A stretch of DNA of 64,000 nt, from the NCBI GenBank assembly GCA_013362805.1, contig JABFVL010000004.1, positions 1-64,000 of the forward strand, in the 5' to 3' direction. The notes beneath the pieces were generated by a model that was not told the origin of the DNA, ran no database searches, and worked only from the letters and a program-made list of their open reading frames with translations. Made by a program: the position numbers and the translations under genes. This document shows, one piece after another, positions 1 through 64,000 of the stretch; positions within the stretch are counted from its first letter, which is position 1; each line of letters starts with the position of its first letter. This DNA is from Mycobacteriales bacterium. Lineage in GTDB: Bacteria; Actinomycetota; Actinomycetes; Mycobacteriales; QHCE01.

Positions 1-523
1 TATAGCCCGAGACGGTAGGCGGCGTGTGATGCAAAGCCGCACGACGCTCGGCATCGTCTTCCATGAGGCGATAGAGACGGCTTTGCACAGCTTCGGCTCC
101 GGGAATGTTGTGCAAGACGACCTGGCCGCGCTCACCGGCCGATTCCACCACCAAAGTTCCGCAGCCAAGCAACCGCTCGAACAGGGTCTGTGAGAAGGAC
201 ACGTCATTGACCCGAGCCAAGGGGATGTCACGCCCCGCTCGGTGCAAAAAACCAGTGCGCGTCAGGACGCGGTGGGTGGTGAGCACGAAGTGGGTGGTCA
301 TCCAGTACACGAGTGGCCGCACAACCAGATAACACAACAGTCCGATTCCGACAAGCAACACGATGAGCTGGATCGCGGAGATATTAATCATCGCGATCAG
401 ACTGCCCATCAAGATGGTGATGAGGAGCAACCAAATCGCCGGGAAGAACAGCGTCTTCCAGTGGGGGTGCAGATGCACAATCACCCGCTCGTCGCTGTCG
501 AGTAGTTCTTGTGGAAATGCCAC
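1..523 (-). CDS. PH domain-containing membrane protein (bPH2/DUF304 type), 3' end cut by window
   Basis: The reverse strand encodes 174 codons running off the window edge. The start is GTG at 523-521, with an AGGAG ribosome-binding site six bases upstream. The N-terminus is short and acidic (VAFPQELLDSDERVIVHLHPHW), followed by two membrane helices (about residues 26-47 and 50-72). A bacterial PH-like half-domain comes next, with motifs typical of the YdbS/DUF304 family: FVLTTHRVLTRTG, a DIPLARVNDV stretch and a TLVVESAG strand. Function is not established for this group; family members are membrane-anchored PH-fold proteins. It is transcribed divergently from the lipoprotein gene at 738. Family call is fairly sure, role unknown. 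Confidence 0.8.
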   Translation of the reverse strand, partial: MAFPQELLDSDERVIVHLHPHWKTLFFPAIWLLLITILMGSLIAMINISAIQLIVLLVGIGLLCYLVVRPLVYWMTTHFVLTTHRVLTRTGFLHRAGRDIPLARVNDVSFSQTLFERLLGCGTLVVESAGERGQVVLHNIPGAEAVQSRLYRLMEDDAERRAALHHTPPTVSGY

Positions 524-737
524 GACTTTCTCCTGTCTCCAGCGTGGGGCTCAGGGTAGTCCTCTGGGCTCCGGGTATGGGGCAATTCAGGTTCTAGGGG
601 GCGGCGCGGCGGGTGTTGCTTTCGCTAATCTAAGCCGCCAACATCACCAATTATCCGGCTTTTCTACATCATTTTCTCAAACAGCCTCGACATATATCCA
701 TCGAAAATGGACTATAAGGGTAATCATAGGAGGAGTT

Positions 738-1196
738 ATGGCAGTAGCACCTGACGCCCGTCGACGCCGAATCGCGGTAATCGCATTCGCGTTCCTTATG
801 CTTGCCGCCCCCGCCTCTTGTGGAAAAAATCTTCCAGATAACAATTCCGCCACTAAAACGCATAATGTCAGCAATGAAAAAATTAGCGCCGCCGCGATCA
901 ACGGCCCAATCGTCATCGACACACCCAGCAATGGAATGCACGTCGGCAATCAGTTTTGGGTAACGGGCAGTTCAGCCACTTTTGAAGGAATAGTGAGCTG
1001 GGAATTGCGATACGGCGGCCAAGCAATTGACTCTGGAACAACCCGCGGCGGCGAAACCGAGGCCGCCCCATTTCAATTCAGTATTGTCGCGCCAGCGCCC
1101 GGCAAATACGAGATCGCAGTATTTGAATCGAAAGGCGTCTACGGCGGTTACGGCAAACTCACTGTTCGTGAAGTCACCGTAGATCCGGCGGCCTGA
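738..1196 (+). CDS. Lipoprotein with Gmad2 immunoglobulin-like domain
   Basis: ATG at 738 has an AGGAGG site at 728-733. The 152-residue product begins with a basic n-region (DARRRR), a hydrophobic stretch and a lipobox-like LAAPASC, so lipidation at Cys29 is likely. Residues about 58-150 match the Gmad2 pattern (first found in GerMN-type spore proteins): IVIDTPSNGMHVGNQFWVTGSS, then F-E-G and a PFQF strand, ending in the K-G-V-Y-G-G segment. In non-sporulating actinobacteria this domain occurs in lipoproteins of unknown function, presumably binding at the cell surface. The gene and its upstream region look richer in A/T and A-ending codons than neighbours. It converges on the RSH gene with two bases between the stops. 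Confidence 0.8.
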   Translation: MAVAPDARRRRIAVIAFAFLMLAAPASCGKNLPDNNSATKTHNVSNEKISAAAINGPIVIDTPSNGMHVGNQFWVTGSSATFEGIVSWELRYGGQAIDSGTTRGGETEAAPFQFSIVAPAPGKYEIAVFESKGVYGGYGKLTVREVTVDPAA

Positions 1197-1198
1197 AA

Positions 1199-3013
1199 CT
1201 AGCGCGCGTCAATCATGTTAATCAGCCGGGCCACCACGTCGTCGGCGTCAATACTGCCCTCGGATATACCCGCGTACAACTCATCCACATTGGTAAAGCC
1301 GAATACCCGCGCGACCGCAATCAACGGCCGGTCGTACAACAAAAGACGACCCCGTCGCGCCAAGGCCGCCTCAATACTAGATTTGCCGGCCTTAAGCTCA
1401 GCATCGGAAACATCGGCCGTTTTTTCCTCGTCGCTAAACCAGCGACGAATTTGCAGCTGAGCTCGAGGGCTCCGCGCCGTCTCCAGCCACTCCCGCTCCG
1501 GCCCCGTGTAGGCGGAGGGGGACGACAAAATCTCCACCACATCACCATCGGCGAGCGGCGCCGACAGCGCCATCAAGTTGCCGTTCACCCGAACGCCAAT
1601 ACATCGGTCGCCCAACTGGGTATCCAAGGCATACGCGAAATCGACTGGGGTGGCATCTGAAGGCAAAGAAATGGCTTCTCCATCAAGGGTGAATACCAAA
1701 ATCTCATGATCAGATAGGTCGTAACGCAATGACTCGAGGAACGCCCCCGACTCTGCCTCGTGTTGCCATTCCAAAAGGCGCTGGAGCCAATCAAGTTCGG
1801 CCGATTCGCCCGCCCAACACCCATCGCATTCACCACCTGCATGGTGCGCGGATCGGTTGTGGTGTCGGGCCGCGATCCCGTATTCAGCTATTTCATGCAT
1901 TTCTTCAGTGCGAATAAGTACATCTACCGGTTTACGGTCAGGGCCGAATACCGTCGTGTGTAGGGATTTGTAGAGGTTGTATTTCGGCACCGCAATAAAG
2001 TCTTTAAATCGACCAGGCACTGGTCGCCACTTCGTATGGATGACGCCCAGAGCCGCATAGCAATCAGCGTTGTCGCCCTGCACCACGATGACGACACGAG
2101 GGTTGTCGCACAAATAGTTAGGCATTCCAGCTGCGCGCTGTCGCTCATAAATGGAGGTGTAGTGACGGGGACGGTCGATGACCCGCACCGTCAGCCGCTC
2201 ATCGCGAAGCTCTTGGCTTACCTGACGCATCACCGCGCCCACATATTGGCGCCGCTGGGACTCTCGCTCGTTAGCCATCGCGTCGATCGACGCGTGCGCT
2301 TCCGGATCGAGCGCGGCAAGCACCAGATCTTCGAGCTCTCGCTTGATGACTTGGACCCCAAGCCGTCCAGCCAATGGCACCAAAATGTCCCGAGTTACCG
2401 TGGCGATGCGCACTTGCGAAGCCCGCTTTTTATGGCCCAATGTGCGCATATTGTGCAGACGGTCCGCCAACTTGATGAGCAACACTCGAACATCCCGCGC
2501 GGCGGCAAGGATCATTTTCCGAGTGGTTTCGGCTTCAGCTATGCCACCAAAGTGGACTTTTTCGAGCTTTGTAACGCCGTCAACGAGATGCGCGACCTCA
2601 TCGCCAAAATCATTGCGAAGTTGTTCCAGGGTATATGTCGTGTCCTCCACCGTGTCGTGCAAAAGCGCGGCGGTCAAAGTTGTGGCATCGAGACCCAGCT
2701 GCGCCAAAATCGTGGCAACGGCGAGTGGATGCGTAATGTAAGGCTCACCGCTTTTGCGCATTTGTCCAGAATGTGCTTGATCCGCCACCCGATAGGCGTG
2801 GCGGATCAAAGAAGGATTTGTGCGACGGTGCTTACGGCGGTGAACTTTAATCAGCTCTTCTACCCCATCGGCCGCACGCACCGTTGCGAATGGAAGCCGC
2901 ATGGCACGCGCCATTGAGGAAATAAGCTCAGCGAAACCTGGAGAACGACGCAGCTCCGGAAGAACCTCAGGCAGCGCACGGCCGCCGTCACCCACGCTTA
3001 CCGCGTCCGTCAT
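1199..3013 (-). CDS. RelA/SpoT family (RSH) protein, probably biased to (p)ppGpp hydrolysis
   Basis: The chosen start is ATG at 3013, preceded by GGAGGT; an in-frame GTG at 3025 lies upstream of that site. The 604-residue protein has the HD hydrolase domain (HPLAVA, ALLHDTVEDT, VDGVTKL, LADRLHNMRTL, all expected metal and substrate residues seen), the synthetase fold (RPRHYTSIYE, PVPGRFKDFIAVPK, YKSLHTT), then TGS (about residues 430-490) and a helical end. It lacks the C-terminal zinc-finger/ACT region of full-length Rel (about 750-850 residues). Two synthetase hallmarks are altered: the D-L-x-x-x-R stretch reads CDNPRVV, and the catalytic E of E-x-x-IRT is D (VDVLIRT). Synthesis may therefore be weak or lost while hydrolysis remains. 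A second, full-length Rel is expected elsewhere. Confidence 0.9.
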   Translation of the reverse strand: MTDAVSVGDGGRALPEVLPELRRSPGFAELISSMARAMRLPFATVRAADGVEELIKVHRRKHRRTNPSLIRHAYRVADQAHSGQMRKSGEPYITHPLAVATILAQLGLDATTLTAALLHDTVEDTTYTLEQLRNDFGDEVAHLVDGVTKLEKVHFGGIAEAETTRKMILAAARDVRVLLIKLADRLHNMRTLGHKKRASQVRIATVTRDILVPLAGRLGVQVIKRELEDLVLAALDPEAHASIDAMANERESQRRQYVGAVMRQVSQELRDERLTVRVIDRPRHYTSIYERQRAAGMPNYLCDNPRVVIVVQGDNADCYAALGVIHTKWRPVPGRFKDFIAVPKYNLYKSLHTTVFGPDRKPVDVLIRTEEMHEIAEYGIAARHHNRSAHHAGGECDGCWAGESAELDWLQRLLEWQHEAESGAFLESLRYDLSDHEILVFTLDGEAISLPSDATPVDFAYALDTQLGDRCIGVRVNGNLMALSAPLADGDVVEILSSPSAYTGPEREWLETARSPRAQLQIRRWFSDEEKTADVSDAELKAGKSSIEAALARRGRLLLYDRPLIAVARVFGFTNVDELYAGISEGSIDADDVVARLINMIDAR

Positions 3014-3155
3014 CCGACCTCCCACACAAACGAGCGCTAAGCACCGCGCAGGTGAGTCGAGCGCTTATCTCGCGATACTAGACTGCGTCTAAGCCTGTTG
3101 CCGACCCTTCCTTAAGACTTTTTATGTGACAACGACCATCGCAGGCAAGTTGCGT

Positions 3156-3815
3156 TCACACGATTCGACGATCCACAGCCCAGCGAGATAGTTCATAACG
3201 GCTGGATAGCTGCAATTTTCGGAGCACAGCGGACGCATGGGACTCAACCGTCTTAATCGAAATAAAAAGTTCCGCGGCAATCTCTTTGTAGGCATACCCA
3301 CGAGCCAACAGCCGCATCACTTCTCGCTCACGACTCGTCAAAACATCCAATTCAGGATCATGCGGGGCCTGCGTTGGCACGGGCGCCGGTGCCGCTCCGC
3401 TGAACGCATCGAGAACGAACCCCGCCAAACGCGGCGAGAAAACCGCATCACCCTCAGCGATACGAACAATCGCCGCGGCCAATTCGGAAGTTGAAATCGT
3501 TTTCGTTACATACCCTCGGGCACCCGCCCGGATCAAGCCAATGACATCTTCAGCGGCGTCAGAAACGGACAACGCCAAGAACTTGACGGAAGGAATAATC
3601 TGACGAATCGCCGTCAACACAGCGACGCCACCACCATCAGGCATGTGCACGTCCAGCAACACCACCTCGGGCCGAATCTCAGTGATCCGAGCGATCGCCT
3701 CAGCCACCGTGCCGGCTTCGCCAACCACCTCAACGGCTTCACCCAACTCAGATCGCACCCCGGCCCGGAACATGCCATGGTCGTCGACAAGAAAAACACG
3801 TGGGCGACTAGTCAT
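3156..3815 (-). CDS. NarL/FixJ-family response regulator of the PspC-type stress system
   Basis: The 219-residue regulator starts at ATG 3815, with GGAGGG upstream, and overlaps the end of the kinase gene by eight bases, indicating translational coupling. The receiver domain shows VFLVDDH, the phospho-acceptor Asp in VVLLDVHMPDGG, and the conserved Lys in GYVTKT. A proline-rich linker (APAPVPTQAP) leads to a LuxR-type helix-turn-helix (LTSREREVMRLLARG, then K-E-I-A and KTVESHASAVLRKL). The kinase partner carries a PspC domain, and a divergent PspC-domain gene lies upstream. This arrangement is typical of envelope-stress two-component systems in actinobacteria. Likely targets are its own divergent promoter region (see repeats at 5214). 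Confidence 0.93.
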   Translation of the reverse strand: MTSRPRVFLVDDHGMFRAGVRSELGEAVEVVGEAGTVAEAIARITEIRPEVVLLDVHMPDGGGVAVLTAIRQIIPSVKFLALSVSDAAEDVIGLIRAGARGYVTKTISTSELAAAIVRIAEGDAVFSPRLAGFVLDAFSGAAPAPVPTQAPHDPELDVLTSREREVMRLLARGYAYKEIAAELFISIKTVESHASAVLRKLQLSSRYELSRWAVDRRIV

Positions 3816-5070
3816 TTGCGATTCCCTCCAACGGCATTTGTTGTGCTCCGACCGGCAAAGGCATTCGCAAACGCACCTCAGTACCCAACTCGGAAGTAGA
3901 ACGTATTTCGGCATCCCCACCATGGCGACGCATTCGCTCCACGATAGAGCCGCGCACACCATGCCTGTCCTGCGCTATGGCATCAGCGTCAAACCCGGTG
4001 CCGCGATCACGAACAAACACGCTGACCTGGGTTTGCTCCGTCTCCGCATACAGCGAGATCGCTTGAACCCCAGAATGCTTAGCCGCATTGACCAACGCCT
4101 CACGAGCTGATGCCACCAGCGCTCCCACTGGCTCAGTCATCGTCGCGTCACCAACCAACACCGACTCGACGCTTACCGCGTACGTGTCTTCCACTTCCGC
4201 GACCACAACTTCCAACGCGGCCGTGAGACGTTCCGCTGGCGAAAACTCGGGTTTATACAACCAGTTGCGCAGCTCTCGTTCCTGGCCACGCGCCAACCGG
4301 GCAACCTCACGCGGATTCTGCGCATTACGCTGAATCAGCGCCAAGGTGTGCATCACTTTGTCATGCACGATGGCCGCAATCTCCGCCCGCTCCTGAGAGC
4401 GAATACGGGCGGTGCGCTCAGTACGCAAGGACTCAGCCAAGTTCCACAACCAAGGACCCGCAACAATGGCAACGCCTACCAGGGTCAACGAACCAAACAG
4501 CAACCCATCGCCCAGTGCCCGCAACTGTCCGCTCGCCGCGATGATCCCAACAAAGCCAACGAATAGCAGAAGGCCGCCCACAAACAAGCGTGCCAAAACC
4601 AGCCTGCCGCCCTGGCCCCGCACCATCGCCAACATCGGAAACCGCGGCATTTGCTCAGCCCACGCCTGCCGTTGCCGGGGATCCGCTTGATGCCACACCA
4701 CCGCCGCGCCAGCGGCCACCGCCGCCACTGAGGCGAACAAAATCAAATTTCCGCCACTGCGATACCGCCAAATGAGCAACTGCCCAACCGTAGCCACAAA
4801 AATCAGTGCTGCCGGAAGCACTCGAAACTTACTGCGCTTTTGACCCCGCTGCGCTGGATCAACCTCTAGGGCGATCCAGAACACCACATAAAGCACGGCG
4901 CCAATGCCGTAGAAAAACATTAGAAAGATAAAAGCCAGCCGAATTAGCCATGCCGGCACACGCAAATGCGTGCCGATGCCTTCTCCGACGCCGGCGACCC
5001 ACCGTCCCGACTGACGCCGATAAAGCCGGGCGAATGGCTCCGGTTCAAGGGTGATAGCTGGCTGGCTAAT
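3808..5070 (-). CDS. PspC-domain sensor histidine kinase
   Basis: The N-terminal PspC domain (FARLYRRQSGRWVAGVGEGIG, then helices through FFYGIGAVLYVVFWIALEV) is followed by four more membrane segments to about residue 220. A dimerisation/phospho-acceptor helix follows (ERAEIAAIVHDKVMHTLALI, His in VHD) and then a HATPase_c domain (REALVNAAKHSG, VRDRGTGFD, HGVRGSIVERM). It probably autophosphorylates in response to membrane stress and signals to the regulator that overlaps its 3' end. The start is uncertain: no ATG or GTG fits. An AAGGAG site lies six bases before an ATT codon at 5070; a TTG at 5091 has no such site. ATT is my choice. Confidence 0.88.
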   Translation of the reverse strand: MSQPAITLEPEPFARLYRRQSGRWVAGVGEGIGTHLRVPAWLIRLAFIFLMFFYGIGAVLYVVFWIALEVDPAQRGQKRSKFRVLPAALIFVATVGQLLIWRYRSGGNLILFASVAAVAAGAAVVWHQADPRQRQAWAEQMPRFPMLAMVRGQGGRLVLARLFVGGLLLFVGFVGIIAASGQLRALGDGLLFGSLTLVGVAIVAGPWLWNLAESLRTERTARIRSQERAEIAAIVHDKVMHTLALIQRNAQNPREVARLARGQERELRNWLYKPEFSPAERLTAALEVVVAEVEDTYAVSVESVLVGDATMTEPVGALVASAREALVNAAKHSGVQAISLYAETEQTQVSVFVRDRGTGFDADAIAQDRHGVRGSIVERMRRHGGDAEIRSTSELGTEVRLRMPLPVGAQQMPLEGIAND

Positions 5071-5213
5071 GACCGTCTCCTTGCAATTCAACCGCTGGCA
5101 ACTCAAGCGGCAGTGGTGGGACACGCGCCCACAAAATGCCATTGAACACACTGTGACATGCGGAAAACGCGTCAACCATCCGGGAATCACCCCACAAAGG
5201 CGACATCGCCGGA

Positions 5214-5244
5214 TCAGGGACAACTCTCAGGGTAGTTATCAGGG
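5214..5244. promoter_or_regulatory. Three TCAGGG direct repeats between divergent PspC-system genes
   Basis: TCAGGG occurs at 5214-5219, 5227-5232 and 5239-5244, so the repeats start 13 and 12 bases apart. They sit in the only intergenic region shared by the kinase/regulator operon (leftward) and the PspC-domain operon (rightward). Direct repeats at about one helical turn suit a dimeric NarL-type regulator, so this may be an autoregulatory operator. That function is inferred from position only. Confidence 0.4.
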
Positions 5245-5290
5245 TGGAGCCCAATAGTTTTTGGTCACCCTTTGACGCACGATTTGTGTC

Positions 5291-6517
5291 ATGGACACCG
5301 AAGCCTCGAGCCCAGAGCAGGCCCCAGCCAGCGACAGCGGGGCCACCAAGACCGAAGACATCCCACCCCCACACTCACCAGAGCGTCGATTTGTTCGCGC
5401 CAGACCTCGCATCCTCGCCGGCGTGTGCAGCGGCATGGCGCGCGCCACGAACACCGACCCTATTCTGTGGCGAGTCATCGTCGCCGTGCTTGTGTTCTTC
5501 GGTGGCATCGGTGCCCTGCTCTATCTGATGGGCTGGCTACTGCTGCCCAGCGAAGAAGACACCGGCTCTCCGCTGGAGGCCCTCCTCGGCCGGGGCACGT
5601 CAAGCACCAGTCCCACCAGCACCGTAATTTTGAGCGCTCTGACCGTCGTCGCCAGCGCCATCGCATTGAACGTAGGTTTCGCCGCAGTAGCACTTCTGGC
5701 CATCGGGATTTTGATCGTCGGGCTGCTGCTCCGTCGAGATGGCGTGGTCTTCCCCTCCGCGCCCTCCACCGAGCCACCACCGGCGCCACAATGGACAACC
5801 CCGCCCACTAACAGCACCATCACCACCCCGATTGCCGCGCCGGTGGCCAGTGGAGGTTTCGCCCCTCACGGGCCTTACGCGATGACAAGTCCGCCGAGCC
5901 AGCTCCCAAAAGCGCGAGCCCGCAAACCAGCCAAAGCTAGCCTGATCACCGTTGGGGCTGTGTTTTGTGGGCTGGCTATCCTGCTGGTCAGCGACACGAT
6001 CATTGGCGGGATACCGCTCGAGTGGTATGCGGCCACCGCATTGATCATCACCGCGGCCGGCATGCTCATTGGCTCTTTTTTCGGAAAAGCGCGCGGGCTC
6101 ATTGCGCTCGGCATCATCAGCGCACTCGCACTTGGCGCCGCCGCGAGTGCCACCGAACTAAATAAAAGAGTGAACGATAACCCACACGTCGTGCGGATTA
6201 CTCACGTCACGCAGATGCAGGACGAATATACCCACCGTTTTGGAAGTTTCGAACTCGATTTAAGCGACGTGCAATTCGAAGAATCAAGAACCATAGACAT
6301 CGAACACGGCGTTGGAGAACTCACCGTCACCGTTCCCGAAAATGTCGACGTAAAAGTAACGACGAATGTCGTGGTAGGAGACCTGTCAGTACTTGGCACC
6401 CACGATGACGGCTTCGACATCACCCGCACTGTCGAGCAAGAAGCGACAGTCGACACTGATACAACCCTGACCATCGACATTTTGATGGGCGTCGGCGACG
6501 TGGAGGTTACCCGATGA
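5291..6517 (+). CDS. PspC-domain membrane protein with LiaF-like C-terminal domain
   Basis: The 408-residue protein has a disordered N-terminus, then a PspC domain at about residues 30-90 (RARPRILAGVCSGMARATN, then helices through LLYLMGWLLLPSEED). A second helical pair lies at about 107-148 and a proline-rich linker near 150-210. Two more helix pairs come at about 218-285. The C-terminal domain (about 300-408) is beta-rich with repeated D-V-x-V-x-x-V and GVGELTVTVPENV, resembling the cell-wall-active antibiotic-response (LiaF/toastrack) fold. It probably senses or modulates envelope stress together with the divergent kinase. No clear ribosome-binding site precedes ATG 5291, so the message could be leaderless. 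Confidence 0.88.
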   Translation: MDTEASSPEQAPASDSGATKTEDIPPPHSPERRFVRARPRILAGVCSGMARATNTDPILWRVIVAVLVFFGGIGALLYLMGWLLLPSEEDTGSPLEALLGRGTSSTSPTSTVILSALTVVASAIALNVGFAAVALLAIGILIVGLLLRRDGVVFPSAPSTEPPPAPQWTTPPTNSTITTPIAAPVASGGFAPHGPYAMTSPPSQLPKARARKPAKASLITVGAVFCGLAILLVSDTIIGGIPLEWYAATALIITAAGMLIGSFFGKARGLIALGIISALALGAAASATELNKRVNDNPHVVRITHVTQMQDEYTHRFGSFELDLSDVQFEESRTIDIEHGVGELTVTVPENVDVKVTTNVVVGDLSVLGTHDDGFDITRTVEQEATVDTDTTLTIDILMGVGDVEVTR

Positions 6518-6768
6518 CTACAAACAAGCTCGACAAAGTGACCTTCGGGGCTGGGCTATTTTTCGCCACCATCGTCCTGTGCTGGGCCGTATTCAAATAC
6601 AGCGACGCGAATCCGTTGTGGGTGCTAGCTGGATTCTTTGGCCTGGTGGGAGTCCTGATCGCGGTCAGTGCACTGAAACCATCACCAGCTGAACCAAGCA
6701 CACCATCAGTGTCAACTACACCGCCGCAGGCCGAGAAGGCGTCCACGGAAAGCCAGGACGTAAGCTGA
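6514..6768 (+). CDS. Small two-helix membrane protein of the PspC operon
   Basis: The 84-residue protein overlaps the preceding stop codon (ATGA at 6514-6517), so it is translationally coupled to the PspC/LiaF-like gene. It has two predicted membrane helices (about residues 8-24 and 32-52) and a short proline/serine-rich tail (SPAEPSTPSVSTTPPQAEK). I do not recognise a named family. Its position suggests a role in the same envelope-stress system. Confidence 0.8.
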   Translation: MTTNKLDKVTFGAGLFFATIVLCWAVFKYSDANPLWVLAGFFGLVGVLIAVSALKPSPAEPSTPSVSTTPPQAEKASTESQDVS

Positions 6769-6784
6769 CAGCGCCAATACGTAA

Positions 6785-6815
6785 GAACCCGTCGCGAAAT
6801 AGGCGCGGCGGGTTC
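6785..6815 (+). terminator. Hairpin after the PspC operon
   Basis: A 12-base arm (GAACCCGTCGCG) pairs with CGCGGCGGGTTC with one G-U pair and a seven-base loop, 16 bases after the stop at 6768. No T-run follows, so it may be a weak terminator or an mRNA end-stabiliser before psd. Confidence 0.45.
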
Positions 6816-6835
6816 GAAGCCGCTGAAGGTATGAG

Positions 6836-8086
6836 ATGACTTCCCCGCAAAATGCTTCCGAAAACCCGATGATTGAGCCAGTGAGCGCTCCTGGCCTGGG
6901 CATCGCCGCCAGCAATGCCCTCCTGAGCGAACTCACCAGACACCCAGGCCCCAAACGCGTCGCCCTTATCGGGGATGATCCGGGCATTGTTGAGCAGGTG
7001 CTTGACGTATTGGGCCCCAAAGATGAACTTCTTATCTGGGTGGCCGACGGGCTGGCGGCCCTGCCAGTACGCGCCCGCGTGGCCGCCCGGTCCAGGTTCG
7101 TCACCGAACGAGTCACCGTGACAGATAGCATTGCCGGGCACATGAGCGACATTGACGTCGCTATCGTCGCCGAGGTACTGCGCTCACAGGTGAGCGAACA
7201 ACTCGCGCTCGTCCGTCCCCTCCTCAACGCCTCCGGCGTCGTGAGCTTCGTGACTCCCGCGCGTGGCAAAGGGCTCTTCACCGCCGATCCCATCCCCGGC
7301 GTATCCGAGCATGTTGTGCGTGATGACCTCGTACTGCGCAATATGCCGCCAGTTCGCGTGCACCACGCACGATTTACCGATGCTGATCCTGAGCTCGCGA
7401 GTCAGCTGGCCCCCATCACGCGGCCGAGCAGTGTGCCACTGAGTACTCGCATGAACATCGACTCCAATGGGGTGGCTGCGGCTGGAATCCTGGGTGGACT
7501 CGCATTGGCCACCAAACTAGTGCGACCACGCTCATCAGCGTGGATGCTGCCCGCCGCCCTCGCCGCGCCAGTTGCCGCGTTCTTCCGCGATCCGTGGCGG
7601 GAAATCGTTGATGACCCCCGGTCAGTCGTCGCCGCCTCCGATGGCAAAGTCTTGGCCGTCGAAGAAGTTGAGGACGCGCGTTTTGGATACACCGAGAACT
7701 GGTTGCGCATCGTTGTGTTCCTGTCAGTGCTTGATGTCCACGTGAACCGCGCGCCAGTGGCTGGCAAAGTCGTCGACATCATCTGCGAAGAAGGCGGCTA
7801 TGCCATGGCGCAGAAAGCGGCGGCGGAACATAACGTCGCGCAGTACACCGTGATCGATTCGGCGTACGGACGGGTGGTCACCGCGCAACGTACCGGCTTG
7901 ATCGCCCGCCGAATCGTCAACCGGGCGAAAATTGGTGGGCTACTAGCCAAGGGCGAACGATACGGCTTGATCCGCTTCGGCTCACGCACAGATGTGTATT
8001 TGCCGGCGGGCTCCGCCGATGCACTAGTCGCCCCCGGTGACAAGGTTTCCGGCGCCGCGACATTGCTAGCGCGTTTTCGCGGCTAG
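6836..8086 (+). CDS. psd: Phosphatidylserine decarboxylase (PSD-A type) with an N-terminal Rossmann-like extension
   Basis: This enzyme makes phosphatidylethanolamine by decarboxylating phosphatidylserine with a self-generated pyruvoyl group. The catalytic part is residues about 205-416, with FFRDPWRE, ASDGKVL, FLSVLDVHVNRAP and the C-terminal RFGSRTDVYLP. Cleavage is expected between G and S of FGSR, the archaeal/actinobacterial short type. The first ~200 residues are not part of that enzyme: KRVALIGDDPGIVEQVLDVL, a D-V-A-I-V-A-E strand and GVVSFVTP resemble a degenerate class I methyltransferase or other Rossmann fold. Start ATG 6836 is preceded by GAAGGT. It converges on pssA, which supplies its substrate, across a shared terminator. 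Confidence 0.92.
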   Translation: MTSPQNASENPMIEPVSAPGLGIAASNALLSELTRHPGPKRVALIGDDPGIVEQVLDVLGPKDELLIWVADGLAALPVRARVAARSRFVTERVTVTDSIAGHMSDIDVAIVAEVLRSQVSEQLALVRPLLNASGVVSFVTPARGKGLFTADPIPGVSEHVVRDDLVLRNMPPVRVHHARFTDADPELASQLAPITRPSSVPLSTRMNIDSNGVAAAGILGGLALATKLVRPRSSAWMLPAALAAPVAAFFRDPWREIVDDPRSVVAASDGKVLAVEEVEDARFGYTENWLRIVVFLSVLDVHVNRAPVAGKVVDIICEEGGYAMAQKAAAEHNVAQYTVIDSAYGRVVTAQRTGLIARRIVNRAKIGGLLAKGERYGLIRFGSRTDVYLPAGSADALVAPGDKVSGAATLLARFRG

Positions 8087-8097
8087 TTCTGGCTGAA

Positions 8098-8137
8098 TGT
8101 AGAAAGGGCCTCCCATTTCTGGGAGGCCCTTTCTACA
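8098..8137. terminator. Bidirectional terminator between psd and pssA
   Basis: Perfect 18-base arms (8098-8115 and 8120-8137; core AAAGGGCCTCCCA) flank a TTTC loop. Outer A/T pairs give a T-tract on both strands. It lies 11 bases after the psd stop and 11 bases beyond the pssA stop, so it can end both transcripts. Confidence 0.9.
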
Positions 8138-8148
8138 TCGCTCAACGG

Positions 8149-9072
8149 TTATGGGCGCACGCCCCGCAAGTGAAGGAACGGCCCGGAGGCTAGGTAGCCA
8201 CCTACCACCACAGCGAAGCCCAACACTGGGTTGACCAACGCCGCAGCCAGCGGCACGATCCACGCCCACACGGGTACGCGACTGAGCTGGGAAAACTTCA
8301 TGTAAGGGAATGGGCTGACCATTGCCAATGCGACCAGTGCGACCGCCACGGTCAGACCCGCGGCGGCAAACCACACCGATGGGGTCGGCAAAACGAGGGC
8401 GGACAGCACCACAATGGCCGCCGCCATCGTGCTGGGCACGCCGACGAAGAAGGTGCTGCTTTTTGGCGAAATGTTAAATCGAGCCAAGCGGATGGCTGCG
8501 CAAACAGCGACAAGGGCACATGCGGGGCCGGCTACCAACAATGGGGCTGAGTCAGACAACCAAGCGTAGGCGAGAATCGCGGTGGCGAAGCCGAAAGAAC
8601 ACATGTCCGCCAACGAGTCCATCTGCATGCCAAAGGGCGACGCTACACCAAACTTTCGAGCGAACGCGCCATCAAGGCCATCCAACGCGACGCTACCTAG
8701 CAGCAGACCTGCCGCTAGGGCCACCGAACCGTTCAGCCCGGCAATCGCGGAAAAGATGCCGAGGACGATGCTGCTAATCGTGAAGGATTGCACAAGCACA
8801 AAGGCCCGCATCCGGGCCGGCGTGTGCGGGCCCGGCAGGAGTGGAGGATGCGCCTTATCAACTTCTGGCCCGAACTCAGGGGCCATCATCGGCGCTGGGC
8901 TGACTGGGGTTTCCGGACTCGCTGAAGCCACCGCGACTGGGTATGCCTCACGACGGTGCAAAATGCGAGTTGGCGCGGTGATGACCCGCCGGGCAAACGT
9001 GGCTCCGCGGCGTATTCCGTAGCTCAACCGCCGCCGTGAACCAGCGTTGGGCCTTAATACTCGTCCGTGCAC
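8149..9072 (-). CDS. pssA: CDP-diacylglycerol--serine O-phosphatidyltransferase
   Basis: It transfers phosphatidyl from CDP-diacylglycerol to serine at the membrane, giving the substrate for Psd. The 307-residue protein holds the CDP-alcohol phosphatidyltransferase signature in DGLDGAFARKFG followed by M-D-S-L-A-D. About seven to eight membrane helices fill residues 90-300. The first ~85 residues form a long basic then proline-rich cytoplasmic extension (RRRLSYGIRRGATFARR), longer than usual for the family. The start is GTG at 9072 with AGGAGG eight bases upstream; an internal ATG would lose part of the extension but not the domain. It lies downstream of guaA on the same strand, with about 200 bases between. 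Confidence 0.92.
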   Translation of the reverse strand: MHGRVLRPNAGSRRRLSYGIRRGATFARRVITAPTRILHRREAYPVAVASASPETPVSPAPMMAPEFGPEVDKAHPPLLPGPHTPARMRAFVLVQSFTISSIVLGIFSAIAGLNGSVALAAGLLLGSVALDGLDGAFARKFGVASPFGMQMDSLADMCSFGFATAILAYAWLSDSAPLLVAGPACALVAVCAAIRLARFNISPKSSTFFVGVPSTMAAAIVVLSALVLPTPSVWFAAAGLTVAVALVALAMVSPFPYMKFSQLSRVPVWAWIVPLAAALVNPVLGFAVVVGGYLASGPFLHLRGVRP

Positions 9073-9275
9073 CCTGGATTCCTCCTACTTAATGTCAACC
9101 AAGGGGGTCGTAACCGGCTGACAAGGACCCACCATTGCACAACTAGCAGACGAACGTGGGGGTCAGGAATATTTTCCGAGCGATTTTAGCCTGTCAGCTT
9201 TCATCATTGACCCAAAAAATATATCCTTTTTCACCCTTCATCGTGACATACATGCGCCATAGATGCCTGAGCAGG

Positions 9276-10841
9276 CTACTCCCACTCAATGGTGCCCGGT
9301 GGTTTGCTTGTGACATCAAGCACAACACGGTTCACTTCTCGCACTTCATTGGTGATTCGAGAAGATATCCGAGCAAGTACCTCATAAGGCAAACGCGACC
9401 AGTCGGCCGTCATCGCGTCCTCGCTTGAAACGGGGCGCAACACAATCGGATGCCCGTACGTGCGACCATCACCCTGAACACCCACCGAACGCACCTGGGA
9501 AAGCAGAACAACCGGGCACTGCCAAATATCGCGATCCAAGCCCGCTTTCGTGAGCTCTTCCCGAGCAATCGCATCAGCGGCGCGCAAAATCGCGAGCCGC
9601 TCGGCGGTGATGTCGCCGATGATGCGAACACCCAAACCCGGGCCGGGGAAGGGATGGCGCCACACGATCTCCTCAGGCAGCCCCAGTTCAAGCCCGAGTT
9701 GACGTACCTCGTCCTTGAACAGCATCCTCAACGGCTCAATCAGCTCAAAGCGCAGATCTTCCGGCAGGCCCCCCACGTTGTGGTGGCTCTTAATGTTGGC
9801 GGTGCCCGTGCCTCCGCCTGATTCCACCAGATCGGGATACAGGGTGCCCTGAACGAGGAACTTCACTTGCTCGCCCTCAGCCCCAGCCTCGGCGACCAGC
9901 TCTCGCTCAGCGGCCTCAAAGACACGAATGAACTCGCGGCCAATGATTTTGCGCTTCTGCTCAGGATCACTCACCCCGCTCAGAGCGTCCAAGAAGCGCT
10001 GGCGCGCGTCAACAACCTTCAAGTTGATGCCAGTGGCGGCCACATAGTCGCGCTCAACCTGAGCCGCTTCGCCCTCACGCAGCAAGCCGTGGTCGACAAA
10101 TACACAGGTGAGCTGAGAGCCCACGGCGCGGTGAACCAACGCCGCGGCTACCGCTGAGTCCACACCGCCGCTGAGACCACAAATGACCCGGTCCGTCCCG
10201 ACCTGCGCTTTGATCGCCGCGACTTGCTCCTCAATCACGCTGCCCATGGTCCAGGTGGGCTCAATGCCGGCGATGTCGTAAAGGAAGCTCTCTAGGGTTT
10301 GCTGACCGCACTCGGTATGGCGGACCTCTGGGTGGTATTGCACTCCAGCGAGCCGACGCTCCGCGTTCTCCAGCGCAGCGATGGGCGCACCCGGGCTGCT
10401 AGCGGTGACCACGAAACCTTCTGGCGCCTTGGTCGCGGAATCACCATGGCTCATCCAGACAGCTTGGCTGGTGGGCGCCTGCGCATACAGGGTCCCGGGT
10501 GTGGTCACTGTGAGTTCGGTGTGGCCATATTCGCGCGAACCAGTGTGGCTGACAGTGCCGCCCAGAGCCTGCACCATGGCTTGGAAGCCATAGCAAATGC
10601 CAAAAATGGGAACGCCGGCCTCGAACAGCGCCGGATCCACTTGAGGGGCATTCTCGGCATAGATGGAAGCGGGACCGCCGGAAAGCACAATCGCCGCTGG
10701 TTTACGGGCGAGCATTTCTTCCACGGTGGCCGTGTGCGGAACCACCTCGGAGTAAATCTTGGCTTCCCGAATTCGACGCGCGATGAGCTGCGCGTATTGG
10801 GCACCAAAGTCAACGACAAGTACGGGCGAGGGAATCGTCAC
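9276..10841 (-). CDS. guaA: GMP synthase (glutamine-hydrolysing)
   Basis: It converts XMP to GMP using ATP and glutamine, the last step of guanylate synthesis. The 521-residue protein is full length. The class I glutamine amidotransferase domain has Cys in [11 protein letters not shown] and the His/Glu pair in [12 protein letters not shown]. The ATP-pyrophosphatase domain has the P-loop [13 protein letters not shown], and the dimerisation domain ends in [11 protein letters not shown]. The start is GTG at 10841 with only a weak AGGG upstream. guaB3 and guaB2, which work one step earlier, lie 15-18 kb away beyond the secretion cluster. Confidence 0.97.
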
Positions 10842-10938
10842 CCTGTTAAGGATAAACGGCGCGAGACGCTTTAATGCAGTCGCCTGACCTGCTTAGAACT
10901 CAGCACGAGACCTAGATCGCACGATCACGCATTAGGGG

Positions 10939-10971
10939 CTGTTGAGTGCCATTGATGATGGCACTCAACAG
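10939..10971 (-). terminator. Hairpin after the secretion-system cluster
   Basis: Arms of 14 bases (CTGTTGAGTGCCAT and its complement) enclose a five-base loop, four bases beyond the stop of the coupling-protein gene. No T-run follows on the minus strand. It probably ends the cluster transcript before guaA's promoter region. Confidence 0.6.
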
Positions 10972-10974
10972 ACG

Positions 10975-13689
10975 CTACTTGTTGTCCTCGTCTCGGTTCA
11001 CAGCCCAGCCCAATGCGGCAGTTCCCTGCACGTTAGCCCGACCGGGCTGAGGCTGTTGCTGATTATTCTGCTGCTGCCCATACTGCTGTTGCGCGGCTTG
11101 CTGAGCCGCCTGCTGCGCGGCATATTGTTGCGCTGCCTGTTGGGCCGCCAGTTGCTGCGCGTACAACTGCTGAGCCATCGCCGGGTCCATCGGTTGCGCG
11201 GCCCCAGGTTGACCGACGCCTGGGTTGAATTGGGGTTGCGCGTAGATCGGTTGCCCGGTAGCGGGATCAATAAGCGGTTGACCGGTTCGAGGATCGATGA
11301 TGGGTTGCGGCTGGCCCGCTGGGTAACCGGCGGGCGCGCCACCGGTTGTTGGAGCTTGTGCGGCGGGTTGGCCATAGACTTGCTGATTCGCCGGTTGGCC
11401 GTAGGTTTGCCCAGCTGGTTGACCGTAGACCTGTTGCCCGCTGGGTTGGCCATACTGGCCACTGGATTCTCCGTAGATTTGCTGATTCGCCGGTTGGCCG
11501 TAGGTTTGCCCAGCTGGTTGACCAGCCGGCGCCCCGTAGGTGGTTCCTTGTGGCGGCCCAGCTGGCGGGAACGGTCCGGGCATCGCGCCGTTTTCCCCGG
11601 GCAGTGCGACCGCGGGCATCCCCGAAGCTGGAAGGCTAGAGATTGGCTGGAAGTTCGGGATACCCGAAATGGGCGGCACTGAAATCGACGAGTCTGGCAT
11701 TGCGGAAACTTGGGCAGCGCCTGGATGCACCTGAGCGCCTGGGCGCACCTGTGCACCAGCCGCGACTAGCGGACTCATCGGCCGCCCGTCAGGGCCTAGC
11801 TGCAAGGGGTGCTGTCCGAGCGACATTTCCTTCGGTGGGGCCAAGGTCGTGGAAGCATCTCCGAGGTCGCGCGTTTCGCCGTTAATGATTTTGTTGACTC
11901 GGGCTTGACCAGCAGAGATTTCTTTGATGTCTTTGCGCTTCCAGTACGGAGTGAGCTTCGTTTCTACTGGACGGGCGGCTCGCGCGATGACCACAGCGCG
12001 TCCAAATTCGAGGGTTCGCAGTTCCTCAATTGAGAGCACTCGACGTTTCTGTTTCGAGATTGAGGTGCTTCGACCACCGGCGCCCTTGGAAACGCTCTTG
12101 GTTTTCTCGTCGACCTCACCCATCAGCTTGGAGATGTCTTCCAAGTCGCTGACGGTACCGGCGCCACCCATGATGACACGGATAGCTGAGGTGTCCCACA
12201 TGGTCGCCGCGTCGTCGTTACCCCACTTGGAGCGGGCCTGCGCCAACGACTGCAAGTAGATGTGCAGGGCGATCGAGAAACCACCGGAGTCACCCATGTA
12301 TCCGGGCAAGTTCGGCATTGGGGCGATGTGCGCAACCTCGTTCAGCTCCACCGTCAGCGGTGGATCGATACGCGAGTTCGGCATTTTGGAGGCGATCTTA
12401 CGAACTTGGTCGAAAATGTCTTCCATCATCGCGGTTACCAACGGGGCGACAGAACCATTCTTCTTTTCTTTTCCAAGCACGTACATAGTGTTGCGAGCCG
12501 AAACGAAACGTTTAACGTCGAAGATTTCGTCTGGGCCTGGCGAGCAGGATTCCAACACGTCGGGGTCAGCAAAGCAGTCCAGGGCGCGACGGACACCGGA
12601 CCACATGTTGCCTCGGGTTTCACCGTCGGCGGAGGCTCCGGATTCAAGTTCACCGGCCCAGCCTTGGGCGGCGCCGCGACCTTCGAACGCACGCAGAATT
12701 TGAATGGGTTCGGGGTTCGCCGGCTGAGTTGACCACCGGACCACGTCGGTGATGGTGCGTCCCGACAGCGCGGCGGCGTGGAAGTAGCAGCGCATGATGG
12801 CGGTGGCGACACCCGTCCAGTAGGACGCGTTCTGCACGCCTTCACCGACGCCAGCACCCGAGACGAAAGCCGAAGCGCGGTTAAGTGCGACAAGCGGGTC
12901 TTCGCAACCGTTGACTGGCGACCAGCGCATCTGAGATGGCCAGTTCGTCATCTTGTTGGGGTCGAACACCCACACTTCGCCGACTTTTTCTCTAGCGCTG
13001 ACGGTTGCCGCGAACATGTCGGCACGAGTGGTGGTGGCGATGCATGGGCCCATCGCGTCAATGATGTTTGGAATACAGAAATGGACGTCTTTACCTTGGC
13101 GGGGCGGGGCTACGACCAGCATGACGTCTTCTACGGAACAGTAGAGCTTTTGATACGACCGAACGTCTTTACCTAATGCATATCCGACTTCCAGCGGATC
13201 GAAGCTGCTGATCTTCTTGGCTTTATATGAGGGGCGAACTGATTTTGCTTTTTTCTTTACCGCTTTGCCCGACAGCAGCTTGTTTACTTCGCCACCATCG
13301 GCGAAGCCAAGTCGGAGGCGACGATATTCGCGGTGCCGACGGTAGCGAATAGCCGCGCGCACAATGTAATAACCAGCGAATCCGATGGGTACGAAAAGAA
13401 TCAGCACCAGGGGCAGCGCGAGCCAGACGGGCCCTACTTGGTCTTGGACTTCTTCGGGCCATCCAGCGGAGATATCGAAGGGATTTTTCACCCATTCGGT
13501 GAGCATGCGCAATGAGGGTTTGGACTCGGGCCATTCACCGTTGACGATGAACCCGGTGACTTGGCCCGAGAGCCAAAGCACAAAGCTCATTAACCAACCA
13601 AGCGCGAGCAGACAGATCCCGGCAAGGAAAACCGCACCGATCATCAGCGGGTCAAGGTCTGCGTCCTTGCCGGCGGCGGTGGCACTCAT
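10975..13689 (-). CDS. VirD4/TraG-like type IV coupling protein with Gln/Pro-rich tail
   Basis: This 904-residue protein is the last gene of the secretion-like cluster. Two membrane segments (about 13-40 and 87-112) precede a VirD4/TraG-type ATPase domain. The P-loop reads VVAPPRQGKDVH and the Walker B/TraG motif reads VELNEVAHIAPMPNLP. Both deviate: an Asp follows the P-loop Lys where Thr or Ser is usual, and an Asn replaces the first acid of D-E. Coupling proteins recruit substrates and feed them to the channel. From about residue 640 the chain is low complexity: proline-rich, then repeats of Y-G-Q-P and finally runs of Q-A-A-Q. Start ATG 13689 has GGGGGAG nine bases upstream. The family is clear; whether it hydrolyses ATP is open. 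Confidence 0.88.
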   Translation of the reverse strand: MSATAAGKDADLDPLMIGAVFLAGICLLALGWLMSFVLWLSGQVTGFIVNGEWPESKPSLRMLTEWVKNPFDISAGWPEEVQDQVGPVWLALPLVLILFVPIGFAGYYIVRAAIRYRRHREYRRLRLGFADGGEVNKLLSGKAVKKKAKSVRPSYKAKKISSFDPLEVGYALGKDVRSYQKLYCSVEDVMLVVAPPRQGKDVHFCIPNIIDAMGPCIATTTRADMFAATVSAREKVGEVWVFDPNKMTNWPSQMRWSPVNGCEDPLVALNRASAFVSGAGVGEGVQNASYWTGVATAIMRCYFHAAALSGRTITDVVRWSTQPANPEPIQILRAFEGRGAAQGWAGELESGASADGETRGNMWSGVRRALDCFADPDVLESCSPGPDEIFDVKRFVSARNTMYVLGKEKKNGSVAPLVTAMMEDIFDQVRKIASKMPNSRIDPPLTVELNEVAHIAPMPNLPGYMGDSGGFSIALHIYLQSLAQARSKWGNDDAATMWDTSAIRVIMGGAGTVSDLEDISKLMGEVDEKTKSVSKGAGGRSTSISKQKRRVLSIEELRTLEFGRAVVIARAARPVETKLTPYWKRKDIKEISAGQARVNKIINGETRDLGDASTTLAPPKEMSLGQHPLQLGPDGRPMSPLVAAGAQVRPGAQVHPGAAQVSAMPDSSISVPPISGIPNFQPISSLPASGMPAVALPGENGAMPGPFPPAGPPQGTTYGAPAGQPAGQTYGQPANQQIYGESSGQYGQPSGQQVYGQPAGQTYGQPANQQVYGQPAAQAPTTGGAPAGYPAGQPQPIIDPRTGQPLIDPATGQPIYAQPQFNPGVGQPGAAQPMDPAMAQQLYAQQLAAQQAAQQYAAQQAAQQAAQQQYGQQQNNQQQPQPGRANVQGTAALGWAVNRDEDNK
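11380..11424. repeat. 45-bp direct repeat, copy 1 (coupling-protein tail)
   Basis: Identical over 45 bases to 11479-11523, offset 99 bases (33 codons). It encodes the G-Q-P/Y-G-Q-P-A-N-Q-Q units of the disordered tail and is in frame. It probably arose by local duplication. Confidence 0.9.
11479..11523. repeat. 45-bp direct repeat, copy 2 (coupling-protein tail)
   Basis: Second copy of the unit at 11380-11424, with no mismatch across 45 bases. Copy-number change here would lengthen or shorten the tail in frame. Confidence 0.9.
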
Positions 13690-13792
13690 AACGTCGTTCT
13701 CCCCCAGGTGAATCTTGTGTTATGAGCCTACCCGGAGCCTTTACCCCAAGTGGCTCGGTTTAACGACTAAAAGCCCCATCCATAGGGAGGAA

Positions 13793-15154
13793 TCAGCTTG
13801 CCTTAACGGCGGATTTGGTCGTTTTTTCGTTTTTTTTACTTGTTGTCAAATCTGCATCCGCCGAAACCACGGTTTTCCGGAGCCTGTGCACAATTCGCCG
13901 AAGCTGCCCCACGGTATACACGGGGGGCCCAAACTTTATGCGGCGCGCGATCAAATCAGCATGGAGCAAGGTCATTTCCACCACCACTCCATCGGCACGA
14001 GACTGAGTAGCCAACAGGCCACGATTGGGCAACTTGCCCTCATGGACCATGACCAACGTGACAACTTCCAGCTCGGTAGCCGCCGCCAACGCCCGAGCGT
14101 TTTGTGCGATGACCCGCAGCTGATCGTCTGCCGGCTTACCCTCGACAAGCACCCGGCGCGGCCTACCCGCCGAGACGGTGATGTCGTTTCCGGCCTCCAA
14201 AACCGCGAGATAGAAAAGGCCAGTGGGGCCGGCAATCAAGGCATCCAACGCTTGAGAAGTCCCGTTCTCAACTGGATCGGCCTTTTCAGGAACCTTGGCT
14301 TCTTTTTCGCCCTCAGAATCGCCGTCCGATTCAGTCGCTCGCTTATCAGGCTCGGCGATCTTCACCTGGACAAAGCGTTCAAATCCCTGGCCAAGCTTGG
14401 CAAGATCCCGATACAGGGCGTACTGCCCCTCCGTGGCTTCTTCGTAATCCGCGCCTACCTTGGCCCGGCCCGTGAATTGATCTGCTGCTGCGAGCAACCA
14501 GCCACCGCGCCACAACACGTACACCGCCAGCACGAGCCACGCCGCATAGTAGGCAAAGTCCTTACTGACGATCGCGACGAGCATGATGGTCACCAGCGCT
14601 AAAGCCCACGAGGCGAGCAGCATCATCCATGGCCGACGAACTCGAAGCAATACCGCGGCCAGCCATACCGCGGCACCCGTGGACCAAAACAACGGCATGG
14701 TCGAGGTCAGATGGGCACTGAAATCTCCAGGCGCGCTGATTTCGGTGGTTATGAAAGCGGCTAATGGGCCCCCAGCACCCCAGAGCACCAACACGATCAG
14801 CAGCGAGACAATGCCTCGGTACAACATCCAGCAGACATACATCAAACCCAATGCCAGCGCGGCGATGACGGCCGAGGCGAAAAATTCGCGGTTGTTGAAG
14901 AACGCGAGGACGATTAATACGGCGACGCCAACGGTGGCGTACGTCCACGCCCGCGCGGTCCTTTTGCGAGGTTGACCAATCGGAACGGGCCGAAGTGCCC
15001 GCTCCGTGTGCACCGATTCGCGCACGTCGGCAACCAGGCTGCGCACCGGCGAGGAGATCCAACGCGCGAATTTCAGCCCAAAGCGCCCAGTTTTTCGCAG
15101 TGCGGAGCGCGCGGATGGCTTTTCGTCATCCCACACCCGACGTTTCTTTCTCAC
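13793..15154 (-). CDS. Membrane protein with NERD-like C-terminal domain, secretion cluster
   Basis: The 453-residue protein begins with a very basic ~65-residue segment. Six or so membrane helices follow to about residue 225 (for example YATVGVAVLIVLAFF and WMMLLASWALALVTIMLVAIV). The cytoplasmic part (about 235-453) contains LDALIAGPTGLFYLAVLEAG, which resembles the core of NERD nuclease-related domains (usually G-P-x-G-V-f-v-I-d-x-K). The usual catalytic D-x-K residues are not obvious. A Lys/Ser-rich tail ends the protein. Start GTG 15154 has only GGTG-like pairing. It lies between the VirB6-like and VirD4-like genes with short spacers, so it is probably a cluster component. The NERD assignment is tentative. 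Confidence 0.72.
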   Translation of the reverse strand: MRKKRRVWDDEKPSARSALRKTGRFGLKFARWISSPVRSLVADVRESVHTERALRPVPIGQPRKRTARAWTYATVGVAVLIVLAFFNNREFFASAVIAALALGLMYVCWMLYRGIVSLLIVLVLWGAGGPLAAFITTEISAPGDFSAHLTSTMPLFWSTGAAVWLAAVLLRVRRPWMMLLASWALALVTIMLVAIVSKDFAYYAAWLVLAVYVLWRGGWLLAAADQFTGRAKVGADYEEATEGQYALYRDLAKLGQGFERFVQVKIAEPDKRATESDGDSEGEKEAKVPEKADPVENGTSQALDALIAGPTGLFYLAVLEAGNDITVSAGRPRRVLVEGKPADDQLRVIAQNARALAAATELEVVTLVMVHEGKLPNRGLLATQSRADGVVVEMTLLHADLIARRIKFGPPVYTVGQLRRIVHRLRKTVVSADADLTTSKKNEKTTKSAVKAS

Positions 15155-15209
15155 TCCGCACCCACGATCACACTACGCGCTCTGGCTCTCTTACCTGTCG
15201 TCCCCGAGC

Positions 15210-18014
15210 TTAGAGCTGCCTTCCACCGCTGCCTCGACGACGTTGACGACGAGTTGGTGTCTGGACGTAGGTGACGTCGTTCGTCACGTCATCTACAACG
15301 CGTTCCAACCGCTGCTTACGGGCTGCGCGCCGCACTTCCGTGTCACGTTGACGCTCGACACGTGTCCGGCGCCTACCCTGCCGCACATTGACCTGCTCAT
15401 CGACGTACTGCTCATAGGCGGCCGTGCTGCGTGTGGCCCGAGTTTGCGTAGCCGAGGCTGGCAACGGCTTGTATCCGCGCTTGTCAATCTTGTTGCGGGT
15501 GTGCTGACCGGAAATAGCGCGGGCACGCTGCTGCTTGTCGAACATTGTGCCGTCCACTTGCATGCCGCCAGCGGCACCCTTCCCGCCGGCCCACATCGCC
15601 ATGGCACCACGACGCAAACCACCAACACGCTTGCCATCTTTGTCGCGCATGTTCTTTGTGCGCTTGAGGTTGTTGCGCATTCCGCTAGCAAAAAGGCGGC
15701 CGGCGCGTTGCGTCGCCATCAACCCTTTACCAGTCATCCCAGCGGCTTTGAACGGTGCGCGGGCGGCGCCACCTGCCATCTTCATGGACGCGGCATCCAC
15801 ACCACCAAGGCCCGCCATTTCCATGAGCTTCTTGCGGAAGGCCACACCCGCCATGGCTATACCCACCAACAAAGCTAGCTGGGCATACCACTGGAATGGC
15901 ATCGAGAGGATCGCGGCGTACAGCGTCATCAATAGGCCGACACCTATCCCCAACCCGATACGTTTCAAATAGGTCCCAAACCAAAGATTGGCCGCTTGCA
16001 AAAATATTCGAGTACCTATTTCTGGGATCAACCCGACAAGCATCACCAAAGGTGCCAGAACCGTCAAAATGACACACATCAGTTGAAGCACCAAATAAGC
16101 CATTGACACCGAAATAAGCACGCCACCAAAGGCAATCATCGCCACAAACATCAACAACACCGTCATGAATCGATGTTCTGGGTGGCGACCCGTGAAGTAG
16201 CTAAAAGATGTGCGGTGCTCATCTTTTACGGCATGCTCAAGCTTTGAATAGCTCTTTGAATCATTAGCATTGTCACCCTGCGCGATTTGGAACATATCTG
16301 GCAGGGCTTCGCCATGGTCGTAGTCTTTAGAAAACACGTCTTTCATGCGATCTTCGTTGGCAAATTCCTTCATCAACATTGAGAATGCGACCGCATTCGG
16401 ATGCGCGGCGATGATCGTCGGTTCTGGGTCACTTCCAAACAGGAAGTCACCCACCGCAGACAGCACTTTATATGCGCCTTCCAATATCGCGGTTGTGACC
16501 TGCTGCACCGTTGCGACAACTTCAACAACTTCGGCCGCGCCCCACGGATAGTTCTTCCGCAGATAGTCAGCGCCGGGCCCTTTCAACCAGCCCAAGAAAT
16601 CTTGATATTCATCAATAGATTGCTGAACCCAACTGTCCTTGGGCTTTCCTATTACCCCATGAATAGGAAGTTTTTCCTGTTCAAGCTTTTCAATCTGCGC
16701 GCGCGAATAGCCTTGCCAAGCGAGCGTGGCATACGCGAGTCGCAATCGCGCTTCATAATTCTGCTGGAACTGATCCGCGCTTAGTTTCTGACCGTTTACT
16801 GTTGCTTGTGCTTCAAGCGGGCCGAGCAGGCCCGTCGCCCACGGCGTAAATATCAGGGAGTGATAGAGCACCTGGCCGATGCAATCGACGGGCTCCACCC
16901 CCTTGAGTACCACACCGCTGCTGTCGTAGCAAGCCACGCCGTCTGATGTGTCTGGTGGTTGATTCGTCTGGAAAATATCGTCGTCATCTACAGCTTGCAG
17001 ATCACAACTATTCAGATCGGCATCGTCCGTAACACCCGCCGGGCCCACGGCACAGATCGCTTTTGAGAACGCGGCAAATACGTCACCAGTAATGCTGTTC
17101 GTGACGTCGTTCATTGACCTAACAGCCCACGAGGCATTAGGAGTAAACCAGGCAATAAAGCCAGCGATCAACGTCATGATCAAGAGTTTGCTCGCGAAGT
17201 CGGCAAGTCCCGTTTGTTTGATCAAAGCTCGATAAGCGAGCATCAACGCGGCAATGACGATCGCGAGGGCGGCGAGGTTGGCGAACAATCCAAGCTTCAG
17301 CGCGCGCACCATGTTGTCCAGCGCTGAGACTCCACCCGTGGTTTGCGGATCAACGAAAATGTTGACAATTGTCCCCTGGAATGTCCATTGGAAGAAGGTG
17401 ATCAGCGCTCCAGTGATATACACCGGGATTGTGAGCGCCATATCGGCCATTCCATTGAAAATCCAGTTACCCCACTCCCCGCATAGCAGCCAGAAGGGTT
17501 TCCATTTGATTCCAGAGATGCCGCGCTGAGCCCACGTGGTCTCGGCCCACTTCCCACTTTCATTATTTGGACGTTCCAGCCCGGTCGCATCATCCTCGGT
17601 GACGCCATAGGGAGCACCAAATGGAACCAGGTGGCCATGCGGGTCATCAGTGTCCACGTTGATGCGACGGAACTCGCACCATTTGTTGATCATGTCGTCC
17701 CAGGGCATCGCCTGAGCGGTATCACCAGTGCTTACAAAGCCGAATCCGGCGATAAGCGAAAGCAGCACGACCATGAAACTGCCGCGCCTAAATTGTGGAC
17801 CCATGCCCACCAAGCGGAGCCGGATCCGGCCAAGCCGGGTCTGACTCGACTTCGCCTCAGCTACGAGGTCATCGATAAATTCCGCATCGAGCTCGCCAGG
17901 GGCAACAACGCGCACTGGTGCGACATTGCCGCTCCCACTACGCACCGAGGCGCGGTGACGCGTGTGGGAATTACGTGTGGCGGCATCTGCTAAAACGAAG
18001 TCTTTTGCTGGCAT
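15210..18014 (-). CDS. VirB6/TrbL-like polytopic membrane protein of a type IV secretion-like system
   Basis: ATG 18014 is preceded by AAGGAC; an in-frame GTG at 18059 is an alternative. The 934-residue protein starts with a cytoplasmic region of about 75 residues and a first helix (FMVVLLSLIAGFGFV). Further helices include IPVYITGALITFFQWTF, LGLFANLAALAIVIAALML and a dense block around residues 640-760. A large extracytoplasmic loop carries five cysteines (SKAICAVGP, LNSCDL, GVACYD, PVDCIG). The C-terminal ~200 residues are basic and disordered (RRTRVERQRDTEVRRAARKQ). VirB6/TrbL proteins form the inner-membrane part of the translocation channel. Neighbours VirB4 and VirD4 support the call; sequence similarity alone is weak. 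Confidence 0.78.
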   Translation of the reverse strand: MPAKDFVLADAATRNSHTRHRASVRSGSGNVAPVRVVAPGELDAEFIDDLVAEAKSSQTRLGRIRLRLVGMGPQFRRGSFMVVLLSLIAGFGFVSTGDTAQAMPWDDMINKWCEFRRINVDTDDPHGHLVPFGAPYGVTEDDATGLERPNNESGKWAETTWAQRGISGIKWKPFWLLCGEWGNWIFNGMADMALTIPVYITGALITFFQWTFQGTIVNIFVDPQTTGGVSALDNMVRALKLGLFANLAALAIVIAALMLAYRALIKQTGLADFASKLLIMTLIAGFIAWFTPNASWAVRSMNDVTNSITGDVFAAFSKAICAVGPAGVTDDADLNSCDLQAVDDDDIFQTNQPPDTSDGVACYDSSGVVLKGVEPVDCIGQVLYHSLIFTPWATGLLGPLEAQATVNGQKLSADQFQQNYEARLRLAYATLAWQGYSRAQIEKLEQEKLPIHGVIGKPKDSWVQQSIDEYQDFLGWLKGPGADYLRKNYPWGAAEVVEVVATVQQVTTAILEGAYKVLSAVGDFLFGSDPEPTIIAAHPNAVAFSMLMKEFANEDRMKDVFSKDYDHGEALPDMFQIAQGDNANDSKSYSKLEHAVKDEHRTSFSYFTGRHPEHRFMTVLLMFVAMIAFGGVLISVSMAYLVLQLMCVILTVLAPLVMLVGLIPEIGTRIFLQAANLWFGTYLKRIGLGIGVGLLMTLYAAILSMPFQWYAQLALLVGIAMAGVAFRKKLMEMAGLGGVDAASMKMAGGAARAPFKAAGMTGKGLMATQRAGRLFASGMRNNLKRTKNMRDKDGKRVGGLRRGAMAMWAGGKGAAGGMQVDGTMFDKQQRARAISGQHTRNKIDKRGYKPLPASATQTRATRSTAAYEQYVDEQVNVRQGRRRTRVERQRDTEVRRAARKQRLERVVDDVTNDVTYVQTPTRRQRRRGSGGRQL

Positions 18015-18219
18015 GTGCGACAAGTCCTTAGATCCAGCTTCGGCGCGGGCACTTCGCACTCAAGGCGCGAGGGCACGGGGCGGTCCCGATGATGTTATCG
18101 AAGTCCCGAAGCCGTGACTCACGTTTGTGCCCACTGAGTAGACAACATTGACCAACCATTCGGCCAGCACCGTTAATAGGACATCACGCACAGTGAGATG
18201 GAAACGTCGCGATTAGAGA

Positions 18220-21105
18220 CTATTGATTATTATTCCAATTTGGTGGCGTCGCTGAACCACCGTAGGTAGTGCTTGAACGCTGAGTGGGCGGAGCACTAGG
18301 AACGGCCGGTGGACCCGAATGCGCTGGCGGCACCGAAGGCAACGCCGGAACACTCGGAAGCTGCGCCGCGGTCAATTGACGGGCATCAATTTCTGCTTGC
18401 AGCGCGACGGCTTCTTCAGCCGAGTTCGCCACACCCAACACCTTGCCGGACTCATCGGTGATGATTCGTCGCGCGGCCGACTGAACACGGCCCTCACCAT
18501 CGTCTGGGGTGGAGTCAAACGCGACAATGACATCTGGCAGATACGACATGTCAACACGCATCGTGCCAACGTGCCCCTTGATGTCACGCATGATGCACTC
18601 GGAATTCTTACCCGTGGGCAACGTCGCGATGATGTTGCGATGCTCCTCGGAATCTGAGACGCGCAACAATTCCAAGTCAGCCAGAATCTCATCGGGATCC
18701 TCTGACCGGAACACGAACATAGTCGTCAAACAGTTCTTGACGTCCTCAGCCAGCAAGTCCTTAGCGTTCTGTGAAACGAGGACCATCGCGGTATTTCGAG
18801 ATCGACCCAATCGAGCTACCTCGGCAACGAGCTGGGCGCCTTGAGCGGTCTGGGTGATTGCCCACGCCTCGTCGATAATCAGCGCCTTGGGACCGGTGTA
18901 CAGCGGGTCAGAGACCAGCGTGCGCGCATAGTGGGTGACCAGGTACAACAAAGTCACCGATAGGCGCTGGGCATACGTGTATCGGTCCTGATCAGTAGAA
19001 GCACTGGGCAGTGACAATCCGGCCAGGGTGATGATCGTCAAACGACCTTGGGCGATCTTGACCGATGACGACGCGTGCGAGAAGCAGAGGTTACCCAGCG
19101 GAAGTTCAGAAATAACCTGCAAGAGGTTACCCGCCGAACGCGCGACTGTTTTCTGCTGCTCAGAAAATTGCGTTTGCACACCAGTGAGCGCCTCCACGCC
19201 CCCGGCAAGCAGCACATCGACCACTTTTCGAAGGTTGGGGTCAGGCTGAACCGCAACAAAACGAATAGCGGAAACAATGACCGTTTCACGTTCAGCGGTC
19301 ATTTCACCGCCGAGCAGCAAACGCATCGTTTCCATCGCCAGCAGGGTTCCCTCTTCCCGTGAGTCCGCTAGCGAGAACGGGTCGAGCAAACCAGCGAGTT
19401 TCGCACCCAACTCCAAAATACGGACATCACCCAGGCCCTCAATCGTGGCAAGGCCCTTCGCGTCACCCTTCGGGTCAAGCAATACCGTGGTGATACCGCG
19501 CATCGCTGTTTGGTATGCCGTGGTCAACGTGGTGAAGGTCTTACCACCACCGGGTGCACCCACGATGGCCACACCTGGGGGCTTGTTGTTTCGTGGGGCA
19601 TACAGCGGATCAAAGTGCACGATCTCTTCAGAACGACCAGTGGTTCGGCCCAAATAGGGCCCTTCCCCATCGCCCAGCGAGTTGGAAGCCGTGAACAGGC
19701 CGGCTGAGACCGCTTCCATCTCCTGCACTTGACGGTAGGCGCGCACATTCAACCGTGGCTTATCACCTGGGAACTGCTCTGTGAAAAGGCGCAGCTGATC
19801 GTTCGGCGTCCACACCACATCGATACCAATGTCACGGTAGTGCTCAATGATCACCTGGCAGCGACGAGTCAGTTCGTCCGGGTCGGGCGCAGAAATAAGG
19901 AATCGACCCGCGCCAAAGATGAGGAATCGCCGCGACCTTTCAACTTCGGCTTCCAAGTCTTTACCCGCGTAGAAAGCATCGGCCACACCGGTCGGCACCT
20001 CGGCGCCGGCCTCTTCGATGTGCCGCTGCTGGGCGGAAACCTTCTGTACTTGCTTCTCAACTTCTTTCTTGGCTTTGCTCGGTGGAGCGATGTCGAAGTG
20101 GCCCGAGAACTCCACCGCGAAACCAAGCTCTGGGTCTTCGGCGTGGTGAATCCACGGGTTGCCATCCCAGGTTTCCATCTCTAGCGGCATGCGGCTGATG
20201 CACAGAGTGGCCACGTAGCTTTCGTAGAAGCGCTCCGGAGGTTCAACGTTGTCCGGATCCATCAAGAACGCATCATCAAGCTTGACGTAGTCCCAGTTAG
20301 GCTGGGTGATTTTGAGGTAGTACGGGCTCGAGGACTGATCGATGTGGCCCTCGATGAGATGTTGTACCTCGCCACGACCCCAAGGCTGATTTTCCATTGC
20401 CGGAGCGGGTGGCGTGGGCATTTCCGGGTGCATGTGGTGACGGAACAACCAGGCTATTTCGTCCGAGGTCGCCGGAACTCCACCAAAAGCGCTGCCTCGA
20501 ATAAGGCGCTGAATCGGCACAGCTGCCGCACGCCAGCGCGCGATTTCTTTGTCTTTGATCGCGTCGTCTTCACCAACCACGGCATCGGCCGCCCGGTTGA
20601 AGAAGCGCTCAATGGTTTGCCAAGCGCCCTTGAGCGCAGTGGTCGCTTCGGTGGAGCGATGGCCTAGGCGAACACCGAGATACACCTCTTTTTGCAGGAA
20701 GTGTTCGTGCCACAGGTGTTCTTGCTGAGCAACCAACAAGTCTCCCCACCCAGGAGCGGGGTTACGGGTGCGTTTGTCGAGTTGTTCCGCCCAGTCCGCG
20801 ATGTTGTAACCACGGAACGCGGTCTTGAGGTGAACACGTACATCATTCAGGCCAGCGAATGCGTGAGCGAACGATGAGATCAGCCGGTCCCACTCTTCTG
20901 GAGTCTTGAATTCCACGGATACCGTTGGCAAACGCAAATACGTCCACGCCTCGGTTTCGGAAAGCAGAATCGTGTCATCGAAGTAACGCACGCTCAAGCG
21001 CTCCGGCAGCGCTTTGCGGTCCTTCTGTTTCTTTTCGGTGCCTTGGTACTGCGCCACGACAGCGGCGATGATGCCGCCGAGAACGAGGATAATTAGGAAA
21101 GCCAT
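18220..21105 (-). CDS. VirB4/TraC-like ATPase of a type IV secretion-like system
   Basis: The 961-residue protein has one N-terminal membrane helix (AFLIILVLGGIIAAVVAQY), a VirB4 N-terminal domain to about residue 480, and an ATPase domain. That domain has Walker A GAPGGGKTFTTL, LLDPKGDAKGL and Walker B ALIIDEAWAI, then VLVSQNAKDLL. Catalytic residues are intact, unlike those of the coupling protein. VirB4 ATPases power assembly of the channel and substrate transfer. The C-terminus is a proline-rich tail (PSVPPAHSGPPAVPSAPP). ATG 21105 lies three bases after the tcpE stop, which indicates translational coupling. Confidence 0.92.
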   Translation of the reverse strand: MAFLIILVLGGIIAAVVAQYQGTEKKQKDRKALPERLSVRYFDDTILLSETEAWTYLRLPTVSVEFKTPEEWDRLISSFAHAFAGLNDVRVHLKTAFRGYNIADWAEQLDKRTRNPAPGWGDLLVAQQEHLWHEHFLQKEVYLGVRLGHRSTEATTALKGAWQTIERFFNRAADAVVGEDDAIKDKEIARWRAAAVPIQRLIRGSAFGGVPATSDEIAWLFRHHMHPEMPTPPAPAMENQPWGRGEVQHLIEGHIDQSSSPYYLKITQPNWDYVKLDDAFLMDPDNVEPPERFYESYVATLCISRMPLEMETWDGNPWIHHAEDPELGFAVEFSGHFDIAPPSKAKKEVEKQVQKVSAQQRHIEEAGAEVPTGVADAFYAGKDLEAEVERSRRFLIFGAGRFLISAPDPDELTRRCQVIIEHYRDIGIDVVWTPNDQLRLFTEQFPGDKPRLNVRAYRQVQEMEAVSAGLFTASNSLGDGEGPYLGRTTGRSEEIVHFDPLYAPRNNKPPGVAIVGAPGGGKTFTTLTTAYQTAMRGITTVLLDPKGDAKGLATIEGLGDVRILELGAKLAGLLDPFSLADSREEGTLLAMETMRLLLGGEMTAERETVIVSAIRFVAVQPDPNLRKVVDVLLAGGVEALTGVQTQFSEQQKTVARSAGNLLQVISELPLGNLCFSHASSSVKIAQGRLTIITLAGLSLPSASTDQDRYTYAQRLSVTLLYLVTHYARTLVSDPLYTGPKALIIDEAWAITQTAQGAQLVAEVARLGRSRNTAMVLVSQNAKDLLAEDVKNCLTTMFVFRSEDPDEILADLELLRVSDSEEHRNIIATLPTGKNSECIMRDIKGHVGTMRVDMSYLPDVIVAFDSTPDDGEGRVQSAARRIITDESGKVLGVANSAEEAVALQAEIDARQLTAAQLPSVPALPSVPPAHSGPPAVPSAPPTQRSSTTYGGSATPPNWNNNQ

Positions 21106-21108
21106 GGC

Positions 21109-21537
21109 CTACCGCCCTATCTCGCGTGGCTCGCGTCCAAAGTCCTTTGAGGCTTCCGGCACCCAGCGGCTCGCGGTGAGAATGAGCGGGCGATCGTCTC
21201 GCGCACCCGTCAAGCTGGCAAGCTTCTTTGGTTCACCCATTCGGGTGGCCATTGACGATGCCCACTCTTCAACGGTCTTTTCGTGTTTGACAGGCGTATC
21301 GGCCTTCATCACGGCCAAAATCGGTGGGCCGAGCATGATGACCGCGGCGATACCCGTGTTACCTACCAGGCTAGGTAGCCCAATGCAGAGCATCGCTGGA
21401 ACCCATACGCCAGCTACGAGCGCACCCGCGATGAGTTGAGGCACGGTGATGCCGCCCTTGATGGGCACTTTGATGTCATCAAACGCGTAAATCTTGGTGC
21501 GTAGATTCCAGGTGCTGGTGAAGGTGCGAACTATCAT
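21109..21537 (-). CDS. TcpE-family conjugal transfer membrane protein
   Basis: ATG 21537 is chosen because AGGAGG stands five bases before it; a GTG one codon upstream is in frame. The 142-residue protein shows the TcpE pattern: RTFTSTWNLRTKIYAFDDIKVP followed by two helices (TVPQLIAGALVAGVWVPAMLCIG and TGIAAVIMLGPPILAVM). A polar C-terminal region follows, with RPLILTASRWVPEA. TcpE proteins are membrane components of Gram-positive conjugation machines such as Tn916 and pCW3. It is followed directly by the VirB4-like gene. Confidence 0.82.
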   Translation of the reverse strand: MIVRTFTSTWNLRTKIYAFDDIKVPIKGGITVPQLIAGALVAGVWVPAMLCIGLPSLVGNTGIAAVIMLGPPILAVMKADTPVKHEKTVEEWASSMATRMGEPKKLASLTGARDDRPLILTASRWVPEASKDFGREPREIGR

Positions 21538-21612
21538 CACTGCCTCCTCTCACGGAGCGCCCCGCTATTGCAGGAGAAAATATGTGCGGAATCTGGGAGA
21601 TACAGCTGGGAT

Positions 21613-21639
21613 GCTCGCGGGCCGTAATGACCCGCGAGC
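21613..21639 (-). terminator. Hairpin after the small two-helix gene of the secretion cluster
   Basis: Nine-base arms GCTCGCGGG/CCCGCGAGC with a nine-base loop lie 9 bases beyond the stop at 21648. No strong T-run follows. A leaky terminator here would let the small upstream protein be made in excess over the downstream ATPase genes. Confidence 0.55.
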
Positions 21640-21647
21640 AAACAACT

Positions 21648-21962
21648 TTACTGCGGGTTGAGCCAGTCCTTCATGGTCGAACCGAGCCAACCGAGGATGT
21701 CCTCGCCCCACATGATGAGGGCATAGACGGCCACAGCTAGTACAAGGAAGCCAATGAACCCAGCGAGAGATTTTAGTTCACCGAAGAGGAATTTCAGGCC
21801 GATGATACCGATCAACACTGCGGCGATAGGCGCGAAGAAGTCTTTCAACTCTGTCGCGAAGTTGTCACCATCGATCTTTTTGTCATCGGCCAGGTTAGCG
21901 ATGTGTTCGTGGCTGGGCAGGTAGGCCTGCACCGTGTCCAGCGCCTGCATCATGGTCGACAT
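21648..21962 (-). CDS. Small two-helix membrane protein (VirB2/TcpD-like position)
   Basis: The 104-residue protein has a polar N-terminal half (ALDTVQAYLPSHEHIANLADDKK). Two adjacent helices follow (FFAPIAAVLIGIIGLKFLFGEL and SLAGFIGFLVLAVAVYALIMWG) and a short amphipathic end. There is no obvious signal peptide. Size, two helices and position between tcpC and tcpE fit a VirB2/TcpD-like subunit, but no diagnostic motif is visible. AGGAG stands 10 bases before ATG 21962. It has its own 150-base upstream spacer and a downstream hairpin, which points to separate expression control. Confidence 0.75.
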   Translation of the reverse strand: MSTMMQALDTVQAYLPSHEHIANLADDKKIDGDNFATELKDFFAPIAAVLIGIIGLKFLFGELKSLAGFIGFLVLAVAVYALIMWGEDILGWLGSTMKDWLNPQ

Positions 21963-22114
21963 GTCATTTTCTCCTGTATCTCTTCCCGTGCCGCCCGAAC
22001 TTCCCGAACGTCACCTGGTCCATTCCGCCTGCTACCCGTACCGTGCCGGTGAAGCACAGTTCCGGCATATAGGCCGTTTGTCTCTTATTCCGTAACCGGC
22101 CAGACATCATATGG

Positions 22115-23947
22115 TCATGACGTCGGTTGCTGCTGATCCTGGTTCTCCCCCGAGGGACTCTGGCTCGCGCCATCAGAAACGTTCTCACTCGCTTCATCCT
22201 CATCGGTCTTGCCAGGAGGCCCACCCTTTTTCGGTGCCACATTCTCGTCAGGCACAGCACCAGTAATGTCATTGACGATCCACTGATCCTGTTTGTCATC
22301 GCTCAACACTGTGAGTCGATACCACTGCGAGGTAGTGACCCCACCACTATCGGGGATTTCCCAGGTCACCAGAGCGAAGACCTCCAGTTTCCCTGATTCA
22401 TCGGTCTCGTACGTCTCCAGGTCATCCAAGTTTCTAAATAGCAGCTTGGAATCTAGGCCGCGCTTTATGGTGCCTTCGGTGGTGGTGTATTCGCGAAGAG
22501 TCTTCCGATCTTCCGAACCATAAGCGGCAAAGAAGGACTTCAGGTCTTCTTCTAGCCCACGTGATTCATCGGGAGATAGCGTCGCCTCGGTTCGGCTGTC
22601 CTTACGGTTTTCAACCTTGGCCGCGGCAGTGGTTTCACAAGCGACGAATGACGGCAATTGCAGAATCGCGAAGTGACCTTTGCGGTCGGTGTACACGCTC
22701 AAGTCCACGCAACGCAGTTGTGGGCCCGTTGAGGAACCGGGGCTCACCATGACAACGCCATAGCGCAGAACAACGTTATTCGCGTCCAAAACTTTGCTGC
22801 CGCTAGGAATCACCTGAGCAACGGCCTGTTTGCCCGCGCCGGCCAACCCATCCTGCTCATTGGCGATCTGATCGCCTGGGAAGTAGTAGCTCAAAGCAAC
22901 TCGGCGAATTTCGTCAGCGTCTTCGACGGTTCGGTCGTAGGTGTAATAGGTCGAGAGGAACTGCGATCCATAGCCTTCCGCTCCGGAAAGCGGGAAGTTG
23001 TATTCAGCGGGAAGCTTCGGTGGGTCGTACAAGGCTTGACCAATCATGCGCTGGAAGCCATTGATGACAAGTACAAAAAGCAATAGACCGACAAGGCCGA
23101 GAAACGCGAATCGCTGCCAACGACCCCCGGCAAAGGCACCGGAGGTGAGCGAAGATTTCTTTTTCTTCTGCGCGTTTTTGACCGCCGCGGGCACAACGTT
23201 GCCGTCTTCTACTGCGAATCCTGGAACAGGTTGCAGCAAGGCCCCGCCGGTGGCATCCAAGCGATGGCCGAGGTTCCCATCAGCTGCCAGGGGCTGCAGA
23301 CCGACCTCTTGATCCTTCTTGCCTTTTTTGCCCTTTTTCTTGTTCTTTTTCTTACCTTTGCTATCGGTGTCGGCTTGCTCTGGCTGGGCGGCTTGCTGCG
23401 CATACGCCGCCGCCAACGCGGGATCGAGGCCATACAAGCTCTGCTGTTGATCTAGGGGTGTTTGCGGAGCGAGTGGAGCGATAGGCGGACCCGAAGGGGG
23501 TGGTACCGGCGCCGATGTAGGCGGTTGAGCGGAGGGCAGAGCGGATGTGGCGGGCATAGCTGAAGGCATGCTCGGCACTGAATAACCGGCGGGCGCCGAC
23601 GTGGGGAAGGTCGCTTGCGGGGGAACAATTGGAGCGCTTGTCACCGAAGGCATCGCCGAAGGAATGACCGGTGGCATGGGGCCCGCCGGTAAACCGCTCG
23701 TTGGCACCGAGGCGGAACCACTTGGCACGGCAGATGACGGAGCTACCCCAGCTACTGTGGCGCGCCCAGTTGGGTGGTTGGTTTGGCCGGGCACAGACGC
23801 ACCGCCACGTGCGGGGGCCGCGGAGTTCGGCGGAGGCACCGAAGCGGATCCGGTGCCTCGGTATACAGCACTAGAACGCCCACTCGCTGGCTGGGCGTTG
23901 GGCGTCTGCTCGTCGACGTGCTCATTGCTGTCCGCAGCGTCGCTCAT
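22115..23947 (-). CDS. TcpC-family (VirB8-like) conjugal transfer protein
   Basis: The 610-residue protein has a long Pro/Ala/Ser-rich cytoplasmic N-terminus (to about 200) and a Lys-rich block (KGKKKNKKKGKKGKKD). One membrane helix follows (FAFLGLVGLLLFVLVINGF, about 275-295). The outer part (about 320-560) matches the TcpC layout of two NTF2-like VirB8-type domains: QFLSTYYTYDRTVEDADEIRR in the first, and EDLKSFFAAYGSEDRKTLREY in the second, ending W-x-V-N-D-I-T-G. TcpC is an assembly factor of the conjugation channel. The C-terminus is acidic/Gln-rich. The start at ATG 23947 is supported by a G-rich upstream stretch (GGCGGTGACAG). Confidence 0.85.
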   Translation of the reverse strand: MSDAADSNEHVDEQTPNAQPASGRSSAVYRGTGSASVPPPNSAAPARGGASVPGQTNHPTGRATVAGVAPSSAVPSGSASVPTSGLPAGPMPPVIPSAMPSVTSAPIVPPQATFPTSAPAGYSVPSMPSAMPATSALPSAQPPTSAPVPPPSGPPIAPLAPQTPLDQQQSLYGLDPALAAAYAQQAAQPEQADTDSKGKKKNKKKGKKGKKDQEVGLQPLAADGNLGHRLDATGGALLQPVPGFAVEDGNVVPAAVKNAQKKKKSSLTSGAFAGGRWQRFAFLGLVGLLLFVLVINGFQRMIGQALYDPPKLPAEYNFPLSGAEGYGSQFLSTYYTYDRTVEDADEIRRVALSYYFPGDQIANEQDGLAGAGKQAVAQVIPSGSKVLDANNVVLRYGVVMVSPGSSTGPQLRCVDLSVYTDRKGHFAILQLPSFVACETTAAAKVENRKDSRTEATLSPDESRGLEEDLKSFFAAYGSEDRKTLREYTTTEGTIKRGLDSKLLFRNLDDLETYETDESGKLEVFALVTWEIPDSGGVTTSQWYRLTVLSDDKQDQWIVNDITGAVPDENVAPKKGGPPGKTDEDEASENVSDGASQSPSGENQDQQQPTS

Positions 23948-24255
23948 CTGTCACCGCCCCCATCTTGGCTCGTTGCGCCCCTATAACTACCAGCTCGCCC
24001 ATATCCGATGGGGCGAGCATCGAGAATTAGTCGCATTACAAAACTCTCCGCATTGCGACGCAGACCCTCAGTTAGGGACGAATACTCCACAACGCCCATC
24101 CCAACATTTTTGCGCCGGGACAGGAATGGTCTAAATGGCGGAGAAGTGCCTCCGCTATCCCGACTCACTTCTACCGCGAAACTATCCACCCAAAGGCCTT
24201 TTCTCGCGCTTTTGCCAAGAAACCGCCCAGTCATGGCACGTTGCTCGGTAAGCTG
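23948..24255. other. 308-bp gap inside the secretion cluster
   Basis: No convincing coding frame. A minus-strand frame at 23944-24234 overlaps the tcpC start and has a composition unlike neighbours, so I do not call it. A small GCGGAG/CTCCGC hairpin is at 24138-24155. The region may hold a promoter for tcpC and downstream genes. Confidence 0.6.
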
Positions 24256-25536
24256 CTACGCGTTTTTCGGCGGATCAGTGTCCTCAGGCTCCGCGGGTTC
24301 AGCCTTAATAGGCTGACCATACGTCGTGGCGCGAACCGGTGTTGACGCACGAGCAACCTGAACTGTGCCCGTTGAAGGAGCCGGACTCACTGAGCTAGCC
24401 GGATACCCTTCGGCCGGGGCCTCTGGAGGAAGAGGCTGAGCTGCCCAACCGTAACCAGGCACCGCACCAGCAGAGGCGCTAGCCGGTTCAGGATCGTCAT
24501 TGATCGCCGCGGCGCGAGGTGTTGGTACCCGCCGAGGCTCCTCGTACATGTAGTCGACATCTTCGTCGTCGTATTCGTCGTACTCATCATATTCGTCGTC
24601 GAAGTCGTCCCACTCGCCGAATACTTCATCAGCGAGACCCAACAGGGCGCTTACTTGCGTCTGCGTTTCGGCACGAAGCCGAACCCGTTCGGTATCGTGG
24701 TCAGCCGAGTTCGTATCGGCCGTTTCTGGCGCGGCTTCAGCCGCTTCTTTTGCCCGGTCAGCCCGCAACGCGGCCACAGCCGCTTGACTCGCTGCCTTCA
24801 AAATGTCGTCGGCTTCGGCTAGAACTTCGGTGTATTCCTCAGGTTCAAGAACCTGCAATCCTCGAGCGTCCAACTCAGCTCGCGCTTCGATCGCATCCGT
24901 TAAGTCTTCGGCCAGATCTAGTGGGACTTCAACCGAGTTCGGCGGACGTTTATGCATGAAGTTCAAGAAGTAGTAGCAGGCAACAGCCAGCGCCAAGAAA
25001 ACAACAGGAAAGCTCCACGAAAGCAGAGTCGCCCCGCCGCGAAGGGTTTGCATTATGGCCAGGATGAGGGTGATGAGCGAAACTCCGCCGAGCACCAACA
25101 CACCACGGTCCAAAAGCGCGGCCGTGCGCTCCCGCTGCTCAGAAAGTCGAGGATCTTCCGGCAGACCAACATAGGCGCTTTCGGTGCCCGGAGGCAGTGC
25201 GACCTCGAGCGGTTCCCATTGTTCGTCATCTTCGTAAACCACTTGTGCCTGCAATGTGCTGGGACCTTGTTGCGGCACAGCTGAAGAATCTGGAATTGCC
25301 ACTGTGGCGGCGTCTTGCGGGGTCACAGCGCCAGGCATCGGAGGCGGTGGCGCTGAATACGCCGGTGGCGCCGCGTTGTCGATAGGAGGCGGAGGGGAAG
25401 CGGTGCCAGAAACACGGAAAGTTCCCGCCGCTGTTGGATCACTAGAAGTGAACGCTGCAGGAGGCGCGCTGGGGTTAGCAGCTAAGCCTGGGAAGGTTTC
25501 CGGCTCGCCTTCCGCAGGAGAATGAGGTCCCGTCAT
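24256..25536 (-). CDS. Uncharacterised membrane protein heading the secretion cluster
   Basis: The 426-residue protein has a Pro/Ala-rich N-terminus (about 1-95). An ordered segment (LQAQVVYEDDEQWEPLEVALP) precedes two membrane helices (about 143-162 and 172-190). An Ala/Glu-rich probable coiled coil runs from about 205 to 290. Next comes an extreme acidic/aromatic run (DDFDDEYDEYDEYDDEDVDY), and then a Pro/Ala-rich tail. I do not recognise a family. AGGAGG stands nine bases before ATG 25536. It is the first minus-strand gene after the divergent gene at 25684, so it probably opens the transfer-like operon. The acidic tail could bind a basic partner, such as the basic tail of the VirB6-like protein; this is speculation. 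Confidence 0.75.
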   Translation of the reverse strand: MTGPHSPAEGEPETFPGLAANPSAPPAAFTSSDPTAAGTFRVSGTASPPPPIDNAAPPAYSAPPPPMPGAVTPQDAATVAIPDSSAVPQQGPSTLQAQVVYEDDEQWEPLEVALPPGTESAYVGLPEDPRLSEQRERTAALLDRGVLVLGGVSLITLILAIMQTLRGGATLLSWSFPVVFLALAVACYYFLNFMHKRPPNSVEVPLDLAEDLTDAIEARAELDARGLQVLEPEEYTEVLAEADDILKAASQAAVAALRADRAKEAAEAAPETADTNSADHDTERVRLRAETQTQVSALLGLADEVFGEWDDFDDEYDEYDEYDDEDVDYMYEEPRRVPTPRAAAINDDPEPASASAGAVPGYGWAAQPLPPEAPAEGYPASSVSPAPSTGTVQVARASTPVRATTYGQPIKAEPAEPEDTDPPKNA

Positions 25537-25683
25537 CGGCGGCTACCTCCTAAATCGTCCGCCTATTCCAAATTACGGTACACGATCGGCAGTCCCGCAC
25601 TCAGCGAGTCAGGAAGCAAGCATAGGACACCGGAAGCAATATGCCACACTGGGTCGCGTTACGGGTGAAGGTGGAGTGAAGAG

Positions 25684-26196
25684 ATGGTACGCAGGCAACG
25701 CTCACATGGCCGTGATGACCGTCCTCGTCCACGCCCCGGGTTCGAGGGAGTGGTGATCAGCTCCCGCCCAGCATGGCTCAAACGGCAGGGTAAACCGGCG
25801 AAATACTACGACACCCGGATCGAATATGACGATGGGTACGAATTGGGCTTCGCTCAACTCTTTTTGCCAGCCTCCTCCCATCTTCCAGTGGGCGCGGCCG
25901 TTCGCGTTGTTCGTAGCCGTCAGGGCGAACTCAGCGTGCTGCCAGACAGGCAGCAACTGCGAGAAGCTAAACCGGGCGAGTCGTGGAAGAAACCCGACCT
26001 TAAAGCTGTGCTTTATGCCTTGATCGCTGGTGCGGTGTTGATCGGCGCACTGGTCGCCTCGGTGACCATGCTGCTGAACAATAGCCAGGACAAAATTACT
26101 GACCTCATCAAAGAGGGCCCCACGACAAGCCCGGGGTCGAGTGGAACTCCCACACCGACCCCGACTATTACCCCCTCGCCAACGCAAACGCCTTAA
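25684..26196 (+). CDS. Uncharacterised single-helix membrane protein
   Basis: The 170-residue protein starts at ATG 25684 after GGAGTGAAGAG. An Arg-rich N-terminus leads to a beta-rich domain (residues about 20-95: FEGVVISSRPAW, then YYDTRIEYDDGYELGF and VGAAVRVVRSRQGELSVLP). A single helix follows (AVLYALIAGAVLIGALVASVTMLL, about 107-130) and a Pro/Thr-rich outer tail. The layout resembles small DUF3592-like or OB-like membrane proteins, but I cannot name a family. It is divergent from the secretion cluster, with 147 bases between, and its stop codon overlaps that of guaB3. Confidence 0.75.
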   Translation: MVRRQRSHGRDDRPRPRPGFEGVVISSRPAWLKRQGKPAKYYDTRIEYDDGYELGFAQLFLPASSHLPVGAAVRVVRSRQGELSVLPDRQQLREAKPGESWKKPDLKAVLYALIAGAVLIGALVASVTMLLNNSQDKITDLIKEGPTTSPGSSGTPTPTPTITPSPTQTP

Positions 26197-27311
26197 GCGT
26201 CGAGTACCAGATCAACTTTCTGGAACTCTTTGACATCGCGGTACCCAGCTTTACCCATGGCGCGAGCCAAAGCTCCGAATAGGTTGGTGGTGCCCCACCC
26301 ATCGCTGGCCGGGCCGTAAAGCACAGTTTCCATGTCAGCCTGTGGCCAATCCATATCCGGTGCGATGATGTGACCGCGTGGCAACTTCGGATGCGAAGCC
26401 GACGACAACCACCACGCGCCCAGACCAGGAGCTTGAGCGGCCTCGGCCAGTGGTTCACCCACCATTACCGCGTCAGCTCCACAAGCGATCGCTCGAGCGA
26501 TATCACCCGATGTCGACACGCCACCATCTGCGATCACATGCACGTACCGGCCACCGGTTTCGTCAAGGTAGTCACGTCGTGCGGCCGCGGCATCGGCGAT
26601 AGCTGTCGCCATGGGAACCCGAATGCCAAGGACGTCGTCGTTGGAGGCATAGCTGCCAGCGCCCATTCCGACGATGACACCAGCCGCTCCAGTGCGCATG
26701 AGGTGCAAGGCGGTCTGATAGTCAGCGCAGCCACCCACAACAACAGGAACATCCAAGTCCGCGATGAACTGTTTGAGGTTCAGCTCTTCCCCATTTTTTG
26801 ACACATGCTCGGCCGAGACAATGGTTCCTTGAATGACGAGCAGATCCACGCCAGCGGCTACCGCAACTGGAGCCAGGGCCTCAGTGTGCTGTGGCGACAC
26901 CCGAACGGCGACGACTCCAGCACCGGCCTCACGCATTTCGGTGATTCGTTGCCCGATCAATTCGGGCTGGACAGGAGCGGTGTAAAGCTCTTGCAGGCCC
27001 GCGGTGTCTTGCTCGGAAGACGCCCATTTTTGGAGGCGTTCCCCTGCGTCGGTGTACCGCGTCCAAATTCCTTCGGCGTTCAACACGGCAAGTCCGCCCA
27101 ACTGGCCGATCAGCCCTGCCGTGGCTGGGCTCACCGTGGCGTCAGAAGGGTGCGCCACCATTGGGATTTCGAAGGTGAAGGCGTCGATTTGCCACGACAG
27201 GTTGACATCGTCAATATCGCGGGTGCGCCGTGAAGGCACAATCGCGACCTGGCTCAAGCCATATGCGCGGCGAGCATTTCGCCCGATTCCGATCTCGACA
27301 TATTCCCGCAT
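26193..27311 (-). CDS. guaB3: GuaB3 family IMP dehydrogenase-related protein
   Basis: The 372-residue protein has the IMPDH/GMP-reductase barrel without CBS domains. ATG 27311 fits the AGGAAGA site better than the in-frame GTG at 27317. Recognisable parts are VAIVPSRRTRDIDDVNLSW at the start, VVVGGCADYQTALHLM, and the HVIADGGVSTSGDIARAIACGADAVMVG stretch. In IMPDH and GMP reductase the phosphate loop carries the catalytic Cys (G-P-G-S-x-C-T-T); here the matching stretch reads GMGAGSYASNDDVLG, with no Cys. GuaB3 proteins sit beside guaB2 across actinobacteria, and their exact activity is unclear. guaB2 is 33 bases upstream, so they probably share a transcript. Confidence 0.93.
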   Translation of the reverse strand: MREYVEIGIGRNARRAYGLSQVAIVPSRRTRDIDDVNLSWQIDAFTFEIPMVAHPSDATVSPATAGLIGQLGGLAVLNAEGIWTRYTDAGERLQKWASSEQDTAGLQELYTAPVQPELIGQRITEMREAGAGVVAVRVSPQHTEALAPVAVAAGVDLLVIQGTIVSAEHVSKNGEELNLKQFIADLDVPVVVGGCADYQTALHLMRTGAAGVIVGMGAGSYASNDDVLGIRVPMATAIADAAAARRDYLDETGGRYVHVIADGGVSTSGDIARAIACGADAVMVGEPLAEAAQAPGLGAWWLSSASHPKLPRGHIIAPDMDWPQADMETVLYGPASDGWGTTNLFGALARAMGKAGYRDVKEFQKVDLVLDA

Positions 27312-27344
27312 TCGCACTCTTCCTTAAGCCTCGATCGGATTTGC

Positions 27345-28874
<1,530 letters not shown>

Positions 28875-29017
28875 CTAGGCCGCACATTCCGTAGCCGCGC
28901 CCGGACCGCTGCCAGAGTGTTCCGCACCACCCAAATTCACCGTGAATAATGCTCGTTTGGCATAACTATCGCCGTGCCGGGGGCACATTCGTCGCCTCGG
29001 GCAGCTACGGTAGGAGT

Positions 29018-29389
29018 GTGCACGACGAGCCTATCGACCCGTTCGCCGGAGATCCCGCCGACCCGGCGTTTGCCGTCGACGACTCTGAAGAGCGCCCACT
29101 TCCCCTCAGCCCAGCCGAACGACAAGACGTGCTGGACGACATGGCGGACCTAGAAGTGTTTGAAACGCTTCTCGCCCCGCGGGGTATCCGTGGCCTGGTT
29201 GTTGATTGTGAAGACTGCCGAATCCCCCATTATTTCGCTTGGGATTTGCTGCGCTCAAATTTGAAGCACCTACTGGACGCGGGGAGAGCTCGGGTGCACG
29301 AGCCCGCCTTCGATCCGGACCCCAATGACTACGTGACGTGGGAATACGCTCGTGGTTACGCCGATGGGCATCAGGATTCTCTTTCCTAA
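29018..29389 (+). CDS. DUF5319 domain-containing protein
   Basis: The 123-residue protein begins at GTG 29018 (VHDEPIDPFAGDPADP), the usual start of this actinobacterial family; upstream codons (from 28949) are in frame but unlike relatives. The C-terminal half contains LEVFETLLAPRGIRGLVVDCEDC, followed by HYFAWDLLRSNLKHLL, with a Cys pair (CEDC) that may bind metal. Function is unknown. As in mycobacteria (Rv3412 position), it lies between guaB2 and rsdA on the opposite strand. AGGAG is only one base before the GTG, so initiation may be leaderless. Confidence 0.88.
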   Translation: MHDEPIDPFAGDPADPAFAVDDSEERPLPLSPAERQDVLDDMADLEVFETLLAPRGIRGLVVDCEDCRIPHYFAWDLLRSNLKHLLDAGRARVHEPAFDPDPNDYVTWEYARGYADGHQDSLS

Positions 29390-29510
29390 GTACCCACCAA
29401 GGTATGGGCTAGCTGCGTTCTAAGCACAGCATCATCACTTTCATTCAAGCGCTCGACCCAACAAGCGGACACATGGCGCACTCATCTCACAACGCCACCC
29501 GCCTACTTCG

Positions 29511-30491
29511 TCAGCTGGATTTTGTGGGTGATGGCGAACTTGGTGTAGCTGTGGCCGATGGGGTGCTGTCCGAAGGTGAGGGGGTCGGCGTGGGCGTGCT
29601 TGGGGTGGGAGTAGGGCTAGGAGCGGAGCTGGAGCCACTCGGTCCGGTTGTGGGATTGGTAGCGCCGCCTTCGGCAGCCGCGATACGTGCTTCCACGCTT
29701 TTTACTTCTTTATCAAGCTCGCTTTTTCCATCTTTACCGCGCACCGAATCAGCCCTGGCGATTGCCTCATCGAGGTGTTCGCGCGCCGACTCGGTGTCGT
29801 TTTTCTCGACTTGTGCACGAGCATCTTCAAGCTGCTCAAAAGCGGACTCGCGGGCTTCCAGCGACTCAGCTCGTTCTTTATCGACAACTTTGGCGATGGG
29901 CCACAGCGCACTGCCTGGCTGCGCCGTCGTGGCCGCCGCCATGCTGCCCAAGGAGCCAAGCGCAATCGCGACCATCGCAGCGGCAATAGCAAGCGGCCGC
30001 TTGAGGCGAGGAGACCTGGCCGCACGGGTGCTCGTGGTGCGGGGACGCGTTTTGTCCTTAGTTCCGCTCTTTTTGCGTGGACCTCGCTCGGCGTGTGGAG
30101 CCGCGTCCCCAGGACCCACTTCGCCCTTTTGACGCGGAATGGCCACATCAACGTCGGGTTCCTCGACATCAGCCGCGCGTGGATTTTTAGCGGCACCCAA
30201 AGTTTTTATATCGAGTAGCGGCGGGAGTAGTTGAGTTTGCGCCTCAGCGAATTTAGCTTCGCCCGGCAGCATCGCTTCGGTGAAAACACCGACATTTTCG
30301 GGAATGGGCGTGGAGCAGATTTCGTCGCGCCACACGAGCATGTCGTGAACGAGTTCATCTTCGGAGTACTCCATGGGGAGCACTCCTTTAGCCATAGCCG
30401 CGATCAAAACGTCGTCGCGAAGTAGAACACTCTCGTCGATGATCTCTTCGCCTTCGTCGAATTCCGGGGTTTCGAGATGATGGCGGCTCAT
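29511..30491 (-). CDS. rsdA: Anti-sigma-D factor RsdA
   Basis: The 326-residue membrane protein starts at the ATG that overlaps the sigD stop (ATGA, 30488-30491). The N-terminal ~85 residues (EEIIDESVLLRDDVLIAAMA, then VHDMLVWRDEICSTPIPE) match the RsdA sigma-D-binding domain, which wraps around SigD. A basic linker leads to one membrane helix (LAIAAAMVAIALGSLGSMAAA, about 163-183). Outside lies an Ala/Glu-rich coiled coil (about 200-270) and a Pro/Ser/Thr tail. In mycobacteria regulated proteolysis of RsdA frees SigD. Confidence 0.93.
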   Translation of the reverse strand: MSRHHLETPEFDEGEEIIDESVLLRDDVLIAAMAKGVLPMEYSEDELVHDMLVWRDEICSTPIPENVGVFTEAMLPGEAKFAEAQTQLLPPLLDIKTLGAAKNPRAADVEEPDVDVAIPRQKGEVGPGDAAPHAERGPRKKSGTKDKTRPRTTSTRAARSPRLKRPLAIAAAMVAIALGSLGSMAAATTAQPGSALWPIAKVVDKERAESLEARESAFEQLEDARAQVEKNDTESAREHLDEAIARADSVRGKDGKSELDKEVKSVEARIAAAEGGATNPTTGPSGSSSAPSPTPTPSTPTPTPSPSDSTPSATATPSSPSPTKSS

Positions 30492-31075
30492 GCGCCCACC
30501 TCGGCCCCGGGACGAATGCGCTGCCGCAATTTGGCGAGGGCGCGGTGTTGCGTCACACGGACAGCGCCGGGCGACATGCCTAGCATCTGACCAGTTTCCT
30601 CAGCAGACATGCCAACAATGACCCTAAGAATGAGGACGTCTCGGTGGCTCTCAGGCAACACGTTCAATAGCTTTTGCAGCTGAACACTTGTCGCGGCGGC
30701 CATGGCGCTGGCCTCGGGGCCTTGTTCGGTGTCAACGGAGTCGGGAACTTCATCGACAGGGCTAGATAGGTCGCGAGCGGCTCGGCGGTGAGCGTCGGTG
30801 ACCTTATGGCTGGCTATGCCAAACACGTATGCCGCAAATGGACGACCTTGATCCTCGTAACGAGGGAGTGCGTTTAGCACTGCGACACACACCTCCTGCG
30901 CTACGTCATCAGCCTCGGTATAGGCGCCGCCACCAGTTCGACCCAAACGGGCGCGACAATATCGCACCACCATGGGACGAATCTGCGTGAGGAGATCCTC
31001 AATCGCGTAGCGATCGCCCTGGACTGCCCGAGCGACAAGGCCATTTAGCCCTTGCTCGGCGTCCTCTTCTGACAT
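30488..31075 (-). CDS. sigD: ECF RNA polymerase sigma factor SigD
   Basis: The 195-residue sigma-70 family protein has region 2 (residues about 25-95: YCRARLG, EADDVAQEVCVAVLNALPRY, with F-A-A-Y-V-F-G-I-A). Region 4 spans about 130-185 (LPESHRDVLILRVIVGMSAEETG, then GAVRVTQHRALAKLR). It directs RNA polymerase to a stress or stationary-phase regulon. Gene order next to rsdA, DUF5319 and guaB2 identifies it as SigD rather than another ECF factor. The stop overlaps the rsdA start, so sigma and anti-sigma are co-translated. In related genomes groEL and a whiB gene stand just upstream; here groES does. Confidence 0.93.
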   Translation of the reverse strand: MSEEDAEQGLNGLVARAVQGDRYAIEDLLTQIRPMVVRYCRARLGRTGGGAYTEADDVAQEVCVAVLNALPRYEDQGRPFAAYVFGIASHKVTDAHRRAARDLSSPVDEVPDSVDTEQGPEASAMAAATSVQLQKLLNVLPESHRDVLILRVIVGMSAEETGQMLGMSPGAVRVTQHRALAKLRQRIRPGAEVGA

Positions 31076-31390
31076 ATCGCTGCTCCGAACCTGCGCGTTA
31101 CATCTGGGCGAAAATTTCTGTTGCGGAATTCGCGTATTACATCCGCATGGCCACTCTTAGTGATATTGCGGCGACACTCCACATTCGCGGCGCACACGAA
31201 AATTCCGCGTGCGTCTCGCGAATGTTGACCGTATCCGGTACGGGGCGCGTCGGCGACCCCCTCAGAACAGTTACCCCAGGGTACAGAACCATTTGCCCAC
31301 TATTGTCGGCAGATACGCTATAGCCACGAAATAACACAATGCCCCGAAGAATTCACTCTTCGGGGCATTGTAGAGGAGATAGCGAAACGG
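31076..31390. other. 315-bp spacer between groES and sigD
   Basis: It contains the groES terminator at 31337-31370. The remaining ~260 bases upstream of sigD presumably hold its promoter; I could not identify boxes with confidence. No coding frame looks genuine, and no trace of groEL or whiB is visible. Confidence 0.6.
31337..31370 (-). terminator. Terminator after groES
   Basis: Fourteen-base arms (CAATGCCCCGAAGA and complement) flank a six-base loop, 20 bases beyond the groES stop. A T-rich stretch (TGTTATTTCG) follows on the minus strand. It suggests that groES is transcribed as a single gene. Confidence 0.85.
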
Positions 31391-31702
31391 CTACTTCTCA
31401 ATAACCGCAAGGACATCGCGGCCAGACAGCACGAGGTATTCCTCCGCACCGTACTTGACTTCAGTGCCACCGTATTTGCTGTAAAGCACAGTGTCGCCGA
31501 CCTCGATGTCGAGCTTGATGCGCTCGTCACCTTCGTCGTTCCAGCGGCCCGGGCCGACAGCGATAACGGTGCCCTCTTGGGGCTTTTCTTTGGCGGTGTC
31601 AGGAATGACCAAGCCAGATGATGTCGTGGTCTCGGCCTCATTGGCCTGAACGACGATTCGGTCTTCTAGCGGTCGGATGGTGACCTTGGTGGCGGTCGTC
31701 AC
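31391..31702 (-). CDS. groES: Co-chaperonin GroES
   Basis: The 103-residue protein is the heptameric lid of the GroEL folding chamber. It has the usual N-terminus ([20 protein letters not shown]), the mobile loop ([19 protein letters not shown]), and the [22 protein letters not shown] strand region. GTG 31702 has GGGGGAGGT seven bases upstream. A perfect CIRCE element lies about 130 bases upstream, so HrcA repression is expected. groEL does not follow: a terminator and then sigD do. The GroEL partner must be elsewhere. Confidence 0.97.
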
Positions 31703-31814
31703 TTGTGTGACCTCCCCCTTCAGTTGTTCCGGAGCTTCTATGGAAGAACTGCGATGACCACCCGCCGTCGCGGGAGCCGGGCGGACCGCAATGACGCATT
31801 TCGCGCCAGCTCGA

Positions 31815-31843
31815 ACCCTATGCTGGCGTTAGCACTCCGTCAA
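31815..31843 (-). promoter_or_regulatory. groES promoter, -35 inside CIRCE
   Basis: On the minus strand TTGACG (31843-31838) is followed after 17 bases by TAGGGT (31820-31815). The -35 box lies in the CIRCE spacer, so bound HrcA would block polymerase. The leader would be about 105 bases long. Confidence 0.7.
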
Positions 31844-31855
31844 GTGGAGTGCTAA
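31829..31855. promoter_or_regulatory. CIRCE operator (HrcA binding site)
   Basis: TTAGCACTC at 31829-31837 and GAGTGCTAA at 31847-31855 are separated by nine bases. This is an exact match to the CIRCE consensus. It indicates heat-shock control of groES by HrcA. Confidence 0.97.
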
Positions 31856-31969
31856 CAGGTTCACATTTTGGCGTGTTGACTTGGGCGCCCATTCATGCAC
31901 ATCGATCAGGTTCATCCGCTGTTCTCAGGTTTCGTAGGGTAGAAGCATGCGTCGTCAAAAGTCGTTGCC

Positions 31970-33112
31970 ATGAATTTCTCGAAGCTGACAACGCTGTTGG
32001 CACAGATCGCGGCTGAGAACACAACTGATCCACTGAGTTTGGCAACAAAACTCCGCGCTAACGGACACACACCTGAATTGGTGGCGCAAGCGATGACCCA
32101 GCACCGTTTGCGCCAGCGGGCCATCCCAAAATTCGGTTCAGAGGCAAACCGAATGTTCTTCACCGAAAACGGAGTAGAACAGGCGACGCGGAAAGTGGTG
32201 GCGGATCGTCGAGCAACCCGTTTCAGCTCTGCTGGGGTGCGAAGCGTAATAGATCTGGGCTGTGGCGTTGGCGCGGATCTCATCGCTTTCGCTCGCGCTT
32301 CGTTGACCGCGGTAGGGGTCGAGCGTGACGCAGACACGGCCGAAATCGCCGCAGCTAACCTTGCCGCGCTGGAAATACCTCACGCCCAGATACGCCAATC
32401 CGACGCGACAGACATTGATATGAACGAGTTTGACAGCGTGTTTTGCGACCCAGCGCGTCGAGGAGGCGGGAGACGACTCTTTGACCCTGACGATTTCAGC
32501 CCACCATGGAGCTTTGTCACACAATTGTTGAAACGTCAGTACGCCGCCGTGAAACTGGGGCCGGGCCTGGACCACGCACTCATTCCCGACAACGTGGAAG
32601 CCGAATGGGTGAGCTGCGAAGGCACTGTAGTTGAGCTAGCCCTGTGGTCACCGGGCTTTAGCCAAGCCGCACGAAGAGCTGTCGTTTTCGGACGCGAAAA
32701 GCGAGCAGCGGAACTGGTGGGAACCGGGCTGGAAAAAGCGCCAACAGGCGCTGTGGGCAACTACTTGTACGACCCCGACGGCGCAATCGTGCGATCGCAT
32801 CTCATTGCCGAGCTCTCAAAAGAACTCAATGCACATCTTGTCGACGAACACATCGCCTACCTCACCAACGACACAGCGATAAACACCCCGTTCGCGCGAC
32901 GGATGACAGTGGAAGAGGTCATGCCCTTCAGCGTGAAAAAGCTTCGCGCATGGCTGCGCGCTCGCGAAATAGGCACTCTAGAAATCAAGAAGCGCGGCAT
33001 CGCCGTCACTCCCGAGCAGCTTCGACCGCAGCTCAAGCTGCACGGCCCAAACACAGCCACCGTTGTCCTTACCCGGCTAGGCACTCAACCGACGGCGTTC
33101 ATCTGTTCATAA
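31970..33112 (+). CDS. Class I SAM-dependent methyltransferase with THUMP-like domain
   Basis: The 380-residue protein has an N-terminal helical part (residues 1-85) and a Rossmann methyltransferase core: motif I VIDLGCGVGADLIAFA, acidic residue in AVGVERDADT, and FDSVFCDPARRGGGRR. The C-terminal region (about 285-380) is the THUMP-like domain (FSVKKLRAWLRAREIGTLEIKKRG). Substrate is unknown; the domain pairing suggests RNA. In related genomes such genes sit near rimI/tsaD. It is divergent from groES, and its stop overlaps the 3' end of the small gene at 33107. Confidence 0.88.
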   Translation: MNFSKLTTLLAQIAAENTTDPLSLATKLRANGHTPELVAQAMTQHRLRQRAIPKFGSEANRMFFTENGVEQATRKVVADRRATRFSSAGVRSVIDLGCGVGADLIAFARASLTAVGVERDADTAEIAAANLAALEIPHAQIRQSDATDIDMNEFDSVFCDPARRGGGRRLFDPDDFSPPWSFVTQLLKRQYAAVKLGPGLDHALIPDNVEAEWVSCEGTVVELALWSPGFSQAARRAVVFGREKRAAELVGTGLEKAPTGAVGNYLYDPDGAIVRSHLIAELSKELNAHLVDEHIAYLTNDTAINTPFARRMTVEEVMPFSVKKLRAWLRAREIGTLEIKKRGIAVTPEQLRPQLKLHGPNTATVVLTRLGTQPTAFICS

Positions 33113-33349
33113 GTCGACAGGTGAGAAATCCGCGAAGAAAGGTCCAGCCCTCACCGTATGCCGAGGCGGATCTGACAAAAGCCTTGGATTCGCTCGCCAC
33201 TTTGTTATGACAACGATGCGCTGCTCGGGTGATGTGTAGACCTGCACGTCGATAAGACTCAAATCACCCTGCAGTTCCACAACCGCCACTTCGCACACCC
33301 ACGACAGAAGATCGGCAAATCCTTCTGGGTGCGCGACAACTTCCCACAT
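33107..33349 (-). CDS. Small protein, possibly ABM-like, between rimI and the methyltransferase
   Basis: About 80 residues starting MWEVVAHPEGFADLLSWVCE. The pattern of an amphipathic helix and strands (DVQVYTSPEQRIVVITKW) recalls antibiotic-biosynthesis-monooxygenase-like dimeric folds, but no active site is known. ATG 33349 is preferred over TTG 33361 by analogy with that fold; there is no clear ribosome-binding site. It lies 21 bases after the rimI stop on the same strand, so it probably belongs to the tsaB-rimI transcript. Its stop overlaps the convergent methyltransferase gene by six bases. Confidence 0.6.
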   Translation of the reverse strand: MWEVVAHPEGFADLLSWVCEVAVVELQGDLSLIDVQVYTSPEQRIVVITKWRANPRLLSDPPRHTVRAGPFFADFSPVDL

Positions 33350-33370
33350 CCGAGCGATCAACGTAGCGCC

Positions 33371-33832
33371 TCACAGTTCTCTACGCATTGTCAGCGCGTC
33401 CGTATTGGATGGCTGGTAGTAGCCCTTGCGGATGCCCATGGGCTCAAAGCCCCGTCGCGCGTAAATGCGCTGGGCATGAGCGTTGTCCACCGCGACTTCC
33501 AGCCAAATGTCAGCGGCTTTTCGACGAACCGCTTCGTCCAGAAGATCATCGAGAAGTCGGGCTCCTATGCCTTTGCCCTGCCATGCCTTTCGCACAGCGA
33601 TATTTTGTACCCATGCCTGCGCATTAGGTGGTTCGCCATACACACACAGCCCGGCGTACCCGATCAATTCTTCGTCATGCTGAGCCACCCGGTAATAGCG
33701 GGTCTGTCGTTGCGCCAGTTCGGACCAAAAGCCCGCCGCGGTCCAAGCCTCTTCAGCAAAGATTTCTTGCTCAATCTTCACCGCGGCCGCGATGTGCCAC
33801 CAGCGCATATCGGCAAGAAAAACCTCGCTCAC
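33371..33832 (-). CDS. rimI: Ribosomal protein S18-alanine N-acetyltransferase (RimI-like)
   Basis: The 153-residue GNAT protein starts at GTG 33832, overlapping the tsaB stop (GTGA). It shows VFLADMRWWHIAAAVKIEQEIF at the start, the acetyl-CoA loop VRKAWQGKGIGARLLDDLL, and LEVAVDNAHAQRIYARRGF. RimI family members acetylate N-terminal residues of S18 and sometimes other proteins. Location downstream of tsaB is the standard arrangement; tsaD, which usually follows, is absent. Confidence 0.92.
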   Translation of the reverse strand: MSEVFLADMRWWHIAAAVKIEQEIFAEEAWTAAGFWSELAQRQTRYYRVAQHDEELIGYAGLCVYGEPPNAQAWVQNIAVRKAWQGKGIGARLLDDLLDEAVRRKAADIWLEVAVDNAHAQRIYARRGFEPMGIRKGYYQPSNTDALTMRREL

Positions 33833-34563
33833 GGCAACACCGATTTGTTGCCATTCGGCGCGACAGCATCGGGGCGACGCAAATACAACGGAGTGAGGGC
33901 ATCGTTGGGTGCCTTTGCGGCAATCTTGGCCGCCGCGACCTGGGCAAGGGCCAACGGCATCGGATCAACTGCCATGGCATCGGCGTAGCCAAGTGAGTCG
34001 GCGTGAAGAACCGCGCCCGCTCCCACAGCTTTGCGCGGGACTGACATCGAAATGGGCTGATCTATCCCGACCGGGGGTTGACCTGGCCCAATGTCAGGCA
34101 CATCGCCATCGAGCCAAGTACGCAGATAGCTAGGCTTGGCCACACCTGGAGAGGTGAGTGGAGCCCCTGTTGCTGAATGGATGCTCCAATAAACTTCGCG
34201 CCGACGTGCGTCGGTGGCCACGAGAAAAGGCTCATTTAGTTCAGTGGCGGCCGTCAGAGCGATGGCATCCAGTGTGCATGCCGTGTAGAGGGGACGGCCA
34301 AGAGCGTTGGCGAAAACAGCTCCTGAAGCCATACCCACTCGGAGCCCAGTAAAGGGACCTGGGCCAGCGCCGACCACGACGGCTTCGATATCTGTGAAAG
34401 CCAGACTCAATTCATTTAGACAGTCGCGCACGTGAGATGAAAGTACCTCCGCGTGCTTGTGGGCATCGGGAGTGGCTCGGCTGGCCAATGTGCGAGATGT
34501 TTCCAGATCGACGATTCCCGCTGTCACGACGGCTGTCGCAGTGTCTAGTGCCAGGATGACCAT
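33829..34563 (-). CDS. tsaB: tRNA t6A37 threonylcarbamoyl transferase complex subunit TsaB
   Basis: TsaB pairs with TsaD and TsaE to place threonylcarbamoyl on A37 of ANN-decoding tRNAs. The 244-residue protein starts at ATG 34563 (MVILALDTATAVVTAGIVD), the usual first strand of the ASKHA fold. The central GAGPGPFTGLRVGMASGAVFA motif and LVATDARRREVYWS are typical. It overlaps rimI by four bases. tsaE lies 1.3 kb upstream beyond an inserted divergent gene; tsaD is not in the window. Confidence 0.95.
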   Translation of the reverse strand: MVILALDTATAVVTAGIVDLETSRTLASRATPDAHKHAEVLSSHVRDCLNELSLAFTDIEAVVVGAGPGPFTGLRVGMASGAVFANALGRPLYTACTLDAIALTAATELNEPFLVATDARRREVYWSIHSATGAPLTSPGVAKPSYLRTWLDGDVPDIGPGQPPVGIDQPISMSVPRKAVGAGAVLHADSLGYADAMAVDPMPLALAQVAAAKIAAKAPNDALTPLYLRRPDAVAPNGNKSVLP

Positions 34564-34862
34564 GGGCTCAGCGTAGAACCTTGTTATGAATCCGTGCCGC
34601 TGCGGGCCAGCACTAGGACCCCATCTAGGTGGCATTCAAGAGATAATGGTGTCTTCCCGTTTGCCCAGATTTACCCGCGACCTTGATTCGGAAAAGGCGA
34701 ATTTGTCCGAATGGTCGAATGAAAGCGGCACGATTGCGGGAGGTTAGCCTGTGAGTGACCCCTGTTGAATAGAGAAAACCCAGATAAGCAACGATGTCAG
34801 CCAACGCGGCACCATGCCCGCATGGAACGCCCACGATTGACTCCCAGAGGACGGCCTAGCCC

Positions 34863-35777
34863 ATGACTTACAACTCTCCGCAATCCGGCGGTTGGAGCGT
34901 TCCAGACTCAGGCTCCAGCGGTGGCCCCTACCAACAAAACCCGGGTGGCTATCAAGAACCGACCTCTGGCTATCCCGCGTCTGGCGCTGGCGGATACCAA
35001 GACCCAAACGCTGGCTACCAACAACAAGACCCGTACCAAACCTCCGGCGCTCCAGCCAGCGGCTACCCAGCTCAGAGCGGGTTCAACGACCCTTATCAGC
35101 AACAGAACGCCGGATACGCTGGCGGATACCAAGACCCAAACGCTGGCTACCAACAACAAGACCCATATGGCGGAGGTTTTGCGCCTCCGCAGAAAAGCGG
35201 GCCAAGCACCGGCCTCATCGTGGGCATCATCGCGGCAGTCGCCGTGCTTATTGGTTTGGGCATTGGTGGATTCTTCCTCCTCGGCGGTGACGACGACAGC
35301 GGCGGCGACGACAAGTCCAGCAGTAAGACGGACGATCCCAAGAAAACCGACGACCCAGACCCGGACCCGACCAACGAGCCGGGGCCCAGCACAGACGCTC
35401 CCTACACCTACGATGTTCCACGCGGCTACGACGAGGTAGACGTACCAGCCGCCATGGATATCCCAGGGCTGGAATCCATCGCCATCAACGACAGCTCCAG
35501 CTCAAGTGATGCGATTCTTATCGGGCACATGAGCAGCTACGGTCAGCCCGAAACCGCACTCGAAAGCTTCATTGGCGGCACCGGTTTGGGCGAAGAAAAC
35601 TTCGAGCCGCTACCCGACATCGACGGCGCCGAAGGCTCTGTGTACGACGACCCCAGCAACGGCATGATCTACGTCTTCGCGAACGATGACTACGTAGTTC
35701 TGATCGTGACCCAGAACACCAGCAGCGATGCCAAGGACGCCATCGAGACGATTCTCGACAGCTTCAAGTTCGAATAA
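34863..35777 (+). CDS. Gly/Tyr/Gln-rich single-pass membrane protein with repeats
   Basis: The 304-residue protein has a disordered cytoplasmic N-terminus (about 1-115) rich in G, Y, Q and P, including two copies of AGGYQDPNAGYQQQDPY. One helix follows (STGLIVGIIAAVAVLIGLGIGGFFLLG, about 116-140), then an acidic linker (DDPKKTDDPDPDPTNEP). The C-terminal domain (about 180-304: YDEVDVPAAMDIPGLESIAIND, ending ETILDSFKFE) recalls the PsbP/LpqN-like fold of actinobacterial secreted proteins; this is tentative. It faces away from tsaB and ends at a strong terminator. The low-complexity N-terminus resembles DUF4190-type proteins of actinobacteria. Confidence 0.82.
   Translation: MTYNSPQSGGWSVPDSGSSGGPYQQNPGGYQEPTSGYPASGAGGYQDPNAGYQQQDPYQTSGAPASGYPAQSGFNDPYQQQNAGYAGGYQDPNAGYQQQDPYGGGFAPPQKSGPSTGLIVGIIAAVAVLIGLGIGGFFLLGGDDDSGGDDKSSSKTDDPKKTDDPDPDPTNEPGPSTDAPYTYDVPRGYDEVDVPAAMDIPGLESIAINDSSSSSDAILIGHMSSYGQPETALESFIGGTGLGEENFEPLPDIDGAEGSVYDDPSNGMIYVFANDDYVVLIVTQNTSSDAKDAIETILDSFKFE
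34985..35032. repeat. 48-bp direct repeat, copy 1
   Basis: Identical over 48 bases to 35117-35164 (offset 132 bases, 44 codons). It encodes the Y-Q-D-P-N-A-G-Y-Q-Q-Q-D-P unit in frame. Confidence 0.92.
35117..35164. repeat. 48-bp direct repeat, copy 2
   Basis: Second copy of the unit at 34985-35032. The exact nucleotide match, not only the protein match, suggests a recent duplication or gene conversion. Confidence 0.92.
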
Positions 35778-35785
35778 AAATTCCC

Positions 35786-35827
35786 ACGTTGAAGGCCCAG
35801 GGCGCATATGCCCTGGGCCTTCAACGT
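35786..35827. terminator. Bidirectional terminator between the membrane-protein gene and tsaE
   Basis: Perfect 18-base arms (core GAAGGCCCAGGGC) with a six-base loop and a T-run on the plus strand; an A-rich stretch before the first arm gives T's on the minus strand. It lies between stops at 35777 and 35839. Confidence 0.92.
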
Positions 35828-35838
35828 TTTCCACAGAG

Positions 35839-36351
35839 CTAGGAAATTTCGCGCAACACATTCAAGCGCTGTTCCCAATCCCCGCCATGGGGAGTCAGCA
35901 CCGCTGTGCGAGGCTCAAACTCAGCATCCTCAGCGACGTCAGGGCGCTCAATCGCGATCTCCAAATGTGCCTCCGCGAGGTGATCCACCAAGCCTCCACC
36001 CCACTCGACCACTGTTACCGAATCTTCTACATCGGCTTCCAAGTCAAGATGGTCGACCTCACCAACACCGCCAAGGCGATACGCGTCCACATGTACCAAA
36101 GGCACAACCCCACCAGCACCCGCATCCGGCTCGTGTGCACGCGCAATGACAAACGTGGGACTAGTGATCGGACCCCGCACACCGAGCCCCGCGCCAATGC
36201 CTTGCGTCAGTGCTGTCTTACCCGCGCCCAAGGGCCCACTAAGAACCAACAAGTCGCCAGCGCGCAACAACGCGGCCAGCCGCACCCCGAAGGCGTGCGT
36301 TTCTTCCGGCGTATTCCAGGTGAACTTCACAACCGCCAAGGTTAACCGCAT
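35839..36351 (-). CDS. tsaE: tRNA t6A37 complex ATPase TsaE
   Basis: The 170-residue P-loop protein has VLSGPLGAGKTALTQGIGAGLG (Walker A), the TSPTFVIARAHE switch, a D-A-Y-R-L-G motif and VTVVEWGGGL. TsaE hydrolyses ATP to reset the TsaB-TsaD complex during t6A synthesis. It lies downstream of alr and the hydrolase with five bases to the latter, so it is in the same transcript. The usual direct link to tsaB is broken by the gene at 34863. Confidence 0.95.
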   Translation of the reverse strand: MRLTLAVVKFTWNTPEETHAFGVRLAALLRAGDLLVLSGPLGAGKTALTQGIGAGLGVRGPITSPTFVIARAHEPDAGAGGVVPLVHVDAYRLGGVGEVDHLDLEADVEDSVTVVEWGGGLVDHLAEAHLEIAIERPDVAEDAEFEPRTAVLTPHGGDWEQRLNVLREIS

Positions 36352-36356
36352 CGAAA

Positions 36357-37466
36357 CTAAGACACCGCATAGGCGGCCCGGGCCAAAAAGGCCACCAAAT
36401 GTTCGTTAACTCGTTCGTGGTGTTCCAACAACGTCAAATGACCGCCGTCAGGAATTTGCAACAACTCCGCGGCGGGCAAAAACTCCGCCATTTCCTTCGT
36501 ATGCGCCACCGGCGTGATGCGGTCTTTGTTGCCACACACGATGAGCGTTTCGAGGCGCTCAAACACTCGCAAAGCCGCCGAACGGTCATGTTCGGCGAGG
36601 GTTCCCAGGTAGCCCGCAATGACTTCCATCGACGTGCTTTCGATCATCTGCTCCGTGAATTCGACCAGAGCCGTACTAGGGGAACGCGATCCAAAACCGT
36701 AATAGCGCGTCATCAGATATGCGAGATCCGTGCCTGACATGCGGCCCAGTTCCCCAAGCTTAGGATGACTTTTCAGAGTACCGGCAATAGTGGGCATGAG
36801 CGGCTTGCGCAGTCTGGTCATGAAGCGCGGCATGCCCAAAGCCACATCATCCAAATGACCCGCCGAAGTGGACAACAAACCCACGCCCACCACCCGATCG
36901 GCGAACAGTTTTGGATACCGCTCCGCCAGCGCCATCAGCGTCATGCCGCCCATAGAATGTCCCAACAAGACAAGCGGGCCACGGGGACAGACCTGCTCCA
37001 ACACTGTATGCAAATCTTCCGCTAGCTGGTCCAGCGTGTATTCGTTGGCGGCGCGCCGGTCCGAACGTCCATGACCGGGTTGATCGTAAAAAACCAAACG
37101 CAACTTGATATCGCCAAGGGCATCGCGCACTGAAGGATTAACACGCGAATCCAGCGCGAGTCGCTGAAAATGCCATGTGCCCATGTTCAAACAAAAACCG
37201 TGCACAAAGACCACATTGATCGGTTTGCCACGCCCAGGAGGACCCATCACCTCGACGTGCAGCTCCACACCATCATCTGTGCGCACCGTACGTGTCTCAT
37301 CAGCGGGCAACGCACCAAAGCGCTCATCGGCGTGTGGATCTTTGGCTTTACGAATTCGACGCAAAGCGTACCTTTCCCCAAACACACCCACCGCCGCACC
37401 CAACGCGGCCACGCCCACCAAGGCACCAGCCACCCCGGCTCCTTTAAGCGCGGACCCCATGTTCAT
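36357..37466 (-). CDS. Membrane-anchored alpha/beta hydrolase
   Basis: The 369-residue protein has an N-terminal helix (GAGVAGALVGVAALGAAVGVFG). The alpha/beta hydrolase domain has an oxyanion stretch VVFVHGFCLNMGTW, nucleophile elbow LLGHSMGGMTL, Asp in CGNKDRITP and His in DGGHLTLLEH, so the triad is complete. Substrate is unknown. The same hydrolase type lies between alr and tsaE in mycobacteria. It is eight bases after the alr stop. Confidence 0.88.
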   Translation of the reverse strand: MNMGSALKGAGVAGALVGVAALGAAVGVFGERYALRRIRKAKDPHADERFGALPADETRTVRTDDGVELHVEVMGPPGRGKPINVVFVHGFCLNMGTWHFQRLALDSRVNPSVRDALGDIKLRLVFYDQPGHGRSDRRAANEYTLDQLAEDLHTVLEQVCPRGPLVLLGHSMGGMTLMALAERYPKLFADRVVGVGLLSTSAGHLDDVALGMPRFMTRLRKPLMPTIAGTLKSHPKLGELGRMSGTDLAYLMTRYYGFGSRSPSTALVEFTEQMIESTSMEVIAGYLGTLAEHDRSAALRVFERLETLIVCGNKDRITPVAHTKEMAEFLPAAELLQIPDGGHLTLLEHHERVNEHLVAFLARAAYAVS

Positions 37467-37474
37467 AACCGCAA

Positions 37475-38608
37475 CTAAATCACGGGTTGGGCCGCGCCGC
37501 CCACGTAACGACGAGGCACCCGGGCGCTTATCCGCGTCACGATTTCGTAGTTGATGGTGTCCATCGCTTCGGCCCAGTCGTTGACATGCGGTTCTCCGGC
37601 ATCCCCCGGACCGAACAAGATAGCCACATCGCCAGGCAGAACTTTTTCGTCCCCCACATCAATCACCACTTGGTCCATGCAGACTCGTCCAGCGATGGTG
37701 TGCCAAGCGCCATTCACGAAAATCGGCGCCTTGCTCGACAAGGCGCGAGGGATGCCATCGCCATAGCCCAGCGGAATCAGTGCCAGCGTTGTCTCACGAT
37801 CCGTGGTGTATGTAAGGCCGTACGACACCCCATGACCTGCGCCTACTCGCTTGGTGAGGGCTACCTCAGCCCGAAGGGTCATCGCACCGCGCAGCCCAAA
37901 TTCGGACTCACGGCCATGCATAGGCGACAAACCGTAGAGGGCGATGCCTGGCCGCACCATGTCGAAGTGACTTCGCGGCACCGTCAATGTCGCGGCCGAA
38001 TTCGCCAAGTGGCGCAACAAAGGGCGTACCCCCAATTGTGCGGCCAGGTTCAACGCGTCTTCAAACGCATCCAACTGCGCGACGATCGAAGGATGGCCCG
38101 GCTCATCCGCGCAAGCGAAATGGCTCCACACGCCCACAATTTCGATCGCGTTACTGGCCTGCGCTTTCGCGGCCAGTTGCAACAGCTCCGGCCACAATTG
38201 CGCGGGAGAACCATTACGGCCCAACCCGGTATCAACCTTCAAATGAACTCGCGCGGTCACTCCAGTGGCGTCCACCGCTGCTTCTATGCGGCGCAGATCA
38301 TCCACGCTCGCGGCGGACAGATCGATCTTCGCCAACACCGCCGGCGCCAAATCCACGCTTGGGCTGAACAACCACGCCAACATCGGGGCGTCAATTCCAG
38401 CGGCACGCAACGCCAAGGCCTCACTGACGGTGCAGGCGCCCAAATATGTGGCGCCACCGGCCAACGCGGCCCGGGCCGCAGGAACCATGCCGTGTCCATA
38501 ACCATCGGCTTTGACAACGGCCATCACCGCGGCGGACGTTTGCCCAGCCAGAACAGCGGTATTGTCGCGAATCGCGTCGAGGTCAATCACAGCTTCGGCT
38601 TGCACCAT
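37475..38608 (-). CDS. alr: Alanine racemase
   Basis: It makes D-alanine for peptidoglycan using PLP. The 377-residue protein shows the PLP-lysine motif VMAVVKADGYGHG near residue 34, the second catalytic Tyr in GVSYGLTYTT, and C-terminal beta-domain motifs LGYGDGIPRALS and GRVCMDQVVIDVG. Length is normal. It stands first in the tight alr-hydrolase-tsaE group, 49 bases after nnrD. Confidence 0.97.
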   Translation of the reverse strand: MVQAEAVIDLDAIRDNTAVLAGQTSAAVMAVVKADGYGHGMVPAARAALAGGATYLGACTVSEALALRAAGIDAPMLAWLFSPSVDLAPAVLAKIDLSAASVDDLRRIEAAVDATGVTARVHLKVDTGLGRNGSPAQLWPELLQLAAKAQASNAIEIVGVWSHFACADEPGHPSIVAQLDAFEDALNLAAQLGVRPLLRHLANSAATLTVPRSHFDMVRPGIALYGLSPMHGRESEFGLRGAMTLRAEVALTKRVGAGHGVSYGLTYTTDRETTLALIPLGYGDGIPRALSSKAPIFVNGAWHTIAGRVCMDQVVIDVGDEKVLPGDVAILFGPGDAGEPHVNDWAEAMDTINYEIVTRISARVPRRYVGGAAQPVI

Positions 38609-38657
38609 GTCACTAGCTTGACACCCTCACGCACTACCCGTCACACCGATAGCGCAT

Positions 38658-40136
38658 TTAGTGAGGCGGCCCCAAGGCGTCGACAACATCTGGCGCGGTC
38701 ACTGGCCCGCGTTGCGCGGCTCGCATGCCGGCTTGGGCGTGCAGATACACGGCATCGGCCGCCGCGAGCACTGGATCAAAACCAGCGGCCAGCAGCGCAC
38801 CAATCGCCCCAGCCAACACATCGCCCGTGCCCGCTGTGGCGAGCGCGGCGGCCCCTGTCGGCCCTACTAGCGGCGGCTCACCCGGCGCGGCCACAATCGT
38901 GCGATCACCTTTCAACACCACAATCGCATCGGCGAAAAGGGCGGCATGACGCGCCGCGTCCAGTCTCCGGCCATTAATGGGACCAAATAGGCGCACAAAC
39001 TCGCCCTCATGGGGAGTCAAAATCGTTGGCGCACGACGCTGCCGCACCAACTCAAACCTCGCCGGATGCGCCGCCAACATCGTCAACGCATCGGCGTCCA
39101 CCACCACGGGTTGATCCGAGCTCAACAGTTCGTAGAGACTGCTCGCCCCCGCGTCATCGGTGCCCAAACCCGGCCCCACCACCCAAGCCTGAACACGGCC
39201 AGTTTCCGCCAAGGTCCAGGACGGGATCACATTCGGATACCGTTCCACGACGCTGGCTCCCACGGGACCCACATATCGGACCATGCCCGCCGTGTCCATC
39301 GCCAAAGCACCGCCAACCACAAGCTGCGCGGCCCCCGGGTAGCGCTGCGAACCAGCGACCACTCCCAGCACGCCCCGCGTGTATTTCGTGTCGCCCGGCG
39401 TGGGCACCGGCCAGCTGTTGGGCTCGGTCACTAGCCGGGCCACTGGCAGCTCGGGCAGATGCGGCTCCAAGCCGATATCTACCAAGCGCACCACACCAGC
39501 CTGCCAAGCTCCCGGTGTCACTACATTGCTGATCTTGTGGGCACCGAAGGTGACGGTGACATCAGCTCGCACCGCACGGTCATACACCTGCCCAGTGTCG
39601 GGATTCACCCCGCTGGGGATATCCACCGCGACAATCAACGCCCCAGCCTGATCTGCCCACAGCGCGTATTCGACGAGCTCGGCGTACTCAGCTCGCAACG
39701 GCCCGCGCGCCCCAATTCCCGTCAACCCGTCCACCACCATGTCGGGGATTTCTTCACGGGAAAGAGCGGACTCGATCCGCCCGCCAGCTGCCTTCAGCGC
39801 CGCCACACCCTCCTCGTGCGCCGTCGGCGCCACCTGATGCGAGGTCAGGGGCAAAGTCTCCTGACTAGCCAGCGCCTTGGGCGCTACAACAGCAGTGACT
39901 TTGACACCTTGACGGCACAACAGGGCACCCGCGAATAGTGCGTCACCACCGTTATTGCCTCCCCCAACGAGAAGCACCACACGCGAGCCGTACAGCTTGC
40001 CGCGAACCGAACGCAACAATTGGGCGCAGTTAGTTGCCAACCCAAAAGCCGCACGCTGCATCAAAGCACCGGCCGGAACCGTTTCCTGCAAAGCGGCCTC
40101 AGCGGCACGCACCTGTGCAACGGAGTAAACATCCAT
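38658..40136 (-). CDS. nnrD: Bifunctional NAD(P)H-hydrate epimerase / ADP-dependent NAD(P)H-hydrate dehydratase
   Basis: The 492-residue fusion repairs hydrated NAD(P)H. The N-terminal epimerase (YjeF-N, about 1-215) has VVLLVGGGNNGGDALFAG and VDGLTGIGARGPL. The C-terminal dehydratase (YjeF-C/ribokinase-like, about 225-492) has GVLGVVAGSQRYPGAAQL, AWVVGPGLG, ILTPHEGE and AALATAGTGDVLAGAIGAL. Gene order with acpS and alr is as in mycobacteria. Whether the symbol nnr or nnrD is used varies. Confidence 0.95.
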   Translation of the reverse strand: MDVYSVAQVRAAEAALQETVPAGALMQRAAFGLATNCAQLLRSVRGKLYGSRVVLLVGGGNNGGDALFAGALLCRQGVKVTAVVAPKALASQETLPLTSHQVAPTAHEEGVAALKAAGGRIESALSREEIPDMVVDGLTGIGARGPLRAEYAELVEYALWADQAGALIVAVDIPSGVNPDTGQVYDRAVRADVTVTFGAHKISNVVTPGAWQAGVVRLVDIGLEPHLPELPVARLVTEPNSWPVPTPGDTKYTRGVLGVVAGSQRYPGAAQLVVGGALAMDTAGMVRYVGPVGASVVERYPNVIPSWTLAETGRVQAWVVGPGLGTDDAGASSLYELLSSDQPVVVDADALTMLAAHPARFELVRQRRAPTILTPHEGEFVRLFGPINGRRLDAARHAALFADAIVVLKGDRTIVAAPGEPPLVGPTGAAALATAGTGDVLAGAIGALLAAGFDPVLAAADAVYLHAQAGMRAAQRGPVTAPDVVDALGPPH

Positions 40137-40200
40137 AGCACCACCATTGCAGCCTTAGGCAAGAAAACCGAGCGGACATTCACCGGCTCGTCTAAGGTTG

Positions 40201-40569
40201 TTAGCCCTCCGCTATCACCATGGCACTGGCGATGCCGGCATCATGCGAAAGCGACACATGCCACCGAGCGACACCTCGTTCTGCCGCAGCCGTGTGCACG
40301 GTGCCTGACACGGTAAGCCAGGGGCGACCATCAGCGTCGACCACGACTTCGCAGTCGTGCCACAGCATGCCACTTGGGGCGCCCAAGGCTTTAGCGACAG
40401 CCTCTTTGGCCGCAAAGCGTGCGGCCAAAGACTCTGCCGTTCTGGGATTACCCGCCAAGGTGGCCCGTTCCGCCTCAGTGAAAAGGCGATCGGCCAGCAG
40501 CGGAGTACGCCGCAAAGCTCGTTCAAACCGTTCCACACGAACAATGTCATGGCCAATGCCAACGATCAT
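40201..40569 (-). CDS. acpS: Holo-[acyl-carrier-protein] synthase
   Basis: The 122-residue phosphopantetheinyl transferase activates ACP for fatty-acid synthesis using CoA. Magnesium-binding motifs are present: Asp in [13 protein letters not shown] and Glu in [13 protein letters not shown]. The C-terminal [16 protein letters not shown] is typical. It lies 17 bases after glmS on the same strand. Confidence 0.96.
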
Positions 40570-40586
40570 GCTGCAGAACCTTAGCG

Positions 40587-42467
40587 CTATTCGACCGTGA
40601 CGGACTTAGCTAGGTTCCGGGGCTGATCAACATCGTGGCCACGCGCCGAAGCGATCTCGCAGGCCAATACCTGCAAGGGCACGGTGGTAACGAGCGGAGC
40701 AAGCAGCGTCGGAACATGTGGCACCCTAATCAGCTCGTCGGCATATTCCTCAACAACATCGTCGCCTTCTTCAGCGATGATGATCATTTTGGCGCCCCGC
40801 GCCCGCACTTCTTGAATATTCGACACCATCTTGTCGTGCAGCACGCTGCGGCCCTTGGGCGAGGGAACAGTGACGACAACCGGCGAGCCTTCCTCGATAA
40901 GCGAGATAGGACCGTGTTTAAGCTCGCCAGCCGCGAAGCCCTCGGCATGCATGTAGGCGAGTTCTTTGAGCTTGAGCGCGCCTTCCAATGCGACGGGGTA
41001 ACCGACATGCCGCCCCAAGAAAAGGATTTGCTTGTCGTCTTTGAGACGTTGAGCGATCTCCCGCACTGGCTCAGATACCTCAATGACCTGCTGCACAGCG
41101 GCCGGTATTTCTTCCAGTTCGCGGACCACGGCCGAAACCTCATCACCGAATTTGACGCCACGCACCTGCGCCAAATACAAACCGACCAAATAGGCCGCCA
41201 CTATTTGCGTCAAGAACGCTTTGGTCGAGGCGACCGCTACCTCCGGCCCAGCCCGGGTGTAGAGCACAGCGTCTGATTCACGCGGGATGGTGGAACCGAT
41301 GGTGTTGCAGATGGCCAGCACCGGGGCGTTTTGCTCTTTGGCGTGCCGCAACGCCATGATGGTGTCCATCGTTTCTCCGGATTGAGAAACAGCAATACAC
41401 AACGTTTTAGGCCCGAGCACGGGGTCGCGGTACCGAAATTCGCTCGCCAGCTCAACTTCCACCGGGATCCGCGTCCAGTGCTCAATCGCGTATTTGGCGA
41501 CCAGCCCGGAATGGTATGCGGTGCCACAGGCGATCACGAACACTTTGTCGATCTCCCGAAGCTGTGCGGGAGTCAGGTGCACATCGTCGAGAACCACTTC
41601 GCCGGTGCCGGTAAGCCGACCACGCAATGTGTCGGCGATGGCGCGCGGTTGCTCGGCGATCTCTTTGAGCATGAAGTAGTCGTAGCCGTCTTTTTCCGCG
41701 GCTGAGGCGTCCCAGTCAATGTGGAATTCGCGGGTTTGCGCTGGGGTGCCGTCGAAGTTGGTCACCACAATGTCGGTGGGGCTGATGCGCACCACCTGGT
41801 CTTGTCCGAGCTCCACTGCTTCTCTGGTGTGGGCGATGAATGCGGCCACATCGCTGGCGAGGAAGTTCTCGCCTTCTCCGCGCCCCACCACCAGTGGTGA
41901 GTTACGTCGGGCCCCGACTACTGTCTGCGGCTCGTCTCGATGCACCGCAAGCAGAGTGAAGGCGCCTTCGAGCTGGCGGCATACCCGCCGCATCGCCTCG
42001 CTGAGGCGATCTTGACCCTCGGGCGCATTCGCGTATTCCCGCGCGAGCAAATGCGCGGCGGTTTCGGTGTCGGTTTCCGACGCGAAGAACACACCATCGC
42101 GTTCGAGTGCGCCGCGCAGTTGCGCGAAGTTTTCGATGATTCCGTTGTGAATAAGCGCGATGCTGCCGTCCTCGCTCAAATGCGGGTGAGCGTTTAGATC
42201 GTTAGGGGCGCCATGGGTGGCCCAGCGGGTGTGTCCGATGCCCGTGGTTCCAGCTTCGAAAACCGCCCCATCGGCACTTGTGGCTTGAGCTTTCAGCGCT
42301 TCAGTGAGGTTGGTGAGCTTGCCAGCACGCTTCTGCGCGTCCAGTTTCCCGTCAGCAACGATCGCGACGCCAGCTGAGTCGTATCCCCGATACTCCAGCC
42401 GCTTAAGCCCATCGACCACAACATCTACGGCACGCTGCCTGCCGGTGTATCCCACGATTCCGCACAT
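40587..42467 (-). CDS. glmS: Glutamine--fructose-6-phosphate aminotransferase (isomerising)
   Basis: It makes glucosamine-6-phosphate, the entry to UDP-GlcNAc. ATG 42467 is the true start because Cys2 (MCGIVGY) must be exposed as the amidotransferase nucleophile; codons upstream to 42668 are open but not used. The 626-residue protein has the glutaminase domain ([13 protein letters not shown]) and two SIS domains ([30 protein letters not shown], and [11 protein letters not shown] after EGFA), ending in NLAKSVTVE. glmM, which uses its product, is 3 kb away on the same strand. No glmS ribozyme is visible upstream. Confidence 0.97.
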
Positions 42468-42522
42468 GCCGTCAGCGTAATGCAACTGTGCTCGCGAGCA
42501 GCCAGGCATACGATTTATTGCG

Positions 42523-43044
42523 CTATGTGGTTTTTGCCATGCCAGGTGCAGGTGTCTGTGCTTTAGGGTTCTCATCAAACCAACTATCAAAGCGCCACAC
42601 CACGCCAAGAACTGGAGCCGGAGAATTGAAGCAAAACGCTTCTTCGAGCTCTCCAGTGATGCGCGCACCCCATGAGGTGTACGCCGCTATGGCGGCAGCA
42701 TTGTCGGGTTCAACATTCCAGCGAATTTCGGGAAAGCCCTGTTTCTCAGCCCAGGCGGTGAGCTCACAAAACAAAGCATGACCAATACCGGCGCGGCGCG
42801 CTTCTGGCGTCACAGCGATATGGGTGAGCGCCGCATGCCCGTCGCCACGCAACGCAACCAATCCCCCAACCGGAACATCAGCACGAGTGGCAAGAACCAG
42901 CAACTGACCCGATTGCACAAGCTCGAACAACAACCCGGTGCGCCATATGGTGGTGCCTTTGGGCTGTTCGAACCCGCGATCCAGGACAGCAGAAAGCGCA
43001 ATGAGCTCGTCACGGCTGTGTGCGTAAGAGAACGCTAAGGTCAT
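42523..43044 (-). CDS. GNAT family N-acetyltransferase
   Basis: The 173-residue protein has the acetyl-CoA-binding loop VTPEARRAGIGHALFCELTAWA and the following RWNVEPDNAAAIAAYTSWGA, typical of the GNAT fold. Upstream is LAFSYAHSRDELIALSAVLDRGF. Substrate is unknown. It is 55 bases upstream of glmS on the same strand and may be co-transcribed. Confidence 0.88.
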   Translation of the reverse strand: MTLAFSYAHSRDELIALSAVLDRGFEQPKGTTIWRTGLLFELVQSGQLLVLATRADVPVGGLVALRGDGHAALTHIAVTPEARRAGIGHALFCELTAWAEKQGFPEIRWNVEPDNAAAIAAYTSWGARITGELEEAFCFNSPAPVLGVVWRFDSWFDENPKAQTPAPGMAKTT

Positions 43045-43108
43045 GCTGATCCATAGTAGAGCGAGCTCCTGGCCTATTTACATCGCATTGGCCCCCCACG
43101 TTTTGTGC

Positions 43109-44002
43109 TCACACCACGACTTGTAGCGACTGTTTGGCGTCGGCGATTAATGATCGCGCCTGCGTTCCATATAGTGCGAGTTCTGCGAATCCTTGAAACA
43201 TTTGCGCGTAGGTGTGCACTTCATGGCTTTGCGTGATTGTTAGTTCGGCAGTGGATAACTCAACGAGCACTTTTTCGGTGTCATAAAGCCAAAAACCCTC
43301 AGTTGGCCATATCGAACGTGGTCTACCCATCGGGATCACGCCCACGCTGACACTCGGCCACGTGGTTGCCCGGGCAAGGTGATCGAGCTGCTCACACATT
43401 GTTTCCGCGCTGCCAAATACGGTGCGCAACACGTTTTCCTCCATCAAGATCGCGCATCTGTGTTTACCGTCGTGCAGAACTTTCTGGCGAGCGATTCTGG
43501 CTTCAGCTGCTAGCTCAGCATCATTGGGAATGCGCCGGAACTCGGCTATAACGCCGAGCAACGCGGTCGCATATGCCTTAGTTTGAAGTAGCCCGGGAAT
43601 GACATCCGACTCATACAGACGCAAAACGTTGCTCCGTTGATCGCGCGGAGCCGACGCTTCCTGAATCTTACGAAGACCCCCACGTTCTTTGCGCCGCCAC
43701 TCCACATATAGAGAGTCCATCCCGTGAAGGAACGACAGCAACTCTGATGTCTCGCCTTCGGCGCCACAACTTACACACCAGGCTCGGATATCGGAAGCCG
43801 AAGGCATTTGCCGGCCGTGCTCTATTTTGGAAACCTTGCTGCCGTCATGCCAGCCAGCCAGCTGAGCTAATGCACGGGCGGTGAGCCCCGCATCCGCGCG
43901 AATCTCGCGCAGGCGTTCGCCGAGACTCGCTCGGACAGACGCGTTCGCTTGTGGTGTGCGGGTTTTAGGGCGCGGCAAGTTCCGGGACGCGTGACTGGAC
44001 AT
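43109..44002 (-). CDS. XRE-family regulator with DUF5753 (Scr1-type antitoxin-like)
   Basis: ATG 44002 follows GGAGGT by five bases; a GTG at 44008 is in frame. The 297-residue protein has a helix-turn-helix (about 24-80: LGERLREIRADAGLTARALAQLAGW, then KVSKIEHGRQMPS). The DUF5753 domain runs from about 105 (LYESDVIPGLLQTKAYATALL, EARIARQKVL, ILMEENVLR, SVGVIPMG). Actinomycetes carry many such regulators, each usually beside a small partner gene; here that partner overlaps it upstream. They affect development and antibiotic production in Streptomyces. Confidence 0.93.
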   Translation of the reverse strand: MSSHASRNLPRPKTRTPQANASVRASLGERLREIRADAGLTARALAQLAGWHDGSKVSKIEHGRQMPSASDIRAWCVSCGAEGETSELLSFLHGMDSLYVEWRRKERGGLRKIQEASAPRDQRSNVLRLYESDVIPGLLQTKAYATALLGVIAEFRRIPNDAELAAEARIARQKVLHDGKHRCAILMEENVLRTVFGSAETMCEQLDHLARATTWPSVSVGVIPMGRPRSIWPTEGFWLYDTEKVLVELSTAELTITQSHEVHTYAQMFQGFAELALYGTQARSLIADAKQSLQVVV

Positions 44003-44204
44003 GACCAACCTCCGGGAAGAACATCATCATTCGCTTGGGAAAACGAATGACGGTCTCCCATTCTGGAAGCTGGCCCAGTGCAACCAGGGTGTTGAGATCA
44101 AAAACTTTCCAGCCCTGGAAAACGTAAGTATCGCCATCTTCATACAGCGTGGGAGAGCCATCACCTTTACTGAAAGGATCCTTGCCAAGAAATCGTAAAC
44201 TCAT
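43965..44204 (-). CDS. Small partner protein of the XRE/DUF5753 regulator
   Basis: The 79-residue protein MSLRFLGKDPFSKGDGSPTLYEDGDTY... continues with VFQGWKVFD and ETVIRFPKRMM. It resembles small actinomycete proteins of the pattern M-T-L-R-F-x-G-x-D-P with a later V-I-Q-G-W-K-x-D found next to such regulators, rather than the more common DUF397 partners. Its 3' end overlaps the regulator start by 38 bases in another frame. AGGGG stands six bases before ATG 44204. A toxin-antitoxin-like or ligand-sensing role is inferred from pairing alone. Confidence 0.72.
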   Translation of the reverse strand: MSLRFLGKDPFSKGDGSPTLYEDGDTYVFQGWKVFDLNTLVALGQLPEWETVIRFPKRMMMFFPEVGHVQSRVPELAAP

Positions 44205-44611
44205 GCCAGCCCCTACATCATATCTTCGGCATTACTGGGAATAATTCTCCGAGTTTACGATCTTGTTGTCAAGTTCAAAACGTGCATTCATCCCTTTGTA
44301 GAGGGGATCCCAAGCACACTTGAGCACACACCTAGCGGCAGAATGGCCGCACTCTCTACTGTCTCTTTTGCACAGTCCACCGACTACCTTTGCAGGTCGC
44401 CGCTGCTATGAGCCGACCCGCAAAGGCGGGTGCGGAGGAGGCTTCGTCGCACGGCACATGCCATCGCGTCGAGCGAGCAAGCTAGCCCCACAATGCTCCC
44501 CCGCCAGGGTCACCTCCGCACCCATCCATCTACTTATGCCCGCGATATCGCCACCAGCAGCGCCCAACCCGCGCGGAAATTTCACGATGTATGAGACCCG
44601 AGCACCGGACG
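44205..44611. other. 407-bp intergenic region with structured segment
   Basis: The half next to the small gene (44205-44290) is A/T-rich and probably holds its promoter. The rest contains the inverted repeats at 44416-44431 and 44428-44523. A plus-strand open frame (44320-44643) has no family resemblance and runs into the PAP2 gene, so it is not called. Confidence 0.6.
44428..44523. other. Long-range 11-bp inverted repeat, possible structured RNA
   Basis: GGGTGCGGAGG (44428-44438) pairs exactly with CCTCCGCACCC (44513-44523), enclosing 74 bases. ACCCGC/GCGGGT (44416-44431) forms an overlapping local hairpin that would compete for the first arm, and GGCA/TGCC pairs inside. Competing pairings are a feature of riboswitches and attenuators. 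It could be a small RNA or a leader on either strand; no known family was recognised. Confidence 0.4.
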
Positions 44612-45313
44612 CTACCTTTTCGGCAACGCTAACTTTGCTTTAGAACCTCGACTGCCGATCTCGCGCCACCCACCCGTCAGCAGCAAACTAAGCGCACACC
44701 AAGCGACAGCCGTAAAGAAGCCAGCAAGGATGTCGCTCGGATAGTGAACACCCAATGCCAATCGATCAAATCCGATCAACACCACATATCCAGCCGCGCA
44801 GCCCAAAAGAATCCGCCGTAGTCGTCCTCGCACCATCGCCCAGCAGACTAAAACCACAATCAGCGCGACCAGGGTGGCCGACAGCGCATGACCCGAAGGG
44901 AAAGAAAACCCATGCGCTTGCTCGACTGGATCATCCCAACGCGGCCGATCGCGAGCGAAAAACCGCTTCGTATAGATCTGAATGTGCATCGCGGTCAAGC
45001 CTAGAAACACAAGGGATGCCGCCAAACGCCACCGATGTTGTCGGCTCAACACCAGTACACCGGCAATCACCACCCCATACACCGCGACTACGCCGGTAGG
45101 GACACTTAGCTTGTGCCAGAACCACACCCACCAGGAGGCATCGAGTTGATGCAGAGCCTCGATAACCGCGGTATCGAGAGCCGGGGGCCCAGATTGAACA
45201 ACACTCCATATGAGGAGCACGCAGGCTACGGACAGGAGCATGACCCCCACCAAACGCCGCCAGGTCAACACCACTGAACTGCGCATTCCAGTGGCCTCCA
45301 GCAAGGTAGTCAT
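44612..45313 (-). CDS. PAP2-family phosphatase, membrane bound
   Basis: The 233-residue protein has six membrane helices and all three PAP2 motifs: K-R-F-F-A-R-D-R-P-R, F-S-F-P-S-G-H-A and LALGVHYPSDILAGF. Such enzymes remove phosphate from lipid phosphates such as phosphatidate or undecaprenyl pyrophosphate. GGGAG precedes ATG 45313. It lies downstream of glmM, so a wall-lipid role is possible but unproven. Confidence 0.9.
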   Translation of the reverse strand: MTTLLEATGMRSSVVLTWRRLVGVMLLSVACVLLIWSVVQSGPPALDTAVIEALHQLDASWWVWFWHKLSVPTGVVAVYGVVIAGVLVLSRQHRWRLAASLVFLGLTAMHIQIYTKRFFARDRPRWDDPVEQAHGFSFPSGHALSATLVALIVVLVCWAMVRGRLRRILLGCAAGYVVLIGFDRLALGVHYPSDILAGFFTAVAWCALSLLLTGGWREIGSRGSKAKLALPKR

Positions 45314-45382
45314 CGGATCTCCCAGGCAGAATTAACCTTTAGGTCGAATCTACTGAAAAACCGCTACCCAAGGGTGTCCCGC

Positions 45383-46732
45383 TCAATGATGGTCGCGTAC
45401 CACTGTGGACAGCTGATCGGCAATCAGTTGCGCTTGATCAGCCGTGGGAGCCTCAACCATGACCCGCACTAGAGGCTCTGTGCCCGAGGAACGCAACAAA
45501 ACCCGGCCGGTTTGCCCAAGTTCTGCCTCGGCCGCCGCCACCGCTTTTTGCACATTCTCGGCTTGTGCGACCCGTTTGTCAGAAACGCGAACATTGATCA
45601 ATACCTGCGGCAAACGCTGCATTACGCCCACGAGCTCAGCCAAGGACTTACCCGTACTGGCCATCCGCGACAACACTTGGAGAGCGGTGAGCAAACCATC
45701 GCCGGTAGTCGCGAAGGCTGGAAACACCACATGTCCACTTTGTTCGCCACCAAGGGCCAGCTTGCGCTCTCGTAGCAGCTGAAGCACGTAACGATCACCC
45801 ACTGCGGTGGTCAGCACGTTGATGCCCTGTTCACGCATCGCCAAGTGCAAACCGAGGTTACTCATCACCGTCGCGACCAGAGTGTCTTCGGTAAGCGTCC
45901 CGGCGTCTTTCATGGCTATAGCGAGCACAGCCATGAGCTGATCTCCATCGACGATCTCGCCGGCCGCGTCGACAGCCAAACACCTATCAGCGTCGCCATC
46001 ATGGGCGATGCCAAGGTCCGCGCCATGCTCACGCACCGCGGCGCGCAGTACATCAAGATGAGTTGAGCCAACTCCATCGTTGATGTTGAGACCATCGGGT
46101 TCAGCCGCGATCACAATTACTTCAGCGCCCGCCCGTCGATAAAGCTCCGGCGCAACCGCTGATGCGGCTCCATGCGCGCAGTCGACGACCAACCGAATTC
46201 CATCGAGTCGATCAGAAACCGTCGATAGAAGATGTTCGATATACCGGGATCCACCGTCCGCGAGATCGCGGATACGTCCCACAGCCGCGCCAGTTGGGCG
46301 AGGAGCCTGGGCATCAAGCTGAAGGGCGATGTCATCTTCAGCCGAATCAGGCAGCTTATGTCCACCAGCGGCAAAAATCTTGATGCCGTTGTCGGGCATG
46401 GGATTGTGGCTAGCCGACAGCATGACGCCTAGATCGGCGCCCAATTCAGCGGTGAGATAGGCCACGGCAGGAGTGGGCAGCACACCCAAACGGAGTACAT
46501 CGGCACCGGCAGAGGCCAAGCCCGCGCACACCGCGGCTTCCAACATCTCGCCGGAAGCTCTAGGGTCCCGACCGACAACAGCGATAGGTCGCTCGCCCCT
46601 GGACGGCAACACCCGAACCGCCGCTGCGGCAACGCGCAGCGCCAATTCGGGTGTCAACTCGTCATTAGCCAAACCTCGAACACCATCGGTGCCGAAGAGT
46701 CGGCTGGGGGGCGGCGTAACCGCGGAACCCAT
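45383..46732 (-). CDS. glmM: Phosphoglucosamine mutase
   Basis: It converts glucosamine-6-phosphate to glucosamine-1-phosphate for UDP-GlcNAc. The 449-residue protein has the phosphoserine motif [16 protein letters not shown], the metal loop AHDGDADRC, sugar-binding [10 protein letters not shown] and phosphate-binding [14 protein letters not shown]. It overlaps the rpsI stop by one base (TAATG), so it is coupled to the ribosomal genes rplM-rpsI, a usual actinobacterial order. Confidence 0.97.
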
Positions 46733-47136
46733 TAACGCTTGCTGTACTGAGGAGCCTTACGGGCCTTCTTGAGACCGTACTTCTTACGCTCGGTCTCGCG
46801 AGAGTCACGAGTAAGGAAGCCAGCCTTCTTGAGGGCTGGACGGTCGTCCTCGTGCAGCTCAATGATGGCACGGGCGATGGCCAAGCGAAGAGCACCGGCC
46901 TGACCCGAGGTGCCGCCGCCTTTAAGATTCGCGATGACGTCGTACTGCTCGAGACGTGCGACCAGCTCTAGCGGAGACTTCACGATCTGCTGGTGCACCT
47001 TGTTCGGGAAGTACACCTCAAGGTCACGCTTGTTCAGCGTGAACTTGCCCGAACCTGGGACCAAACGAACCCGAACGATGGCCTCTTTACGACGGCCCAC
47101 GCTCGGCTTAACACGAGTAGGGGTGGCGGTGGTCAC
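46732..47136 (-). CDS. rpsI: 30S ribosomal protein S9
   Basis: The 134-residue protein has [21 protein letters not shown] near the start, [19 protein letters not shown] in the middle and the basic C-terminus [17 protein letters not shown], which reaches the P-site tRNA. The start GTG overlaps the rplM stop (GTGA). It is the second gene of the rplM-rpsI-glmM transcript. Confidence 0.98.
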
Positions 47137-47588
47137 GCTGCTGTCTCCTGAGCGATCTGGGTGATCTCAAACGGCACGGGCTGCTGGGCCGCGTGCGGGT
47201 GCTGCGGGCCGGCGTAAACTTTGAGCTTCTTCAACATCGCACGACCAAGGCTGTTCTTGGGGAGCATGCCACGGATGGCCTGTTCCAGAACCCGCTCTGG
47301 GTGCGTGGCGAGCATGCGATCGTAGTTCACCGAACGCAGACCACCTGGGTAACCGGAGTGGCGGTACATCAGCTTATCGGTGCGCTTGGTGCCCGACAGA
47401 GCGATCTTTTCCGCATTGACAATGATGACAAAGTCGCCGGTGTCAGTGTGTGGCGCGAAGATTGGTTTGTGTTTGCCGCGAAGCAGTTGAGCCGCCTGGC
47501 TCGCCACTCGACCCAACACCACGTCGGTGGCGTCGATGAGATGCCACTCGCGCTTCACATCGCCCGGCTTGGGGCTGTAAGTACGCAC
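47133..47588 (-). CDS. rplM: 50S ribosomal protein L13
   Basis: The 151-residue protein shows [48 protein letters not shown] and [19 protein letters not shown], all typical of L13. Start GTG 47588 has a weak upstream site. About 215 bases separate it from the divergent gene at 47804, presumably holding its promoter. Confidence 0.98.
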
Positions 47589-47803
47589 AGTTCTGCCCTT
47601 AAATAATCCAACTATTGACAGTGGGACTGCGGAGGTAATCTAGCCCGAGTGGGAGCGGGACTGCGAACAACCGCGTATCAGCGACCAACGATACCCGCAG
47701 ACAATTATTCAGCTTAAAGGGGGGCATAGAAAAGCTGCTGGCACGCCGCCCCACCCGGCCAGCTAAGCTGAGACTTCTGCCGCCACCGAGGTGAAAAGGC
47801 CCC

Positions 47804-48487
47804 ATGAGTAACAGTCCAGCCCCAGCATCTGCGCGCCGGCTTCTCACCGCTGTGCTCACCACCGCGACCCTACTCGGCTTGGCGAGCATCGTGCTTGCCA
47901 CCGCCGCTCTCACCTATGAACCGTCAAAGAAAGAAAACGGCGGCAAAGGTAACCCGCTGAAACCAGCCTCACTTACCTCCCGCAACGGCACCCCCCTCCA
48001 AGAAAGCGAAGTGTTCGGCGGCAATAACTTCACTTCCCGCGGCCGGGAATACCAGATTCTCGCCAAGGACACGCGAACGAACTGCGCAGAGGCCGGAGAT
48101 GGCACAGGGCTAAGCCAAGCGCTCGCCCAACACGACTGCACACAGGTCATTCGCGCGACGGTCAAAAGCGCTGATGGGCTATGGGCCTTGACCATCGGCG
48201 TCGCCGATCTCGCTGACTCCGCAGGTGCGACGGCCGTCGACGAGTCCATCACCGACGCCCGGCAGGCCCGGTTTACGATCATGAACCCGAGTGGAATCGA
48301 CCTAAACGATGGTCGTCGCATTTTCGTGCAACACCGCACAGAGGGCCACTATGTGTTGTATGGGGCCATCGCGAGTCTTGGCAATTCACCCGTCGATGGC
48401 AGCACCCCCGGACTCACTCAGGCACTTGATGACGGCGAGGCCTATCTTGATGAGGCCCTACGGCTACATGCCCTCGGGCGTGGCTAG
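47804..48487 (+). CDS. Uncharacterised membrane-anchored secreted protein
   Basis: The 227-residue protein has an N-terminal signal-anchor (RRLLTAVLTTATLLGLASIVLATAAL) and an otherwise soluble outer domain. That domain contains FGGNNFTSRGREYQILAKDTRTNC, two cysteines likely paired (TNCAEAG and QHDCTQV) and VDESITDARQARFTIMNPSG. I do not recognise a family. Similar anchored proteins are common next to rplM in actinobacteria, but that is memory and unchecked. Its last 24 bases overlap the 3' end of truA. Confidence 0.78.
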   Translation: MSNSPAPASARRLLTAVLTTATLLGLASIVLATAALTYEPSKKENGGKGNPLKPASLTSRNGTPLQESEVFGGNNFTSRGREYQILAKDTRTNCAEAGDGTGLSQALAQHDCTQVIRATVKSADGLWALTIGVADLADSAGATAVDESITDARQARFTIMNPSGIDLNDGRRIFVQHRTEGHYVLYGAIASLGNSPVDGSTPGLTQALDDGEAYLDEALRLHALGRG

Positions 48488-49288
48488 CGTTCGCATGTTG
48501 CGGGTGCGCTCGGTGCGCGCGGCCAGTTCGTCATCTGCGGGATAGTCAACCCCTACCAACGCCAAACCGTGTGCCGGAGCGACCGTCACCTCGATCGCTC
48601 TAGTCTTTACACCCAACAACTCTGCGGGCCAGCTGACGGGACGACGGCCATCACCCACTGGCAACAAAGCTCCCACCAACGAGCGCACCATGGAGTGGCA
48701 AAACGCGTCGGCGCTTACGTGGCCATAGACCATGCCTGACTCATCACGGCGCCAATCAAGGCGCTCAAGTGCCCGAATGGTTGTCGCGCCTTCTCGCCGG
48801 CGACAGAATGCCGCGAAGTCATGTTCACCTAGTAGATGTCTGGACGCGGCGTTCATGGCTTCAATGTCGAGCGAACGCATCCACCACAGCGTGTCGAAAC
48901 GACGTAGCGGGTCACACAGTGAGACATGGTCCGCGATTCGGTATTCGTAATGCCGACGCAGAGCCGAGAACCGAGCGTTAAAATCCGCGGGCACCGCCTG
49001 TGCCGCGTGCACGCGGACATCTTGATCCATTATGCCGTTGAGTCGGCGGACGAGAGACGTCTTGAAGTCATGCCAAAGCGGTTCAGGTATGTCAACATGC
49101 GCGACTTGCCCGGTGGCATGAACGCCTGAATCGGTACGTCCAGCGACAGTCAGCGCCACCGGCGTACGCAGTATCGTCGTAAGAGCATTGGTAATTGTGC
49201 CTTGGACGGTGCGTTGGCCTTTCTGCCCAGCCCAACCATTGAAACCGGTGCCATCGTATGAAATATCGAGGCGGATCCGCACCGTCAT
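48464..49288 (-). CDS. truA: tRNA pseudouridine synthase A
   Basis: It forms pseudouridine at positions 38-40 of the tRNA anticodon arm. The 274-residue protein has RLDISYDGTGFNGWAGQ, the catalytic Asp in TVAGRTDSGVHATGQVAH, HYEYRI and HDFAAFC. The N-terminal strand order and length are normal. It converges on the gene at 47804, overlapping by 24 bases, and is separated from rplQ by the MarR/DUF6069 pair. Confidence 0.96.
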   Translation of the reverse strand: MTVRIRLDISYDGTGFNGWAGQKGQRTVQGTITNALTTILRTPVALTVAGRTDSGVHATGQVAHVDIPEPLWHDFKTSLVRRLNGIMDQDVRVHAAQAVPADFNARFSALRRHYEYRIADHVSLCDPLRRFDTLWWMRSLDIEAMNAASRHLLGEHDFAAFCRRREGATTIRALERLDWRRDESGMVYGHVSADAFCHSMVRSLVGALLPVGDGRRPVSWPAELLGVKTRAIEVTVAPAHGLALVGVDYPADDELAARTERTRNMRTLATPEGM

Positions 49289-49511
49289 GCGCTCGTACTC
49301 ATCTCTGTGTTGCTCGTAGTCTTGGTTCCGTCACGCCAAAGACGAGGTCCATGGGCTTTGACGTGACACCCCATCTAACACCCCAAACCAGCTAACAACA
49401 GGTGGGGGTCTGTACTTGCTGAGCTTGGGACAGGTATCGCTGGCGCGGTTCATTCCGCCCTCTTGGCCGAGCGGATTTTCTCGGGTAGATCGTGGGTTGA
49501 ACAACATTGTT

Positions 49512-49550
49512 CGGGTGGAACCACCACAGGGATTGTCGCGGTTCCACCCG
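49512..49550 (-). terminator. Hairpin after the DUF6069 gene
   Basis: Eleven-base arms CGGGTGGAACC and its complement with a 17-base loop, seven bases beyond the stop at 49558. There is no T-run, so termination strength is uncertain. Confidence 0.5.
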
Positions 49551-49557
49551 TGGGGTT

Positions 49558-49998
49558 TCATGCGGCGATGGGTGCCTCGGCGCGAATATCCGCTTTTTCA
49601 ATCGACGTCTTTCGAAATGCGGGGATCAACGCGGCCCCGACAGCGAAGTGAGTGAGAGCGAGCACGACTTTCGTGCCTGTGGTCGCCTCTAGGCCAATGA
49701 ATGGCAGGAATGACACGGCAAGTACCAAGAATGCGGCGATCGTCCAGATTAACCGGGCATGCCGGGTCATTCGCTCCAGGACTGCGATGCCCGCCCATCC
49801 GAACAATCCCGCCATCAACGCGATGAAACCGAGTTCACTAGCACCCAGATTCATCGCTTCCTTCTCTGGCTGTTGAACGATGAGTTCATGTCCAAGTAGC
49901 GGATCGCCTATAACCCAGACGGCAAGAGTCCCAGCTACTGCGGCGGCAACAGCGAGAGGCCGACGAAACCGCGTGATGAATTTTTGTGAGCCGCTCAT
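49558..49998 (-). CDS. Four-helix membrane protein, DUF6069-like
   Basis: The 146-residue protein has four helices (LAVAAAVAGTLAVWVIGDPLL, LGFIALMAGLFGWAGIAVLE, LIWTIAAFLVLAVSFLPFIG and VVLALTHFAVGAALIPAF). The E-x-x-x-N-L-G-x-S-E segment between helices one and two is typical of DUF6069 proteins. Function unknown. It is divergent from a MarR regulator whose probable operators lie in the shared promoter region, so it is probably the regulator's target. Confidence 0.8.
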   Translation of the reverse strand: MSGSQKFITRFRRPLAVAAAVAGTLAVWVIGDPLLGHELIVQQPEKEAMNLGASELGFIALMAGLFGWAGIAVLERMTRHARLIWTIAAFLVLAVSFLPFIGLEATTGTKVVLALTHFAVGAALIPAFRKTSIEKADIRAEAPIAA

Positions 49999-50022
49999 GC
50001 AATTCCCCTATACATGTCAATA

Positions 50023-50037
50023 TTTGAGTTTCTTAAC
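50023..50037. promoter_or_regulatory. Candidate MarR operator, imperfect copy
   Basis: TTTGAGTTTCTTAAC matches the palindrome at 50064 in 12 of 15 positions. It lies 25 bases before the start of the DUF6069 gene, where a bound repressor would block its promoter. Confidence 0.55.
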
Positions 50038-50063
50038 TAGATGCACGGAGCCTAAAGCATATA

Positions 50064-50078
50064 GTTGAGATTCTCAAC
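50064..50078. promoter_or_regulatory. Candidate MarR operator, perfect palindrome
   Basis: GTTGAGA-T-TCTCAAC is a perfect 7-1-7 inverted repeat, 36 bases before the MarR start. Its centre is 41 bases (about four turns) from that of the copy at 50023. Size and symmetry suit a MarR dimer. Confidence 0.7.
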
Positions 50079-50114
50079 AGTTGAGCGCATGAACTGGCGG
50101 GCTACCATAGATAT

Positions 50115-50528
50115 ATGGACGCCGATAATCACGTAGAAGATCTAGTCAACCTGGTCTTTGAAGTAACTGGACGTCTCCGCAATGGATTCAATGCGACCGC
50201 CTCAGAGCTAGGGCTGCCTCCCGCGCAAGCCCTCGCACTCACCCGATTGGATGCTCCAGCCCCAATGCGGGATCTCGCCGAGTGGCTGTCCTGCGACGCG
50301 TCCAACGTCACCGGAATCGTCGACGGGCTCGAACAACGAGGACTCGTAACTCGCGAACCCTCCCCCACCGACAGGCGAGTCAAATTTCTCGTCCTCACCA
50401 AAGCTGGAGAACGCAAACGCGCCGAGTTGAACACCTTGACCACTACAAAAGCTACGCAACTGTTCAAACTGCCCGCAGGCGAGCAAAAACAATTGCGAGA
50501 GCTGCTCACGAAAGTCTTAGCTGAGTAA
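50115..50528 (+). CDS. MarR-family transcriptional regulator
   Basis: The 137-residue protein has the winged-helix pattern: LGLPPAQALALTRLD, MRDLAEWLSCDASNVTGIVDGLEQRGLV (recognition helix), and the wing TREPSPTDRRVKFLVLT with the conserved D-R-R. No cysteine suggests redox sensing; the ligand is unknown. It is divergent from the DUF6069 membrane-protein gene and probably represses both genes through the two palindromes between them. Confidence 0.92.
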   Translation: MDADNHVEDLVNLVFEVTGRLRNGFNATASELGLPPAQALALTRLDAPAPMRDLAEWLSCDASNVTGIVDGLEQRGLVTREPSPTDRRVKFLVLTKAGERKRAELNTLTTTKATQLFKLPAGEQKQLRELLTKVLAE

Positions 50529-50535
50529 GAACAAA

Positions 50536-50570
50536 AAAGTGGCCCGCCCCAAGTTGGGGCGGGCCACTTT
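50536..50570. terminator. Bidirectional terminator between marR and rplQ
   Basis: Perfect 15-base arms (AAAGTGGCCCGCCCC and complement) flank a five-base loop. A-rich sequence before and TTT after give T-tracts in both directions. It ends the plus-strand MarR transcript and the alpha operon. Confidence 0.92.
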
Positions 50571-50580
50571 CGCTAACGCT

Positions 50581-51156
50581 CTACTTCTCGTCTTTCTTCG
50601 CTTCCGCATCGGCATCATCCGCTGCTTCGGCTTCGATGCTCTCAACTTCAGCCGCAGCCTGTTCGTCAGCTTCAGACTCAGGCTTAGCGTCCTCAGCGAC
50701 CGGCGCCTCATCAGCTTTGCTACCGGCAAGAGCTGCCATGGAATCGGCTTTGGTGTCGGCAGCCGCACGAGCCTTGCCCGCATCGCTGACCGGCGCGACT
50801 TCACCATCGACCAGCTCAATGATCGCCATAGGCGCATTGTCACCCTTACGAGTGCCGGTCTTGAGGATGCGGGTGTAGCCACCTGGGCGTCCCACATAGC
50901 GCGGTGCGATGTGATCGAAGAGCTGGTACACCACGTCGGTGTCCCGCACCACGGTCAGCACCTGGCGACGAGAGTGCAGGTCACCCCGCTTGGCTTTGGT
51001 GATGAGTTTCTCCGCCAGCGGGCGCAGGCGCTTGGCCTTGGCAACAGTGGTGGTGATCCGGCCGTGCTCGAACAGCGCGGTGGCCAGGTTCGCCAACATG
51101 AGCCGCTCGTGGGCTGGACCACCGCCGAGACGGGGACCCTTGGTGGGCGTAGGCAT
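50581..51156 (-). CDS. rplQ: 50S ribosomal protein L17 with long acidic tail
   Basis: The L17 fold occupies residues 1-118 ([75 protein letters not shown]). About 70 further residues form an Ala/Glu/Asp-rich tail. Extended L17 tails are common in actinobacteria; their role is unknown. It is the last gene of the alpha operon, before the terminator at 50536. Confidence 0.97.
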
Positions 51157-51194
51157 GACTTATTACTCCTCGATCCAATAACCGAACGCGCAGC

Positions 51195-52229
51195 TTACAG
51201 CTGCTCAGTTTCGGCGTAGTCCTGTCCGTCGTATTCGCTGTCGTTGTAGTTGTCGCCGTAATTCTCCACCGCACGTGCTGGGTCAAACCCGGGTGGGGAA
51301 TCCTTGAGCGCCAGCCCCATCGTGGCGAGCTTCATTTTGACCTCATCGATCGACTTGGCACCGAAGTTCCGGATGTCGAGGAGGTCGGCCTCGCTGCGTC
51401 CGATGAGTTCACCAACAGTGTGAACACCCTCACGCTTAAGGCAGTTGTAAGAACGCACTGTCAAGTCGAGTTCCTCGACGGGCAATGCGAGATCGGCGGC
51501 GAGTGCCTGGTCAGCTGGGGATGGCCCAACCTCGATGCCCTCGGCTTCTTCGTCCAGCTCCCGGAAGAGCCCGAAGAGCTCAACTAGCGTGTGCCCAGCT
51601 GAGGCGACAGCTTGACGGGGGCTGATGGAGTTTTTGGTTTCAACGTCGACAATCAGCTTGTCAAAGTCGGTGCGCTGCTCAACACGAGTGGCCTCAACTT
51701 TGTAGCTGACCTTCAACACTGGGGTGTAGATGGAGTCGACCGGAATCCGACCGATTTCCTGACCCGACTGCTTGTTTTGCGAGGCGGTGACATAGCCACG
51801 GCCGCGCTCAACGGTGAGCTCGACCTCAAGCCGACCCTTGTCATTCAGGGTGGCGATCTGCAGGTCTTGGTTGTGCACGGTGACCTCGGCCGGAGCCGTG
51901 ATGTCAGCGGCGGTAACGATGCCAGGGCCCTGTTTACGCAGGTACATGACAACCGGTTCGTCGGATTCGCTGCTCACAACGATCGACTTGATGTTCAAAA
52001 TCAGCTCTGTTACATCTTCTTTGATGCCAGGCACAGTGCTGAATTCGTGCAGCACGCCATCGATCTTGATGCTGGTAACCGCAGCACCAGGAATTGAGCT
52101 GAGCAGGGTACGACGCAGCGAGTTGCCGAGCGTGTAACCGAAGCCGGGCTCAAGGGGCTCGATGGTGAAACGCGAACGCGCTTCGCTTACAACTTCTTCA
52201 GCCAGCACAGGGCGCTGAGTGATAAGCAC
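51195..52229 (-). CDS. rpoA: DNA-directed RNA polymerase subunit alpha
   Basis: The 344-residue subunit has the dimerisation N-terminal domain ([28 protein letters not shown]) and the C-terminal domain (about 240-320: [24 protein letters not shown] and [20 protein letters not shown]). The C-terminal domain contacts promoters and activators. An acidic/Tyr/Asn tail follows. It is upstream of rplQ by 38 bases. Confidence 0.98.
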
Positions 52230-52290
52230 ATTTCCTCCATAGGTTCTGCAACGACCACTATTTGACGCTGCGAAAAACTATTCAATTATT

Positions 52291-52318
52291 GCGCGGCCGA
52301 CTGAGTTGTCGGCCGCGC
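52291..52318 (-). promoter_or_regulatory. GC-rich hairpin between rpsD and rpoA
   Basis: Eleven-base arms GCGCGGCCGAC and complement with a six-base loop lie nine bases after the rpsD stop, in the 97-base rpsD-rpoA spacer. An A/T-rich stretch with TTTTT follows about 13 bases later on the minus strand. It could attenuate transcription into rpoA or protect the upstream message. Confidence 0.55.
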
Positions 52319-52326
52319 GACAAGGC

Positions 52327-52953
52327 TTACTTGGAGTAGAGCTCCACAATCAGCTGCTCTTGCACCTGAGTGTCGATGACCTGACGAGCTGGCACAGAGT
52401 GCACCAGGATCTTCATCTCGCTGGCGATAACTTCGATCCACGCGGGGATTGGCTTGCTGCCGGCTTCGGCCCGAGCCACCACAAACGGGGTCAATTCGCG
52501 GGACTTCTCGCGCACCTCAATAACGTCAGCTTCGCTGACCTGGTACGAGGGAATGTCAACCTTTTTGCCGTTCACCAGAATGTGGCCGTGGCGAACGATT
52601 TGGCGTGCCATGTCGCGTGACTTGGCAAAACCAGCGCGGTAGACAACGTTGTCCAAGCGGGTTTCGAGGAGCTGCAGTAGACGCTCACCCGTTTTGCCCT
52701 CAGTCTTGTTGGCTTCTACGTAGTAGTTACGGAACTGCTTCTCCAGCACACCGTAGATACGCTTGGCCTTCTGCTTCTCACGAAGCTGCTGCAAGTACTC
52801 GCTGTCCTTGCTGCGGCCACGTCCGTGCAGACCTGGGGGGTAGGGGCGAACTTCGATCGGGCACTTAGCGGACTCGCACTTGCTGCCTTTAAGGAAGAGC
52901 TTGACCTTCTCCCGTCGGCAACGGCGGCAGTCGGCACCTGTGTAACGCGCCAT
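52327..52953 (-). CDS. rpsD: 30S ribosomal protein S4 (zinc-binding form)
   Basis: The 208-residue protein starts [20 protein letters not shown] and continues with [13 protein letters not shown], giving the four-cysteine zinc site of the C+ form. The S4 RNA-binding domain follows ([40 protein letters not shown]). S4 nucleates 30S assembly and in many bacteria regulates its own operon. Confidence 0.98.
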
Positions 52954-52971
52954 CTTCTAACTCAACCTTCC

Positions 52972-53370
52972 TTAGACGCGCCGACGCTTGGGCGGGCGGC
53001 AACCATTGTGCGCGACCGGGGTGACGTCGGAAATCGACTTCACTTCCAGGCCTGCGGCTTGCAGTGCGCGAATCGCGGTTTCACGGCCCGAACCTGGGCC
53101 CTTGACGAAAACATCGGCAGAACGCATGCCGTGATCCATCGCCAGACGAGCAGCGGCCTCGGCGGCCATCTGCGCGGCGTAAGGAGTCGACTTACGCGAA
53201 CCTTTGAAGCCCACCCCACCCGCGGAACGCCAGCTAATGACGTTGCCCATCGGGTCGGTAATGGAAACGATGGTGTTGTTGAATGTGCTCTTGATGTGAA
53301 CATGCCCGTGGGCAATGTTCTTCTTTTCTTTACGCCGGACTTTAGTGGCGCCACGTTTCTGGGGCGGCAT
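52972..53370 (-). CDS. rpsK: 30S ribosomal protein S11
   Basis: The 132-residue protein shows [55 protein letters not shown] and the end [16 protein letters not shown], all standard. It lies between rpsM and rpsD in the alpha operon. Confidence 0.98.
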
Positions 53371-53437
53371 CTACAAATACTCCATTCTGGTTTTCTTAGG
53401 TGGAGCGCCATAGGAGTGATCCCATGGGGCCGCCCAC

Positions 53438-53818
53438 TTACTTCTTGCCGGCTTTCTTCTTACCGGCGACAGTCTTACGTGGGCCCTTACGGGACCGGGC
53501 GTTGGTATGGGTGCGCTGGCCACGGACAGGCAAACCACGACGGTGGCGGATGCCTTGGTAGCAGCCGATCTCGATCTTGCGGCGAATGTTCGCGGCGACC
53601 TCACGGCGCAGGTCACCTTCGACCTGAACGTTCGCTTCGATCCAGTCACGCAGCTGCTGAGCCTCGGCCTCGCTGAGGTCTTTGACGCGCTTGTCGGGGC
53701 TGATGCCGGTTCCTACGCAGACCAGCTTTGAGGTGGTGCGGCCGACACCGTAAATGTAAGTGAGTGCGATCTCCAGGCGCTTGTCGCGCGGGAGGTCAAC
53801 ACCAACGATACGTGCCAT
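53438..53818 (-). CDS. rpsM: 30S ribosomal protein S13
   Basis: The 126-residue protein starts [26 protein letters not shown] and contains [20 protein letters not shown], with a Lys-rich end. S13 contacts P-site tRNA and the 50S subunit. About 130 bases separate it from rpmJ. Confidence 0.98.
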
Positions 53819-53949
53819 TGTGTGGGCAGTCCTTTCTGATGTTTACGAAGGTGTGGTGCTCACCCATCCCCCGCTGCCCGCAGGAGGCCCTGGCCTTCGT
53901 CCAGGGGTTGCCAACCAGTTGGCCGGCTGGGTGCGCGATTATCAGCGAA

Positions 53950-54063
53950 TTAACCCTGGCGCTGCTTGTGGCGCAGGTTTTCGCAGATCACCATGACGCG
54001 GCCGTGGCGACGAATCACCTTGCACTTGTCACAGATCTTCTTCACGCTTGGCTTAACCTTCAC
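53950..54063 (-). CDS. rpmJ: 50S ribosomal protein L36
   Basis: The 37-residue protein begins at GTG 54063 ([20 protein letters not shown], then [14 protein letters not shown]). The C-x-x-C...C...H zinc-ribbon is complete. AAAGGAG stands 10 bases upstream. It is the zinc-binding (C+) form and sits in its usual place between infA and rpsM. Confidence 0.96.
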
Positions 54064-54106
54064 GGCCGCCTCGCTCCTTTTGTCGTAATTTTCTCTACAG
54101 CGCCGC

Positions 54107-54328
54107 TCACTTGTAGCGGTAAACGATGCGTCCGCGCGACAAGTCGTACGGTGACAACTCCACGACGACTTTGTCGTCCGGAAGAATCCGGATGTAGTGC
54201 TGTCGCATCTTGCCACTGATATGGGCGAGCACCAGGTGTCCGTTGGCGAGCTCAACGCGAAACATCGCGTTGGGCAACGCCTCTTTGACGATGCCCTCCA
54301 TCTCGATGGCGCCAGCCTTCTTCGGCAT
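54107..54328 (-). CDS. infA: Translation initiation factor IF-1
   Basis: The 73-residue OB-fold protein begins [20 protein letters not shown] and has [20 protein letters not shown] and [23 protein letters not shown] 54328 follows GGAG closely. It binds the 30S A site during initiation. The gene upstream (54574) separates it from map, which usually adjoins it. Confidence 0.98.
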
Positions 54329-54573
54329 GTACTCCGCAATCGTGACGAGGTGGATGTGACGTATGGGGCTGGATAGCAAACCCACACTGCGCGCACACCG
54401 TCGGGCCGCATCTCTTGCACCAGCTCAGGGGCACATCGTGGCTCCCGGGGCCAATCCGGGGCTCAAACCGACATGCTCACCGTGACGCAGGAGAACAGAC
54501 GTAGTACGCCAAGAAGAAAGTGTAGCTGGCACAATTCGCCCTGTTCGCCTGGGGGGCACCTGGGCGCGTCGCC

Positions 54574-55437
54574 TCACCCTCGCCGCGGAGACGACCCAGA
54601 ATCGGGTCTTCTTGGGAAAAGCAAATGCGCCGGCGTGTTCGCCCGCTCTCCCATGCTTTGAACAACCTGCTGCGCGAACCCATCATCCTTGGGGTTGAGA
54701 AATCCGCGGGTCAACAACGACGGGCTTGGCGAACGCGGGATCGCTGATTCCGCCTCTACGCTCGTCTTTCCGGCAGAGTGGAGGGCCCGCAATGTACGAG
54801 CAAAATTGGCGCGCCAACCGGACGTGTCGCGGCGAGACTTCAAAAGCTTTACATCGCCTACCGTCGGAACAACGTCGCGCACGAGACCGATCATGTCTTC
54901 AGGTGCCGCATTGCGATTTCCTAGCACTGCGACGTCAGCAACAGGCTTGTTATCGGCGCTAGTCGCAGATAGTTTTCGCAAATATTTCAGAGCGGCGACG
55001 CCATCGTTAAAGCCTGTTGCGACAGCCACCCGCAACGTGCCCGCTTGACGTTCTTCAATCGGGCGAAGATTCACCGCGATAGCCGCGCTGAGCCCTTTTT
55101 CGGCGACGGCAGCACCCCACAGGCCGGATGTCGAGTCGCGCAGACCCCGCATAAGCTCGGCATCGACTCCTTTGAGCTCCACCTCCGGGTACTTCAGCGG
55201 CACGAACGCCGCAAGGAAGTTTCCACGAGCACGGGGCTGACTGCGGCTTTGCCTGACGAAATGAGCGGCGCCGCTCGGGCTGTTGATAGTCGGAACGTCG
55301 GACTTGGAGTCAAGTTGCTGGACGCTAAAGAGAAACAGTTCATCTACCGCGTCTGGCCCAACTCTGACATGCATGCGCGGAAGCATGCCAGCTACGCCAT
55401 CGATTTTTCGGAGCAGTCTTCTGCCGATTTCTAACAC
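54574..55437 (-). CDS. Unrecognised protein between map and infA
   Basis: The 287-residue frame starts at GTG 55437 with AGGAAG six bases upstream. It has no membrane helix. Visible features are RRLLRKIDGVAGMLPRMHVRV at the start, KYPEVELKGVDAELMRGLRD, LRVAVATGFNDGVAALKYLRKL and DVAVLGNRNAAPEDMIGLVRD. The basic C-terminus lacks order (SPSPSLLTRGFLNPK, RRPDSGSSPRRG). It is on the same strand as the flanking operon genes, 62 bases after map, and could be co-transcribed. I know no family with these motifs. It may be lineage-specific. Confidence 0.6.
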   Translation of the reverse strand: MLEIGRRLLRKIDGVAGMLPRMHVRVGPDAVDELFLFSVQQLDSKSDVPTINSPSGAAHFVRQSRSQPRARGNFLAAFVPLKYPEVELKGVDAELMRGLRDSTSGLWGAAVAEKGLSAAIAVNLRPIEERQAGTLRVAVATGFNDGVAALKYLRKLSATSADNKPVADVAVLGNRNAAPEDMIGLVRDVVPTVGDVKLLKSRRDTSGWRANFARTLRALHSAGKTSVEAESAIPRSPSPSLLTRGFLNPKDDGFAQQVVQSMGERANTPAHLLFPRRPDSGSSPRRG

Positions 55438-55499
55438 GCCGCTTCCTCACCGTGCTGACATCAAAAGGCCAGCATAAACCAAAATTCGCCGAGAGCGAA

Positions 55500-56264
55500 C
55501 TAGTCTAGGGCGGTGAGAATCCGTGGAGCTCCATCAGTCACCGCGACCGTGTGTTCGGTATGGGCCGACCAAGAGTTGTCCTTCGTGACCACGGTCCAGT
55601 CATCGGGGAGCACTTTCACACTTGCCGAGCCCAAGGTAACCATTGGCTCAATCGCCAGAGTTACGCCCGGCTTGAGAACTGGCCCACGATTCGGGCGTCC
55701 ATAGTTAAGTACGTGCGGATCCATGTGCATTTCGGTGCCGATCCCGTGACCGCCATACTCCCGAACAATGCCGTACCTGCCCGCGTTGCGAATCGATTTG
55801 GCTATGGCATGACTGACGTCGGTCAGCCGGTTACCTGGTCGCATTTGTTCAATCCCGGCCCACATCGCGTCCGCGCAGACTTTCGCGAGCTTGCTCACCT
55901 CAGGGCGGACGTCGCCGATGAGAACCGTAATGGCCGAATCACCATGCCAGCCGTCGACAATCGCGCCGCAGTCGATGGAGATCGTGTCGCCATCGCGCAA
56001 AATGAGGTTCTTAGAAGGGATGCCATGGACTATCTGCTCATTTACCGATGTGCAGATAGTGGCCGGGTAGCCGTTATAGCCGAGAAACGATGGCTTCGCG
56101 CCCTCGCTCTTAATGTTCTCGGAAGCAATCTGATCCAACTCGGCGGTGCTGACGCCAGCCACCGCGGATTTACGCAATAACTCCAACGTCCGGGCGACAA
56201 CGAGACCGGCAGCCCGCATTTTCTCGAGCTGTTCGGGTGTTTTGCGTTCCAGCACCTCAGTCAT
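55500..56264 (-). CDS. map: Methionine aminopeptidase, type I
   Basis: The 254-residue enzyme removes initiator Met. Metal ligands are present: Asp in [18 protein letters not shown] (two), His in [11 protein letters not shown], Glu in [10 protein letters not shown] and in HTEHTVAVT. The ATG overlaps the adk stop (ATGA), the usual adk-map coupling. Confidence 0.97.
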
Positions 56265-56914
56265 TCGGTGAAGCCTTCCAGCACATCGATGGCGCGCGCG
56301 GTGATGTCTTCCACGGGACCAGTGGCTTGGATGCCAACCAGCCGGCCAGTGGCGGCGTAATAGTCAACCAAAGGCGCGGTCTGTTCGGTGTATACCTCGA
56401 GTCGGTGCCGCACGGTCTCCGGTTGATCGTCATCGCGCACATAAAGTTCACCACCGCACCGGTCGCATACACCTGGACGCGCGGTCGGATCGAATTCGAT
56501 GTGCCAAATCTTTCCGCAGCCCCGACACGTTCGGCGGCCCGATAGCCGACGAATGACCTCTTCAGGTTCAATGACAAGCTCGAGAACTACGTCGAGCTCA
56601 AGGCCACGATCTTTCAGTAGCCGACCCAGCACTTCAGCTTGGGGCACGTTGCGCGGAAAACCATCCAGCAGAAACCCGCCTACGGTGTCCCGGTCGTCGA
56701 GACGCCCGGCCACCATGTTGATCGTGATTTCATCTGGCACTAGCTCTCCGGTGGAGAGGTAGCGTTTCGCTTCTTTCCCAAGATCTGTTCCGGCAGCAAC
56801 ATGACTGCGGAACAGATCTCCGGTCGAAATACTCGGAATGCCAAAGTGGTCCGCAATAAATGCCGCTTGCGTGCCTTTTCCAGCTCCCGGAGGACCAACA
56901 AGTACCAACCTCAC
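56261..56914 (-). CDS. adk: Adenylate kinase (zinc-lid form)
   Basis: The 217-residue enzyme balances ATP, ADP and AMP. It has P-loop [16 protein letters not shown]-binding [10 protein letters not shown] and [14 protein letters not shown], and a long LID with CRGCGKIWH and CDRCGG, the four-cysteine zinc lid of Gram-positive type. Start GTG 56914 lies ten bases after the secY stop. Confidence 0.97.
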
Positions 56915-56924
56915 AAGCGCACCC

Positions 56925-58253
56925 CTACCGCAGGAAACCTTCGTAGTTGCGCTGCATCAACTGGCTCTCTATCTGTTTGACCGTTTCAAGCCCCACCCCG
57001 ACCATGATCAGCACCGCAGTTCCACCGAACGGGAAGTTTTGCGTGTTCTGTTGACCACCGGCCAGCTCGATAAAGAGGTTAGGCAGCACTGCGATAATGC
57101 CCAAATATAGCGAGCCAGGCAATGTGATCCTGCTCAAGACAAAGTCGAGATAGTCGGCGGTGGGCTTTCCTGGACGAATTCCGGGAATAAATCCACCATA
57201 TTTCTTCATGTTGTCCGCGACATCTTTCGGATTGAAAGTGATCGCGACGTAGAAGTAAGTGAAGAAGATAATCAGGGAGAAGTAGAGGGCGATGTGCACC
57301 CAACTATCCGCTGGCTGGATATGCCTGGCAATAAACTTCTGCCATTCAGCTGGATTGTTTTGATCGCCCATCTGCGCCAGCAGAGTCGGCAGATAGATCA
57401 GCGACGAGGCGAAGATGACCGGAACAACACCAGCTTGGTTCACCTTCAGCGGGATATAGGTCGAGGAACCACCAAAGGTTCGTCGCCCGACCATGCGCTT
57501 GGCGTATTGCACGGGAATCCGGCGTTGCGCCTGTTCGATGAAGATCACCGCGGCGATAATCACCATGCCGATGAGCAGCACGATCGCGAATACATTCACG
57601 CCCTTGCTGTCCAGGATGTTCTTGCCTTCTGAGGGAAGACGAGCGGCAATCGAGGTGAACATCAGGATCGACATGCCGTTGCCGATACCCCGGTCTGAGA
57701 CGAGCTCACCCAGCCACATGACCACAGCAGAACCGGCGGTCATTACCGCAACCAGAACAGTCAGCGTCAGCCAGTAAGGCTGATCGTTGGTTTCCGGAAT
57801 GATCGGCAGGGTGCAGCCCTGGAAAAGGTTTCCAGAACGCGCCAAGGCGATAAAACCGGTGGCCTGGAGAATCGCAAGACCAATAGTCAGATAACGCGTG
57901 TATTGCGTGATCTTGGCTTGGCCAGCTTGGCCCATCTTTTTGAGTTGCTCAAGTCGGGGAATTACCACAACGAGCAACTGCAGAATGATGCTGGCGGTGA
58001 TGTAAGGCATGATGCCGAGCGCGAATATCGCGAGGTTCAGCAATGCGCCACCGCTGAACAAGTTCAGCAGCGTGAATACATCGTTCGTGCCGTCTTTATT
58101 AATGATGTCGATGCACTGGTGAATGTTCTTCACCGAGACGCCTGGCGAAGGCATTGATGCACCGATGCGGTAAATGACAATGATGAAGATTGTGAAGAGG
58201 ATCTTCATCCGCAGGTCCGGGGTACGGAACGCCCGCGTAAAGGCGCTGAGCAC
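56925..58253 (-). CDS. secY: Preprotein translocase subunit SecY
   Basis: The 442-residue protein has ten membrane helices. It includes the plug-region start ([16 protein letters not shown]), the SecY signature around [20 protein letters not shown] and the cytoplasmic loop [25 protein letters not shown] 58253 follows AGGAGGAG. rplO normally stands directly upstream; here 850 bases and a sigma-factor gene intervene, so secY-adk-map must have its own promoter in the spacer. Confidence 0.98.
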
Positions 58254-59105
58254 TACTCCTCCTGCGAAGGGTAAGGGGGGCAGCCATCATCTCGGGAGTG
58301 TTAGGCATGCCACTGAATTCACTGAGCTGACTAGTGACTGTAACAGGGCGCAGCGGGCGCCAGCACAGGCGGGCCTATGACGGCTATTCCGGCAAATCAG
58401 ACGCGCGATTATTCTCTCCCCGCGAGTACCTTTGGGCGCCAAAGGTCAACTGAAAAGTTTTCGCGATGAACAAGTCGTGAACACTGATGTCATTCGACAG
58501 ACACCGCTGAACGCCGTGGCCATTGTCGGGGCTATCAGGGCCGCTAGCTGCCTGTTAACTAATCCAGAATCACGCAGGAAGAAACAACTACCACTCCATT
58601 GGTGCCGTGCTAACACCTCTCAAATCTGATGCCCCTCCTTGAGCCAAATAGAGAACTGCCACTCAACTCAAGACGACGTAAGTGCCCCGCTGGTTCGATG
58701 TTCGCTCGATTCGCAAAAACGTTCGGGAAGAAATTCCGAGTCAACGTGGCCTGAGGTGCAGAGAGAACAATTCCGAACACATTGGCGACGCTGGAAAGCA
58801 CGGCCGCTGAGAAGAAGGCGCTCACAAGCGCAGCACACGCGCCCATGTACATCCATGCAGAATCTTCGAAATCCCGATGGCATCCTCGGGCAATGTGAGC
58901 ATTGCGTAGGCGAGCAGACAACATCAGCACTAGTCGGCTTGTTCTTTCGATGAACGTTTCACCAGCTGGCATGAATGAAAACGCTCGCTATCACCGCATA
59001 ACGGCCGCGACGCGACCAACAGCGACAACTTAAGAAAGCTGTCAGCCATCAATCGATTCGCGGCCGGAACTACAAGCCAAACCCATCATCCTGGAACCAG
59101 GTGGA
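58254..59105. other. 852-bp spacer between sigma-factor gene and secY, no clear gene
   Basis: Presumably holds the secY promoter. A palindrome lies at 58429. A minus-strand frame at 58610-58972 (120 residues, one hydrophobic stretch MYMGACAALVSAFFSAAVL) lacks a ribosome-binding site and shows mixed third-position bases, so it is only a weak candidate. Much of the region looks like decayed or non-coding sequence. Confidence 0.6.
58429..58445. promoter_or_regulatory. Perfect 7-3-7 palindrome upstream of secY
   Basis: CCTTTGG-GCG-CCAAAGG is a perfect inverted repeat 176 bases upstream of the secY start. It might be a protein-binding site or a short hairpin; no known regulator motif was recognised. 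Confidence 0.35.
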
Positions 59106-59882
59106 CTATTCAGAGGAGAGTTCGGTCAAACATTGGTTCAGCAATCTGGAAACATGCATCTGTGAGATGCCCATATCTGCGCCAATTTCCGCCTGAGTCA
59201 TGTCACTGAATAGTCGTTTGGCGAGAATCTGCTTCTTTCTCTTAGGAAGCTCCCGCAGTTTAGGAGCCAATGTGGCTCGCTCTTCCGCAGTCACCAACGC
59301 ATCGTCTGGTCCACCCACAACATCGCTCAAGGTTATGGAATTACCCGATTCGTTCACGCCAATAGGTGTATCCAACGACAAGGCACTGTAGGCGTTGGTG
59401 CTCAATAGACCTTCCGTGGCCTCGGATTCAGTCACGCCAAGATGTATCGCCAAGTCTTTTGCGGTAGGCGTTCGTCCCAATTGCTGAGTGAGCGGATCCC
59501 ACACCGCCAAGATCGCTTGCCGTAGTTCTTGAACACGGCGGGAAACCCGGATATCCCAGGTTTTATCGCGAAAATGGCGTTTCAGTTCACCGGCAATAGT
59601 TGGAACCGCATAGCTAATAAAATCGTTCTTGCGATCTGGATCAAACCCATCCACCGCTTTGATTAAGCCCACCGCCGCGACCTGCACCAAATCATCCAAA
59701 CTCTCACCACGTCCACGGAATCGCTGTGCAAGATGCCCGGCAAGTGGCAAATACATTTCTATTGCCCGTTCCCGCCAAGCCTCACGCTGGGGATTATTCG
59801 GGGCCATACGAGCGAAGCGCCGCAAGGTTGGGGCGGCATTTGGGGTCACATCACCATGAATGCGCTCTAGTACAGCAGCCAC
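59106..59882 (-). CDS. SigB/SigF/SigG-family alternative sigma factor
   Basis: The 258-residue sigma-70 protein has region 2 (LAQRFRGRGESLDDLVQVAAVGLIKAVDGFDP and ISYAVPTIAGELKRHFRDKTW). Region 3 follows (RVSRRVQELRQAI, LGRTPTAKDLAIHLGVTE) and region 4 (LPKRKKQILAKRLFSDMTQAEIG, ISQMHVSRLLNQCLTELSSE). This is the general-stress/sporulation type, usually controlled by an anti-sigma kinase and anti-anti-sigma, neither of which is adjacent. GTG 59882 has GGAGG six bases upstream. It stands between rplO and secY, an unusual site, after a terminator. Confidence 0.93.
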   Translation of the reverse strand: MAAVLERIHGDVTPNAAPTLRRFARMAPNNPQREAWRERAIEMYLPLAGHLAQRFRGRGESLDDLVQVAAVGLIKAVDGFDPDRKNDFISYAVPTIAGELKRHFRDKTWDIRVSRRVQELRQAILAVWDPLTQQLGRTPTAKDLAIHLGVTESEATEGLLSTNAYSALSLDTPIGVNESGNSITLSDVVGGPDDALVTAEERATLAPKLRELPKRKKQILAKRLFSDMTQAEIGADMGISQMHVSRLLNQCLTELSSE

Positions 59883-60055
59883 TTGAAGCCTCCATGAATG
59901 TCGACGACACTGTCTCGTTATTCACTAGCTCCCCCCCACCGTACGCAAAAAACGCTAACAACTGCAAGCTCGGGCCGAAAACACGCGAGCCACCAGCATG
60001 CGCTGTACCACTGTCCACAATCACTTGAGCGCCCGCAATCGCCCGCATGAGCAAC

Positions 60056-60095
60056 AAAAAGAGGGCCTCCCACAATCAAGCTAGGAGACCCTCTT
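60056..60095 (-). terminator. Terminator after rplO
   Basis: Twelve-base arms (AAGAGGGCCTCC with GGAGACCCTCTT, one mismatch), a 13-base loop and TTTTT at the 3' side on the minus strand, 13 bases beyond the rplO stop. It closes the upstream ribosomal operon. Confidence 0.9.
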
Positions 60096-60107
60096 CAAAC
60101 AGCTTTG

Positions 60108-60587
60108 CTACAGCGTTGTAGCTGTACCGCCCGCCGCTTCAATCTTTTCGCGCGCAGACTTCGAGAAAGCATGCGCGGTCACCGTGAGCTTGACACCGCC
60201 AAGGTCACCGTCCCCCAGGATCTTGACCAAATGGAAGGCACGAACGGCGCCCAACGCGGCCAGTTCCTCTGGGCCAACCTCTCCGCCCTGCGGGAAGAGC
60301 TCCGCCAGACGGGTGAGATTCACAACCTGGAACTCAATCCGGTTACGGTTCTTGAAGCCCTTGAGCTTCGGGAGCCGCATGTGGATTGGCATCTGGCCAC
60401 CTTCAAAGCCCACCGGCACAGTCGAACGTGCCTTGGTGCCCTTGGTACCGCGGCCAGCGGTCTTACCTTTGGAGCCCTCACCACGGCCAACCCGTGTTTT
60501 GGGCTTGTGCGCACCGGGAGCCGGGCGCAGGTGGTGGAGCTTTAGCGGACGGCTCGCGCCATCTGCCTGCTCGGTCTTCTCCGCCAT
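60108..60587 (-). CDS. rplO: 50S ribosomal protein L15
   Basis: The 159-residue protein has [31 protein letters not shown] and [20 protein letters not shown], standard for L15. It ends with a typical C-terminal [20 protein letters not shown] terminator follows immediately, so unlike in most bacteria it is not joined to secY. Confidence 0.98.
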
Positions 60588-60589
60588 GG

Positions 60590-60772
60590 TTACTTAACCT
60601 CCTCGACACGAACCAAGTGAGAGACGACATTGATCATGCCGCGCACCACTGGCGTGTCCTCACGCACTACTACTTTGTTGATCCCACGCAAGCCCAGGGA
60701 CTTCAACGTCTCGCGCTGATTGTGCTTCGCGCCGATGATCGAACGTTCCTGAGTGATTTGCAGTTGCGCCAT
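60590..60772 (-). CDS. rpmD: 50S ribosomal protein L30
   Basis: The 60-residue protein is [20 protein letters not shown] followed by [19 protein letters not shown] and [14 protein letters not shown] 60772 lies two bases after the rpsE stop, and two bases separate its own stop from rplO. Confidence 0.97.
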
Positions 60773-60774
60773 GA

Positions 60775-61353
60775 TTACGCTGCCTCCCCTGCCATCCGCT
60801 TCAGCATGCTGGCAGGAACGACATCTTCCAGGGGCAGACCACGCCGAGCCGCGATTGACTCCGGCTTGACGAGCTGCTTCAGAGCGGCCACCGACGCGTG
60901 AACAATGTTGATCGCGTTCGAAGAACCAAGGCTCTTGGAGAGAATGTCGTGAACACCGGCGCACTCAAGCACAGCGCGCACCGGGCCACCGGCGATAACA
61001 CCGGTACCAGCGCTAGCGGGCTTAAGGAGCACCTTGCCGGCAGCCGCTTCACCAATTACTGGGAACGGAATTGTCGACTCAATGAGTGGAACGGTGAAGA
61101 AGTTCTTCTTCGCCTCTTCCACACCTTTAGCGATAGCGGCCGGAACCTCTTTCGCCTTGCCGTAACCAACACCAACCTTGCCTTTACCGTCACCAACGAT
61201 GACCAAAGCGGTGAAGCTGAAACGCCGACCACCCTTAACCACCTTGGCGACACGGTTGATGGTGACGACCCGCTCGATGTATGTCTGGTCGGGAGCCTGA
61301 TTACCTCGGCCGCCACTGCGCCCACCGGCGCCACCGCTGCTCTGCCGTGCCAT
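60775..61353 (-). CDS. rpsE: 30S ribosomal protein S5
   Basis: The 192-residue protein has a Gly/Arg-rich start, then [47 protein letters not shown] and [20 protein letters not shown]. These are the S5 N-terminal dsRNA-binding and C-terminal domains that guard decoding accuracy. Confidence 0.98.
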
Positions 61354-61396
61354 CAGAATGTCCCTTCACTAACAAAAAACTGGGCGTGGAGTGTCA

Positions 61397-61792
61397 TTAG
61401 AACTTCAGCCCTTCTTCACGAGCGGCATCGGCAAGTGCCGCGATACGTCCGTGGTACTTGTTACCACCACGGTCGAAAACCACGGCTTCGATGCCAGCGG
61501 CCTTGGCGCGCTCGGCGACCAATGCGCCGACCTTGGCGGCCTGAGCTTTCTTGTCGCCTTCCACCCCACGCAGGGCCGTGTCCATGGTGGACGCGGAAGC
61601 GATGGTGTGGCCAGCGATGTCGTCGATGAGCTGGGCGTAGATGTGACGCAGAGTACGCGTCACCACCAGACGAGGACGGTCCGCGGTTCCAGAAACCTTC
61701 TTGCGCAGCCGGAAGTGGCGACGGTCTCGACCAATACGCCGAGCCGAGGAGACGCCATTCGCGCGCGAACGGTGTTGCAGAGTCGCGCTCAT
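61397..61792 (-). CDS. rplR: 50S ribosomal protein L18
   Basis: The 131-residue protein has [41 protein letters not shown] and the end [24 protein letters not shown]. It binds 5S rRNA. Its ATG shares one base with the rplF stop. Confidence 0.98.
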
Positions 61793-62328
61793 TACTTACC
61801 AGCCTTTCCGGCCTTGCGGCGCACCTTTTCGCCCTTGTAGCGAATTCCCTTGCCCTTGTAGGGCTCTGGTGGGCGAATCTTACGAATCTCGGCGGCAACC
61901 TGGCCGACAAGACGCTTATCGATACCTTCTACAACGAACTCAGTGGGCTTGACGACCCGGAAGGTGATGCCCTCAGGAGCCTTGTACAGCACCGGGTGGG
62001 AGTACCCGACCTGTAGTTCTAGGTCCTGACCTTTGAGAGCCACACGGTAACCAGTACCAACCAGCTCGAGCTCTTTGCTATAACCGGTGGTCACACCAGC
62101 GATCATGTTGGCGACAAGCGTACGAGAAAGCCCATGACGCTCTTTAGCCGCGCGCTCATCGTTTGGCCGCTGAACCAGCAGGTCAGTTTCAATCTGCTCA
62201 ATGGTGATCGGCTCGGGAACGACCCAGTTAAGTTGGCCTTTTGGCCCCTTAATCAGGACATCCTGACCGGTGATCTTAACCTCAACGCCGGCAGGAACCG
62301 GGATGGGCTGACGTCCAATACGTGACAT
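61792..62328 (-). CDS. rplF: 50S ribosomal protein L6
   Basis: The 178-residue protein starts [19 protein letters not shown] and has the L6 duplicated fold with [22 protein letters not shown] and the signature [15 protein letters not shown]. Length is normal. Confidence 0.98.
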
Positions 62329-62343
62329 AAGTGCAGCCCTCCC

Positions 62344-62748
62344 TTACCAGACGTAGGCGAGGACTTCCCCACCCACGCCCTTCTTGTAAGCCTGCCGGTC
62401 GGTCATCAGACCGGAAGAGGTGGAAAGGATCGCCACACCAAGACCGCCGAGCACCTTGGGAAGGTTGTCCGACTTGGCGTATACCCGCAGACCGGGCTTG
62501 GAGATACGCTTGACGCCGGAAATGCTGCGTTCCCGGGTAGCGCCATATTTGAGTTCCAACACGAGACGACGCTTTACAACGTCCTCGGGGTCAACAACGT
62601 TCCAACCGGAGATGTACCCCTCGCGCTGCAGGATCTCGGCAATACGAGCCTTCAGCTTCGAGTAGGGCATCACCACCTCGTCGTGGTATGCCGAGTTCGC
62701 GTTGCGCAGACGGGTCAACATGTCTGCGATCGGGTCACTCATTGTCAT
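62344..62748 (-). CDS. rpsH: 30S ribosomal protein S8
   Basis: The 134-residue protein has [34 protein letters not shown] and [19 protein letters not shown], diagnostic for S8. ATG 62748 or ATG 62742 could start it; relatives fit either. S8 regulates the spc operon in E. coli; a hairpin lies just upstream here. Confidence 0.97.
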
Positions 62749-62823
62749 GAGTTCTGTTTACCTTTCTTGCCTCGGTTCCCATGCAACCTCGCGCTTGCGA
62801 GCGTGGGCCTGAAACAAAGTTGT

Positions 62824-62851
62824 GGACCGGCCACTATGAAGTGCCCGGTCC
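62824..62851 (-). promoter_or_regulatory. Hairpin between rpsN and rpsH
   Basis: Arms GGACCGGCCAC and GTGCCCGGTCC pair in 10 of 11 positions around a six-base loop in the 130-base rpsN-rpsH spacer, the longest gap in this ribosomal block. It may be a feedback or attenuation element. Confidence 0.5.
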
Positions 62852-62878
62852 GCGCGTATTTACCTGTAAAAACCTGGG

Positions 62879-63082
62879 TTACCAGGAAGCTTTGGTGATG
62901 CCAGGAAGCTCGCCGGCGTGCGCCATCTCGCGCAGGCAAACCCGGCACAATCCGAACTTGCGGTACACCGAGTGCGGACGACCGCACTTGCTGCAACGAG
63001 TGTACGCGCGGACCTTGAACTTGCCTTTAGCGGCCTGCTTTGCGAGCCGCTTGGCCTTGTTGATCTGAGATTTCTTCGCCAT
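62879..63082 (-). CDS. rpsN: 30S ribosomal protein S14, zinc type (type Z)
   Basis: The 67-residue protein starts [20 protein letters not shown] and has [26 protein letters not shown], the four-cysteine zinc site. It is about six residues longer than the usual 61 because the N-terminal basic part is longer. It lies three bases after rplE. Confidence 0.97.
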
Positions 63083-63085
63083 TTC

Positions 63086-63655
63086 CTACTTCTCCTTGAA
63101 TGGGAATCCGAGGAGCTTGAGCAGTGCCCGGCCCTCATCGTCGTTAGTCGCCGACGTCACCACGGTGATGTCCATACCGCGAGGGCGGTCGATCGAGTCA
63201 ATGTCGATCTCGTGGAACATCGACTGCTCGTTGAGGCCGAACGTGTAGTTTCCATTGCCGTCAAACTGCTTGCCCGACAGGCCGCGGAAGTCGCGAATAC
63301 GGGGCAGAGCGATCGAAAGCAGACGGTCCAGGAACTCCCACATGCGGTCGCCACGCAGGGTGACCTTGGCACCGATGGGCTGACCTTCACGCAGTTTGAA
63401 CTGCGCGATGGACTTACGTGCCTTGCGAACCTGTGGCTTCTGGCCGGTGATCAAAGCGAGATCGCGTAGCGCACCGTCGATGAGTTTGGAATCGCGAGCG
63501 GCATCGCCCACGCCCATGTTCACAACAACCTTGACAACGCCGGGAACCTGCATGACGTTGTCGTGGTTGAACTGCTCCTTCAGAGCGCTCACCATTTCGG
63601 CACGGTACCGCTCCTTGAGGCGCGGCACGACCTTTTCTTCGGTAGCGGTCGTCAT
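63086..63655 (-). CDS. rplE: 50S ribosomal protein L5
   Basis: The 189-residue protein has [61 protein letters not shown] and [18 protein letters not shown]5 binds 5S rRNA. Its ATG shares one base with the rplX stop. Confidence 0.98.
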
Positions 63656-63990
63656 TACAGGTCCTCACCAGTCTTCCGCGCTACGCGGATCTTCTTGCTC
63701 ACGGTCTTGCCGTCTTCGTCTGTGGTTTCTTCGAAACGGAAGCCCACCTTGGTGGCCTTGCCTTTGGAGACCACTGCCACGTTGCTCACGTGAATGGGGG
63801 CTTCAGTAGTGACGATGCCGCCGGTCTTAGAACCGCGCTGGCTCGTTTCCACTTTGGTGTGCTTGGTGACGCGGTTGACACCCTCGACGACCACTTTCAG
63901 TCGCTCGGGGTGAACGGCGATGACCTTGCCCTTTGCACCCTTGTCTTTGCCCGCGATGACGACTACGGAGTCGCCCTTCTTAACCTTCAT
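63655..63990 (-). CDS. rplX: 50S ribosomal protein L24
   Basis: The 111-residue protein starts [23 protein letters not shown] (KOW motif) and has [25 protein letters not shown] and a basic end. It initiates 50S assembly. Only ten bases lie upstream of its start in the window; rplN is expected beyond. Confidence 0.97.
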
Positions 63991-64000
63991 TTTTGCCTTC

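Follow-up and report, generated by a model that had tools for sequence, protein, structure and literature searches.

Nearly all known type IV secretion systems (T4SSs) of Gram-positive bacteria move DNA, and the conversion of some of them to other tasks is a long-standing question (PMC12857230). In the MPF_FA systems (Tcp of pCW3, Tn916, ICEBs1 and the Bacillus plasmid NZ_CP154917), the genes are ordered TcpC, small protein, TcpE, VirB4 and VirB6, with an extended VirB6 of 700-900 residues. Chromosomal VirB4-type clusters without a nearby relaxase are classified as 'MOBless' T4SSs, which have been argued to be mostly non-conjugative and are mostly thought to export protein (Guglielmini et al., 2011, PMC3158045). 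Protein export was also reported for the 89K T4SS of Streptococcus suis, a Gram-positive VirB1/3/4/6/8/D4 set located on a pathogenicity island (review PMC12857230). The chromosomal membrane-protein cluster cmdABCDEF (SCO4126-4131) of Streptomyces coelicolor contains a VirB4-like ATPase and has relatives in plasmid transfer, but it is not used for plasmid transfer, and its loss disturbs sporulation and chromosome segregation (PMC2782261).

Here, a window of 64,000 nucleotides from a Mycobacteriales bacterium (contig JABFVL010000004.1) was analyzed, which contains a T4SS-like cluster between guaA and guaB3. As the best explanation, it is tentatively proposed that this cluster is a chromosomal relaxase-less MPF_FA (Tcp/Tn916-like) T4SS that derives from conjugation and is kept for a non-conjugative job. 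The locus is a defined chromosomal candidate for a converted T4SS, with cultured carriers in Fodinicola and Virgisporangium and a residue-level prediction for VirD4.

Gene content and surroundings of the cluster

The eight consecutive minus-strand genes described in the initial annotation could all be identified between guaA and guaB3 (positions 10975-25536), together with a divergent ninth gene that had been overlooked (Table 1). Significant profiles supported the VirD4, VirB4, TcpC and VirB6 labels.

Table 1. Features of the cluster and its flanks in the window.
Feature	Position	Strand	Description
guaA	9276..10841	-	Flanking marker; GATase + GMP_synt_C
20-bp inverted repeat	10933..10977	.	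Terminator-like; follows virD4 and separates the cluster from guaA
VirD4-like coupling protein	10975..13689	-	904 aa; Pfam T4SS-DNA_transf 2.7e-26, TraG-D_C 5.6e-22
mem453	13793..15154	-	Membrane protein, 4-6 helices, then cytosolic alpha/beta domain; family-specific
VirB6-like channel protein	15210..18059	-	949 aa, extended type; NCBIfam CD3337/EF1877 6e-25
VirB4-like ATPase	18220..21105	-	961 aa; Pfam AAA_10 8e-52, TcpF-type profile 3e-62
TcpE family / VirB3-like	21109..21540	-	Pfam TcpE 0.004, PrgI 0.011, both weak
Small two-helix protein	21648..21962	-	104 aa; TcpD-position
TcpC / VirB8-like	22115..23947	-	Pfam TpcC 9.5e-16
mem426	24256..25536	-	Proline-rich N-terminus, two TM helices, acidic C-terminus; family-specific
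One-TM protein	25684..26196	+	170 aa, T/P-rich outer tail; divergent ninth gene
guaB3	26193..27317	-	Flanking marker; IMPDH family

From tcpC to virB6, the genes have the same order and, with TcpE as a putative member, belong to the same families as in the MPF_FA systems, and the VirB6 is likewise extended. The components that define MPF_FA systems include a VirB4/TcpF-type ATPase with Walker motifs, a VirB8-like TcpC and an extended VirB6, all of which were found; in the alignment, the Walker A (GAPGGGKT) and Walker B (IIDEAW) motifs of VirB4 are intact. TcpC, the sole copy in the assembly, has a long disordered N-terminus, one TM helix and an extracytoplasmic domain (328-558), and VirD4 is composed of two N-terminal TM helices, a core (128-600) and a P/Q/A/G-rich tail (600-904). 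The TcpE profile match (0.004) lies under the curated cut-off, but the size of the gene fits and it immediately precedes virB4, which is the canonical position; identities with relatives at the same place are 48-58% for TcpE and 45-56% for the 104-aa protein.

In comparison with MPF_FA systems, the cluster lacks a relaxase and a hydrolase, has a VirD4 with GKD and LNE motifs, and contains mem426, mem453 and the divergent 170-aa gene as additional components. Both membrane proteins were found in all five clusters that were compared (see below), with 27-41% identity for mem426 and 24-37% for mem453. A profile search with mem453 gave no significant Pfam family. The previous assignment of this protein as NERD-like was not upheld as a nuclease identity, since only one of five family members matched NERD (E=0.23) and the AlphaFold model was poor (pLDDT 51); mem453 is possibly NERD-like. 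Homologs of the 170-aa gene were present at the same divergent place in the genome G001 and in Virgisporangium, and none was found in Fodinicola. As it accompanies the cluster even in Virgisporangium, whose copy occupies a different genomic location, this gene is part of the module rather than of the gua locus. VirB6 relatives occur in all clusters, and in G001 (C43:39591-50941; L035/L036) three VirB6-like genes were observed, one of them after virD4.

The identity of the neighbors as guaA and guaB3, and that of guaB, was supported by Pfam, and guaB3 orthologs were present in 58 of 61 relatives. The other neighboring genes examined have housekeeping or metabolic functions (relA/spoT, lipid genes, an ECF sigma factor and glmS-, glmM- and rpoA-type genes), and the GC content of the cluster equals that of its surroundings. 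No integrase, transposase or relaxase domains were detected among the neighbors in a domain scan, and no att-like repeats flank the cluster in a repeat search covering 8-28 kb; the features of an integrative conjugative element were thus lacking at the locus and just outside it. A profile search identified no peptidoglycan hydrolase in the cluster. Genome-wide, relaxases of the two families searched, PF08751 (TrwC) and PF03432 (Relaxase), were absent from the assembly, which is ∼94% complete. The initial annotation, which had noted no relaxase, integrase, hydrolase or flanking repeats, was therefore confirmed for the locus. With a VirB4, other T4SS genes and no relaxase nearby, the cluster resembles the MOBless T4SSs; that class is defined by absence alone, whereas the window has a specific locus, gene set and set of coupling-protein motifs.

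Distribution and descent

Close relatives of VirB4 (71-76% identity) were identified in G001, an Antarctic MAG that represents a second genus in the family of the window genome, in two Fodinicola genomes (G005 and G032) and in Virgisporangium aliadipatigenens. In an even sample of the order, 4 of 399 genomes were carriers, and three other carrier loci were recovered when 84,980 species genomes were scanned by means of just two short peptide motifs. The nearest VirB4 proteins outside this clade (39-42% identity) are encoded on the Nocardiopsis plasmids NZ_CP099838 and NZ_CP074136 and at a chromosomal locus of Nonomuraea gerenzanensis. These systems share TcpC- and TcpE-like genes with the window, and a counterpart of the 104-aa protein adjoins them. 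The two Nocardiopsis systems differ in being plasmid-borne and in having their own SLT protein, and no VirD4 relative was present in the Nocardiopsis and Nonomuraea stretches that were read (L082, L084, L083). Because such close cousins lie on plasmids, the wider VirB4 family is considered mobile.

In the window genome, G001 and G005, the cluster is located in the same orientation between guaB3 and guaA, and thus in two families, as Fodinicola belongs to a different family. However, this interval is T4SS-free in 19 other relatives (those with both genes on the stretch examined), where it spans 33 bp to 8.7 kb, and in G020, the sister lineage of Fodinicola, it comprises 403 bp and is empty of T4SS genes. 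In Virgisporangium, no T4SS genes were found between guaB3 and guaA either; there the cluster adjoins miaA, and virD4 follows after ∼18 kb.

In every pair of carriers, the identity of VirB4 tracks that of guaA (e.g., 76/75, 73/74, and 71/75), as would be expected after long residence, and divergence is far more rapid in TcpC, VirB6 and the membrane proteins than in VirB4. Between the two Fodinicola genomes, dN/dS values of 0.12 for VirB4 and 0.15-0.48 across the remaining genes of the cluster (VirD4, 0.23) indicated purifying selection; we infer that the frameshifts in G032 are due to its poor assembly (74% complete). Trees of the gua genes rejected a clade of the carriers with the gua site (AU p=0.0046). 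The possibility that homologous recombination had carried over the entire gua region was dismissed, as the two carrier families do not come together in the gua gene trees, and the VirB4 tree was set aside as an arbiter between one and several insertions, as the internal branches of its carrier clade are unresolved. Because the gua trees reject the carrier clade and its branching in the VirB4 tree is unresolved, a single old ancestral insertion that was later lost many times and recurrent insertion at this interval are both possible. The earlier suggestion that such clusters may be vertically kept in related actinobacteria is thus supported by the shared gua site and by VirB4 tracking guaA, but not by the patchy distribution, the different site in Virgisporangium, the empty interval in G020 and the gua trees.

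Coupling-protein motifs and function of the cluster

VirD4 carries the Walker A motif PPRQGKD and the Walker B motif LNE in all six carriers, i.e., in the window, G001, G005, G032, Virgisporangium and an orphan copy in G605. In contrast, GK[G/S/T] and LDE are present in all 31 outside homologs, of which a class-wide search contributed 28 and plasmids the other three. The canonical signature of a coupling-protein motor (GK[G/S/T] and DE) is therefore missing in the carrier clade (6/6), and both magnesium-site positions are changed. From these residues, the ATPase activity of VirD4 may be lost or changed, but the D in Walker A and the N in Walker B could also represent a compensating swap that leaves VirD4 active. 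An AF2 model of the VirD4 core was not used for Foldseek, as its nucleotide-binding region lay below pLDDT 50. In one Fodinicola genome, the VirD4 ORF (L038:13582-18003) encodes 1473 aa, with an 850-residue tail past the ATPase core that is unmatched in the sister genome. The orphan copy (G605:C404, L118:4008-6107, minus strand) comes from a genome of another taxonomic order and lies near a transposase-like ORF, and no VirB4 of the matching clade was found in G605.

Because relaxase and mobility genes are lacking and active-site residues in the VirD4 substrate gate are altered, the cluster has probably, judged by sequence, been repurposed for a job other than self-transfer. Protein export is favored as this job, since protein export is the task mostly ascribed to MOBless systems and one Gram-positive case was reported; the likeness to that case, S. 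suis 89K, is taken from the description in the review and not from sequence. In the proposed mechanism, VirB4 with its intact ATPase motifs would drive assembly and transport, and VirB3, VirB6 and VirB8 would form the envelope channel. Instead of being a fast DNA motor, VirD4 may serve as a receptor for substrates or as a slow switch, and would most likely feed protein into the channel. The patchy distribution, the second site in Virgisporangium and the plasmid-borne cousins of VirB4 count against a relaxase-less, non-conjugative T4SS as the explanation. Whether the system has permanently switched from conjugation, with VirD4, which lacks the canonical Walker residues (K-T/S/G to K-D and D-E to N-E), as a receptor and VirB4 as the sole motor, is more doubtful. 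The domestication proposed initially thus has in its favor the missing mobility genes, the shared gua site, purifying selection and the VirD4 motif change, and against it the patchiness, the second site and the gua trees.

Fodinicola and Virgisporangium are hyphal-type actinomycetes, which would suit a domesticated envelope machine that serves the morphology or chromosome handling of its own cell. A precedent is cmdABCDEF, a chromosomal VirB4-like cluster that cannot substitute for plasmid transfer genes and is required for sporulation (PMC2782261). It differs from the window in comprising six genes, for which no VirD4 was described, and its genes are of the SCO6880 type according to the comparison in that study (PMC2782261). 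Orthology to cmdABCDEF was provisionally set aside, as the window VirB4 had no BLAST similarity to a plasmid ATPase of the SCO6880 type, which was compared in place of S. coelicolor CmdB. This lack of similarity also argues against a role like that of cmd, and the rarity in the order (4/399) is ill-suited to a core developmental function, which makes such a role unlikely.

Similarly low odds are given to a working conjugation channel that acts in trans on the chromosome or on other elements and mobilizes them with a relaxase encoded elsewhere. The complete MPF set in Fodinicola and Virgisporangium, including a hydrolase, and the plasmid-borne cousins of VirB4 are in line with such a channel, and the relaxase search, which spanned two families, leaves room for it. 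However, the assembly contains no TrwC- or Relaxase-family protein, the coupling-protein motifs differ from those of all 31 outside homologs, and T4CP genes usually sit beside the relaxase gene (PMC12857230). That an integrative element once inserted at the gua locus and is now decaying there as a remnant is improbable: patchiness, the loss of the hydrolase in the lineage of the window, the separation of virD4 from the other genes in Virgisporangium and the orphan virD4 of G605 would fit decay, but all eight reading frames are uninterrupted in the window, in G001 and in G005, gene order is kept over ∼70% protein identity, GC content is that of the surroundings, and the strong purifying selection already weakens this explanation. 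A viral origin was discarded, as no relative was found in IMG/VR, and a defense system was rejected as well, as the single PADLOC match, of VirB4 to mad8, was read as shared P-loop ATPase similarity and the other parts were unmatched.

Hydrolases and a second relaxase-less cluster

The clusters of Fodinicola and Virgisporangium encode an M23 plus SLT/NlpC-type hydrolase downstream of virB6, corresponding to the VirB1-like component of MPF_FA systems. This hydrolase is absent from the clusters of the window and G001, and it was lost from the lineage of the window. There, the wall might be opened by a hydrolase acting in trans, e.g., an M23 protein encoded in a second T4SS-like cluster of the window genome; that this protein serves both clusters is speculation.

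The second cluster (G000:C27:45468-53298; L041/L042) is also relaxase-less and encodes two small membrane proteins, VirB4b (1117 aa), VirB6b, a 186-aa protein and the M23 protein. No VirD4 relative was found there, and in Fodinicola no second VirB4 was detected at E 1e-10 in a search that found one elsewhere. The cluster is flanked by ribD-ribE-ribBA-ribH on one side and infC-rplT-rlmB-pheST on the other. This arrangement is syntenic in several genomes of two families. The same order with both flanks was observed in G001, G012, G025, and G044, it was observed with the ribH side in G035, and in three genomes from another family the genes follow this order at a different location. In the VirB4 tree of the second cluster, the genomes group by family. 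For vertical domestication, the second cluster makes a stronger case than the one at the gua locus, and it indicates that relaxase-less T4SS remnants in these actinobacteria can be passed on vertically.
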